Notes under the pieces: model-generated
The model's input: the letters and a program-made list of their open reading frames with translations, nothing else
What the model was told of the DNA's origin: nothing
Database searches by the model: none
Translations under genes and position numbers: made by a program
Source of the DNA: an uncultured Bacteroidota bacterium
GTDB taxonomy: Bacteria; Bacteroidota; Bacteroidia; Bacteroidales; P3
DNA length: 42,687 bases
Assembly (NCBI GenBank): GCA_902783595.1
Contig: CACZRR010000040.1
Location: forward strand, 1-42,687
Direction of reading: 5' to 3'
In this document: in pieces, positions 1 to 42,687 of the stretch
Layout of the letters: each line of letters opens with the position of its first letter
How positions within the stretch are numbered: the stretch's first letter is position 1

Positions 1-396
1 CTCCTCGAGGGGCATCTGCTGCAGGCGTGCGCGGAGTTCGGGCGTGGGGTCGGGCATGGAGGAGACGCCGAGGCGCAGGGCGTCGACGTAGAGGCCGCTG
101 CCGCCGACGGCGAGGACGACATCGTGGCGGGCGAAGAGGCGGTCGAGGAGGGCTAGGGCGTCGTGCTCGAAGTCGGAGATGTTGTAAGGCTCGGTGACCG
201 AGCGGCAGGCGACGAAATGGTGGGGTGCGGCGGACAGTTCGTCGTCGGAGGGGCGCGCCACGCCGATGCGCAGCTCGCGGTAGAACTGACGCGAGTCGCA
301 CGACACAATCTCCGTGTCCATCTCACGGGCCAGACGCACAGCATAGGCTGTCTTACCCACTGCCGTGGGACCCGCAACGATGATAAGTTTAGGCAT
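1..396 (-). CDS. miaA: tRNA dimethylallyltransferase MiaA (N-terminal 132 residues, cut by window edge)
   Basis: MiaA transfers a dimethylallyl group to A37 of tRNAs that read codons starting with U. The visible N-terminus shows the P-loop GPTAVGKT at residues 9-16 and the DSRQ substrate motif at 34-37, followed by the family's GVARPS and GGSGLY stretches. The ATG at 396 is clear because the P-loop begins eight residues later. The last bases of aroA overlap this start by 8 bases (ATGCCTAA), so translation is probably coupled to aroA. The gene runs off the left edge, so nothing can be said about its C-terminal half. The coding strand is strongly C-rich, as for other minus-strand genes in the left part of the window. 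Identification is firm from the motifs. Confidence 0.95.
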   Translation of the reverse strand, partial: MPKLIIVAGPTAVGKTAYAVRLAREMDTEIVSCDSRQFYRELRIGVARPSDDELSAAPHHFVACRSVTEPYNISDFEHDALALLDRLFARHDVVLAVGGSGLYVDALRLGVSSMPDPTPELRARLQQMPLEE

Positions 397-1615
397 TGAT
401 TACCTTGGCAAATTCATCCCAAAACTCGGGGAATGACTTGTCCACTACATCGGGATTTTCAATCTCGAGGTCGGGAAAGAGCAACTTGAGCGGTGCAAAA
501 GCCATCGCCAACCGGTGGTCTCCATAGGTGCGCACCATCTCCGTGGGGTGCAACTTGGCAGGCATGATGGTCATGGTGTCGTCCGTAGCCGTCACCTTAC
601 CTCCCATACGTTTCAACTCGGCGGTGATAGACTCCATACGGTCGCTCTCCTTGAGGGCAATGTTGCTCACCCCCTTGAGTACAGTCTTGACGCCCACGGC
701 GGCGGCGGCGACGGCAAAGGTGGGCACCAGGTCGGGACAATCGAGGCAGCTGAATTGCATGGTCTTGGGCAGCGCGCCGCCACCACGCAAGGTGATACTG
801 CGACCGGCAGCACGGTAGGGGTTACGCACCTCAGTGGTGACGATGCCAAGCTGCGAGAAGAAGGCGTCGGTGGCGCTGTCACCCTGGCAGGAATCGAGCT
901 GCAGACCCAGCAAGCGGATGCGCAAGTCGGGACGCAGCAGGGCCATGGTGTAGAAGTAGGATGCCGACGACCAGTCGCGCTCTATGCCTATGGTGGCGGC
1001 GGCGAGCTTGCGATCCAGCGGCTGCACATAGTAGGTGCGGCCATTGGAAGAACGGCGCACCTCGATACCGGCCATACGCAGTGCGTCACAGGTCATCTCG
1101 ATATAGGGGCGCGACGTGGGGCGTTGCGTCATAGTGAGCGAGATACCTTCTGGCATCTGCGGCGCAACAAGCAACAGGGCACTGACAAACTGGCTACTGA
1201 GCACGGGGTCTATGGACACTGTGCGGCGCGTGGGAACGCTGCCGTGGATAGTGATGGGCAGGAAACCCTCCTCCTCCATACATTCTATGCGGAGCCCCAT
1301 GTTGCGCAATGCCTCGATGAGAGGCTGCATGGGACGGTGGCAGAGGCGCTCGTCGCCGGTGAGGAGGTGTGTGCCTGGTGTGATGGCCAGCAACGGCATG
1401 AGGAAACGTGCCACACTGCCGGCGTTGTTGCAGTAGTACACTTTGTTGCTGCCGCTCTCAATCTGCGCCAAAAGAGTGCGCAAGAGCTTGGTGTCGCCGG
1501 ATGTGGAGAGCTTGTTGATGCGGAAATGGCCGCCGGTGAGATGATTGATCATTAGCCAGCGGTTGCTCAGGCTCTTCGAAGCAGGAAGGTTGATTCTGAT
1601 ATCGTTAGTCTTCAT
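389..1615 (-). CDS. aroA: 3-phosphoshikimate 1-carboxyvinyltransferase (EPSP synthase)
   Basis: AroA joins phosphoenolpyruvate to shikimate-3-phosphate in the cytoplasmic shikimate pathway to aromatic amino acids. The 408-residue product has the N-terminal substrate motif SKSLSNR at 13-19, the central DWSSASYFY and CPDLVPTFAVAAA segments, and the late KESDRM and YGDHRLAMAF motifs. Length and order fit the rather divergent AroA of Bacteroidota. I chose the ATG at 1615, which follows an AAGGA stretch; a TTG at 1636 in the same frame would add seven residues and overlap the upstream gene. The upstream sigma-54 activator ends 17 bases before this start and miaA overlaps its end, so the three are probably co-transcribed. 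Confidence 0.93.
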   Translation of the reverse strand: MKTNDIRINLPASKSLSNRWLMINHLTGGHFRINKLSTSGDTKLLRTLLAQIESGSNKVYYCNNAGSVARFLMPLLAITPGTHLLTGDERLCHRPMQPLIEALRNMGLRIECMEEEGFLPITIHGSVPTRRTVSIDPVLSSQFVSALLLVAPQMPEGISLTMTQRPTSRPYIEMTCDALRMAGIEVRRSSNGRTYYVQPLDRKLAAATIGIERDWSSASYFYTMALLRPDLRIRLLGLQLDSCQGDSATDAFFSQLGIVTTEVRNPYRAAGRSITLRGGGALPKTMQFSCLDCPDLVPTFAVAAAAVGVKTVLKGVSNIALKESDRMESITAELKRMGGKVTATDDTMTIMPAKLHPTEMVRTYGDHRLAMAFAPLKLLFPDLEIENPDVVDKSFPEFWDEFAKVINA

Positions 1616-1632
1616 ATAATCCTTGGTTTTTC

Positions 1633-2841
1633 TCAACTCTCGATGCCGTACTCTTTGATTTTTCGGTAGAGGGTGCGCTCGGAAATGTGCAGGTCGGCTG
1701 CAGCGCCGCGACGATTGCCTCCATTGCGCTGCAAGGCGCGCAGGATGGCGTGGCGCTCGCGATCGTCAAGGTTGAGGCTGTCGTCCTCTATCACCTCGGG
1801 GGTGAGGAATTCCTCGTCGGGAGTGACAGGGTGACTGAGTATCTGGGTGACGGGGTGACTAGGAGGCTGGGAGGCAGGTTGGCTGAGTGACTGGGACACC
1901 ATCTGGCGCAACTCGTTAATTTCATTGCGCATCTCGCTGATCATCTGTCCCATGGAGAGGGCCTTGAGCAGCAGCTCGCGGTCAGTGATGCCGGCAGGGG
2001 TGGTCACCTCTCCCCTTTCGGGTACGAGAGCCGGCATACGTTCGGCGGGAACGGTGGTGAGGTAGTTGCTGAGGATGTCGGCGGTGATGGTGCGCTCTGT
2101 CTCCACCACGGCGACCTGCTCGGTGATGTTCTTCAGTTCGCGAATGTTGCCGTACCACGGATACTGCATGAGCATATCGCGTGCTGCGCTGTCGAGGACG
2201 ATGGGCGGCATGTGGTATTTCTCTGCTACATCCGACGAGAATTTACGGAAAAGGAGGGGTATGTCCTCTTTGCGTTCGCGCAGGGGAGGCAGATAGATGC
2301 TGATCTGGTTGAGGCGGTAGTAGAGATCCTCACGGAAGCGGCCGCTGCGCACGGCCTCCACAATATCGACATTGGTGGCCGCCACCACCCTGACGTTAAT
2401 TTTCTGCGCCGTCGATGAACCCACGGGGATAATCTCGCCGTTCTCGAGCACACGCAGTAGCTTGACCTGCATGGCTAAAGGCAGCTCGCCAATCTCGTCG
2501 AGGAAAATGGTGCCGCCGTCGGCCTCCTCAAAGTAGCCCTTGCGGCTGCGGTCGGCGCCGGTGAAGGCACCCTTCACGTGGCCGAAGAGTTCGCTCTCGA
2601 TGGTGCCCTCGGGGATGGCGCCGCAGTTCACGGAGATGAGGCCGTGGCCACCGTGGGCATGCTTGCGACTGCTATTGTCGTGAATGATGCGAGAGAAGAC
2701 ATCCTTGCCGACACCGCTCTCACCGGTGATAAGGATGGAGAGGTCGGTGGGTGCCACCTGCACGGCCTTATTCAAAGCCAGCAGCAACTTGGCATCGTTG
2801 CCTATGATACCGTATCGTTGTTTCAGCGTCTGCAGATCCAT
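1633..2841 (-). CDS. Sigma-54-dependent transcriptional activator without receiver domain (AAA+ and Fis-type HTH)
   Basis: This 402-residue enhancer-binding protein would use ATP to open promoters held by sigma-54 RNA polymerase. The AAA+ module starts almost at residue 1: Walker A GESGVGKD at 40-47, the sigma-54 contact loop GAFTGA at 91-96, Walker B TIFLDEIGEL at 111-120, and YRLNQISIYLPPLRER near 175-190. A Fis-type helix-turn-helix lies at about 360-402 (RRGAAADLHISERTLYR). There is no N-terminal receiver, GAF or PAS domain, so its input signal is unknown; regulation by amount or by a separate protein is possible. A low-complexity Ser/Gln/Pro/His linker at 316-341 separates the two domains. 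It starts 2 bases after the dnaG stop, so it probably shares the dnaG transcript. Its targets cannot be told from this window. Confidence 0.92.
   Translation of the reverse strand: MDLQTLKQRYGIIGNDAKLLLALNKAVQVAPTDLSILITGESGVGKDVFSRIIHDNSSRKHAHGGHGLISVNCGAIPEGTIESELFGHVKGAFTGADRSRKGYFEEADGGTIFLDEIGELPLAMQVKLLRVLENGEIIPVGSSTAQKINVRVVAATNVDIVEAVRSGRFREDLYYRLNQISIYLPPLRERKEDIPLLFRKFSSDVAEKYHMPPIVLDSAARDMLMQYPWYGNIRELKNITEQVAVVETERTITADILSNYLTTVPAERMPALVPERGEVTTPAGITDRELLLKALSMGQMISEMRNEINELRQMVSQSLSQPASQPPSHPVTQILSHPVTPDEEFLTPEVIEDDSLNLDDRERHAILRALQRNGGNRRGAAADLHISERTLYRKIKEYGIES
1819..1896 (-). repeat. Low-complexity GGTGACTG-type tract inside the sigma-54 activator gene
   Basis: On the plus strand this stretch repeats variants of GGGTGACT and GGCTGGG in loose tandem. 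In the coding frame it becomes the Ser/Gln/Pro/His linker (residues 316-341) between the AAA+ and HTH domains. No other known sigma-54 activator motif maps here, so the tract looks like a repeat expansion in a tolerant linker. Confidence 0.6.
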
Positions 2842-2843
2842 GA

Positions 2844-4904
2844 TTAGATGATTACATAGTGTAGATCCTGCCCTATCTTGCGTTTGAGATCGACCAGGGC
2901 TTTCTTTTCCGCCAGGAGGTCGTTGATGTTATCGGGACTGGCCGACCGAAAGCGACGGGCATTGTCGTCAATGCGGTCGTCGAGGTATTTGGCTTTGAAG
3001 AGGAGTATGCTCTCCCAGACATCCTGCTGTAGGTTATCCTCGATGGAGGGCACAGAGATATGCTTGAGGTTCCACCAGCTGTTGCTGACGCGATGGGTGT
3101 CCACCATCAGCGAGATGGCGAAGTCGCGCACAGCGTCGTCGGGGTCGGTGACGAAGATGGAAGCGTCGGCAGGGAGACCTTGTTGCTGCTGGTAGCAGTA
3201 GTATTCGTAGATCTTCTGGCAGCGAGGGTCCGAAAAGGATAGACCGTCACTGCTCAGCGCCGTCACAATCCATGTGGCCACGGGGTATTCACCCTGCTCG
3301 TCGGCGTTGCTGCCCGGCGTGGGATCGGCGATGAGCCGGTCTCCGTAGTTGAGGAGCAGTGCGATAATATGGCGCTCACGCTCGTCGACCCTGAGAGCCG
3401 TCGTCACCATCTGCTGTGGCACATCTGCTGGTATTGCGGCGGGTGCCGGTGTTGCGGCAGGAGCGGGCGTAGATTCTGTGGTGGCAGCGGCCTCGTAGCT
3501 CTTCTGGCGGTTCTGATTGATGGCCTTTGCCACCTCGGAGGTGAGGGCATCCTCGCTGGTGTTGAGGAGGTAGGCACACTGGCGTATGTACTCCTGGCGC
3601 TCCATCATGTCAGTGACCAGTGCGATGGTGGTGGCTGTGTCGTGCAGCAACTCGGCGCGACGAATGGGGTCACCCTTGACGGCATCAAGCTGAACACGCG
3701 TTTTGTACATAATGAAGTTGTCCTCGTGAGTGGCCAGGTATTCCTGCAGCTGCGTGGAACCGTACTTCTGGGCGTAGCTGTCAGGGTCGTCGCCGTCAGG
3801 GAAGAGAACCACCCTGACGTGCATCCCTTCAGCGAAGAGCAGGTCTACAGCACGTAGCGCTGCCTTGATGCCGGCGGCGTCGCCGTCGTAGAGCACGGTG
3901 ACATTGGGGGTGTAGCGCTTGATGAGGCGTATCTGCTCTGTGGTGAGCGAGGTGCCGCACGACGCCACAGTGTTCTGCACACCCGACTGGTACATCGAGA
4001 TAACGTCGATATTGCCCTCAACAAGGTAGCACTTATTAGCGCGCGATATGGCGGTGCGTGCCTGATAGAGTCCGTAGAGGGTGCGGCTCTTATTGTAGAT
4101 GTCGGAGTCGGGAGAGTTGACGTATTTGGCGGCCTGTTTCTCGCTGGTAAGCACACGGCCGGAGAAACCCAGCACACGACCGGAGATGCTGTAGATGGGG
4201 AACATCACACGGCCACGGAAGCGATCGTACGAGCGTCGTATCTGCCTACGCTCTTTTCCGCTCTCCGTGGTGTGCCCCGAACTCTGTTCGCCAACCTCTG
4301 AGCTCCGACCTTCTAACTCCGACCTTTCAAAGTCCTTGAAGATGGTGAGGCCCGTCTTTTCCAGCACCTCGTCACTATATCCGTTGCGGCGGGCGTGGTC
4401 AGTGAAGGCATTCCACTGGTCGAGGCAGTAACCAAGGCCAAAGGTCTTGATAACCTCGTCGCTGAGACCGCGGCCACGAAGGTAACTGAGGCCTACGGCG
4501 CGGCCCATCTCGTCGTTGTAGAGCAGGTCGGCGAAGTGTTTCTGGGCAAACTCAGAAAGGTGGAACAACGCGTCGCGTTCGTTCTGCTTCTCCTTCTGCT
4601 CATCGTTCATCTCCTCCTCGCGGATTTCGATGTTGTACTTGTTAGCCAGGTAGCGCAGTGCTTCTGGGTAGTTGAAGTGCTCGTGCTTCTTGAGAAACGC
4701 CACCACGTCGCCTGCTTCGCCGCATCCAAAGCACTTGAAGATGCCCTTGGACGGAGAGACATAGAACGACGGCGTCTTCTCGTTGTGGAAGGGACAGCAG
4801 CCTATATGGTTGGCACCACGCTTCTTGAGAGATACGAAATCACCTATCACCTCCTCGATGCGGGCGGCATCCATGATGCGTTGTATGGTCTCCTGGTCTA
4901 TCAT
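2844..4904 (-). CDS. dnaG: DNA primase DnaG
   Basis: DnaG makes RNA primers at the replication fork. The 686-residue product has the CHC2 zinc finger (C37, H40, C58, C61), the primase core, and a Toprim fold with VEGNIDVI and the acidic LYDGDAAG motif. The usual Tyr/Phe after EG is Asn here. The C-terminal third, including an Ala/Pro/Thr-rich linker (TPAPAATPAPAAIP), fits the helicase-binding region. An in-frame extension could start at 4988, but the zinc-finger start motif MIDQETIQRIMDAARIEEVI fixes the ATG at 4904. Near 4235-4330 there is an unusual insert of about 30 residues (ERSELEGRSSEVGEQSS and more) just before YDRFRGRVMFPI; it is made of the GGTCGGAG repeat described separately. A promoter-like site lies just upstream. 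Confidence 0.95.
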   Translation of the reverse strand: MIDQETIQRIMDAARIEEVIGDFVSLKKRGANHIGCCPFHNEKTPSFYVSPSKGIFKCFGCGEAGDVVAFLKKHEHFNYPEALRYLANKYNIEIREEEMNDEQKEKQNERDALFHLSEFAQKHFADLLYNDEMGRAVGLSYLRGRGLSDEVIKTFGLGYCLDQWNAFTDHARRNGYSDEVLEKTGLTIFKDFERSELEGRSSEVGEQSSGHTTESGKERRQIRRSYDRFRGRVMFPIYSISGRVLGFSGRVLTSEKQAAKYVNSPDSDIYNKSRTLYGLYQARTAISRANKCYLVEGNIDVISMYQSGVQNTVASCGTSLTTEQIRLIKRYTPNVTVLYDGDAAGIKAALRAVDLLFAEGMHVRVVLFPDGDDPDSYAQKYGSTQLQEYLATHEDNFIMYKTRVQLDAVKGDPIRRAELLHDTATTIALVTDMMERQEYIRQCAYLLNTSEDALTSEVAKAINQNRQKSYEAAATTESTPAPAATPAPAAIPADVPQQMVTTALRVDERERHIIALLLNYGDRLIADPTPGSNADEQGEYPVATWIVTALSSDGLSFSDPRCQKIYEYYCYQQQQGLPADASIFVTDPDDAVRDFAISLMVDTHRVSNSWWNLKHISVPSIEDNLQQDVWESILLFKAKYLDDRIDDNARRFRSASPDNINDLLAEKKALVDLKRKIGQDLHYVII
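4291..4328 (-). repeat. GGTCGGAG-type micro-repeat inside dnaG
   Basis: The coding strand contains two copies of AAGGTCGGAG followed by a degenerate copy, AGAGGTTGG. They encode RSELEGRSSEVGE-like residues in a surface loop of primase where the family normally has a short linker. The same words occur in meaB and anmK, and reversed in uvrA. Confidence 0.65.
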
Positions 4905-4921
4905 TGCAGAATAAGAGCGTG

Positions 4922-4954
4922 CAAAAATACGAATAATTTCCGATATAGAGGAAA
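4922..4954 (-). promoter_or_regulatory. Probable dnaG promoter
   Basis: Read on the minus strand, TATTTTTG (4922-4929) matches the Bacteroidota -7 element TAnnTTTG exactly. The upstream element is weak: TTTC with a 21-base spacer instead of TTTG with 19. It sits 18 bases before the dnaG ATG and overlaps the T-tract of the terminator of the upstream operon. Confidence 0.6.
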
Positions 4955-4998
4955 AAAAATGAGAGGTGAGCCCTGGTGTAGGGCTCACCTCATTTTTT
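4952..4998 (-). terminator. Rho-independent terminator after the T9SS cargo gene
   Basis: A perfect 12-base stem, GAGGTGAGCCCT (4963-4974) and AGGGCTCACCTC (4980-4991), with a 5-base loop, is flanked by an A-run on one side and a T-run on the other, so it could act in both directions. It lies just past the stop of the secreted giant gene at 5019 and before dnaG. Confidence 0.9.
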
Positions 4999-5018
4999 TG
5001 TCTACGACTGGTGAGGTA

Positions 5019-8000
5019 TTATTTAATTACCTCTATGGCGCCGTTGTGTTCCAAATTGCCGCTATATCCACGTGCTGTGAAGCGGTAGAAGTAGGTGCCT
5101 GTGGGCATGTCGGCAGGATCCCAGAAGTCGCCGTCATCGTCGATGTTTTCAGCGTGGAATACGCGGGTGCCCCATTGGTTGTAGATGTCAAGAGTGTTGA
5201 AGGGGTAGCCCTTACCTTCGACAAGATTGCCAATCACGAAGCGGTCGTTGATGCCGTCGCCGTTGGGTGTCACTACATTGGGGAATTGTAGGAAATCGTT
5301 GATAACGAGCAGCAAGTTTTCTGCCGTATCGCGGCACTGTACGATGCGTCCTGAGGGTCCGAGGTTATCGGAGCGGGCGATGAGGCGCACAGCGTAGTTG
5401 CCGGTGGGATTCTCGGCGGCATACTGCTTGAAGTCGAACTGTACATCCTTGTCGGTGAGTGTCTCCACGGAGAGGGGGTTATCCGGGTTGTACTGCATCT
5501 CCCAGAAGTAGAGCATATCGTCGGTCTGGGGGGTGGTGAGGTTGGTGAAAGAGACCTGTGAGTTCGTCACCGTGGGATAGGTCGGAGACCACACGAAGGA
5601 GGCTTGAGGTGATGGGAACACAGTGATGCCACCCTCGGAAATTACGGAGTCCACACATCCGCCGTCGGAGTAGGCGTAGTAGCGCAGCGTGTAGGTACCC
5701 TCGGAGAAGGTGTGAGTGGGGTTAGGCTGTGTCGAGGTAAGTCCGTCGCCGAAGTCCCAGAAATGGCGATCGGCATTGATGGACTGGTTCTGGAAGGTCA
5801 GCGTGAAGGGGTCACAGCCTTCGAAGCTGAAGGGGTCGGGGATGAAGTTCGGCAGCGGCTGGCGGCTTTGTCGCACGAGTATGCTGTCACGCGCCACACA
5901 ACGGTTATTGGCACGTGTGTTGGTGACCTGAGTCACATAGATAATATCGGCACCCGCCTCTTGTTTGGTGACAATAGAGGCGCTATCCTGTCCGAAGGGC
6001 TCCCAGAGGTAGGTGTAGTTTTCGGTGGCCGTGTGGCGGTCGGTAGCATCGAGGGTCATACGTTCCACACCGCAGAGCGAAGTGTCGTTACCGAGGTTGG
6101 GTACGGGAGTCCAGTAGGTGGTGATGCGGGTGTTGGTGTCCCACACGCAGCCGAACTCATCATGCACCTCCACAATGATGGGGAAGGTACCAGCGGTGTC
6201 GGGGGAGGATATATAGGACACTTTGGGACTCTCCTTGTAGACCTGGAGGCCGCGGTAGTGCCCCATGGCATAGTCGTGGTATTGGGGCGACGGATCGGGA
6301 ACCCATACAAGCGAGTCGATGCCCACCTCATACTTGCAGTCGTCGTCCTGCGACACACCGCAGATGTCGAGCGACCAATTGAATACCCAGCCATTGTCGA
6401 TGTTCCACTCGTCGCATACCTCTACCTCCCACACACCGTTAAGGGGGCAACCCACCAACTCAGAGAAATCGGTATAGGGAATGTAGTAGTCGCTCTTCAA
6501 TTCGTGGTTGCTGGGCAATTTGGTAGTACCAGAATAGCTTGTTCCATAACGCTGGTTAAAACCCGCAGGAAGAGGAAGAAATTCGCCGTTCTGAACATTA
6601 ATGGTATAACCTCCATAGGTAATGTAGAACTGACCGTTGGGACGACCCACAATCTCACCGGCCGGTTGTCCTGTCACAAGAGTGTAATCGGAGTTGCGGC
6701 TGAAACAGTAGTCAAGTCCAGCTCCAAAGGGATTATTCAGGGAGTCACAACCACTATCGGGACTTGTTGCATAGCCCAAATCAGTACCACCTCCATGAGC
6801 ACCCGGTTCCTCTGTCTGCGAATGGGTATAAGTATCTTCTCGACCTTCTCGTGGTGTTTGATTATAATTACCAAAGAACAAGGGGGCACGCTGTCCCGTG
6901 GGGCATTTAAGGTATACAGTGATATCGCCCATGAAGGTGTGCTCCATATTGATACAGATGGAGCAGATGTCCTCGGCGGCACGCACGCGGCGGCTGGCGG
7001 GAAACTCTGTGAACTCCACAGGGGCACTGTAGCAGAGGGGCATACCCGGGCAGTTGGGACCGTCGGGGATAAAAGTGCGGATCTCATTGATCTTAGACAC
7101 TGTCTGCGCAGCCTCCACTTCGCGGAGCGTCAGGGTGGCATTCTCGCCGTCGTAACCCACATTCACCATCAGCGAGTCAACGTTGCAGATATCGGCCAGC
7201 GTGAACACCGTCTTGATGGGATTGGTGGCGGTACGTACACGCACACTGGTGTAGACGCTCGACGTGCAGCCGAACTCGTCCACTACGCTGAGTGAGAGGT
7301 CGTAGCAGCCCGTCTGCTGGTAGTCGTTGTAGGTGATGGTTGTCAATCCGCGACCGACCAAGCTGTCGCCCTCGTTGTCCATATTCCACGTGAAGATGGA
7401 CGTGGAGTCGACAGGGTTGTAGTAGCCGTGGTAGTGGGTGTACTGGCCCCAGCCTTTGAAGATGACACCATCGCCGATGCAGAGGTGGGCGCCATTGAAG
7501 AAGTTCGAGTCGATGCGGCTATAGCCGGCGGTGTCGCCGTTGGAGAGAATATTCCACACGGTGTCGTAGATGGGTACGCGACGTATCTGGGCAGTATCAT
7601 AAACCTGGCCGTTGCGGGTGCGGTAGAAGGTGCGTGTAATCTGCGGCACTACCTTCTCGCAGGGTTTCTCGCAGGCAGCATTGAGGTTGAAACCAGCGTG
7701 GCCACTGCGGTTGGAACCCGCCACGAAGCGCACGGTGATCATACCCGTAGTGTTAGTGGGCGAGATGAATATCTGACGGTCAACAGCGTAACCTGTGCAA
7801 TTGTTGATTTTGGCACGCACCTCTCCAGTGGCATCGGGGCCATCGTAGATATAGAGCGTATCGTGGCAGTCGATATCGAGCTGGTTGATAACGAAACAGA
7901 ATCGCTTACCAGGAATATTACAGACGCCTTGAACGGTCACAGAATAGTCACCTGCTGAATAAATGCCGCTTTCGCCCCCATTGTCACAAATACCAAGAGT

Positions 8001-8126
8001 AGAACTATTTGGATCATAGGAGACCACCTGACCATTATTCTCTTCATTGAGTGGCACTAGGGTAGCTTGTGCCATAGATGCCAACGGAAGCGAGAATAGG
8101 GCAAGAGACAATAAAAACTTCTTCAT
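5019..8126 (-). CDS. Large secreted CUB/P-domain/PKD protein with type B T9SS sorting domain
   Basis: A 1035-residue exported protein. It starts with a signal peptide (MKKFLLSLALFSLPLASMAQA). A CUB-like domain follows at about 20-170 (DTLYIYDGPDATGEV). A central domain at about 375-600 resembles the proprotein convertase P-domain (NGVWEVEVCDEWNIDNGW). At least one PKD domain lies near 770-850 (FWDFGDG). The C-terminus is of the gliding-motility (CHU_C, type B) class: NVVTPNGDGINDRFVIGNL, then YNQWGTRVFH. That tail directs export by the type IX system and release or surface attachment. No catalytic motif is seen, so an adhesin or structural surface role is inferred. The ATG at 8144 would give an ATGA overlap with the upstream gene; I prefer 8126 because the signal peptide begins there. 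A strong terminator follows. Confidence 0.9.
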   Translation of the reverse strand: MKKFLLSLALFSLPLASMAQATLVPLNEENNGQVVSYDPNSSTLGICDNGGESGIYSAGDYSVTVQGVCNIPGKRFCFVINQLDIDCHDTLYIYDGPDATGEVRAKINNCTGYAVDRQIFISPTNTTGMITVRFVAGSNRSGHAGFNLNAACEKPCEKVVPQITRTFYRTRNGQVYDTAQIRRVPIYDTVWNILSNGDTAGYSRIDSNFFNGAHLCIGDGVIFKGWGQYTHYHGYYNPVDSTSIFTWNMDNEGDSLVGRGLTTITYNDYQQTGCYDLSLSVVDEFGCTSSVYTSVRVRTATNPIKTVFTLADICNVDSLMVNVGYDGENATLTLREVEAAQTVSKINEIRTFIPDGPNCPGMPLCYSAPVEFTEFPASRRVRAAEDICSICINMEHTFMGDITVYLKCPTGQRAPLFFGNYNQTPREGREDTYTHSQTEEPGAHGGGTDLGYATSPDSGCDSLNNPFGAGLDYCFSRNSDYTLVTGQPAGEIVGRPNGQFYITYGGYTINVQNGEFLPLPAGFNQRYGTSYSGTTKLPSNHELKSDYYIPYTDFSELVGCPLNGVWEVEVCDEWNIDNGWVFNWSLDICGVSQDDDCKYEVGIDSLVWVPDPSPQYHDYAMGHYRGLQVYKESPKVSYISSPDTAGTFPIIVEVHDEFGCVWDTNTRITTYWTPVPNLGNDTSLCGVERMTLDATDRHTATENYTYLWEPFGQDSASIVTKQEAGADIIYVTQVTNTRANNRCVARDSILVRQSRQPLPNFIPDPFSFEGCDPFTLTFQNQSINADRHFWDFGDGLTSTQPNPTHTFSEGTYTLRYYAYSDGGCVDSVISEGGITVFPSPQASFVWSPTYPTVTNSQVSFTNLTTPQTDDMLYFWEMQYNPDNPLSVETLTDKDVQFDFKQYAAENPTGNYAVRLIARSDNLGPSGRIVQCRDTAENLLLVINDFLQFPNVVTPNGDGINDRFVIGNLVEGKGYPFNTLDIYNQWGTRVFHAENIDDDGDFWDPADMPTGTYFYRFTARGYSGNLEHNGAIEVIK

Positions 8127-8140
8127 AACATGTGTATTTA

Positions 8141-8587
8141 TCATTCGGTCTCACCTTTGAGACGTCCCTTCATATAATGATTAGAAAAGACAAGCAGATA
8201 GGGATGCTCTGACGAAGGCGTAGAAAAGCAAATAATACCCTCCTCGCGTTGCGGTATCTGGGTAAGAAAATCGTAGAAAGAATACTGATAAAAACTCATT
8301 ACATTGAGATCAACCACAAAAGAAACAGATAGCTTTTCGCCCGTCAGGATGTCGGTGAGCTCGTTGATGTTGAAGGTGAGTGCGCCCTGCGGGATGGTGT
8401 CGCTCACATCCATCATGCTCTGCGAGATCATGCAGCGGTACTCGAACTTCTCGGGAGCAACGGCCTTATATTCCTCCATGCGCTGCATGTCACCTTTAAA
8501 GAAAGGCAACATGATAGCGTCGCAATCTTGCGCTTTGAGGCCTCCAAAGGCCATAAGCATAGCAGCAACAGCAATAATCTTTTTCAT
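8141..8587 (-). CDS. Small secreted protein of unknown function, partner of the T9SS cargo gene
   Basis: A 148-residue product with a signal peptide (MKKIIAVAAMLMAFGGLKAQ) and a mature part of about 128 residues with no domain I recognise. The sequence GDMQRMEEYKAVAPEKFEYR is followed by alternating hydrophobic strands (LSVSFVVDLNVMSFYQYSFY), suggesting a small mixed alpha/beta fold. It could be periplasmic or outer-membrane associated; there is no lipobox. Its stop lies within four bases of a possible start of the T9SS cargo gene, so the two are almost certainly translated from one message and may work together. It begins 69 bases after rnfE in the slot where rnfA is normally found, but bears no resemblance to RnfA, which is an integral membrane protein. 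Confidence 0.75.
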   Translation of the reverse strand: MKKIIAVAAMLMAFGGLKAQDCDAIMLPFFKGDMQRMEEYKAVAPEKFEYRCMISQSMMDVSDTIPQGALTFNINELTDILTGEKLSVSFVVDLNVMSFYQYSFYDFLTQIPQREEGIICFSTPSSEHPYLLVFSNHYMKGRLKGETE

Positions 8588-8656
8588 GCTCTGTTTTACT
8601 CTTGTTTGCCTATAAGAGGCATTGGAACCCCTTAAGAGCTCAGCAATTAATTATTT

Positions 8657-9256
8657 TTAAGATTTTTTAACGCTTCTGTGGCGAAGGTGGTTGATGAGAG
8701 CCATGAGGAGGCCGAGGGCGATGAAGCCGCCAGGAGGCAGAATCATCATAAGCATGCCGTCGGCGCCGCCGATGAGGCTATGACCAAATATGCAACCTGT
8801 GCCGAGAAGTTCGCGAACCATGCCGATGAGCGTGAGAGCCCAGGTGAAGCCGAGGCCCATGAAGATGCCGTCGAGAGCCGAATGGCCGACGCCATTCTTG
8901 GAGGCGAAAGCTTCGGCGCGGCCGAGCACAATGCAGTTCACAACGATAAGTGGGATAAAGAGGCCGAGGGTCTCGTACATATCGGACATATAGGCCTGCA
9001 TAACCATCTGCACGATAGTCACGAAGGTGGCGATGACAACGATGAATGCGGGGATGCGGACCTTATCGGGGATAACACTCTTGAGGAGCGAGATGACGAT
9101 GTTGGACATCATCAGTACGAAAGCGGTAGCAAGGCCCATCATCATGCCGTTAATAGCCGAGGTGGTGGTAGCCAGCGTGGGGCACATACCGAGGATAAGC
9201 ACCCAGGTGGGGTTCTCTTTGATGAGACCGTTTTTGATAATATCTTTTGCGTTCAT
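8657..9256 (-). CDS. rnfE: Rnf complex subunit E (membrane)
   Basis: RnfE is one of two related six-helix membrane subunits that share an intramembrane iron-sulfur cluster in the ferredoxin:NAD+ Rnf pump. The 199-residue protein is almost wholly hydrophobic and keeps the two half-membrane cysteines of the family, C25 (GMCPTLATTT) and C108 (VNCIVLGRAEAFA). The ending PPGGFIALGLLMALIN is also typical. It follows rnfG by 24 bases and is the last rnf gene seen. Its partner RnfA, which supplies the matching cysteine pair, is not encoded downstream or anywhere else in the window. Confidence 0.95.
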   Translation of the reverse strand: MNAKDIIKNGLIKENPTWVLILGMCPTLATTTSAINGMMMGLATAFVLMMSNIVISLLKSVIPDKVRIPAFIVVIATFVTIVQMVMQAYMSDMYETLGLFIPLIVVNCIVLGRAEAFASKNGVGHSALDGIFMGLGFTWALTLIGMVRELLGTGCIFGHSLIGGADGMLMMILPPGGFIALGLLMALINHLRHRSVKKS

Positions 9257-9280
9257 AGCTACGTATTGTTGAGGGGGGTG

Positions 9281-9838
9281 TTATTGAATCTTGCTGAAGA
9301 CGGTATAGGCCTGGTTAATGGCGCTGAGGAAGGCGCGGGAAGTGATGGTAGAACCACTGATGGCATCAACACTGCCGCCATCCTTCTTAACCTTGAGTTC
9401 GTCGGAGGGGTTGAGTCCTATGACAGATCCTTTGCCATCCTTCTGGAACCATTCACCCGCTTTGGCGCCGAGGCCGGGGGTCTCATGGCTCTCGAGGATG
9501 CTGTAGCCGTAGACATTGCCGTCCTTGTCGAAGCCCACCATAACCTGGAGATGACCGCCGAAGCCTTCGTCGTTACCAGCCTCGATAGCGGCGCCCACGA
9601 TGTTGCCGTCAGCGTCGAGAGCCACATTGGCTGCTGCACCGTCGATATCACGGTTTTCTATGGTCTCGAAGGGGGGCAACACAGCCTTGATAGCTGCCTG
9701 TACTTTAGCCTCTTGAGCTTGTGCTATGGGTTCCTGCGTGACACCGTTGACAGCGGCGAGGGCGGCGGCAGCCACGAGGGCTATAACCGTCAGCGAGAGG
9801 AGCATATTGATAAGTGTGGATTGTGCTTTCTTTGCCAT
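9281..9838 (-). CDS. rnfG: Rnf complex subunit G (covalent FMN, periplasmic)
   Basis: RnfG carries a covalently bound FMN on the outer face of the membrane and takes part in electron transfer inside Rnf. The 185-residue protein has one N-terminal membrane anchor (about 8-30) and an FMN-binding domain with ETPGLGAKAGEWF (119-131). The flavinylation motif is SGST at 161-164 within DAISGSTITS; the Thr at 164 is the expected phosphoester site. It lies 25 bases after rnfD and 24 before rnfE. No flavin transferase gene (apbE) is seen in the window, though one must exist elsewhere for this protein to mature. Confidence 0.95.
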   Translation of the reverse strand: MAKKAQSTLINMLLSLTVIALVAAAALAAVNGVTQEPIAQAQEAKVQAAIKAVLPPFETIENRDIDGAAANVALDADGNIVGAAIEAGNDEGFGGHLQVMVGFDKDGNVYGYSILESHETPGLGAKAGEWFQKDGKGSVIGLNPSDELKVKKDGGSVDAISGSTITSRAFLSAINQAYTVFSKIQ

Positions 9839-9863
9839 AACTTTAATCTTTAAACGTTAACCT

Positions 9864-10823
9864 TTACTCAGCGAAGCGTGCGGGCTTGCACCAGCGGTTG
9901 ATAAGGGGAGTGACACTATTCATTAGGAGGATGGCGAAACTGACGCCTTCGGGATAGGCACCCCAGTTGCGGATGATAATGGTGAGGAGGCCGCAACCGA
10001 CACCGAAGATGAGCTGACCACTCTTAGCCATCGGAGAGGTAACCATATCGGTAGCCATGAAGCAGGCGCCGAGCATGATGCCGCCGGTGAAGAGGGTCAT
10101 CAGGGGATCCATGTACTGATCGGGATTCACAAGCCAAAGGATGGCGCTGAAGATGAACGCTGTGCCGATAAATGACACGGGAATATGCCAAGAGATGATC
10201 TTCTTCCAGCAGAGGTAGGCGGCACCGATAAGGATAGCCAATGCCGACACTTCACCCATAGAGCCACCGATGTGGCCGAGGAAGGCATCCCAGAGCGTCA
10301 CGTCGCTGCCCAAGGAGCCCTCTTTGAAAGCCGCAAGGGGGGTGGCACCGGTGGCGAGGTCAAAGTGCATGGGGAAGATGCCGTCGACGACGGGCCATGT
10401 GGTCATCTGGACGGGGAAGGAGATGAGGAGGAAGACACGTCCCACGAGGGCGGGGTTAAAGGGATTCTTGCCGAGTCCACCAAAGGTCATCTTGCCAATA
10501 CCAATGGCTACAAGGGCACCAATGATAACGATCCACATCATGGAAGGCGTAGCGGGGACATTGAAGGCCAACAAGAGACCTGTCACCACGGCAGAGCCAT
10601 CGCAGATGGTGGTGGGCACCTTGAGGATGAATTTCTCAATGAGCCACTGGAAAAGCACACAACTCACCACGGCGATGATGCTTACCAGCAGGGCGTTGAT
10701 GCCAAAGTAGGCTATGGCCACCAGCAGAGCGGGGATAAGGGCCATATTGACGCGCCACATGATTTTCTTGGTCGACTCGTCGCTGTGCACGTGGGGCGAG
10801 CCCGATATATTTAATAGATTCAT
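9864..10823 (-). CDS. rnfD: Rnf complex subunit D (membrane, covalent FMN)
   Basis: RnfD is a multi-helix membrane subunit of the Rnf pump with covalent FMN and is held to be part of the ion path. The 319-residue protein begins with a short soluble N-terminus (SGSPHVHSDEST) typical of the family, followed by many hydrophobic helices. The flavinylation motif TGAT is at 168-171 (FDLATGATPLAAF), and the conserved GGLGKNPFNPALVGRVFL is at about 125-141. It begins 36 bases after rnfC ends and is part of the rnfBCDGE series. Confidence 0.96.
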   Translation of the reverse strand: MNLLNISGSPHVHSDESTKKIMWRVNMALIPALLVAIAYFGINALLVSIIAVVSCVLFQWLIEKFILKVPTTICDGSAVVTGLLLAFNVPATPSMMWIVIIGALVAIGIGKMTFGGLGKNPFNPALVGRVFLLISFPVQMTTWPVVDGIFPMHFDLATGATPLAAFKEGSLGSDVTLWDAFLGHIGGSMGEVSALAILIGAAYLCWKKIISWHIPVSFIGTAFIFSAILWLVNPDQYMDPLMTLFTGGIMLGACFMATDMVTSPMAKSGQLIFGVGCGLLTIIIRNWGAYPEGVSFAILLMNSVTPLINRWCKPARFAE

Positions 10824-10859
10824 AATTATTATAATATTTTCCGGGTTAAAAGAGATGGG

Positions 10860-12188
10860 TTATTTCTTAGCGGCCATCATGGCGCGAACCTTGTTCTTAC
10901 CGAGACGTATCTCGTCGGTGAGAGGCTTGTTGGCGGGGCAGCTAAAGAAGCAGCATCCGCACTCTATGCAGTCGAGAATATTGTGCTTCTGAGCATCCTC
11001 GATACGGCCATTCTTTACCAATGCTGAGAAGAGGTAGGGCTCAAGACCCATAGGGCAGGCGTGCATACACTTACCACAGCGGATGCATGCGGTCTCAGGA
11101 TTGCGGCGGGCCTCGCCTTCGTCCATCACCAGCACACTACTATTGCCCTTCACCGTCGGGGCGTCGAGGTTCACCACAGCCCTACCCATCATGGTGCCAC
11201 CACTGATCACCTTACCGGTAGTGTCGGGAAGCTGGCCAATAGCGTGCTTGATGATGTCGTTGTAGGTTGTACCAATGCGGACGATGTAGTTGTGCTGCGA
11301 CGGCAACTTCTTGCCCGTCACGGTGAGAATATTCTCGATGAGGGGTTTATTCTTCTGCACGGCCTCGTAGACAGCAAAGGAGGTACCAAGGTTGGATACC
11401 ACGCAACCCACGTCGATGGGCAGCTTGCCACTGGGCACCTTACGGCCGGTAACGGCGTTGATGAGCTGTTTCTCGGCACCCTGGGGGTACTTCACCTTCA
11501 AGGGCTCGATGACGATACCCTCGAATTGCTTGGCCACCTCTTGCATCTTAGCAATAGCGAGAGGTTTGTTGTTCTCGATGCCGATGTAGGCGTTGGGGAC
11601 ACCGAGTGCCTTGCGGAGGATGCTGACACCGATGCAGACCTCTTCGGGGTGTTCCATCATCACACGGTAGTCGCTGGTGAGGTAGGGCTCACACTCAGCG
11701 GCGTTGATGATGAGATATTCGGCCTTCTTGCCCTCCGGAATATTGTATTTGATGTGTGCGGGGAATGTGGCGCCACCAAGACCCACAATACCCATCTCCT
11801 TGAGCTTGGCAACGATAGCCTGAGGCTCGAGGGTGCACTCGCGCTTAATGTCGGGAGTGCGGTCGATGGTCTCCTGCCATTCGTCGCCCTCCACGGTGAT
11901 GTAGACGGCAGGCTTGGTGATGCCAAAGGCGTCCTTGACGGTGTCGACCTTGAGGACGGTACCGCTGACAGGGGAATGGACGTTGGCGCACATAAAGGCC
12001 TGAGCTTCTCCGATGAGCTGGCCTACCTTCACCTTGTCTCCCTTCTGCACCACGGGGGTAGCGGGAGCACCAAGGTGCTGGTTCATCATCACCACCATCT
12101 GTGCCGGTACGGGCATCACCTCGATGGCGGCGTCATTGGATATCTTATTCTCTTCGGGGTGTACACCACCCATTTTGAATGTTTTCAT
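10860..12188 (-). CDS. rnfC: Rnf complex subunit C (NADH/flavin and 2 x [4Fe-4S])
   Basis: RnfC is the peripheral subunit that carries the NAD(H) site and is related to NuoF/HydB-type proteins. The 442-residue product starts MKTFKMGGVHPEENK, has the Gly-rich segment GLGGATFPAHIKYN used for flavin and nucleotide binding, and ends with two ferredoxin-like clusters: C368, C371, C374, C378 (CIRCGKCMHACP) and C407, C410, C413, C417 (CIECGCCFFSCP). The C-terminus is short and Lys-rich, without the long Ala-rich tail of proteobacterial RnfC. It follows rnfB by 50 bases. Confidence 0.96.
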   Translation of the reverse strand: MKTFKMGGVHPEENKISNDAAIEVMPVPAQMVVMMNQHLGAPATPVVQKGDKVKVGQLIGEAQAFMCANVHSPVSGTVLKVDTVKDAFGITKPAVYITVEGDEWQETIDRTPDIKRECTLEPQAIVAKLKEMGIVGLGGATFPAHIKYNIPEGKKAEYLIINAAECEPYLTSDYRVMMEHPEEVCIGVSILRKALGVPNAYIGIENNKPLAIAKMQEVAKQFEGIVIEPLKVKYPQGAEKQLINAVTGRKVPSGKLPIDVGCVVSNLGTSFAVYEAVQKNKPLIENILTVTGKKLPSQHNYIVRIGTTYNDIIKHAIGQLPDTTGKVISGGTMMGRAVVNLDAPTVKGNSSVLVMDEGEARRNPETACIRCGKCMHACPMGLEPYLFSALVKNGRIEDAQKHNILDCIECGCCFFSCPANKPLTDEIRLGKNKVRAMMAAKK

Positions 12189-12238
12189 CTCTTCAAGTTG
12201 ATATTTGATTTATGGTGAGCCGGTCGAACCAATTGGAA

Positions 12239-13174
12239 TTAAGCTTGGGCACTGTCCTGCTTGGCGGCGCTTGCGCCGTCAGCGGCCGGAGCCTCGGGCT
12301 TGGGTGCGGGTTTGACGGGAGGCGCGGGGAAGTTGGCGTAGTGGATAGCGTGGGTGGGACACTCAAGAACGCATTTGCGGCAGGCAATGCACTTCTTATA
12401 GTCGATGTAGGACAGGTTGTCGGCGATGGTGATGGCCTCCACGGGACACACCTTGGCGCATTTGCCACAGCCGATACAGGCGTTGGCACAGCTCTTCATG
12501 GCGACGGCGCCCTTCTCCTTGTTGACGCAGGAGACGAAGACGCGGCGATTCATGCGGCCTTTGTTGCGCAACTCAATGATGCGGCGTGGACACGCTTTGG
12601 CACAGGCGCCACAGGCGGTGCACTTTTCCTCGTCGACCACAGGGACGCCATCGGGACCCATATGTATGGCGTCAAACTGGCATGCAGCCACACAGTCGCC
12701 ACAGCCGAGACACCCGAAGTGACATCCGCTCTCGCCGGTGTAGACAGTATTTTCGAATGCGCAGGAGCGCAGGCCATCATAGTTGGAACGGCGATTGTCG
12801 CTGATGACGACCGAAGTGGAGTCAGCGGCAACAATCCGACAGTTGGCGGGATTGCAGCGCACCACAGCCACCTGGGGTTCGCCCTGTTCCACGGCACAGC
12901 CGAGCAGCTGAGCTATCTTGGCGGCGACAGCATCGCCGCCTGGGGCACAGCGAAGACCTTCGAGGTTGCCCTGAGCGACGCAGGCTTCGGCGAAAGCGCG
13001 GCAGCCGGCCTTTCCGCAGCCGCCGCAGTTGGCTCCGGGGAGCACCTCGGCGACCTCGTCAATCAGCGGGTCTTCAACCACCTTGAACTTCTGTGCCACG
13101 TAGTAGAGCACAACGGCAAAGAAGGCACCGATGATGCCGAGTACCATTACCGCAATGAGGATTTGTTGAGTCAT
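12239..13174 (-). CDS. rnfB: Rnf complex subunit B (polyferredoxin)
   Basis: RnfB accepts electrons from reduced ferredoxin and passes them into the Rnf pump. The 311-residue protein has an N-terminal membrane helix (about 5-27), an RnfB-type Fe-S module with C50, C53, C58 and C76 (CGGCGKAGC), and four later ferredoxin motifs: CLGCGDCVAAC, CTACGACAKAC, CIGCGKCAKVC and CIACRKCVLEC. A Pro/Ala-rich tail follows. It is the first gene of the rnf operon, 37 bases after a clear Bacteroidota promoter's inferred start site, so the operon order is rnfB-C-D-G-E. Confidence 0.96.
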   Translation of the reverse strand: MTQQILIAVMVLGIIGAFFAVVLYYVAQKFKVVEDPLIDEVAEVLPGANCGGCGKAGCRAFAEACVAQGNLEGLRCAPGGDAVAAKIAQLLGCAVEQGEPQVAVVRCNPANCRIVAADSTSVVISDNRRSNYDGLRSCAFENTVYTGESGCHFGCLGCGDCVAACQFDAIHMGPDGVPVVDEEKCTACGACAKACPRRIIELRNKGRMNRRVFVSCVNKEKGAVAMKSCANACIGCGKCAKVCPVEAITIADNLSYIDYKKCIACRKCVLECPTHAIHYANFPAPPVKPAPKPEAPAADGASAAKQDSAQA

Positions 13175-13217
13175 CTGTTATAGTGTTTTAAGATTAAATC
13201 GCAAAAATTTCAAAGTG

Positions 13218-13248
13218 CAAAGATACAACCATTTTCCCGAACAGCAAA
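13218..13248 (-). promoter_or_regulatory. rnf operon promoter (Bacteroidota type)
   Basis: On the minus strand the TTTG element (13245-13248) and TATCTTTG (13218-13225) are separated by exactly 19 bases, matching TTTG-N19-TAnnTTTG. Transcription should start near 13211 and reach rnfB at 13174. The region up to the divergent promoter at 13358 is AT-rich and holds no gene. Confidence 0.85.
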
Positions 13249-13357
13249 ATTTTTTTGTAAATAGATACAAACATATCAATGTTGAAAATTTTAAAAAAGC
13301 ACCTATCAGAAAATAACGGCCAGATACTGCATTGATGGCGATGAGGAATTCGTGAGA

Positions 13358-13388
13358 TTTGAAAAAAAATTTTTTTTTCGTATTTTTG
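13358..13388 (+). promoter_or_regulatory. Promoter of the 7TM-HD gene (Bacteroidota type)
   Basis: TTTG (13358-13361), a 19-base spacer made largely of A and T runs, and TATTTTTG (13381-13388) match the consensus exactly. The inferred start near 13394-13396 leaves a leader of only about 13 bases before the ATG at 13409, and argues against the upstream in-frame start at 13352. Confidence 0.85.
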
Positions 13389-13408
13389 CGGTCAGACAAA
13401 TCTGCGAT

Positions 13409-15397
13409 ATGGGCAAGATACTTCCGCGCACAATAGGCCTTATGGGCTTGATTTACAAAATTATACTCATGCTGTCCACAGCAGCATTGATAGTACTCAT
13501 CTTTCCTCATTCGGATCATGGGGAGCACTTTGACTACAAGGTGGGTGCCGTGTGGAGAGACGGAGACCTCAATGCGCCGTATGATTTCACTGTGATGAAG
13601 AGTGCCGAGGAGGTAGCCGCCGAGGAGGCTGCCGTGCGAGGCACAGCGTCGCTGTACCTGCGACGGGAAGCTGGAGCGCACAACGAGGCATTACAGCGTT
13701 TGGCACAACTGGAGGGCTTGACGACACAGCAGCGGTGGCTGATGCGTCGCGAAATTGACAGCATCTATGCACTAGGTTATGTAGTGCCGGACGGAGAGTA
13801 TGGTCCAGAACAACCCGTGGTGGTGCTGGAGGGCAACATAGGCAGCGAGGGAAGGCTGGGAGATATGGTGAGTTACGAGACACTTCCTGTTGGGCTGCTG
13901 CGCGATAGCATCCTGGTACCGTCACTGACGGTAGATGCTGAGCGTACGGCATTGGAGCTGGAAAGCAGGTTGTCGCAACAGAAATACAGCAGCCGCCTGG
14001 TGCTGGCCGGCGAGCGCATAGTGAGCAAGGGTGAGGAGGTGACGCCGGAAAAGGCTGAGCTTTTGGCCAGCTTGGAAGCCGAGAACGACCGACGATTTTC
14101 GGATCACTACAGCCTCTGGGGACAGATGGGAGGACAGCTGTTGCTGGCCATCATTGCCTTTGTGGCACTGTACATGTTCCTGAAGAACACACGCCATCCC
14201 ATTCTCGACGACAACCGCAAGGTGCTTTTCGTGATGGTACTGATACTGCTGATGTCGGCCTTGGAGGCCTTGGTAGTGAGAATAGCACCAGAATGGGTGC
14301 TCATTGTGCCGCTATGCATCGTTCCCATCCTGGTGAGGGTGTTCTTTGACATGAGGGTAGCGCTGTATATTCACCTCACAACGGTAATCATTTTAGCCAA
14401 CCTGGTACCCAACTCGTTCGAGTTTATCTTCTACCAGCTGGTCACGGGAATCATGAGTATCATAGCCACGCGAGGCCTGGAACGGCGAAGTCAATTTTTC
14501 GTGCTGTCGTTGGTGATTTTTGTCAGCTATTCGTTCATTTACACCGCCGGCGTGCTGAGTCAGGACACAAACCTCCACGCCCTCAATGGCGACCGCTACC
14601 TGATGTTCTTCTTGAATGCGTTGTTCACCCTCCTCTCCTACCCTCTCATCTACCTGTTTGAGCGCCTCTTCGGCATCACCACAGACCTGACGCTCCTGGA
14701 GCTTAGTTCCACAGCCACGCGTCCCCTGCGCGAATTGAGCCGGAGGGCACCAGGTACATTCCAACATGCCATGCAGGTGGCCAACATCACAGAAGACCTG
14801 CTGAGCGAGTTGGGAGGTGACGTGCTGTTGGGGAGGGTTGGCGCCTTGTACCACGACATCGGCAAGATGACGAATCCCCTTTATTTCACCGAAAACCAGA
14901 CAGCAGGCTTCAACCCTCATAATGAGTTGGACTACATAGAGAGCGCACGTCTCATCACGCAGCACGTCACAGACGGCTTGGAGTTGGCACGTAAATACCA
15001 CCTTCCTGCCGAGGTGCAGGACTTCATCCGCACGCACCACGGGACCACATATACGGGCTACTTCTATGCCAAAGAAAAAGAGCGTCACCCTGAGGGTTTC
15101 GACGCCACACCGTTCCGTTACCCCGGTCCTACGCCTTACAGCCGCGAGACAGCGGTGGTGATGATTGTGGACACCGTAGAAGCCGCCTGCCGGAGCATGA
15201 AAGAACATACCAAAGAGAGCACCGACGCGATGGTAGACAGGCTGATTGACGGCAAGATAGCTGGAGGGCAGCTGGACAATAGTCCCCTCTCCTATGGCGA
15301 CATAGCCCGCATAAGGACGCTATTGAAAGCCAAGATGATGAGTATCTATCACGTACGTATAGAGTATCCGACAATAAAAACAGAGAACAAGAATTGA
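13409..15397 (+). CDS. 7TM-HD (PgpH-like) membrane phosphohydrolase
   Basis: A 662-residue membrane protein of the 7TM-HD family; the best-known relatives (PgpH) degrade cyclic di-AMP. It has an N-terminal membrane helix (about 10-32), an extracytoplasmic 7TMR-HDED domain (about 33-245), a block of hydrophobic helices (about 250-420), and a cytoplasmic HD domain with H453 (TFQHAMQVAN), H482-D483 (ALYHDIGKM), the later FNPHNELDYIESARLI and HHGTTYTGYF. All metal-binding positions appear intact. I chose the ATG at 13409 because the promoter at 13358-13388 lies directly before it and MGKILPRTIG leads into the first helix. glmM follows 18 bases after the stop. The c-di-AMP substrate is inferred from the family only. 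Confidence 0.9.
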   Translation: MGKILPRTIGLMGLIYKIILMLSTAALIVLIFPHSDHGEHFDYKVGAVWRDGDLNAPYDFTVMKSAEEVAAEEAAVRGTASLYLRREAGAHNEALQRLAQLEGLTTQQRWLMRREIDSIYALGYVVPDGEYGPEQPVVVLEGNIGSEGRLGDMVSYETLPVGLLRDSILVPSLTVDAERTALELESRLSQQKYSSRLVLAGERIVSKGEEVTPEKAELLASLEAENDRRFSDHYSLWGQMGGQLLLAIIAFVALYMFLKNTRHPILDDNRKVLFVMVLILLMSALEALVVRIAPEWVLIVPLCIVPILVRVFFDMRVALYIHLTTVIILANLVPNSFEFIFYQLVTGIMSIIATRGLERRSQFFVLSLVIFVSYSFIYTAGVLSQDTNLHALNGDRYLMFFLNALFTLLSYPLIYLFERLFGITTDLTLLELSSTATRPLRELSRRAPGTFQHAMQVANITEDLLSELGGDVLLGRVGALYHDIGKMTNPLYFTENQTAGFNPHNELDYIESARLITQHVTDGLELARKYHLPAEVQDFIRTHHGTTYTGYFYAKEKERHPEGFDATPFRYPGPTPYSRETAVVMIVDTVEAACRSMKEHTKESTDAMVDRLIDGKIAGGQLDNSPLSYGDIARIRTLLKAKMMSIYHVRIEYPTIKTENKN

Positions 15398-15415
15398 GAA
15401 TTAAAAACATACATT

Positions 15416-16846
15416 ATGAGTCTTATTAAATCGATCTCAGGTATTCGCGGCACCATCGGCGGTGCTGCCGGAGAAGGGCTTACACCCCTCGACGTAGTGA
15501 AGTTCACCTCGGCCTTTGCGACATTCTTGAAGACAAAGGCGACAGGCAACAAAGAAGCGATAGGAAAAAGATTGAAGATTGCCGTGGGGCGCGACGCGCG
15601 ACTGAGTGGCGATATGGTTGACCGCCTGGTGACAGGCACCCTGCTGGGCATGGGTGTCGACGTGCTGGAGACGGGATTAAGCACCACCCCCACCACCGAG
15701 ATGACGGTAATTGACGGCGGCTGCGACGGCGGCATCATCATCACCGCAAGCCACAACCCGAAGCATTGGAATGCCTTGAAGCTGCTGAATGCCAGAGGTG
15801 AATTCATCAGCGACGCGGAGGGCAAAGAGGTGCTACGCCTAGCCGACAGCAATGAAGTAAGCTACGCCGAAGTCGACGACCTGGGACACCTGGTAGTAGA
15901 GGAAAACTGGATCGATCGTCACATTGAACGCGTGTTGGCGTTGCCATTGGTGGACACCCAAGCTATCGCACAAGCGGGCCTCAAGGTGGCCGTCGACGCC
16001 GTGAATAGCACCGGCGGCATTGCCATTCCGCGACTGCTACGCCGTCTGGGGGTGAAGGATGTTGTGGAGCTAAACTGCGAAGCTACAGGACATTTTGCCC
16101 ACAACCCCGAACCCATACCACAGAACCTCGGCCAAATCAGCACCTGCGTACGCGACAACGGCTGCGACATGGGAATCGTGGTGGATCCGGATGTAGACCG
16201 CTTAGCATTGGTATGTGAGACGGGCGAGATGTTCGGTGAGGAATATACGCTTGTCAGCGTAGCCGACTACGTGCTGCAGCACACACCTGGCAACACCGTC
16301 AGCAACCTGTCAAGCAGCCGCGCCCTACGCGACGTCACAGAGCGCTATGCAGGATGTCACTATGCTGCCGCTGCCGTTGGCGAGGTAAACGTCACCACGC
16401 TGATGCGGGAGACCGGGGCAGTGATTGGAGGAGAGGGCAACGGCGGCGTGATCTACCCGGCGTTGCACTACGGACGCGACGCCCTGGTGGGCGTAGCGCT
16501 GTTCCTCACGCTGCTGGCCAAAGAGAGAGAAAAAGCGAAGGAAAAGGGTGAGAAACTGACAATGAATGGGCTGAAAAAACGCTATCCGGAATATGTCATC
16601 ACGAAGAATCGCGTGGATCTGACTCCGGATATGGATGTTGACAGCATACTGGCGGAGGTAGCAGCACACTACAAGGGCGTATCTGGATGTGATGTAACCA
16701 CCATCGACGGGGTGAAAATCGACTTCGCCGACGGCTGGGTACATCTGCGCAGAAGCAACACAGAGCCCATTATACGCATATACAGCGAGGCGGCAACCGA
16801 GGACCGTGCCAACGAGCTGGCAAAGGAGATAAGTTCTAAATTCTAA
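15416..16846 (+). CDS. glmM: Phosphoglucosamine mutase (alpha-D-phosphohexomutase family)
   Basis: GlmM converts glucosamine-6-phosphate to glucosamine-1-phosphate for peptidoglycan and lipopolysaccharide precursors. The 476-residue protein has the phosphoserine loop TASHNPKHWNALK with S112 as the expected phosphorylated residue, the metal loop DPDVDR at 257-262, the sugar loop GEGNGGVIYPALHYGRDALVG, and the phosphate-binding RRSNTEPIIRIY near 445. Because hexomutases share these motifs, phosphomannomutase activity cannot be ruled out, but the sequence fits the Bacteroidota GlmM type. The last residues (ISSKF) and the stop lie in an AGTTCTAAATTCTAA stretch of the intergenic filler type. It follows the 7TM-HD gene by 18 bases; the M3 peptidase starts 14 bases downstream. 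Confidence 0.9.
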   Translation: MSLIKSISGIRGTIGGAAGEGLTPLDVVKFTSAFATFLKTKATGNKEAIGKRLKIAVGRDARLSGDMVDRLVTGTLLGMGVDVLETGLSTTPTTEMTVIDGGCDGGIIITASHNPKHWNALKLLNARGEFISDAEGKEVLRLADSNEVSYAEVDDLGHLVVEENWIDRHIERVLALPLVDTQAIAQAGLKVAVDAVNSTGGIAIPRLLRRLGVKDVVELNCEATGHFAHNPEPIPQNLGQISTCVRDNGCDMGIVVDPDVDRLALVCETGEMFGEEYTLVSVADYVLQHTPGNTVSNLSSSRALRDVTERYAGCHYAAAAVGEVNVTTLMRETGAVIGGEGNGGVIYPALHYGRDALVGVALFLTLLAKEREKAKEKGEKLTMNGLKKRYPEYVITKNRVDLTPDMDVDSILAEVAAHYKGVSGCDVTTIDGVKIDFADGWVHLRRSNTEPIIRIYSEAATEDRANELAKEISSKF

Positions 16847-16860
16847 TTTCTTAGTTCTAA

Positions 16861-18885
16861 ATGAATAGAAAGATAATGGTCGCGATAGCTGGCGTGATGC
16901 TGGTGGCGACAGGATGCAAAAACAACGACACGATGGATAATCCTTTTTTCAGCACGTGGAACACACCCTATGAGATTCCTGACTTTGCGCACATCAAGAA
17001 CGAGCACTATATGCCGGCCTTCCGCGAGGGTATGCGGCGGCAGATGGCAGAGATTGATGCCATCGTGAACAATAGCGAAACGCCGACCTTTGAGAACACG
17101 GTGCTCGCCTACGAATATAGCGGAGCATTGCTGCAGGAAGTCAGCGCGGTGTTCTTCAACCTCAGCGAATGCGAGAACAGCGACGAGATGGAGGCCATTG
17201 CCGAAGAGGTGACGCCGCTGCTGTCGAAGCACGGCGACGACATAGCCCTGAATGAAGCCCTCTTTGCCCGCATCAAGGCAGTCTACGACCAGCGCGAGGC
17301 CCTAGGACTGACCGGCGAGCAGCGGCGCCTGGTGGAAAAGCACTATAACGACTTTGTGCGTGGTGGCGCCAATGTGGTTGAAGGGCAACGTGCACGCTTC
17401 CGCAAGGTGAACGAAGAGATAGCCTCCTTGACGCTGCGTTTTGCGCAGAACGTGCTGAAAGCCACCAATAGCTACAAGAAGGTGCTGAGAGACGGCACAG
17501 AAGTGACCCTCGACATGCCGACATGGGAGCCCTTCATGCAGACCTGCGGGGACCGTGCGCTGCGTGAGGAGGTCTGGAGAGCCTTCACCGAACGCTGCAA
17601 AGCGGGGCAGTACGACAATACGAAGATTATCGACACACTGGTAAACCTACGCCTGGAGCGTGCCCGCATCCTGGGCTATGCGACGCATGCCGACTGGGTG
17701 CTCGACGACTGCCTGGCAAAGACGCCAGCCGCCGTATACAAGTGCCTGCTGGACATCTGGCGTCCCGCCCTCAAGGTGGCTGGGCAAGAACGCGACGAAT
17801 ACCAGAAGATGTTGGAGAAAGACATTCCAGGAGCCAAGTTGGAGCCGTGGGATTGGCGCTACTACGCCGAGAAGCTGCGTACCGAACGCTATGCGCTCGA
17901 CGATAGCGAGGTGCGCCCCTACTTCTCGCTCGACAGCGTCCGCAAAGGGGCCTTCATGGTGGCGGGACGCCTCTATGGCCTCAGCTTCGTGGAGCGTTCC
18001 GACCTGCCCACGTACGACAGTGAAGCGCGCTGCTTCGAGGTGAAGGAGGGCGACAGCACGGTGGGAATCCTATACATGGACTTCCATCCGCGTGCCAGCA
18101 AACGCAGTGGCGCATGGATGACCGAGTTCCGCGGACAGCGGCGCGACAGGGACGGCAACAACGTGATGCCTATCATCCAGGTGGTATGCAACTTCACCAA
18201 GCCCAGCGGCGACAAGCCGTCGCTGCTAACCTTCGACGAGAGCGAGACGCTCTTCCACGAATTTGGCCACGCGCTGCACGGCCTGCTGAGCAACTGCACC
18301 TACCCCTCGCTGGCGGGCACCAACGTGCCGCGCGACTTCGTGGAGCTTCCGAGTCAGGTGATGGAGAACTGGTGCCGCCATCCGAAGGTCATGAAGATGT
18401 ACGCCCACCACTACCAGACGGGCGAAGCTATCCCCGACGCGCTCATCGAGAAAATCGCCGCCGCGCAGACATTCGGGCAGGGTTTTATGACCACCGAGTT
18501 GCTGGCGGCCTCGCTGCTGGATATGGACTACTACACGCTGAAAGAGCAGCAGGCGATCGATCCCCTGACGTTTGAGGAAGAGGCGATGAAGAGATACGGT
18601 CTCATACCCGAAATCATCAGCCGCTACCGCTCCCCCTATTTCCAGCATATCTTCACCACGGGCTACGACGCGGGCTACTACAGCTATACGTGGACAGCGA
18701 TACTGGATGCCGACGCCTTCGAAGCTTTCGCGGAGAGCGGCGACCTTTTCAACCCCGAGTTGGCGCGGCGCTTCCGCCACTTGCTGGAGAGTGGCAACAC
18801 CGAGGAGCCTATGGTACTCTATCGTCAGTTCCGCGGCAAGGAGCCCAGCGCCATAGCGCTCCTGAAACGCAAAGGGATGCTGTGA
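16861..18885 (+). CDS. M3-family metallopeptidase, lipoprotein (Dcp/oligopeptidase-like)
   Basis: A 674-residue zinc peptidase of the M3 (thimet oligopeptidase / peptidyl-dipeptidase Dcp) family. The N-terminus MNRKIMVAIAGVMLVATGC is a lipoprotein signal with the lipidated Cys at 19, so the enzyme should be anchored in an envelope membrane and would trim peptides in the periplasm. The zinc site HEFGH is at 466-470, followed by DFVELPSQVMENW, which supplies the third ligand, and by the typical HIFTTGYDAGYYSYTW substrate region. Length fits the family. It is 14 bases after glmM and 43 before porX; operon membership is likely. The choice between Dcp and oligopeptidase A function cannot be made from sequence alone. 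Confidence 0.92.
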   Translation: MNRKIMVAIAGVMLVATGCKNNDTMDNPFFSTWNTPYEIPDFAHIKNEHYMPAFREGMRRQMAEIDAIVNNSETPTFENTVLAYEYSGALLQEVSAVFFNLSECENSDEMEAIAEEVTPLLSKHGDDIALNEALFARIKAVYDQREALGLTGEQRRLVEKHYNDFVRGGANVVEGQRARFRKVNEEIASLTLRFAQNVLKATNSYKKVLRDGTEVTLDMPTWEPFMQTCGDRALREEVWRAFTERCKAGQYDNTKIIDTLVNLRLERARILGYATHADWVLDDCLAKTPAAVYKCLLDIWRPALKVAGQERDEYQKMLEKDIPGAKLEPWDWRYYAEKLRTERYALDDSEVRPYFSLDSVRKGAFMVAGRLYGLSFVERSDLPTYDSEARCFEVKEGDSTVGILYMDFHPRASKRSGAWMTEFRGQRRDRDGNNVMPIIQVVCNFTKPSGDKPSLLTFDESETLFHEFGHALHGLLSNCTYPSLAGTNVPRDFVELPSQVMENWCRHPKVMKMYAHHYQTGEAIPDALIEKIAAAQTFGQGFMTTELLAASLLDMDYYTLKEQQAIDPLTFEEEAMKRYGLIPEIISRYRSPYFQHIFTTGYDAGYYSYTWTAILDADAFEAFAESGDLFNPELARRFRHLLESGNTEEPMVLYRQFRGKEPSAIALLKRKGML

Positions 18886-18928
18886 ACGTAAAACGTTAAC
18901 CATTAAACGTAAAAACGTAATAATTTCT
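18886..18928. repeat. AAACGTAAAACGTT-type intergenic filler
   Basis: The whole junction between the M3 peptidase and porX consists of variants of AACGTAAAA and CGTTAACCATTAAACG. The same words occur at 32690-32826, at 26798-26835, and in shorter form between rnfG and rnfD (near 9850). Confidence 0.7.
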
Positions 18929-20476
18929 ATGACAACCATTCTTTGGGCCGACGACGAGATTGAACTACTGAAGCCTCACATCCTCTTTCTCGAAGAGCAT
19001 GGTTACCACGTTGTTCCCGTTCAAAGCGGACGCGACGCTCTCGACGAGCTGGAGGGCGGGCTCCCCGACCTGGTGTTCCTCGACGAGCAGATGGCGGGGC
19101 TCAGCGGCATCGACACGCTGCGCCGCATCAAGGAACGCTGGCCGCAGCTGCCCGTAGTAATGATCACCAAGAGCGAGGAGGAGCACATCATGGAGGACGC
19201 ACTGGGGGGCAAAATATCGGACTACCTGATCAAGCCCGTCAACCCCAACCAGATACTGCTGACAGTGAAGAAGCACACGGAGATGCGGCGACTGCAGAGC
19301 GAACACAGCACACAGGGCTACCAGCAGCAGTTCCGGGAGATAGGTACCCAGCTCTCGGACCGCATGAGCAGCGACGAGTGGATGGAGGTGTACCGGCGGC
19401 TGGTATACTGGGACTTGGAACTGGCACGCAGCGACGACGACAATATCCACGACATATTCCGTTCGCAGTGGCGCGACGCCAACCAGCTGTTTTGTCGGTG
19501 GTATGAGCGAAACTATGAAGCGTGGCTTGGAGGCAGCGAGGAGAAACCCACGTTGTCACCCATGGTACTTAACGAGAAGTTGTTCCCACTGCTCAAGGAG
19601 GGACGTCCGACCTTTTTGATTGTCATCGACAACTTCCGCTACGACCAGTGGAAGTACGTGCAGTCTGTCATCGAGCAGTACCTGCGCACGGTGCGAGAGG
19701 ACCTGTACATGACCATTCTGCCCACCACGACGCAGTTTGCACGCAATGCCATGTTTGCGGGGCTGATGCCCAGTGAGATAGAGCGCAAATACCCGCAGTA
19801 CTGGATCAACGAAGACGAGGAGGGGTACAAGAACGAATACGAACACGAACTGCTGGACGAGAACCTGCGACGTCATGGGCTGAACATCAAACACAGCTAC
19901 CACAAGGTGCTCAACGCGCAGTACGGCAAGCGGCTGTCGGAGCGCTTGGGGGAGCTGATGCACAACGGGCTGAACGTGATCATCTACAACTTCATCGACA
20001 TGCTGAGTCACGCGAGCACTGACAGCGACATTGTACGCGAGCTGGCGGACAGCGAGGTGGCCTACCGCTCACTGACGCTGTCGTGGCTTGAGCATTCACC
20101 GTTGCTGGAGATCCTGAAGGTTCTGGGGAACAGCGACGCCAACGTGGTGATCACCACGGACCACGGGAGTGTGAGGGTGGACCGCGCGGTGCGAGTGCGT
20201 GGGGACCGCGCCATCAGCGTCAACCTGCGCTACAAACAGGGGCGCCTGATGGACTACAACGCCAAGGAGGTGTACGAGGTGAAAGATGCGGCGAGGGTGT
20301 TCCTGCCGAAGCGACACGTCACGTCACCCTACATCTTCGCGCGCGGCACAGACTTCTTTGTATATCCCAACAATATGAACCAGTTTGTGCAGTACTATGG
20401 CGGCACCTTCCAGCATGGAGGAGTGTCGATGGAGGAGGTAATGGTACCATTTGTTGTAATGAGGGGTAAAGGGTAA
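18929..20476 (+). CDS. porX: PorX-type response regulator with PglZ domain (T9SS regulator)
   Basis: A 515-residue protein with an N-terminal receiver domain (acidic D8-D9, phospho-acceptor D52 in VFLDEQM, K102 in LIKPV) and a C-terminal PglZ/alkaline-phosphatase-like domain at about 200-510 (FLIVIDNFRYDQWK, TTTQFARNAMF, NFIDMLSHAS, ITTDHGSVRV). This architecture defines PorX, the response regulator that controls type IX secretion genes in Bacteroidota; its PglZ domain is known to be a metal-dependent phosphodiesterase. The metal-binding residues look intact. Its histidine kinase PorY is not in the window. The stop codon falls in a GGGTAAAGGGTAAACC stretch of filler. The presence of a type B T9SS cargo at 5-8 kb supports a working system. 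Confidence 0.93.
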   Translation: MTTILWADDEIELLKPHILFLEEHGYHVVPVQSGRDALDELEGGLPDLVFLDEQMAGLSGIDTLRRIKERWPQLPVVMITKSEEEHIMEDALGGKISDYLIKPVNPNQILLTVKKHTEMRRLQSEHSTQGYQQQFREIGTQLSDRMSSDEWMEVYRRLVYWDLELARSDDDNIHDIFRSQWRDANQLFCRWYERNYEAWLGGSEEKPTLSPMVLNEKLFPLLKEGRPTFLIVIDNFRYDQWKYVQSVIEQYLRTVREDLYMTILPTTTQFARNAMFAGLMPSEIERKYPQYWINEDEEGYKNEYEHELLDENLRRHGLNIKHSYHKVLNAQYGKRLSERLGELMHNGLNVIIYNFIDMLSHASTDSDIVRELADSEVAYRSLTLSWLEHSPLLEILKVLGNSDANVVITTDHGSVRVDRAVRVRGDRAISVNLRYKQGRLMDYNAKEVYEVKDAARVFLPKRHVTSPYIFARGTDFFVYPNNMNQFVQYYGGTFQHGGVSMEEVMVPFVVMRGKG

Positions 20477-20597
20477 ACCGTTGCGCCTGCGCCAGCAATT
20501 CGAGTAATTCGATTACAATTGACCTGCGCTAGCAATTCGTTAAATTCGTATAATTCGCCGTTAAAAAAATATCCATAAAACGTAAACCGTGATTCTT
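20473..20597. repeat. Intergenic filler with two CCTGCGCYAGCAATTCG copies
   Basis: After the porX stop, the junction contains GTAAACCGTTGCGC (20473-20486, also found at 32701-32714), two copies of CCTGCGC(C/T)AGCAATTCG, several AATTCG words, and ends in AAAACGTAAACCGTG just before the next gene. I see no gene or clear promoter in it. Confidence 0.65.
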
Positions 20598-22130
20598 ATG
20601 AAGAAATATTGTTTAGGGATGGTGATGATGTGGGTGATTGTTGGAGTGTGGCAAGGAGCGAGGTGTCAGGAGATGGTTGTCCAAATAGGCGGCGAGAGCC
20701 GCCATGTGAGTCCTGTCGAGGTTGTGGGGAGTCACTACCTGGGTGCAGTGAGCGGCTTGGAGTGCTGGCTAACGAATGGTACGGAGGATGGGTTTTTCAG
20801 CCGTCGCCGTGCGTGGCAGGTGATGATGGCCGACAGCAACCTCGTGGCGCTGCAGCGTGTCACAGTGAAGGGCAGCGAGCGGTGGCGGCCCCTGGCGGGC
20901 GCTGTGGTGGGCGACAGTGCGGTGGTCCTTATGGTGGACAGCAGCGCGGCGGAACGCGTGGTGGTTCACCGTGTCGCGTGCCACATAGGGATAGATGCCG
21001 TTTCGACAACAACGGATAAGGAGGAGGCAGAAGAGAGCTTGGTTGAGGATGCCATCGTAGCCTCTTACGGCAGCCGTGGGGAGGATCACACGCTGGTGTG
21101 GAGTGCAACATCACCTGGAGGGGCTTACATAGGTGTGCTTGCCGTCACCACGAACGACGCCACGGAGCGCTACACCAGCGACCTTGTGCTCTTCGATGGT
21201 GCCCTGCGGCGCGTGTGGAGCCACAGCGCGCCGATAGGCACGACGGAACGCCTTTACGTCAGCGACGACGGGCGCATGGTCACGGTGGGCGTGGAGCGCG
21301 ACGGAGAGGATCAGCGTGTTGTCGTCAATGTCGCCGACAGCCGCGATGTGAGCACGCTGCAGAGCGCTTTGCCGAGTAGCGACCCGCTGCGGAGTATGGA
21401 CATTCTGGGTGTTGTGGGCGACAGGCTGGTATGTGGCGGGCTCTACCGCCCTGCCGACAGCGATGCCGACGAGGGTGTAATCGGTGGCGTGGTGGCGCTG
21501 GCCTACGACCTGCGCGCCGGCAGCCTTGTGGGCATAGACATACGTCCTTTTGAGAACGAAGACATGAACATCTTCCTCAACAAGAAAACGAAAAAGCGCC
21601 AGCGCAGCAAGGAGCTCCCACTCATTGGCGTCGTGGGCCACTGCCCCACTCCCTGGGGTGGGGTACTCGTTGTGGGGCGCAACTATGCCGAGAGCCGCAC
21701 CACAGGCAACGGAACGGTGCAACGTACCTACCACGCCATAGGGCTGCATGTCGTAGGGGTTGACACCACGGGCATGATACGGTGGGTGCGCAATGTGCGT
21801 CGCAACGACGTCAGCGAAGAGGTGCGCAGCGACCTGTTTGTGGGGCTGCAGCCCATGGGTAGTCACACATTGCTGCTGAAAAGCGAACATGCGGGGTACC
21901 CGACGCATTACGACATTGCCGCAGCAGCCAAGGAGTATGAGTGCGGCTCGAAGTGCAACATCGTCGTCTACCGCTTTGATGCCGACGGCGAGGTGGAAAA
22001 AGGCATCGTAGAAAAGAAAAGTCGCCATACACTCATTGGCGTCGACAGGCGAGGAGACGGAGCGTTGCTGCTGCTGAGCCGACGCGGCGCGAAAACACGG
22101 ATGGGAATTCTAAATCATAATTCACAATGA
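20598..22130 (+). CDS. Secreted protein of unknown function (possible beta-propeller)
   Basis: A 510-residue product with a signal peptide (MKKYCLGMVMMWVIVGVWQGARC) and no domain I recognise. The mature part is rich in Val, Gly and Asp and repeatedly alternates short hydrophobic strands with polar turns (for example LVLFDGALRRVWSHSAP, ALAYDLRAGSLVGIDI, IGLHVVGVDTTGMIRWVRNV), as in beta-propeller proteins that report on data values; this is only an impression. The start is the ATG at 20598; a GTG at 20589 would add MIL before MKK. The coding strand is extremely G-rich, unlike the C-rich uvrA that follows. The C-terminal residues (LNHNSQ) are encoded by an AATTCTAAATCATAATTCAC filler stretch. 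The stop overlaps the uvrA start (ATGA). Confidence 0.8.
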   Translation: MKKYCLGMVMMWVIVGVWQGARCQEMVVQIGGESRHVSPVEVVGSHYLGAVSGLECWLTNGTEDGFFSRRRAWQVMMADSNLVALQRVTVKGSERWRPLAGAVVGDSAVVLMVDSSAAERVVVHRVACHIGIDAVSTTTDKEEAEESLVEDAIVASYGSRGEDHTLVWSATSPGGAYIGVLAVTTNDATERYTSDLVLFDGALRRVWSHSAPIGTTERLYVSDDGRMVTVGVERDGEDQRVVVNVADSRDVSTLQSALPSSDPLRSMDILGVVGDRLVCGGLYRPADSDADEGVIGGVVALAYDLRAGSLVGIDIRPFENEDMNIFLNKKTKKRQRSKELPLIGVVGHCPTPWGGVLVVGRNYAESRTTGNGTVQRTYHAIGLHVVGVDTTGMIRWVRNVRRNDVSEEVRSDLFVGLQPMGSHTLLLKSEHAGYPTHYDIAAAAKEYECGSKCNIVVYRFDADGEVEKGIVEKKSRHTLIGVDRRGDGALLLLSRRGAKTRMGILNHNSQ

Positions 22131-24886
22131 TCCACATCCACGGCGCACGAACCAACAACCTGAAGAATATCGACGTCGATATCCCGAAGCGCTCTCTTGT
22201 CGTTGTTACGGGGCTCAGTGGTTCGGGCAAATCGTCGCTGGCCTTCGACACCCTCTTCGCCGAGGGACAGCGGCGCTATGTGGAGAGCCTGAGCTCGTAC
22301 GCACGCCAGTTTCTGGGACGTATGAGCAAACCCGATGTTGACTATATTCACGGTTTGTCGCCCGCTATCGCGATAGAGCAGAAGGTGAACACCACCAACC
22401 CGCGCTCGACGGTAGGCACCACGACGGAGATCTACGAGTACCTGAAGCTCTTGTTTGCGCGGATCGGGCGCACCTTCTCCCCCATCTCAGGCTGCGAAGT
22501 GAAGAGGCACACCGTGAGCGACGTCGTGGACCACTGCCTCGCGCTGCCGGAGGGCACACGTCTCCTCCTCCTCGCCCCATTGCATGGTAGCGACGAACGA
22601 CCCCTGCGCTCACAGCTCGACACCCTGCGCCAGGAAGGCTACCAGCGCATCATGGTGCGGGGCACCGTGGTGCGCATAGCCGACACAACGGACATCGAGC
22701 TCGGCGAGGAAGTATACCTCGTGGTGGACCGCCTGGAGGTGCGTAGAGACGACGACGTGGCGGCGCGCCTGGCAGAGAGCGTGCAGAGCGCCTTCTTTGA
22801 GGGACGCGGAGAGTGCTGTGTGAACCTTCTCCAACCTCCCTCCTCCGACTTCCGAACCTTCTCCAACCGCTTCGAGGCCGACGGCATCACCTTCGAGAAG
22901 CCCAACCCCAACTTCTTCGCCTTCAACAACCCCTATGGCGCTTGCCCCACCTGTGGAGGCTACGGCAACATCATGGGCATCGACGAAAACCTCGTAGTGC
23001 CCAACAAGAGTCGATCGGTCTATGACGACGCCGTCGTATGCTGGAGCGGGGAGAAGATGCAGGAGATGAAGAAAGCCTTCATATGCCACGCCGCCGTCAT
23101 CGACTTCCCTATCCACACCCCCTACTACCTGCTCAGCGACGCGCAGCGCGACGTATTGTGGCACGGTGACGGCACATGGGAGGGCATCGACGGCTTCTTC
23201 CGCTGGGTCGAGTCGCAGAGCTACAAGATACAGTACAGAGTGCTTCTCTCGCGCTACCGCGGTCGAACGACCTGTCCACAGTGTCACGGGACACGTCTGC
23301 GTCGCGATGCGGAATATGTGAAGGTATGGGGGCAAAGCATCAGCGCGCTGGCCGCGATGCCCGTGGAGCAGCTCGCAGAGTGGGTCGACGCCCTCCCACA
23401 GCATCTCAGCGCCACGGAGAGGAAGACCACCGAGCGCCTCGTCGCCGAGCTGCAGTCGCGCACACGCTGTCTCGTCGATGTGGGGCTCGGATACCTGACG
23501 CTGGCGCGCCCCTCCAACACCCTGTCCGGCGGCGAAAGCCAGCGTATCAACCTGGCCACCTCCCTGGGATCGTCGCTAGTGGGGTCGCTCTACATCCTCG
23601 ACGAACCCAGCATCGGCTTGCATCCACGCGACACGCAGCGTCTCATCAGCGTGCTACAGCGTCTGCGCGACTTGGGCAACACCGTCGTCGTCGTCGAGCA
23701 CGACGAAGACATCATACGGACTGCCGACTGGCTTATCGACATAGGGCCAGGGGCCGGGCGTCTGGGTGGTCAGGTCACCTTCTCGGGACCACCCTCGCAG
23801 CTCGCCGACGCCAAAGACTCGCTCACCGCCGACTACATGCTCGGCCGCCGCAGCATCCCCCAGCCTGCCGCCCCACGTCCCTGGCGCGACCGCATCAGCA
23901 TCCGTGGCGCCTATGCCAACAACCTCAAGCACATCGACGTCGACATCCCCCTCGGTGTGATGACCGCCATCACCGGCGTCTCGGGGTCCGGCAAGACGAC
24001 ACTCATACGGCGAGTGCTGTACGACGTCATCTCCCACCGCTTGGCCGGCAGTGCCGACTATGTGGCGGGCTGTGCCGCCGTGGGTGGTGACTGGCGACGC
24101 ATCGACGCCGTAGAGATGATAGACCAGAACCCCATAGGGCGCTCCTCACGCTCCAACCCCGCCACCTACATCAAAGCCTTTGACGAGATACGAGCCCTCT
24201 TTGCACGGCAGCCCTTATCCAAGACGCGAGGCTACAAATCCGCCTTCTTCTCCTTCAACACCGAGGGAGGACGCTGTGAGACCTGCCAAGGTGAGGGCAC
24301 CGTCACCGTCTCCATGCAGTTCATGTCCGACATACACCTCGTGTGCGACGCCTGTCACGGTACGCGCTACAAAGAGGAAGCCCTCGAAGTGCGCTACAAA
24401 GGCTGCACCATAAGCGACATCCTCGATATGACCGTCGACCAGGCCCTCGCCTTCTTCGACGACGACGACACCGCCAGCATCCGCAACCGCATACAGCCCC
24501 TGCAGGACGTCGGGCTCGGATACCTCAAGTTGGGACAGTCATCGTCCTCGCTGTCCGGCGGTGAGGCGCAACGCATCAAGTTGGCCTCCTATCTTGCCCT
24601 AGGTCAGAGCGAGCACCACATCCTCTTCATCTTCGACGAACCCTCCACGGGACTTCATCTCCACGACATCGAGAAATTACTCGTCGCCTTCGACCGGCTC
24701 ATAGAACGCGGACATTCGCTCCTCGTCATTGAACACCACCGCCACATCATCCAGCATGCCGACTGGGTCATCGATCTCGGTCCCGAGGGCGGCGACCGCG
24801 GCGGTGAGGTCCTCTTCTGCGGCACCCCCCGCGACCTCGTGCAGTGCAAACAATCCTACACAGGGAAAACTATGCAACGCACATAA
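22127..24886 (+). CDS. uvrA: UvrABC excinuclease subunit A
   Basis: UvrA detects bulky DNA damage and loads UvrB in nucleotide excision repair. The 919-residue ABC ATPase has two Walker A motifs (GLSGSGKS near 29-36 and GVSGSGKT near 617), two signature motifs (LSGGESQRI and LSGGEAQRI) and two Walker B regions. The C-terminal zinc finger is complete (C717, C720, C740, C743). In the N-terminal one only the second pair is seen (C273, C276); the first CxxC pair is replaced by a segment containing the repeat-like PPSSDFR. The start overlaps the upstream stop by ATGA, so translation may be coupled. The last codons lie in a 45-base repeat that recurs after the next gene. Other Bacteroidota can have more than one UvrA, so which paralogue this is remains open. 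Confidence 0.95.
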   Translation: MIHIHGARTNNLKNIDVDIPKRSLVVVTGLSGSGKSSLAFDTLFAEGQRRYVESLSSYARQFLGRMSKPDVDYIHGLSPAIAIEQKVNTTNPRSTVGTTTEIYEYLKLLFARIGRTFSPISGCEVKRHTVSDVVDHCLALPEGTRLLLLAPLHGSDERPLRSQLDTLRQEGYQRIMVRGTVVRIADTTDIELGEEVYLVVDRLEVRRDDDVAARLAESVQSAFFEGRGECCVNLLQPPSSDFRTFSNRFEADGITFEKPNPNFFAFNNPYGACPTCGGYGNIMGIDENLVVPNKSRSVYDDAVVCWSGEKMQEMKKAFICHAAVIDFPIHTPYYLLSDAQRDVLWHGDGTWEGIDGFFRWVESQSYKIQYRVLLSRYRGRTTCPQCHGTRLRRDAEYVKVWGQSISALAAMPVEQLAEWVDALPQHLSATERKTTERLVAELQSRTRCLVDVGLGYLTLARPSNTLSGGESQRINLATSLGSSLVGSLYILDEPSIGLHPRDTQRLISVLQRLRDLGNTVVVVEHDEDIIRTADWLIDIGPGAGRLGGQVTFSGPPSQLADAKDSLTADYMLGRRSIPQPAAPRPWRDRISIRGAYANNLKHIDVDIPLGVMTAITGVSGSGKTTLIRRVLYDVISHRLAGSADYVAGCAAVGGDWRRIDAVEMIDQNPIGRSSRSNPATYIKAFDEIRALFARQPLSKTRGYKSAFFSFNTEGGRCETCQGEGTVTVSMQFMSDIHLVCDACHGTRYKEEALEVRYKGCTISDILDMTVDQALAFFDDDDTASIRNRIQPLQDVGLGYLKLGQSSSSLSGGEAQRIKLASYLALGQSEHHILFIFDEPSTGLHLHDIEKLLVAFDRLIERGHSLLVIEHHRHIIQHADWVIDLGPEGGDRGGEVLFCGTPRDLVQCKQSYTGKTMQRT
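22825..22863 (+). repeat. GGTCGGAG-type micro-repeat inside uvrA, inverted orientation
   Basis: The coding strand reads CCTCCCTCCTCCGACTTCCG, the reverse complement of the GGAAGTCGGAGG word seen in anmK, meaB and dnaG. Here it encodes LLQPPSSDFRTFS, in the position where many UvrA proteins have the first CxxC pair of the zinc finger. The same element thus occurs in both orientations relative to coding. Confidence 0.6.
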
Positions 24887-24916
24887 GCCCATTAAACCCA
24901 TTAAACCTAAAACCTC
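24872..24916. repeat. 45-base direct repeat, copy 1 (end of uvrA)
   Basis: It starts ATGCAACGCACATAAG and continues with CCCATTAAA units and CCTAAAACCTC. A second copy at 25411-25464 differs by one base and one extra 9-base unit. Copy 1 supplies the last codons and stop of uvrA. The two copies flank the gene at 24924-25400. Confidence 0.85.
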
Positions 24917-24923
24917 ACTCATC

Positions 24924-25400
24924 ATGCAGAAAAAGATACAATCCCTGCGATGCGTCGCCGCCATAGGCCTTTGGGGATCCGTAATCCTCGTTACTGCAAC
25001 CTCCCTCTTCCTCCTGGCTGCCCCATGGCAGATCAGGCAGAACGACGCCGTAACGCAGTGGATGCTCATTGCTGGCAGCGTGCTGGCCGTGCTCACCGCC
25101 TCCATGAGCCTCCTCGTCATCCAGAAGCAGATACCCCTGCTGCGACAGAGAGAGCACCTTGCCGACAAAGTAGAGGGCTATGCAGCGCACATACGTTCCC
25201 TCTACCTCTCCACACTCGGCGTAACCTTCATGCTCTGTCTGCTGATGATCCTCAGTGGACAGACCACGCTGCTCATGCTCACCATCGTTGTCGTCCTCGT
25301 GCTCTTCCTGGCCTACCCCAACAGGTACAAGATGAAGAACGACCTGGGACTAAGCGACGACGACATGAGAGAGCTCTTTGCCGACGACACAACACATTAA
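24924..25400 (+). CDS. Small four-helix membrane protein of unknown function
   Basis: A 158-residue integral membrane protein. Hydrophobic segments are at about 9-34 (VAAIGLWGSVILVTATSLFL), 43-66 (MLIAGSVLAVLTASMSLLVI), 95-112 and 116-136 (LMLTIVVVLVLFLAYP). The soluble C-terminal tail is acidic (GLSDDDMRELFADD). I do not recognise the family. A longer in-frame reading begins at 24729 but overlaps uvrA out of frame; the ATG at 24924 directly before MQKKIQ is the sensible start. The gene is flanked by two near-identical repeats (24872-24916 and 25411-25464), one of which encodes the end of uvrA. This suggests it was bracketed by duplication of the uvrA tail, or that the filler spread to both junctions. 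Confidence 0.7.
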   Translation: MQKKIQSLRCVAAIGLWGSVILVTATSLFLLAAPWQIRQNDAVTQWMLIAGSVLAVLTASMSLLVIQKQIPLLRQREHLADKVEGYAAHIRSLYLSTLGVTFMLCLLMILSGQTTLLMLTIVVVLVLFLAYPNRYKMKNDLGLSDDDMRELFADDTTH

Positions 25401-25410
25401 ACGAAAAAAA

Positions 25411-25464
25411 ATGCAACGCCCATAAGCCCATTAAACCCATTAAGCCCATTAAACCTAAAACCTC
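25411..25464. repeat. Direct repeat, copy 2 (before mnmE)
   Basis: ATGCAACGCCCATAAG is followed by CCCATTAAA/CCCATTAAG units and CCTAAAACCTC. It matches copy 1 at 24872-24916 with one mismatch and one additional CCCATTAAG-type unit. Further CTAAAACC words continue to 25480, just before the GTG start of mnmE. Confidence 0.85.
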
Positions 25465-25486
25465 TAAAACCTAAAACCAAAAACAG

Positions 25487-26797
25487 GTGAACAGGGATAC
25501 CATAGCCGCCATTGCCACCCCCCCAGGAGTAGGAGGCATCGCCACCCTGCGTCTCTCAGGAGGCCAGGCCCTCGAAATCGCACAGCGCCACCTCTCCGCC
25601 CCGCTGACGCCGCGCCGAGCCACCTATTGTCGCTTCGACAACCTGGACGACGTCGTCGCCACATCCTTCCCTGCAGGCTACACCGGCGAGCCCACAGTGG
25701 AAATCACCTTCCATGGGTCTCTCTACATCCAGCAGGAAGCCCTCGCCACCCTCACCGCCGACGGTGCGCGCCTCGCCCTCCCAGGCGAGTTCACACAGCG
25801 CGCCTTCCTCAACGGCAGGCTCGACCTCTCGCAGGCCGAAGCCGTCGCCGACCTCATCGACGCCGTCACCCCAGCACAGCACCGCCTCGCTGTTAGCCAG
25901 CTGCGCGGCGCCTATGCCCAAACACTGCGCCAAATGCACAGTCAGCTCCTCGACCTCACAGCACTCCTCGAACTGGAGCTCGACTTCAGTCAGGAAGATG
26001 TGACATTCGCCGATCGAAACAAGCTCATGCAACTCATAGAAGCACTACGCCACCAAGCCTTGTCACTGATAGACTCATTCGAGGCCGGCAACGCCATCAG
26101 GCGTGGCGTCCCCGTAGCCATCGTCGGTGCCCCCAATGTCGGCAAGTCGACCCTCCTCAACACCCTCCTTGGCGACGACCGTGCCATTGTCAGCGCCACG
26201 CCCGGCACCACACGCGACACCATCGAAGAAACATTCACCATCGGCGGCACCCTATTCCGCCTCATCGACACCGCCGGACTGCGCAGCACCAGCGACGTCA
26301 TAGAGCAGGAGGGCATCGCCCGCACCCTCCGCGCCATCCAGCAGGCGCACATCGTATTGGAAGTGACAGCCCCCGACACCGAAACCGTCGCCGCCGACAC
26401 CTTGAGTGCGCCCGTCCTCATCCGCATAGTCAACAAATGTGACCTCCCCGGCGGGCCCTCACCCCGAGAGAAGCAGGTCGTCGACGGTGTCACCACCCTC
26501 TTCCTCTCGGCAAAAAACGGCGACGGCATCGACCTGCTGCGCCAGGAAATGCTCTCCGCATCCCGCCGACAAGCACCCGACAGCGTGCTCCTCAGCAACG
26601 TCCGTCACCGCGACGCCCTTATCTCGATGATCAAAGCCCTCGACAACACTGCAGAAGGTCTCGCCAACGGCACCCCCACCGACCTCGTCGCCGTAGATAT
26701 ACGCCAGGCACTCTACCACCTCGGCACAATCACGGGGCACGTCACATCCGACAACATCCTCACCAACATATTCTCCCGTTTTTGCATCGGAAAATAA
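25487..26797 (+). CDS. mnmE: tRNA uridine-5-carboxymethylaminomethyl modification GTPase MnmE
   Basis: MnmE works with MnmG to modify U34 of several tRNAs. The 436-residue protein has the N-terminal tetrahydrofolate-binding domain (DTIAAIATPPGVGGIATLRL), a helical domain, and an inserted G domain with P-loop GAPNVGKST near 214-222, GTTRDT (G2), DTAGLR (G3), NKCDL (G4) and SAK (G5). It ends in the catalytic FCIGK, whose Cys is needed for activity. The length is slightly below the usual 450-460. No ATG lies near the start; a GTG at 25487 gives MNRDTIAAIA, which fits the family N-terminus. This GTG follows directly on CTAAAACC filler repeats. Confidence 0.94.
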   Translation: MNRDTIAAIATPPGVGGIATLRLSGGQALEIAQRHLSAPLTPRRATYCRFDNLDDVVATSFPAGYTGEPTVEITFHGSLYIQQEALATLTADGARLALPGEFTQRAFLNGRLDLSQAEAVADLIDAVTPAQHRLAVSQLRGAYAQTLRQMHSQLLDLTALLELELDFSQEDVTFADRNKLMQLIEALRHQALSLIDSFEAGNAIRRGVPVAIVGAPNVGKSTLLNTLLGDDRAIVSATPGTTRDTIEETFTIGGTLFRLIDTAGLRSTSDVIEQEGIARTLRAIQQAHIVLEVTAPDTETVAADTLSAPVLIRIVNKCDLPGGPSPREKQVVDGVTTLFLSAKNGDGIDLLRQEMLSASRRQAPDSVLLSNVRHRDALISMIKALDNTAEGLANGTPTDLVAVDIRQALYHLGTITGHVTSDNILTNIFSRFCIGK

Positions 26798-26835
26798 AAC
26801 CAAAAACGTGAAACCTAAAACCTCAAACCTCAAAC
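26798..26835. repeat. AAACCTAAAACCTC filler leading into a GTG start
   Basis: The junction is made of AAAACC, CCTCAAA and AAACGTGAAA words. The last word contains the GTG start codon of the next gene at 26836, exactly as the SPOR gene start at 32827 lies in AAACGTGAAA. Confidence 0.7.
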
Positions 26836-28233
26836 GTGAAAGCACTTCTCCTTATCCTCCTCATGGCACCCTTCGCCACCTTTGCCAAAGATGGCTATAA
26901 AATCACCTTCACGGCCACCGGCAACAGCGATAGTGCCCTCTACATGGGCTATTACGTCGCACAGCACCGCTTCTTTCTTGACACCGCCTACAACAACGGC
27001 AAGGGCACCTTTGTCTTCAAAGGGTCTCGTGAACTCACCGATGGTCTCTACTACATCACCAACAACCGCGACCACTACGTCCCCTTCGTCATCTACCGCG
27101 AGGAGCCCCGTTTCACGCTACGCACCGACAACAACCACTGGAAACTCTCTATGACCGTCAAACACTCTGACGAGAACGAGGTGTTCTTCAATTTCCACCG
27201 CGCCGAAGAGACCCTCTACCAAGAGGGCGACCAGCTGCGTGCTACCCTCGACTCGGCACAGTTCGACAGCGTGGTGCGGCCGCGCCTGATCCGGCGTCTC
27301 GACAGCCTGCGGATGAGCTTCGTAGAACAATACCCGCAGCGAATGATTGCCAAGATGCTGCTTGCCACCAAAGACATCGACATACCCCGCAAGGCGGAGG
27401 ACGGGACACCGCTCACGCAGCGGCAGCGCTTCGACTACCTCATGGCGCACTACTTCGACAACATGCCCCTCGACGACCCCTTCATCCTCCACACTCCCAA
27501 GGAGATCTTCTACGACCGCGTGATGAACTACGTCGACGGCAGCATGCGCGGTATGCCGCCAGAGCTCATCTGTCCACTCCTCGACAGCCTCATCGACCGT
27601 GCCAAACCCGCCCCCGAAGTCTACCGATGGCTCATCCTCAACCTCACCAACCATTTTCTCCAAAGCCGCGTGATGGTCTACGACGAGGTCTATGTGCACC
27701 TTGTGCAGCGCTATTTCGCCACAGGGCAAGTCACCAACCTGGAACCCTCGGTTATCGACGAGCAGATAGAGCGCGCCGACCGTTGGCAGCACCTGCTTGT
27801 GGGCCGCGTGGCTCCCGAACTCATCCTCTTCGACACCCTCCACCACCCCTTCTCGCTTCACCACATGCCCGGCCGCTATACGCTACTCATCTTCTGGTCT
27901 CCCACTTGCGGCCATTGCCGCGATATCATCCCGGCTGTCTACAACCTCTATAACAGCTACGCCGACAGCCTCGACCTCTCCGCCTTCGTCATCCTCACCG
28001 AACCCGACGAGCAGACCACCAAACAATGGCGTTCCTTCCTCCTTGATCACCACATCGACCATCCTCGCTGGATCAACCTCTCAGGCGGCGAAGCCAACGT
28101 CGACTGGCGCGACGTCTACGATGTGCATACCACTCCACAGATCTACCTCATCGAAAACGAGAAGCATACCATCTACGCAAAAAAACTCGACGCCAACATC
28201 TTCGAACGCGTCCTGCAAGCTCTCAACCAATGA
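26836..28233 (+). CDS. TlpA-like thioredoxin-fold protein, exported
   Basis: A 465-residue protein with a signal peptide (MKALLLILLMAPFATFA). It has an N-terminal beta-rich region of the type found in Bacteroidota thiol-disulfide proteins (YKITFTATGNSDSALYMGYY, DUF4369-like), a long helical middle, and a C-terminal thioredoxin fold with the redox motif CGHC at 358-361 (FWSPTCGHCRDIIP) and the cis-Pro loop TTPQIYLIEN. It probably reduces or reshuffles disulfides in periplasmic proteins. The start is a GTG at 26836 inside the filler word AAACGTGAAA; the hydrophobic signal begins immediately. The stop overlaps the mfd start by ATGA. The family is clear; the substrate is unknown. Confidence 0.87.
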   Translation: MKALLLILLMAPFATFAKDGYKITFTATGNSDSALYMGYYVAQHRFFLDTAYNNGKGTFVFKGSRELTDGLYYITNNRDHYVPFVIYREEPRFTLRTDNNHWKLSMTVKHSDENEVFFNFHRAEETLYQEGDQLRATLDSAQFDSVVRPRLIRRLDSLRMSFVEQYPQRMIAKMLLATKDIDIPRKAEDGTPLTQRQRFDYLMAHYFDNMPLDDPFILHTPKEIFYDRVMNYVDGSMRGMPPELICPLLDSLIDRAKPAPEVYRWLILNLTNHFLQSRVMVYDEVYVHLVQRYFATGQVTNLEPSVIDEQIERADRWQHLLVGRVAPELILFDTLHHPFSLHHMPGRYTLLIFWSPTCGHCRDIIPAVYNLYNSYADSLDLSAFVILTEPDEQTTKQWRSFLLDHHIDHPRWINLSGGEANVDWRDVYDVHTTPQIYLIENEKHTIYAKKLDANIFERVLQALNQ

Positions 28234-31200
28234 ACGCCCCTTCCCCCTACCTCAACAGCACCATCCTCTCCGAGCTCCTCGAGGCGCTTAACCCCAACCG
28301 CGCACGCATCCACATCGACGGTCTATCGGGTTCTCTGCCTTCGTTTCTCGTCGCCACGCTGGCACAACAGGATCCCTCACTCTCCCAACTCATCATCTGT
28401 CCCTCCAAAGAGGAGGCTCTCTACTTCGCCACCGACCTGCAGGCTCTCCTCGACGCCGACAAGTCCAAACTATTCCCGTCATCCTACCGCAGGGCCTATC
28501 ATTACGACCCCGACCAGACCGACAACGCGAACATCATCCTGCGCTCCGAAGTGCTCAAAACACTCTCGTCAGGCGTACCACTCATCATCGTCAGCTACCC
28601 CGAAGCGCTGTCCGAAAAGGTGCCGGCACAGACCATCCTGTCCAAAAATACGATACATATCTCCAAAGGACAGCAAATGGACGTATGGGATCTCGCCGAC
28701 CAACTCGCCGAGAGGGGCTTCGAACGTGAGGACTTCGTCGTGGAACCCGGCCAATATGCAGTGCGCGGCGGCATCGTCGACATCTTCTCGTTCGCATCCG
28801 ACAACCCCTACCGCATCGAATTCCTCGACGACACTGTCGACTCGCTGCGCACCTACGACACTGCGACACAGCTCTCCATCCATCAGCTCGACCGCATAGA
28901 CATCGTGCCTAATCTGTCTACGGGTTCACAGGGGAGCCCGCAGCAGGCCTCTCCCACCCCGCCGCGCGTCTCACTACTCGACTATCTATCCTCCACCGAC
29001 ATCATCTGGACAGAGGGGCTCATGATGGCCACCGAACGTATCGAGAATCTGCTGATCGAAACACAAAAGGCCTATGCGGCACGCCTCGACGACAGCCAAC
29101 ACCCCATTGCCGGAACGCTGCCACAACCCGAGGAACTAAGCAGTAGCGCCAACGAGTTCCTCCACAGCCTCCTGGAAAAGAAAACGGTGGAATGGGGCAG
29201 CAGCCGCTATTTCTCCGATTCAACACGACTCACCCTGCACTCCGACCCTCAGCCTCAGTTCGCCTCACAGTACCAACTGCTGCTCGACGACCTGCGCCAC
29301 TATGCCGAGCACTCCTACTCCATCACCATCACGACAACGCAGGAGAGCCAACGCCGCAGATTGGAGAAAATCTTCAACACCCAACTCGCTACTACGGACC
29401 ATGGGATTGACGAGCATACACTCAGCCCTCAACTATCCACACTCAACATCTCTCACGGCTTCGTCGACCACGACAACCACCTACTCATCTATACCGACCA
29501 CGAAATCTTCGGACGCTACCACAAATACAACGTCACCGACCCACGCACCTCGCGCGAAGCACTTACACTCAAACAACTCTTTGAGCTGAAACCCGGCGAC
29601 TTCGTCACGCACATCGACTACGGCGTGGGACGCTTCAGCGGACTCGAAAAGGTCACCGTTGACGGTCGCAGCCAAGAGCTCATACGACTCGTGTACAAGG
29701 GAGGCGATGTGCTCTACCTCTCCATCCACGGCCTGCACAAAATAAGCCGCTACGTGGGACGCGAAGGGCAAGAGCCCTCACTCAACCGACTCGGCAGCAA
29801 CACCTGGCAGGTGCTCAAGCAGAAAACAAAACGCCAGGTTAAAGATATCGCCAAAGACCTCATTGCGCTATACGCCAAACGTAAGGCATCACGAGGGTTT
29901 GCTTTCTCGCCCGACGGCGAATTGCAGCACGAACTCGAGGCTTCATTCCAATACGAGGACACCCCCGACCAGCTGGCGGCAACCGTGGCGGTGAAACATG
30001 ACATGGAAGAGGGCGCACCCATGGATCGACTCCTGTGCGGCGACGTAGGTTTCGGCAAGACAGAAATAGCCATACGCGCCGCCTTCAAAGCCTGCTGCGA
30101 CTCCAAGCAGGTGGCTCTGCTCGTGCCCAACACCATCCTCGCATTCCAGCACTACAACACCTTCCGCCAGCGTCTCGCCGGAATGCCCGTACGCGTCGAC
30201 TACCTCAACCGGTTCCGCTCCACAAAGGAACGCAACCAGATATACAAAGACACCGCCGAAGGCAAGATCGACATCCTCATCGGCACCCACGCCATCACCA
30301 ACAAACAGCTCAAGTTCAAGGACCTCGGTCTCCTCATCATCGATGAAGAACAGAAATTCGGCGTGGCAGCAAAGGAGAAACTCAAACAGATGAAGGTGGG
30401 CGTCGATTGCCTCACACTCACCGCCACACCTATCCCTCGCACGCTACAGTTCTCTCTCATGGGAGCGCGCGACCTCTCCATCATCCAGACGCCGCCACCA
30501 AACAGGCAACCTATCGATACGATGCTGTCCGATTTCAACGAGGAACTGATACGCGACGCCATCAACTTCGAGATATCTCGCGGCGGACAGACATTCTTTA
30601 TCTCCAACCGCGTCGAAAATCTGCCCGAGATGGCAGGCCTTGTGTCTCGCCTCGTACCCGACGCACGCATCGCTCTCGCACACGGACGTATGGATGGCAA
30701 AGAGGCTGAAGAAAACCTCATGCGTTTCCTCGAGGGCGAGATAGATGTGCTGGTAGCCACATCAATTGTAGAAAACGGACTCGACATACCCGGGGCCAAC
30801 ACCATCATCATCAACAACGCTCACCAGTTCGGCCTCAGCGACCTGCACCAGATGCGCGGACGCGTGGGACGCGGCAGCAAAAAAGCTTTCTGCTACCTCC
30901 TCATACCATCCTACCTCTCGCTCACACCCGAAGCACAGCGGCGTCTGAAGGCCATAGAGGAACTTTCATCCATCGGCGCCGGATTTAACATCGCTATGCG
31001 CGACCTCGATATCCGCGGGGCTGGCAATATGCTCGGCGCCGAACAGTCGGGATTCATCAGCGAGATAGGTTTCGATATGTACCACAAGATACTCAACGAG
31101 GCCATTCAGGAACTCAAAGAAAACGATTTCCACGACCTCTTCGCCGACGACAGCACCAACGCGCAATCCTCTGCCTCACAACCCAAGGAGTGCACCATCG

Positions 31201-31661
31201 AAACCGACCTCGAAGCACTCATCCCCGACACCTACGTCACTTCCTCTTCCGAACGACTACTGCTATACAAGCAACTCAACGACATTGGACTCGGTCAACA
31301 AGAACCCTCAGCGGCACTCGCCACCTTCCGCTCCGCACTCATCGACCGTTTCGGCCCCGTGCCTCCGGAAACCGACGAACTGCTGCGCACCATCACGCTA
31401 CGCCATCAGGCAGCAGCTATCGGCATTGAGAAAATCATTCTCAAGAACACCTCCATGCGCCTCTACCTTCCCGAGGCGTCACACCCGTTCTACCAAGGTC
31501 CCAACTTCACGTCCCTACTGCTCTACGCCTCCTCCAATCCCACAACTACACGTCTCAAGGAGTCTCCCGACCGCCTCACCGTCACCATCCAGAACATCTC
31601 CTCCGTTACCCAAGCACTCACCACGCTGCAGAAAATCATCACACAGCAGCCCTCCAATTAA
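28230..31661 (+). CDS. mfd: Transcription-repair coupling factor Mfd
   Basis: Mfd removes RNA polymerase stalled at DNA damage and recruits UvrA. The 1143-residue protein has the UvrB-like N-terminal region, the RNA polymerase interaction domain near 450-515 (LKPGDFVTHIDYGVGRFSGL), a RecG-like helicase with Walker A GDVGFGKTE near 602-610, DEEQ near 704, TATPIPRTLQFSL, and the motif VI region HQMRGRVGRGSKKAFCYLL. The C-terminal domain runs from about 1010 to the end. The start overlaps the stop of the TlpA-like gene (ATGA). uvrA and mfd, whose products interact, lie 3.3 kb apart on the same strand. The coding strand is very C-rich. Confidence 0.96.
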   Translation: MNAPSPYLNSTILSELLEALNPNRARIHIDGLSGSLPSFLVATLAQQDPSLSQLIICPSKEEALYFATDLQALLDADKSKLFPSSYRRAYHYDPDQTDNANIILRSEVLKTLSSGVPLIIVSYPEALSEKVPAQTILSKNTIHISKGQQMDVWDLADQLAERGFEREDFVVEPGQYAVRGGIVDIFSFASDNPYRIEFLDDTVDSLRTYDTATQLSIHQLDRIDIVPNLSTGSQGSPQQASPTPPRVSLLDYLSSTDIIWTEGLMMATERIENLLIETQKAYAARLDDSQHPIAGTLPQPEELSSSANEFLHSLLEKKTVEWGSSRYFSDSTRLTLHSDPQPQFASQYQLLLDDLRHYAEHSYSITITTTQESQRRRLEKIFNTQLATTDHGIDEHTLSPQLSTLNISHGFVDHDNHLLIYTDHEIFGRYHKYNVTDPRTSREALTLKQLFELKPGDFVTHIDYGVGRFSGLEKVTVDGRSQELIRLVYKGGDVLYLSIHGLHKISRYVGREGQEPSLNRLGSNTWQVLKQKTKRQVKDIAKDLIALYAKRKASRGFAFSPDGELQHELEASFQYEDTPDQLAATVAVKHDMEEGAPMDRLLCGDVGFGKTEIAIRAAFKACCDSKQVALLVPNTILAFQHYNTFRQRLAGMPVRVDYLNRFRSTKERNQIYKDTAEGKIDILIGTHAITNKQLKFKDLGLLIIDEEQKFGVAAKEKLKQMKVGVDCLTLTATPIPRTLQFSLMGARDLSIIQTPPPNRQPIDTMLSDFNEELIRDAINFEISRGGQTFFISNRVENLPEMAGLVSRLVPDARIALAHGRMDGKEAEENLMRFLEGEIDVLVATSIVENGLDIPGANTIIINNAHQFGLSDLHQMRGRVGRGSKKAFCYLLIPSYLSLTPEAQRRLKAIEELSSIGAGFNIAMRDLDIRGAGNMLGAEQSGFISEIGFDMYHKILNEAIQELKENDFHDLFADDSTNAQSSASQPKECTIETDLEALIPDTYVTSSSERLLLYKQLNDIGLGQQEPSAALATFRSALIDRFGPVPPETDELLRTITLRHQAAAIGIEKIILKNTSMRLYLPEASHPFYQGPNFTSLLLYASSNPTTTRLKESPDRLTVTIQNISSVTQALTTLQKIITQQPSN

Positions 31662-31710
31662 CGCGATTTTAACAATTACAATTCTCTGATAATCAACACT
31701 ACTACAAAGG

Positions 31711-31754
31711 CCGCTGGCCATCCGCTGGCCATCCGCTGGCCGTCCGCTGGCCGA
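31711..31754. repeat. Four tandem 11-base CCGCTGGCCAT units
   Basis: Units are at 31711-31721, 31722-31732, 31733-31743 and 31744-31754; the last two differ only in the final bases (CCGCTGGCCGT, CCGCTGGCCGA). Each unit contains GCTGGCC, and GGCC words could pair into small hairpins. It lies between mfd and the uspA promoter. The rest of 31662-31793 shows no gene. Confidence 0.9.
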
Positions 31755-31793
31755 TTGTCGCTTCTCACACCCCCTGCCATACCACTATTTTTT

Positions 31794-31824
31794 TTTGTTA
31801 ATTTAAAATTTATTCGTAATTTTG
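31794..31824 (+). promoter_or_regulatory. Promoter of the universal stress protein gene
   Basis: TTTG (31794-31797), 19 bases, TAATTTTG (31817-31824): a full match to the Bacteroidota promoter. The inferred start is near 31831, giving a leader of about 27 bases to the ATG at 31858. Confidence 0.88.
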
Positions 31825-31857
31825 TGGCGTCGAAAAAATAACAAATCTTAATCCATT

Positions 31858-32679
31858 ATGAATAAAATCGTTGTTGGTTTCGATTTCTCTTCAGGTGCCG
31901 CTAACGCCGTCGACCTGGCCATCGACATCGCCGTACGCTTCGCTACCGACCTGCGCCTGGTGTACGTCATGGAGAAAAAAGAAGACGAAGGCCCCATCCG
32001 CGCCGAAATCGAACGGCGCAATGCCGCAGTAGCCCATCTGCTGAAAGGCATAAACATGGACTATGTGCTGCGCAAAGGCAATCCCTCCGAGCAGCTCGCT
32101 AAAGAGTGCGAACAGCTGAATGCTTCCCTCCTCGTAGTGGGTACCCACGGCAGCGCGGGATTCAAAAAAGGCCTCTTCGGACGCAACAACTACCGCACCG
32201 TCGAGCTCTCCCCTTCCCCCGTACTGCTGGTGCGCGAAGATTTCAACTTCAACAAGAAGCTCGAACACATTGTCCTGCCTCTCGACAGCAGCGACGACAC
32301 ACGCCAGAAAGCCGGTCAGGCGGCCCTCTTCGCAAAATATTTCGGATCCACCATCCATATCCTCGGACTCTACACCTCTTCGTCACCCTCCATCCGACGT
32401 GTCGTCAACAACTACGTCGCAATGGTGGAACGCTACCTCACCAGCCAGGAAGTGGCTTTCGTGAAGGAGTTTGTCGAGGTGAAAGGCAATGTCACTACCG
32501 ACACACTCGAGTACGCTGACCGTGTGAATGCCGACCTCATCGCCATTATGACCGAACAGGAAAGCTCACTACAAAACCTCATCATGGGCACCTTCGCTCA
32601 GCAGATGATCACCGCCAGCCGTATCCCCGTCCTCACCGTCCGCCCCAAACAGGTCCTCACCTCCTCCCCAACAAAATAA
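31858..32679 (+). CDS. Tandem universal stress protein (two UspA domains)
   Basis: A 273-residue cytoplasmic protein made of two Usp folds. The first (1-135) starts MNKIVVGFDFSSGAANAVDLA and ends with the ATP-loop pattern GTHGSAGFKKGLFGRNNYRTVELSPSPVLLV, which has the G-2x-G-9x-G(S/T)-like spacing in slightly altered form. The second (about 140-273) starts LEHIVLPLDSSDDTRQKAGQ and ends SSLQNLIMGTFAQQMITASRIPVLTV, without a clear ATP loop. Tandem Usps of this kind are common in Bacteroidota; their ligands and targets vary. The gene has its own strong promoter at 31794-31824, so it is likely well expressed and separately controlled from mfd. Confidence 0.92.
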   Translation: MNKIVVGFDFSSGAANAVDLAIDIAVRFATDLRLVYVMEKKEDEGPIRAEIERRNAAVAHLLKGINMDYVLRKGNPSEQLAKECEQLNASLLVVGTHGSAGFKKGLFGRNNYRTVELSPSPVLLVREDFNFNKKLEHIVLPLDSSDDTRQKAGQAALFAKYFGSTIHILGLYTSSSPSIRRVVNNYVAMVERYLTSQEVAFVKEFVEVKGNVTTDTLEYADRVNADLIAIMTEQESSLQNLIMGTFAQQMITASRIPVLTVRPKQVLTSSPTK

Positions 32680-32689
32680 CCGCCCCCTC

Positions 32690-32826
32690 AAACGTAAAAC
32701 GTAAACCGTTGCGCAAAGCGAGAGCAGAGAAAGCTCGATTTCTTTGCCGAGCCGAAGCAACGTGAATGAACGAAGTGAATTAACCTCAAACGTAAAACGT
32801 AAAACCTCAAACGTAAAACGTAAAAC
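32690..32826. repeat. Composite intergenic filler with foldable core
   Basis: AAACGTAAAAC and CCTCAAACGT repeats flank a non-repeat core (32701-32790). The core begins with GTAAACCGTTGCGC (also at 20473-20486) and can fold: GTTGC (32708-32712) with GCAAC (32757-32761), and GCAAAG (32713-32718) with CTTTGC (32742-32747). The right flank ends in AAACGTGAAA, which holds the start codon of the SPOR gene. Confidence 0.75.
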
Positions 32827-33267
32827 GTGAAACTTCCCTCCCTCCTTCTCATTCTTCTGCTCTCCTCCTCCACCTTGTGGGGGCAAGCAGCCAAAGTGAC
32901 CGTGCGCGGCGATACACGCGTCAACGACATGGTGGCTCTTCATGTCGAGCTCTCGTCCCGTACAGGCACCGTGGCAGGCTGGCGCATACAGATAGCCTCA
33001 CTGTCCGGTGCAGGATCCAAAGATGCGGCCTTCGACCTGCGCTCTCGCTTCATGGCAGAGCATCCCGAAGTGCAGGCCTACATCGTCTACGACGAGCCCA
33101 ACTTCAAGGTAAAGGTAGGCGACTTCCGTAGCCGTCTCGAAGCCTATGCTTTCCTACAGCAAATCAAGGATGCATACAAAGGCCACATCGTCCGCGATAA
33201 CATCTACCCCGAACCTCCCATCCTGGAAGAGCTAATCCCCGACGAAGAAGAGTCAGGCGACGAATAG
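32827..33267 (+). CDS. Exported SPOR-domain protein
   Basis: A 146-residue protein with a signal peptide (MKLPSLLLILLLSSSTLWG) and a SPOR-type domain at about 50-126: GWRIQIASLSGAGSKDAAFD, then YDEPNFKVKVGDFRSRLEAY. SPOR domains bind peptidoglycan strands stripped of stem peptides at division sites. The acidic tail (PDEEESGDE) has no motif. The start is a GTG at 32827 within the repeat word AAACGTGAAA; the signal sequence begins there and no ATG is available nearby. Its last 15 bases overlap the 3' end of hemW on the opposite strand (convergent genes), and no terminator hairpin was found between them. Confidence 0.85.
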   Translation: MKLPSLLLILLLSSSTLWGQAAKVTVRGDTRVNDMVALHVELSSRTGTVAGWRIQIASLSGAGSKDAAFDLRSRFMAEHPEVQAYIVYDEPNFKVKVGDFRSRLEAYAFLQQIKDAYKGHIVRDNIYPEPPILEELIPDEEESGDE

Positions 33268-34377
33268 CGACGCGGCAATACCGTCGGCATGGAGGAGACC
33301 TTCGGCTGTCGGCACGTAACGATTATCTGTAGGTATAATCCACCCACAATCAATATAGGGCTGCATCATCCGGTGCAGCCTTTCTCTTTGCCCTTCAGGC
33401 ACGACGCTGAGGGCGAGGCCGTCGGTGGTGCGCAATGCTGTCATCACAATCTCGTTGAAGGCATCCTTGTCGGTAAGCGTCTCCTCTCCTACCGTACCGT
33501 CAGGGTTGTTCCACCGTCGCTTTTCGACGTGGGCGACCGAAGTGGAGCCACTTTCGAAAAAAGAGAAACTGTGTGCTCCCGGCCCCAAGCCTAAGTAAGG
33601 CGTGCGGTTCCAGTAGCGGCTGTTGTGGCGCGAGCGATAGCCCGCACGGGCATAGTTGCTCACCTCATACTGCTCGAAGCCAGCATCCATAAGCCGCAGC
33701 CGCAGCTCGTGATACTGCCGAACCACCTCCTCTTCGTCGGGCAGCACCACCCGACCCCTCTTCACCTGCACGGACAACGCTGTGCCCTCCTCCACGGTGA
33801 GGGCGTATGCACTCACATGAGTCACACCTTTGGACAGGGGACTGGCTCCTGTACCACCCCCTGGGAAAGGTGCCTGTCCCCTGTGCCCGACCGGAAGACC
33901 ATAGATAAAATCAACACTGATATTATGGAAGCCTGCGGCCTGGGCGTTCTCGACGGCATCCACGGCCTGCTGGGCGCTGTGGCGACGGTTGAGGAGACGC
34001 AGCATGTCGTCATCGAGACTCTGTATACCTATGCTCAACCGGTTGAAGAAACGCAGCGACGCAAGACCGCGCAAATAGTCGTGCGTTAGGTCTTCAGGAT
34101 TGGCTTCGAGGGTAACCTCCTGCACCTGCGACAGGTCGAAGCAACGACGCAACCCCTCAACAATTCGCGACAGCTGCCCGAGGGGCAATATAGACGGCGT
34201 GCCGCCGCCGAAATAAACGGTCTGTATCGCGTGCGCCTGCTCGCCTTTACGCCGCTCCATCTCCTCAATCAACGCATCGACATATCTTTCTACCTTCCAC
34301 TCCCCACTCTCCACTTTGGAAAAAAAAGCGCAATAGGTGCACTTGCGGTGACAGAACGGTACGTGAATATAGATCAT
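33253..34377 (-). CDS. hemW: HemW-like radical SAM protein (heme chaperone family)
   Basis: A 374-residue radical SAM protein. The cluster motif is at C9, C13 and C16 (PFCHRKCTYC), with YFGGGTPS, LEANPEDL, RLSIGIQSLDDDMLRLLNR and DFIYGLP in the expected order. The family was long annotated as oxygen-independent coproporphyrinogen III oxidase, but HemW members are held to be heme chaperones. Two places look altered. The segment after the cluster (SKVESGEWKVERY) is of repeat type. The helix that normally follows GLP is replaced by VGHRGQAPFPGGGTGASPLS, encoded by an inverted repeat at 33834-33884. The reading frame is intact, so the protein may still work. The gene overlaps the SPOR gene tail to tail. 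Confidence 0.88.
   Translation of the reverse strand: MIYIHVPFCHRKCTYCAFFSKVESGEWKVERYVDALIEEMERRKGEQAHAIQTVYFGGGTPSILPLGQLSRIVEGLRRCFDLSQVQEVTLEANPEDLTHDYLRGLASLRFFNRLSIGIQSLDDDMLRLLNRRHSAQQAVDAVENAQAAGFHNISVDFIYGLPVGHRGQAPFPGGGTGASPLSKGVTHVSAYALTVEEGTALSVQVKRGRVVLPDEEEVVRQYHELRLRLMDAGFEQYEVSNYARAGYRSRHNSRYWNRTPYLGLGPGAHSFSFFESGSTSVAHVEKRRWNNPDGTVGEETLTDKDAFNEIVMTALRTTDGLALSVVPEGQRERLHRMMQPYIDCGWIIPTDNRYVPTAEGLLHADGIAASLFVA
33834..33884. repeat. Inverted repeat (REP-like) within hemW
   Basis: Arm 1, CAGGGGACTGGCTCC (33835-33849), pairs with arm 2, GGTGCCTGTCCCCTG (33869-33883), with two mismatches across a 19-base loop. It is read through in frame and encodes GQAPFPGGGTGASPLSKG. A hairpin of this kind inside a conserved enzyme gene suggests an inserted palindromic element. 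Confidence 0.75.
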
Positions 34378-34447
34378 AGGTTAGAGGTCGGCGTTCTCAA
34401 TAGTTGCTTTGAAAGCACATATCCCTGCGCATTTTGGCATAAATACT

Positions 34448-34499
34448 TATACAAGTTCACTATTCGAATTGCAAACTTGAAACCTCTATCTTGTATAAT
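34448..34499. repeat. Inverted repeat upstream of hemW (TTATACAAG)
   Basis: TTATACAAG (34448-34456) and CTTGTATAA (34491-34499) are perfect 9-base complements. Inside lie CAAGTT (34453-34458), complementary to AACTTG (34475-34480), and the palindrome ATTCGAAT (34463-34470). It occupies the 144-base gap between meaB and hemW. It could be an operator or a 5' leader structure for hemW; I found no consensus promoter there. Confidence 0.6.
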
Positions 34500-34521
34500 G
34501 GTATTTTCCATAACAACATAA

Positions 34522-35643
34522 TCACTCCCCATCCTCAGACCTCCGTCCTCCGACCTCCGACCTCTCTAACAGCCAGTCGGCAGCCGCGTAAGGGCTTATC
34601 TTGTTGTCCAATATCTCCTGTTTGAGGGCCTCGATGCGCTCCTCGATACCAGGAGTGTTATAGAAACGCTCGCGCAAGCCGTTCTCCAGCGCCTCCCCCA
34701 TGATGCGCAGCAGTTGCTGCTGACGCTTATGATAGAAATAGCCATTGCTCTTCGTGGCGGTGACATATGCCATCACCGAATTCCAAAGCTCCTCAACGCC
34801 CTCCCCCGTATAGGCTGAGCAGAGCATCACCTTGACAGACTGACCGCTGTCAGGCATCGGAAAGAGATGCAACGCATTGCGGAACTGTGTGGCAGCAAGC
34901 TCACTACGCTGACGGTCAAGCTCGCATTTGTTGATGGCTATCATATCGGCCATCTCCATGATACCACGTTTGATGCCCTGCAGCTCGTCGCCAGTATTGG
35001 ACAGCTGCAGCAAGAGGAAGAAGTCAACCATCGAATGCGCCGCCACCTCACTCTGTCCCACACCCACGGTCTCCACAATCACCACATCGAATCCCGCGGC
35101 TTCGCAAAGGGTGATAATCTCACGCGTCTTGCGCGCCACACCGCCCAGCGACCCCGCCGAGGGACTGGGACGGATAAAAGCATTCGGGTCTACTGACAAC
35201 TCCTCCATACGCGTCTTGTCGCCAAGGATAGAACCCCTGCTGCGCTCACTGCTGGGGTCGATGGCAAGCACCGCAACCTTGTGACCGTGCGAGGTCAGCA
35301 ACTTACCCAACGACTCAATTACCGTACTCTTGCCAGCCCCAGGAACACCGGTGATACCCAGCCGGATACTCTTGCCCGAATAAGGCAGACAACGCTCGAT
35401 AATCTCCTGCGCACGCTTCTGGTGCGCATAAAGAGAACTCTCCACCAAGGTGATGGCACGGCTCAAAAGCATACGGTCACCATGCAGTATTCCCGCAATG
35501 AGCTCCTCCGTGGTAGGCCCTTTCCGTTTGGCACGTATACGCTCCAAATAATCGCGGTTCACAGTATCGTTGGGCGTAGCACCCGTACCCGTCGACAATG
35601 CCGACTCATATTCAAAATTGCTGTAAAGATGCTTGTCGTCCAT
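34522..35643 (-). CDS. meaB: MeaB/ArgK-type GTPase (methylmalonyl-CoA mutase chaperone)
   Basis: MeaB-type G3E GTPases guard and reactivate B12-dependent methylmalonyl-CoA mutase. The 373-residue product has the P-loop GVPGAGKST at 99-107, AIDPSSERSRGSILGDKTRM, the GGVARKTRE segment, ETVGVGQSE (G3) and NKCE (G4), and a C-terminal dimerisation region. I chose the ATG at 35643 (MDDKHLYSNFEYES); an upstream frame extension to 35667 overlaps the tRNA-proximal leader. The last residues (ERSEVGGRRSEDGE) do not look like MeaB and come from a GGTCGGAG repeat that also supplies the stop. No methylmalonyl-CoA mutase gene is adjacent. The gene follows the tRNA-Met terminator by about 45 bases. Confidence 0.92.
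   Translation of the reverse strand: MDDKHLYSNFEYESALSTGTGATPNDTVNRDYLERIRAKRKGPTTEELIAGILHGDRMLLSRAITLVESSLYAHQKRAQEIIERCLPYSGKSIRLGITGVPGAGKSTVIESLGKLLTSHGHKVAVLAIDPSSERSRGSILGDKTRMEELSVDPNAFIRPSPSAGSLGGVARKTREIITLCEAAGFDVVIVETVGVGQSEVAAHSMVDFFLLLQLSNTGDELQGIKRGIMEMADMIAINKCELDRQRSELAATQFRNALHLFPMPDSGQSVKVMLCSAYTGEGVEELWNSVMAYVTATKSNGYFYHKRQQQLLRIMGEALENGLRERFYNTPGIEERIEALKQEILDNKISPYAAADWLLERSEVGGRRSEDGE
34533..34565 (-). repeat. GGTCGGAG-type micro-repeat forming the MeaB C-terminus
   Basis: The coding strand has AGAGGTCGGAGGTCGGAGG followed by GACGGAGGTCTGAGG, a tandem of about 7-8-base units, read in frame as RSEVGGRRSEDG and followed by the stop a few bases later. Confidence 0.75.
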
Positions 35644-35689
35644 AGTACCTACTCTAACGAAGAGCACACTATATTATTGCTCAAGTAAC

Positions 35690-35717
35690 AAAAAAGAGCA
35701 CCTCGTTAGGTGCTCTT
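35690..35717 (-). terminator. Rho-independent terminator of tRNA-Met
   Basis: On the minus strand AAGAGCACCT (35717-35708), a 4-base loop and AGGTGCTCTT (35703-35694) form a perfect 10-base stem followed by a T-run (A-run at 35690-35695 on the plus strand). It begins three bases after the tRNA 3' end. Confidence 0.92.
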
Positions 35718-35719
35718 CG

Positions 35720-35793
35720 TAGCGGGAATCAGACTTGAACTGATGACCTCCGGGTTATGAATCCAGCGCTCTAACCAGCTGAGCTATCCCGCC
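35720..35793 (-). tRNA. tRNA-Met (anticodon CAT)
   Basis: The minus strand folds into a cloverleaf of 73 bases plus discriminator A. The acceptor stem is GGCGGGA with TCCCGCT (G-T at pair 1:72), the D stem GCTC/GAGC, the anticodon loop TTCATAA with CAT, and the T stem ATCAG/CTGAT around TTCAAGT. Pair 31:39 is an A-C mismatch. CCA is not encoded (the tRNA is followed by CGA). The anticodon CAT could also mark an Ile tRNA modified at C34; the D-loop and acceptor fit elongator Met better. It has its own promoter and terminator. Confidence 0.92.
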
Positions 35794-35800
35794 ATCGTTT

Positions 35801-35849
35801 CCGTTTTTGAACGGGACACCTCGCAAGGTTACGTTCCATTCAAAAACGG
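35801..35849 (-). promoter_or_regulatory. Leader stem-loop upstream of tRNA-Met
   Basis: CCGTTTTTGAA (35801-35811) and TTCAAAAACGG (35839-35849) are perfect 11-base complements around a 27-base loop. The hairpin begins at the inferred transcription start and ends 8 bases before the mature tRNA, so it may guide 5' processing. Confidence 0.55.
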
Positions 35850-35852
35850 GTG

Positions 35853-35883
35853 CAAAAGTACACACTTTTTCCTATCTGACAAA
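35853..35883 (-). promoter_or_regulatory. tRNA-Met promoter (Bacteroidota type)
   Basis: On the minus strand TTTG (35880-35883), 19 bases, TACTTTTG (35853-35860) match the consensus exactly. The site lies 34 bases after the anmK stop, so tRNA transcription is independent of the hydrogenase-anmK operon. Confidence 0.88.
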
Positions 35884-35916
35884 ATATTTTTGCAAATAAT
35901 TTCTGCACACACAGAT

Positions 35917-37008
35917 TTACAACACTTTAAAACTTCCGCTGATACACCCACCGATGCTGTCACAACGTGCTCCTGTCACCGACGACAGGCTATTTTCGCT
36001 CCCCTCAACACGCAGATAACCCAACAAAGCAAAGATAAGAGCCTCTTTATAGCTCACAATCAGTGGGTCGGGCACTGTCACCTGGGTATGCGGCGCATAG
36101 TGTCTTATCTGTTCTATCAGGAAGGTGTTAAAGGCGCCACCACCCGTGACAAGCATCATCGCCGCCTGACCACAAGCAGCAGCCACCTGACGGGCGATAT
36201 GATCGGTCACGGTGCGCAACTTGTCGGCAACAGAAAGTGCTGAAGAGTCAAGAATAGAACGAAAATCCGTCAGAAACCACTCCTTCCCCAACGATTTGGG
36301 AGCCGGCTGCCGGTAGTAGCCGATGGCGTCGAGACGCGCCAAAAGGTCGGCATCGAGACAGCCGCCGCGAGCCACTTCCCCACCCTCGTCATAGTCGAGA
36401 CCCAGCATGGCGGCAAGACCATTGAGCGCCATATTGCAAGGACAGATATCGTAGGCAATACGCGACTTCCGCCCTCCCCCCTCCGACTTCCTATAGCTGA
36501 TATTGGCAAAACCACCCAGATTGAGGCAGGCGTCATAGTCGGCAAAGAAAAGCTCGTCGCCGATGGGAACCAAAGGCGCGCCCTGCCCTCCAAGAGCCAC
36601 GTCTAGGGTGCGAAAATCACCAATGGTGGCTATGCCCGTCTCCGCAGCGATGGCATTGATGTCGCCAATCTGCGTCGTGAATCCATAAGATGGGATACCA
36701 TCTTCTGTCGCCATCGGTTTCACTGGCTGGTGGAAGATGGTATGACCATGTGAGGCGATGTACTGCGGGCGAGGTTTTTCCTGCAAGAAACGGCACACAC
36801 ACTGGCCAAAGTAGTGCCCCAGGTCGCTATGGGTGCGGGCGAGGTCGAGAGCCGATCCTCCCTCGAGGTTTGCCAGACGCCGACGCCACATCTCAGGATA
36901 GGCATAGGTGGCAGCAGCCAGCACACGGTAGCGGTGCTGGCTGATGTCACAGAGGGCAAGGTCGAGACCGTCGAGCGAGGTACCCGACATGAGACCGAGG
37001 ATAAGCAT
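35917..37008 (-). CDS. anmK: Anhydro-N-acetylmuramic acid kinase AnmK
   Basis: AnmK phosphorylates and opens 1,6-anhydro-MurNAc during cell-wall recycling. The 363-residue protein starts with the ATP motif GLMSGTSLDGLDLAL (5-19) and contains ASHGHTIFHQP, the catalytic-region segment IGDFRTLDVALGGQGAPLVP, NLGGFANISY, DICPCNMALNGLA, and the late VTGGGAFNTFL. The correct start is 37008; a much longer open frame reaching 37248 overlaps the hydrogenase gene and is spurious. Between FANISY and IAYDICPCN an insert (RKSEGGGRKS) is encoded by a GGTCGGAG-type repeat. The gene begins 4 bases after the hydrogenase stop, so it is co-transcribed with the hydrogenase cluster although the functions are unrelated. 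Confidence 0.93.
   Translation of the reverse strand: MLILGLMSGTSLDGLDLALCDISQHRYRVLAAATYAYPEMWRRRLANLEGGSALDLARTHSDLGHYFGQCVCRFLQEKPRPQYIASHGHTIFHQPVKPMATEDGIPSYGFTTQIGDINAIAAETGIATIGDFRTLDVALGGQGAPLVPIGDELFFADYDACLNLGGFANISYRKSEGGGRKSRIAYDICPCNMALNGLAAMLGLDYDEGGEVARGGCLDADLLARLDAIGYYRQPAPKSLGKEWFLTDFRSILDSSALSVADKLRTVTDHIARQVAAACGQAAMMLVTGGGAFNTFLIEQIRHYAPHTQVTVPDPLIVSYKEALIFALLGYLRVEGSENSLSSVTGARCDSIGGCISGSFKVL
36463..36491 (-). repeat. GGTCGGAG-type micro-repeat inside anmK
   Basis: The coding strand reads GGAAGTCGGAGGGGGGAGGG, then CGGAAGTCG: two GGAAGTCG words around a G-rich core, encoding RKSEGGGRKS in a loop between conserved strands. Confidence 0.65.
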
Positions 37009-37012
37009 ACCG

Positions 37013-38476
37013 TTATTCCTCTTTCTTGTCGCCAAAGGCCATATGGTAGAGACGCACAGAGCCGTCGACGGTCTTCTCCTTGGCGGAGTTGCCGTATTTG
37101 TCGACGTCGAAGACGTTCTTGGGCGAACGGGTGATGGAGAGGGGACCTCCCACACAGCCGCCGTCGCAGGCCATACCCTCAAAGAAGTTGGCGGTCTCCT
37201 TCTTGGCACGCAACAAGGTGAGGTGCTGACGGCACTGGTCGATGCCATTCATCACACAGGGCTTGACACCTTCGACGCCAAGCTGCTTGGCGACGTCGGC
37301 GACACCCTGGGCAAGGCCTCCGCTCTTGGCAAAGATACGCCCGTAGAACGAGGCATTGTCGAGGACGGTGTCCTCCAACTGCGTGGTGTCGATGTCGCGA
37401 GCATCGACGAAGGCCTGCAATTCCTCGAAGCTCATGACGCTGTCGATCATGCCGCCGGTTTTCTCAAGGGTATACTCGAATTTCTTGGCGGCGCAGGGCC
37501 CTATGAAGACCACCTTGGCAGTGGGGTCGCTATGCTTGATGAGGCGCGCCGTCATCACCATGGGCGACACAGAGGAGGATATAGCGTCCTTAAGTTCGGG
37601 GAAGTTGGTCTCGACAAAACGCACGAAAGCAGGACAGCACGACGTGGTCATCACAGGATTCTCCATCGTCTCAACCTTCTCCTTGAATTCATGAGCCTCG
37701 TTGTAGAGGGTGATGTCGGCGCCGAGGGCCGCTTCGACAACTTGGAAGAATCCGAGCTTCTTGATGGCGGTGGCGACCTGCTCGATGCGGCCGAAGCGAC
37801 ACTGGCTGACGATAGCGGGGGCTATGACAGCATAGACGCGGTATTTGGTATTGTCGGCGGAACCCTGGAGCATCTTGATGATATCAAGGACAAGGCTCTT
37901 GTCGCTGATGGCACCGAAGGGGCAGCTGACGATACAGGCACCGCAGGAGATACACTTGGAGTTGTCGATGACAGCTTTGTCCTCATCGTTGATGCTGATG
38001 GCCTTCACCTTGCAGCTCTTGATGCAGGGACGACGCTGGGCGATGATGGCACTGTAGGGACATGCGGCGGCACATTTACCGCACTCGATACACTTGCTCT
38101 TGTCGATATGGCAACGGTGGTCAACGATGGTGATAGCATCCTTGGGACAGACCTCCTTGCATGAGTGCATAAGGCATCCGCGGCATACGTCGGTCACCAT
38201 CATGCCGCCGGCAGGGCATTCGTCGCAAGCCTCATAGAGCACCTCGACAACATTGGGGTTCTCTTTGTTCCCTCCCATAGCCAGACGTACACGGTCCATC
38301 AACACAGCACGCTCCTTGTGGATGCAGCAGCACGTGTCGGGCTTGGGACCCGGGGCAATGGCGCGGGGAATGGTGTAGGCATCTTCGAGGCCTCCCTCGT
38401 AGGCACGGCGAATAACCTCCTTGAGCACCCTGTACTTAATCCACTGTACGTTAGTATCAAAAAGTTTCTGTTCCAT
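37013..38476 (-). CDS. Monomeric [FeFe] hydrogenase, group B type
   Basis: A 487-residue cytoplasmic enzyme expected to make or consume H2 with ferredoxin. The N-terminal part is Cys-rich: CCC at 49-51, C84/C87, C98/C101/C106/C110, then ferredoxin motifs CIECGKCAAAC (129-139) and CISCGACIVSC (175-185). The H-cluster loops are all present: L1 TTSCCPAF with C280 and C281, L2 FIGPCAAKK with C328, and L3 EGMACDGGCVGGP with C437 and C441. The Cys-rich N-terminus and the loop forms fit group B hydrogenases, common in gut Bacteroidota and Clostridia; the group call is from memory of those loops. The maturation genes hydE, hydF and hydG are not in the window. It follows the phosphatase gene by 21 bases and precedes anmK by 4. 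Confidence 0.88.
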   Translation of the reverse strand: MEQKLFDTNVQWIKYRVLKEVIRRAYEGGLEDAYTIPRAIAPGPKPDTCCCIHKERAVLMDRVRLAMGGNKENPNVVEVLYEACDECPAGGMMVTDVCRGCLMHSCKEVCPKDAITIVDHRCHIDKSKCIECGKCAAACPYSAIIAQRRPCIKSCKVKAISINDEDKAVIDNSKCISCGACIVSCPFGAISDKSLVLDIIKMLQGSADNTKYRVYAVIAPAIVSQCRFGRIEQVATAIKKLGFFQVVEAALGADITLYNEAHEFKEKVETMENPVMTTSCCPAFVRFVETNFPELKDAISSSVSPMVMTARLIKHSDPTAKVVFIGPCAAKKFEYTLEKTGGMIDSVMSFEELQAFVDARDIDTTQLEDTVLDNASFYGRIFAKSGGLAQGVADVAKQLGVEGVKPCVMNGIDQCRQHLTLLRAKKETANFFEGMACDGGCVGGPLSITRSPKNVFDVDKYGNSAKEKTVDGSVRLYHMAFGDKKEE

Positions 38477-38497
38477 ATTTATTATTCTTTTCTCTTC

Positions 38498-39691
38498 CTA
38501 ATCATAGTTAACGGTCACCACCTTGCCCATCTGGCGGAGGTTGGCGGCGATATGTTCCACAAGCTTGAGCTTCATGGTGATGTCAATCTCGAGACCCGCA
38601 TGAGCGGCGTTGACGTTCTGGCCGACAAAGAAAACGACATGTGTGGCCTCTTCGAAGATAATGTTGGCAAGCAGCGAGCCACCGTCTTTCTTGGCGTAGG
38701 TCTTGGGCGTGAGGTCTTTTGCCGACACATATTTCTCGGATAACGCCACAAGACGGCGCAAGGTGATGACACCCTCGGTGGTGAGGTCTATACCGTCAAT
38801 AAAGCCGATGGGCGGCACATCCTTGTCGGGGAAGTCGAAAGAGGTCTTCAACTGACGGCCCAAACAGCGCGCCACAACCTGCGAGGTGGTGCCACCGCAG
38901 ACGATACGCTTGTCGGCACCGTCCATGAAGCGCTGCACATACTCTGCGTCGCGCTCCTTGTCGACGGGAGGTCCCACCATGATGTGCACCTCGCAGCGCG
39001 GACAGAAGCGCACGGCGGCAACGGTGGTGTCGTCGCCAGGCTTGTCGAGGTAGAGGTCGTTGCAGGCCGACGCCAGCAGGCAAGCGGCAGCGCGTGCCGA
39101 CATATGGGAATCGATGTAATGATCGAGATGGGCCATGATATCCTTACGCTGCCAGCCAAAGTTGAGCATCTGACCGATACCGGCATGGATAGTACCGTCG
39201 CTCATAACGAAAACCATGTCACCCTCGTCGAGATGGAGGTCGGAGTGATAGACCTTCTTATCGAAGATCACCAGCTCGTTACGTTGCAGGTCGGCGGTGT
39301 GGCCTTGATGGTACCAGATGGCCTCTGGGTTGTCAAATTCGAAAAGGTGCCCCTCGCCGCGCTCATTGACGTGTATGACGGAAAAGGTACTATAGGCCAC
39401 CTGGCGTTCCTTGCAGACGGGGAGCGTCTGGATGATGGTGCCCACACAATCCTCCATATCGGCCCCTCCGGCCACCATGGTGCACAAGATCTTGCTGGTG
39501 AGTGTGGAAAGGATATTGGCCTTCACGCCGCTACCCAAGCCATCGGCAAGCACAAGGGTGGTCCATCTCTCCGGCTCGCCGCCGTCAGCAGAGGGCTGCT
39601 CCTGCACACTGATCTCCACATTATCACCACAGAGCTCCTCTCCATAGTGATTCAATGAGGTATATCCGTATTCAACGCAATGCTTTGCCAT
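38498..39691 (-). CDS. SpoIIE/PP2C-type serine phosphatase with extra C-terminal domain, hydrogenase-linked
   Basis: A 397-residue soluble protein. Residues 1-229 are a PP2C/SpoIIE phosphatase: GDN at 22-24, LADGLGSG at 48-55, VMSDG at 172-176 and KPGDDTTVAAVRF at 217-229, so the metal-binding acids are in place. Residues 230-397 form a second domain (CPRCEVHIMVGPPVDKERD, RIVCGGTTSQVVARCLG, GFIDGIDLTTEGVITL) that I do not recognise outside such phosphatases. It lies between hydS and the group B hydrogenase. Phosphatases of this type accompany HydS sensory hydrogenases in other anaerobes, so it probably relays the HydS signal by removing phosphate from an unknown protein. No anti-sigma factor, STAS protein or kinase gene is near. 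Confidence 0.87.
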   Translation of the reverse strand: MAKHCVEYGYTSLNHYGEELCGDNVEISVQEQPSADGGEPERWTTLVLADGLGSGVKANILSTLTSKILCTMVAGGADMEDCVGTIIQTLPVCKERQVAYSTFSVIHVNERGEGHLFEFDNPEAIWYHQGHTADLQRNELVIFDKKVYHSDLHLDEGDMVFVMSDGTIHAGIGQMLNFGWQRKDIMAHLDHYIDSHMSARAAACLLASACNDLYLDKPGDDTTVAAVRFCPRCEVHIMVGPPVDKERDAEYVQRFMDGADKRIVCGGTTSQVVARCLGRQLKTSFDFPDKDVPPIGFIDGIDLTTEGVITLRRLVALSEKYVSAKDLTPKTYAKKDGGSLLANIIFEEATHVVFFVGQNVNAAHAGLEIDITMKLKLVEHIAANLRQMGKVVTVNYD

Positions 39692-39718
39692 CTCTTTAGA
39701 TTTTAGCCCTTAAATATT

Positions 39719-41470
39719 TCACACTTTCGCCGTTTTCCAGTCGGTGGGACGACCGTCGACGCCAAGGTCCCCCTTGCCGTCGGAGAGGGATTTCTTCAGT
39801 TTCAAGAGGGCCACTTTGGTCTCCGCCGTCGTCTCGCCAAGCAGCGAGGCGATCTCCTGTGCCACCCTCATCTGCTTCATAATAAGTTCATCCGTGGTGC
39901 TGATGGTGTCCATGCGCACCTTCTCGAGCTTCTTGTCGTAGTTCACAGAGTCCGAGATGTCCTTCATAAGTCCGAAGAGCAGATTCTGGTCGCCCAGAAG
40001 GCTGACAGTGAGACTCAGGTAACGACCCGTGGCGGGGATATGGATGCACGGATTCTCGACACGCATCTTGCGCGAATAGGCGTTGTAGAAGTCGATCGGC
40101 TGGAAGCTCTCGGCAACAGGACGTCCCTTGACGTTCTCGGGAGTGCCCTGCAGACCCAGCATCGCCATGGCGGAAGCATTGATATCAAAGATGTTCATAT
40201 CGGGATCGACGATAATGACACCCTCGGGCGAATGGCGCACAATGTCGATAGCCAAACTCTCGGCGCGCTTGCGCATGTAGGGAAGGCAGATATCGATGTC
40301 GGCATAGCCGTTGACCACCGCCCAGGCCTTCTCGCGGCAGGTGCGGTAACCGCAGGCGCCACAATCCAGCTCATCTTCTTTGGTGAATTTGCCGGTGCGA
40401 TGCAGCACATCCTCTATCTCCGCTTCGGTAGCCGGACGACTCTTGGCGCGCAAACGCGGGTGGGCATAGGACAAACTCACACCAGCATCGGGAGCGGGAG
40501 TGTGCCTGCGCGTAGCCATCTCACGGTCCACATAGGCATTGATATCGCTCTCCGCCTTCACAACACCACCCTCTCGCACTATGGAGCAGGGACCATTGAT
40601 ACAGCCCCCTGGACACACATTCATCTCGATGAACACATGATCCATGTTCTCTATATTCTCCAACACTTCGGCCAGACGATCCACACCGTCGACCGACATA
40701 TACCGGTAGCCCTCGGGAAGGGCATCAAATGAGCGTATGATGCCTGCTGTGGCAGGGTAACCCTTGGCACGGTTGGCACCCAGGTTGTCCTGCGTAACAG
40801 CAAGATGATTGATATTGGCAAAATCGATGCCATTCTCCTCGAATAGCTGCTGCAGTTCCTCGAAGGTGATGACAGCATCGATACCATGCTCGTCGGCCTC
40901 ACGCTTCTTGGCGATGCAGGGACCTATGAAGACAATCTTAAGATCGGGACTGTTCTTGCGCAGCATCTTGGCATGCGCCACCATGGGCGAATCGACAGGA
41001 GCCAGGTAGGGCAACGCCATGGGATAGTACATCTGTATCAGGCGGCAGGCGGCAGGACAGGCAGAGGTGATGAAGTTACGCATCTCGCCACCGGCAAGCA
41101 CACGCTTGTACTCTTCGGTGACGGCCTGAGCGCCTATTGCGGTCTCCTCGGCGATGGCAAAACCCAACTTGGCAAGGGCAATATGGAGCGCCGTGAAGTC
41201 CTCCTGTCCCAAGCTGCTGATGAAGGAAGGAGCAACGGTGGCGGCAACACGGTCACCACTCTTCAGCATGGCGCGCACCACGTCGAGCTCGCTGTGCTCC
41301 ACCTTGGCATGCTGCGGACAGACCTTGGTACAATGTCCACAGAGGATACAATGCTCCTCGATAATCTGGGCATGATGGTCTTTAATGTTGATAGCCTTCA
41401 CCGGGCACTCCCGCAGACAGCGGTAGCAGTCCTTACAGCGGACAGGCTTAAACTCCAAATATTCCGACAT
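39719..41470 (-). CDS. hydS: HydS-type (group C) [FeFe] hydrogenase homologue with PAS domain
   Basis: A 583-residue putative H2/redox sensor. Order: two [4Fe-4S] ferredoxin motifs (C12, C15, C18, C22; C41, C44, C47, C51); an H-cluster domain with L1 TSACPAAC (135-142), L2 FIGPCIAKK (C185) and L3 EMNVCPGGC (C286, C290); an RnfB-like Fe-S motif (C370, C373, C378, C395); a PAS domain at about 405-515 (IVRHSPEGVIIVDPDMNIFD); and a helical tail. In L1 the first of the usual two cysteines is Ala137, as reported for sensory group C enzymes, while the four cluster ligands remain. The PAS and helical tail suggest signal output. It follows the thioredoxin-like ferredoxin gene by 43 bases and precedes the phosphatase by 27. 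Confidence 0.87.
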   Translation of the reverse strand: MSEYLEFKPVRCKDCYRCLRECPVKAINIKDHHAQIIEEHCILCGHCTKVCPQHAKVEHSELDVVRAMLKSGDRVAATVAPSFISSLGQEDFTALHIALAKLGFAIAEETAIGAQAVTEEYKRVLAGGEMRNFITSACPAACRLIQMYYPMALPYLAPVDSPMVAHAKMLRKNSPDLKIVFIGPCIAKKREADEHGIDAVITFEELQQLFEENGIDFANINHLAVTQDNLGANRAKGYPATAGIIRSFDALPEGYRYMSVDGVDRLAEVLENIENMDHVFIEMNVCPGGCINGPCSIVREGGVVKAESDINAYVDREMATRRHTPAPDAGVSLSYAHPRLRAKSRPATEAEIEDVLHRTGKFTKEDELDCGACGYRTCREKAWAVVNGYADIDICLPYMRKRAESLAIDIVRHSPEGVIIVDPDMNIFDINASAMAMLGLQGTPENVKGRPVAESFQPIDFYNAYSRKMRVENPCIHIPATGRYLSLTVSLLGDQNLLFGLMKDISDSVNYDKKLEKVRMDTISTTDELIMKQMRVAQEIASLLGETTAETKVALLKLKKSLSDGKGDLGVDGRPTDWKTAKV

Positions 41471-41513
41471 TTCTTCTCTGTATTTTCCATTTAAAAATCA
41501 AGAGCCTAAATCG

Positions 41514-41813
41514 TCACGCCACCCCCAGCTTGGGATATATCTCGGTGGCAAAAAGCTCTTCCACATTGCCCGCATTGACGCCATGTATGAAGAACCCTTC
41601 AGGGGTCTCCTCCACCTGGGGACCACGAGCGGCAGGCTCGGTACCCTCATAGATCACTGTGACACCCGTGGCACAATGGCCCAAACAAAAACTTGCCTGC
41701 AGCTCTATCACATCCTCCACATCGTACTTTTTCAGCACCTCTTTGAAGGCCTCAATCACCTCATAGGAACCCTTCAGGTGACACGAACTGCCAACACAAA
41801 CCTTGATAGTCAT
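41514..41813 (-). CDS. Thioredoxin-like [2Fe-2S] ferredoxin (NuoE/HydC-like)
   Basis: A 99-residue protein with the [2Fe-2S] ligands C6, C11, C43 and C47 (VCVGSSCHLKG and FCLGHCATG), the C-x4-C...C-x3-C spacing of NuoE and of the small subunit of electron-bifurcating hydrogenases. It lacks the N-terminal helical domain of NuoE and so is a stand-alone electron carrier. As first gene of the cluster, 43 bases before hydS, it may exchange electrons with HydS or the group B enzyme. A promoter-like site lies at 41859-41866, divergent from the ridA promoter. Confidence 0.88.
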   Translation of the reverse strand: MTIKVCVGSSCHLKGSYEVIEAFKEVLKKYDVEDVIELQASFCLGHCATGVTVIYEGTEPAARGPQVEETPEGFFIHGVNAGNVEELFATEIYPKLGVA

Positions 41814-41858
41814 TTTATTCTGAATTTTAGGATTATTGTATGCTCATTTTTGAGGTGG

Positions 41859-41866
41859 CAAAAATA
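41859..41866 (-). promoter_or_regulatory. Likely promoter of the hydrogenase cluster (-7 element only)
   Basis: On the minus strand TATTTTTG matches TAnnTTTG, but no TTTG is found 19 bases upstream (the place is in an A/T run). The leader to the ATG at 41813 would be about 40 bases. A weak upstream element could mean that an activator is needed. Confidence 0.5.
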
Positions 41867-41936
41867 ATAAAAAAAAATAATAGTCTCATTATACGAAAGA
41901 AAAAAAGTTTTTTTCCGCCATTCTTAAAAAAATTTG

Positions 41937-41944
41937 TATATTTG
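41937..41944 (+). promoter_or_regulatory. ridA promoter (-7 element)
   Basis: TATATTTG fits TAnnTTTG; the upstream element is only TTTC at a 21-base spacing, as in front of dnaG. The inferred start near 41951 gives a leader of about 30 bases to the ATG at 41982. Confidence 0.6.
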
Positions 41945-41981
41945 CACCCTCATTGAGAACAACAAAAACACCCATAAAAAA

Positions 41982-42356
41982 ATGAAAAAAATCATCAACA
42001 CCCCCAATGCCCCCGCGGCCATCGGCCCCTACAGCCAGGCTGTCCAGGCAGGCAACACCCTCTACATCTCGGGTCAGATTCCCATCAACCCCGCCACCAA
42101 GACGGTCCCCGAAGGCATCACCGCACAGACCGAACAGGTCATGCAGAACATCAAGGCCATCCTCGACGAGGCCGGCTACACCTTCCAGGATGTCGTCAAG
42201 AGCACCTGCCTGCTCGCCGATATGGAGTACTTCAAACCCATGAACGAGGTCTACGCCAAGTACTACAACACCGACTGCCCCGCACGCGCCGCCTTTGCCG
42301 TGAAGGGCCTCCCCATGGGCGTCCTGGTCGAGATTGAGACGATTGCAGTAAAATAA
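41982..42356 (+). CDS. ridA: RidA family enamine/imine deaminase
   Basis: RidA hydrolyses reactive enamine/imine intermediates such as 2-aminoacrylate released by PLP enzymes. The 124-residue protein fits the family length, with GPYSQAVQAGNTLYISGQIP near 15-34, the catalytic-site Arg102 in PARAAFAVKGLP, and Glu118 in VLVEIET. The ATG at 41982 follows the promoter at 41937; an earlier in-frame start at 41934 would lie on the promoter itself. The coding strand is very C-rich. Downstream is a CCTAGG tandem repeat, then an acyl-CoA dehydrogenase gene that may be co-transcribed. Confidence 0.95.
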   Translation: MKKIINTPNAPAAIGPYSQAVQAGNTLYISGQIPINPATKTVPEGITAQTEQVMQNIKAILDEAGYTFQDVVKSTCLLADMEYFKPMNEVYAKYYNTDCPARAAFAVKGLPMGVLVEIETIAVK

Positions 42357-42360
42357 TTTT

Positions 42361-42405
42361 CCTAGGACATCCTAGGGCTTCCTAGGACATCCTAGGGCAA
42401 CCTAG
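42361..42405. repeat. Tandem 10-base CCTAGG repeat between ridA and the acyl-CoA dehydrogenase gene
   Basis: Units CCTAGGACAT, CCTAGGGCTT, CCTAGGACAT, CCTAGGGCAA and a final CCTAG lie head to tail, giving a 20-base higher-order period. Each unit holds the palindrome CCTAGG. The tract fills nearly the whole gap and ends 14 bases before the next ATG. Confidence 0.92.
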
Positions 42406-42418
42406 AATAAAGAGAATT

Positions 42419-42687
42419 ATGGATTTTAGCTACACCAAACAAGAAGAACTCTTCCTGCAGATGATCCGCGAGTTTGCAGAGAAGGAAGTCAAACCCCTCG
42501 CCGCCGAAGTCGACGAAGAGGAGCGTTTCCCCATGGAGACTGTCCAGAAAATGGCAAAAATAGGACTGATGGGTATCCCTATCCCCACCCAATATGGTGG
42601 TGCCGGCGGTACCAACATCATGTACGGCATGGCCGTCGAGGAACTCAGCCGCGTCTGCGCCACCACGGGCGTCATCCTCTCCGCCCA
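42419..42687 (+). CDS. Acyl-CoA dehydrogenase (N-terminal 89 residues, cut by window edge)
   Basis: The visible part begins MDFSYTKQEELFLQMIREFA and continues EKEVKPLAAEVDEEERFP, MGIPIPTQYGGAGG and ELSRVCATTGVILSA, the N-terminal helical domain of short-chain (butyryl-CoA type) acyl-CoA dehydrogenases, which oxidise acyl-CoA or, with electron-transfer flavoprotein, reduce crotonyl-CoA in fermentation. The catalytic Glu lies beyond the edge. Whether etfBA genes follow cannot be seen. The start is the ATG at 42419, 14 bases after the CCTAGG repeat. Confidence 0.9.
   Translation, partial: MDFSYTKQEELFLQMIREFAEKEVKPLAAEVDEEERFPMETVQKMAKIGLMGIPIPTQYGGAGGTNIMYGMAVEELSRVCATTGVILSA

What the first reader, a model, noticed from the sequence alone, without database searches (positions are those of the whole stretch)
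37013..41813. Putative hydrogen-sensing circuit: thioredoxin-like ferredoxin, HydS, SpoIIE phosphatase and a catalytic group B hydrogenase in one operon
Four tightly spaced minus-strand genes pair a PAS-tailed, catalytically altered [FeFe] hydrogenase homologue with a PP2C/SpoIIE phosphatase and an intact hydrogenase. HydS-type proteins next to phosphatases are known in other anaerobes and proposed to sense H2. Here the likely target enzyme is in the same operon, suggesting feedback on H2 production. No kinase, STAS or anti-sigma gene is nearby, so the phosphatase substrate is unknown, and no hydEFG maturation genes are present.
Basis: partly seen in the sequence, partly recalled or inferred. 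Interest (0 to 1): 0.75.

Follow-up and report, generated by a model that had tools for sequence, protein, structure and literature searches.

The report
Known-type hydrogen-sensing operon in rumen Bacteroidales
A gut bacterium, probably from the rumen, carries a four-gene unit of a kind already known from other anaerobes, in which a hydrogen-gas sensor probably controls a protein phosphatase next to the enzyme that makes hydrogen; the reading is sound but mostly not new.

Summary
A minus-strand operon encodes a thioredoxin-like [2Fe-2S] ferredoxin, HydS (H-domain, extra Fe-S cluster, PAS), a SpoIIE-type phosphatase and a group B [FeFe] hydrogenase. It is of the known phosphatase-linked sensory type (HydDB group C3), with the gene order of hfsABCD and of the Ruminococcus albus hydS/hydA2 cluster. 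HydS groups with R. albus HydS, apart from catalytic hydrogenases. Among 80 loci picked for likeness to it, the phosphatase follows HydS in 77 of 77 with room and the ferredoxin precedes it in 76 of 78. HydF and HydG lie elsewhere in the genome. Published R. albus data show induction at high H2, not a brake. What I add: (1) the unit groups inside Clostridia, unlike the version in the window's own family; (2) adhE, rex and a kinase, frequent neighbours elsewhere, are not beside it, and seven close relatives show no AdhE-length match; (3) the phosphatase has a conserved C-terminal domain without Pfam match; (4) HydS ends in an invariant tail, a candidate phosphatase contact. Signal, sign and substrate are unproven.

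The parts
41514..41813 (-). thioredoxin-like [2Fe-2S] ferredoxin (HfsA position), four cysteine ligands
   Evidence: PF01257 E 2.9e-6; CX3-4C...CX3C in 78 of 78 sequences (window plus the best ferredoxin match of 77 of the 80 loci)
39719..41470 (-). HydS (HfsB): ferredoxin-like clusters, H-domain, PF04060 Fe-S, PAS, C-terminal tail
   Evidence: tree; residues
40589..41251 (-). HydS H-domain (aa 74-294)
   Evidence: PF02906 5.8e-47; place
39950..40243 (-). HydS PAS domain (aa 410-507)
   Evidence: PF13426/PF00989
39803..39865 (-). HydS tail (aa 536-556) with Q538, A541, L544, G545, E546; candidate phosphatase contact
   Evidence: these five identical in 79 of 79 core HydS and in 22-24 of 24 distant Bacteroidales HydS; the function is inference
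38498..39691 (-). SpoIIE/PP2C phosphatase (HfsC)
   Evidence: PF07228 1.4e-12; D23, D50, D165, D220, D221 in 43 of 43; model pLDDT 91.8, Foldseek SpoIIE 2.9e-14
38501..39001 (-). unnamed conserved C-terminal domain of the phosphatase (aa 231-397)
   Evidence: no Pfam match; 10 invariant columns in 43 sequences; model pLDDT 87.7; no PDB match at E<=1e-3
37013..38476 (-). catalytic group B [FeFe] hydrogenase (HfsD / HydA2 position)
   Evidence: TIGR04105 534.5 over 450; CCP motif in 55 of 55 HydB of over 400 aa and over 45% identity, window included
35917..37008 (-). anmK, 4 bases downstream, possibly co-transcribed but not a conserved neighbour
   Evidence: PF03702; sequence; no AnmK match printed for the 80 loci

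Best explanation
It is a phosphatase-linked (group C3) H2-sensing operon. HydS carries an intact H-cluster site that binds or slowly oxidises H2. Electrons pass through its Fe-S clusters, with the small ferredoxin as redox partner, to the PAS domain and invariant tail. The tail sets the activity of the SpoIIE-type phosphatase, perhaps through its unnamed C-terminal domain. The phosphatase dephosphorylates an unidentified protein that controls transcription of the operon and thus of the group B hydrogenase, the only catalytic [FeFe] hydrogenase found in this assembly. By analogy with R. albus, high H2 raises expression. Shown here: genes, conserved order, conserved ligand and phosphatase residues, maturation genes in the genome. 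Inferred: H2 as signal, HydS-phosphatase contact, substrate and sign.
For: Domains and residues. HydS clade separate from groups A and B, 100/99. Phosphatase next to HydS in 77 of 77 loci, ferredoxin in 76 of 78, group B hydrogenase downstream in 60 of 74. HydS stop and phosphatase start lie within -60..50 bases in 97 of 101 loci and overlap in 65 (start codons chosen by me). HydF, HydG present. A PF02906 search gives only these two hydrogenases in the assembly. Literature: R. albus cluster 111-fold down in H2-consuming co-culture (PMC6776011 passage); HydA2 90-fold lower (PMC10838669 passage); hfsA or hfsB deletions raise ethanol only if hfsC and hfsD remain, placing the phosphatase downstream of HydS (PMC5707799 sections 3-5; the hfsA deletion also lowered hfsBCD expression). 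In Bacteroidales a related H-domain protein is fused straight to a histidine kinase (L031, L032), supporting a signalling role for the H-domain.
Against: No experiment on this organism. Published signs disagree: R. albus suggests activation at high H2, Thermoanaerobacterium suggests that HfsA/B restrain HfsC. No HydS-phosphatase fusion was found, so contact is unproven. 43 of 79 core HydS keep the proton-transfer Cys, so some may be catalytic. No regulator or kinase adjoins the window operon and no shared upstream DNA motif was seen. Fourteen of 74 loci lack the group B gene next door, three of them Bacteroidales of the window type (L061, L062, L073).
Confidence: 0.62

Rival explanations
1. 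HydS with the small ferredoxin and neighbours is mainly a working hydrogenase (or subunit), not a sensor; the PAS and phosphatase parts are accessory.
For: H-cluster cysteines conserved; 43 of 79 core HydS keep the proton-transfer Cys. A 2026 paper suggests HfsABC might form a functional hydrogenase without HfsD (PMC13277313 passage).
Against: Phosphatase adjacency in 77 of 77; window HydS has Ala137; the two characterised HydS proteins have very low activity (PMC11376134 passage); kinase-fused homologues.
Confidence: 0.12
2. The unit senses intracellular redox state (ferredoxin or NADH) rather than H2 itself, with the H-domain acting as an electron gate.
For: Small ferredoxin nearly always beside it (76 of 78); rex upstream in 19 of 62 loci; rex upstream of the ferredoxin gene in L047, a near relative with 86% identical HydS.
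Against: The four H-cluster cysteines are conserved in 79 of 79 core HydS and HydE is found in 14 of 14 carriers, though the catalytic hydrogenase alone would also require it.
Confidence: 0.18
3. The phosphatase acts directly on a metabolic enzyme (the hydrogenase or a fermentation enzyme), not on a transcription pathway.
For: In T. saccharolyticum NADH-ADH activity rose without a matching ALDH change, read by the authors as possible post-transcriptional control (PMC5707799). No STAS or anti-sigma gene is beside the operon.
Against: The 90- to 111-fold changes in R. albus are transcript changes; SpoIIE/RsbU-type phosphatases classically act in partner switching (recalled).
Confidence: 0.2

Closest known systems
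hfsABCD operon of Thermoanaerobacterium saccharolyticum
   Same: Order small first gene, PAS-hydrogenase, serine phosphatase, hydrogenase (PMC11837493 passage, PMC5707799 sections).
   Different: Host is a thermophilic Firmicute there and a Bacteroidales here. HfsA is described as not aligning well with any known protein (PMC11837493), whereas the first gene here matches the PF01257 ferredoxin family; I had no hfs sequence to compare directly.
Ruminococcus albus hydS/hydA2 cluster (R. albus 8 = L118)
   Same: Fd-HydS-phosphatase-hydrogenase; HydS 39%, HydB 52% identity.
   Different: R. albus 8 has LysR, rex, adhE, an APH/RIO-like kinase and a second ferredoxin upstream; none adjoins the window operon. 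Greening 2019 calls the R. albus 7 enzyme group A1, whereas the R. albus 8 gene scores as group B (579.8 over 450).
HydDB [FeFe] group C3, phosphatase-linked (putative)
   Same: H-domain sensor beside a Ser/Thr phosphatase (table in PMC5037454).
   Different: No difference found; HydDB's own classifier was not available.
HydDB [FeFe] group C1, histidine-kinase-linked (putative)
   Same: Related H-domain with N-terminal clusters and PF04060; two Bacteroidales examples scanned, L031 and L032.
   Different: Output is a fused HisKA-HATPase; no phosphatase match within the loci held.

Membership tests
[FeFe] group C3 sensory hydrogenase | H-domain plus PAS | tested here: met
   PF02906, PF13426/PF00989
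[FeFe] group C3 sensory hydrogenase | separate from catalytic groups A and B in a tree, with R. albus HydS | tested here: met
   44 hand-picked rows, HydS against A/B 100/99; the program warns that long branches meet at this split
[FeFe] group C3 sensory hydrogenase | encoded next to a Ser/Thr phosphatase | tested here: met
   window; 77 of 77 loci with room
[FeFe] group C3 sensory hydrogenase | HydDB cluster assignment | not testable with these tools
   web classifier not available
[FeFe] group C3 sensory hydrogenase | low activity and H2-dependent signalling | not testable with these tools
   needs biochemistry
hfsABCD operon | four genes in this order | tested here: met
   order as described in PMC11837493; sequences not compared
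R. albus hydS/hydA2 cluster with ethanol branch | adhE, rex and kinase in the same cluster | tested here: not met
   not beside the window operon; no PF25137 (Fe-ADH) or PF06971 (Rex N-domain) match in the 80.3% complete assembly
group B [FeFe] hydrogenase (last gene) | TIGR04105 over cut-off and CCP motif | tested here: met
   534.5 over 450
SpoIIE-type PP2C phosphatase (third gene) | conserved Asp set and PP2C fold | tested here: met
   43 of 43; Foldseek 5mqh 2.9e-14

The most novel reading that the evidence does not exclude
The Fd-HydS-phosphatase trio is a portable H2-signalling cassette. An invariant HydS tail talks to an undescribed alpha/beta receiver domain on a dedicated phosphatase. 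The cassette crossed from Clostridia into Bacteroidales, replaced the native version in one lineage and shed its ethanol-pathway output, so that its remaining neighbouring target there is the group B hydrogenase, the only catalytic [FeFe] hydrogenase found in this assembly.
Probability: 0.35. Interest if true: 0.55.

Novelty: new member of a known kind. Interest (0 to 1): 0.36.

Why it matters
H2 concentration steers fermentation and methane formation in the rumen and gut, yet how group C [FeFe] hydrogenases pass on a signal is unknown (stated in a 2024 review, PMC11376134 passage). A short operon with one sensor, one phosphatase and one catalytic hydrogenase, with no adhE, rex or kinase gene beside it, is a simple test case. 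The invariant tail and the unnamed phosphatase domain name the parts to test.

Tried and rejected
Rex box upstream of the ferredoxin gene: the best window match has 4 mismatches and 158 of 200 shuffles do as well; of 9 upstream regions the best is L046 (3 mismatches, 15 of 200 shuffles as good), so none is convincing. HydS-phosphatase gene fusion as proof of contact: none in the L007-L032 and L045-L124 loci. Anti-sigma kinase near the operon: the only HATPase_c_2 match in the assembly lies on another contig next to another SpoIIE gene. Loss of HydE: set down to an incomplete assembly, since 14 of 14 carrier genomes have it. Known fold for the phosphatase C-terminal domain: best Foldseek E 5.4e-3 with TM 0.32; methylglyoxal-synthase matches TM 0.37-0.41; best sequence-profile hit phosphoheptose isomerase, E 0.016; not enough to name it.
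Full report
1. What is there. The window is G000:C40:1-42687 of a 1.77 Mb, 112-contig assembly given as 80.3% complete, probably a metagenome-assembled genome. The closest named relatives are Bacteroidales records with RUG names; that RUG stands for rumen uncultured genomes is recalled, so 'rumen' is an inference. On the minus strand lie, in order, a 99-aa thioredoxin-like [2Fe-2S] ferredoxin (41813-41514), HydS (583 aa, 41470-39719), a SpoIIE-type phosphatase (397 aa, 39691-38498) and a group B [FeFe] hydrogenase (487 aa, 38476-37013), then anmK 4 bases further on, and meaB. Family matches are far above chance: PF02906 at 5.8e-47 for HydS and 1.4e-63 for the last gene, PF07228 at 1.4e-12, PF01257 at 2.9e-6. 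The last gene passes TIGR04105 (534.5, cut-off 450) and HydS does not (201.6). A PF02906 search of the assembly returns only these two genes.

2. Residues. Counts are over 79 'core' HydS: the window plus those of the 80 loci with more than 500 aa (L076 and L088 dropped). C138, C185, C286, C290 and the other cysteines examined are present in 79 of 79, except one gap at C12. At the proton-transfer position the window has Ala137; core HydS have C 43, A 32, S 3, D 1, and 24 distant Bacteroidales HydS have A 15, C 7, S 1, G 1. Ala fits published sensory enzymes (about 43% Ala; PMC10055695 passage) but is not diagnostic. The CCP motif is in 55 of 55 HydB (over 400 aa and over 45% identity). Phosphatase aspartates D23, D50, D165, D220 and D221 are invariant in 43 of 43, so it is probably active.

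3. Tree. In a tree of 44 hand-picked rows over the shared hydrogenase region, HydS proteins (window, R. albus 8 and others) form one side of a branch (100/99) against groups A and B; group B is one clade (100/99) that holds the window hydrogenase and the R. albus 8 one. The program warns that long branches meet at the A-to-HydS join.

4. Gene order. Setting aside loci cut by contig ends: phosphatase follows HydS in 77 of 77, ferredoxin precedes it in 76 of 78 (misses L084, L099), group B hydrogenase follows in 60 of 74. Of the 14 misses, six (L070, L083, L086, L104, L109, L113) have NuoF and a group A-like hydrogenase nearby instead; eight (L061, L062, L064, L073, L084, L092, L103, L106) show neither within the flank held, and some flanks are short. 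In the order-level search (295 genomes) the 30 best loci were read: of L004-L030, 26 of 26 with room have the phosphatase (L006 is cut), and L031 and L032 are the kinase-fused type without it. HydS stop and phosphatase start overlap in 65 of 101 loci, most often by 8 bases (start codons picked by script). The constant core is thus ferredoxin-HydS-phosphatase; the enzyme beside it varies.

5. Neighbours elsewhere. Upstream on the same strand (within 6.5 kb; the kinase within 1.6 kb), with enough flank, are an Fe-ADH (often bifunctional AdhE, sometimes a shorter ADH as in L052 and L109) in 23 of 62 loci, rex in 19 of 62, LysR in 11 of 62 and an APH/RIO-like kinase in 18 of 74. R. albus 8 (L118) has LysR-rex-adhE-kinase-Fd-Fd-HydS-phosphatase-hydrogenase. 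The window has none of these beside it. Its assembly has no PF25137 (Fe-ADH) or PF06971 (Rex) match, but it is incomplete. Seven close relatives (L045-L050, L060; genomes G295-G301, completeness not given) have Fe-ADH matches only in frames of 362-598 aa, none of AdhE length; Rex is found in 6 of the 7. In one of them, L047 (86% HydS identity), rex lies upstream of the ferredoxin, 215 bases away. So adhE is probably not the output in this lineage. All 7 keep the group B gene in the unit; three other window-type Bacteroidales (L061, L062, L073) do not show it.

6. Maturation. HydF (411.9 bits with its neighbour in the frame, cut-off 325.55) and HydG (494.1, cut-off 312.15) are in the assembly on other contigs. 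HydE is not found over cut-off there but is in 14 of 14 carrier genomes. The H-clusters can therefore very probably be made.

7. Descent. The trees place window-type Bacteroidales sequences among Clostridia: HydB and HydS (for HydB the Bacteroidales set has 99/98 and lies in a 9-row set, 100/100, with Clostridia), phosphatase. Holding all Bacteroidota together is rejected for HydS (p-AU 0.003) and phosphatase (p-AU 0.013), on quick trees and with the groups named after the first tree had been seen, which weakens the test. Several inner branches are unstarred, and roots are for drawing only. Three members of the window's own family (G079, G183, G273) carry instead a native type of 31-35% identity; where classified, that type also has a group B hydrogenase downstream (L133 from G183, and L142). 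Transfer from a Clostridia-like donor, with replacement of the native version, is the simplest reading. Deep paralogy, an unfound native copy in the missing fifth of the assembly, and mislabelled records are caveats: L090, labelled Alistipes, groups with Clostridia and was counted there.

8. Phosphatase and tail. The phosphatase model is confident (mean pLDDT 91.8). Its N-terminal part matches SpoIIE structures (5mqh, E 2.9e-14). Residues 231-397 form a separate alpha/beta domain with ten invariant columns in 43 sequences, no Pfam match and no PDB match at E<=1e-3. The HydS tail after PAS has Q538, A541, L544, G545 and E546 identical in 79 of 79 core sequences and in 22-24 of 24 distant ones; the aligned region of the two kinase-fused homologues differs. 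I propose tail-to-domain contact; this is inference.

9. Literature seen. PMC5707799: abstract and sections 3-5. PMC11837493, PMC11376134, PMC10055695, PMC10838669, PMC13277313, PMC6288185 (nothing relevant), PMC5037454, PMC6776011, PMC9562222, PMC10823672 and PMC12578642: passages only. The R. albus 7 paper (PMC4248817) is not held; its description of aad, kinase, phosphatase and repressor in one transcript is recalled. HydDB lists C3 as 'Phosphatase-linked (putative)' and C1 as 'Histidine kinase-linked (putative)'. Greening 2019 reports 111-fold down-regulation of an eight-gene R. albus cluster in H2-consuming co-culture and proposes direct H2 sensing. Eminoglu 2017: hfsA or hfsB deletions raise ethanol and adhE, hfsC, hfsD or whole-operon deletions do not; the hfsB deletion raised and the whole-operon deletion lowered hydrogenase activity; the hfsA deletion also lowered hfsBCD expression.

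10. Verdict. Observation confirmed; interpretation partly right and largely known. What is new here is the host lineage, the missing ethanol branch, the transfer history and two unexplained conserved parts. My searches for such units of Bacteroidales in print listed gut and rumen papers that mention group C; the listings and the passages I read hold no description of this operon in Bacteroidales, but most subscription journals are not covered and most listed papers were not opened.

Noticed in passing
window 8141-12188, minus strand: RnfC and RnfD genes in a run of minus-strand ORFs that looks like an rnf operon, about 25 kb from the hydrogenase operon; another ferredoxin user on the same contig.
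   Followed up: no
window 18929-20476: Response-regulator receiver fused to a PglZ domain; no partner identified.
   Followed up: no
L031, L032: Bacteroidales HydS-like H-domain proteins fused directly to HisKA-HATPase beside a group A hydrogenase (L031 by family scan; L032 by tree only); many roughly 660-aa matches look alike but were not scanned.
   Followed up: partly
L138: Two HydS-phosphatase pairs in tandem in one Bacteroidales genome.
   Followed up: no
own genome, contig C55 8006-8997: Another SpoIIE phosphatase followed at once by a HATPase_c_2 domain, a possible partner-switching module.
   Followed up: no
L118 6710-7474: APH/RIO-like kinase family just upstream of the ferredoxin-HydS-phosphatase unit in 18 of 74 loci; a natural counterpart of the phosphatase.
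   Followed up: partly
L090: Contig from a record labelled Alistipes senegalensis whose phosphatase groups with Ruminococcus; probable contamination.
   Followed up: no
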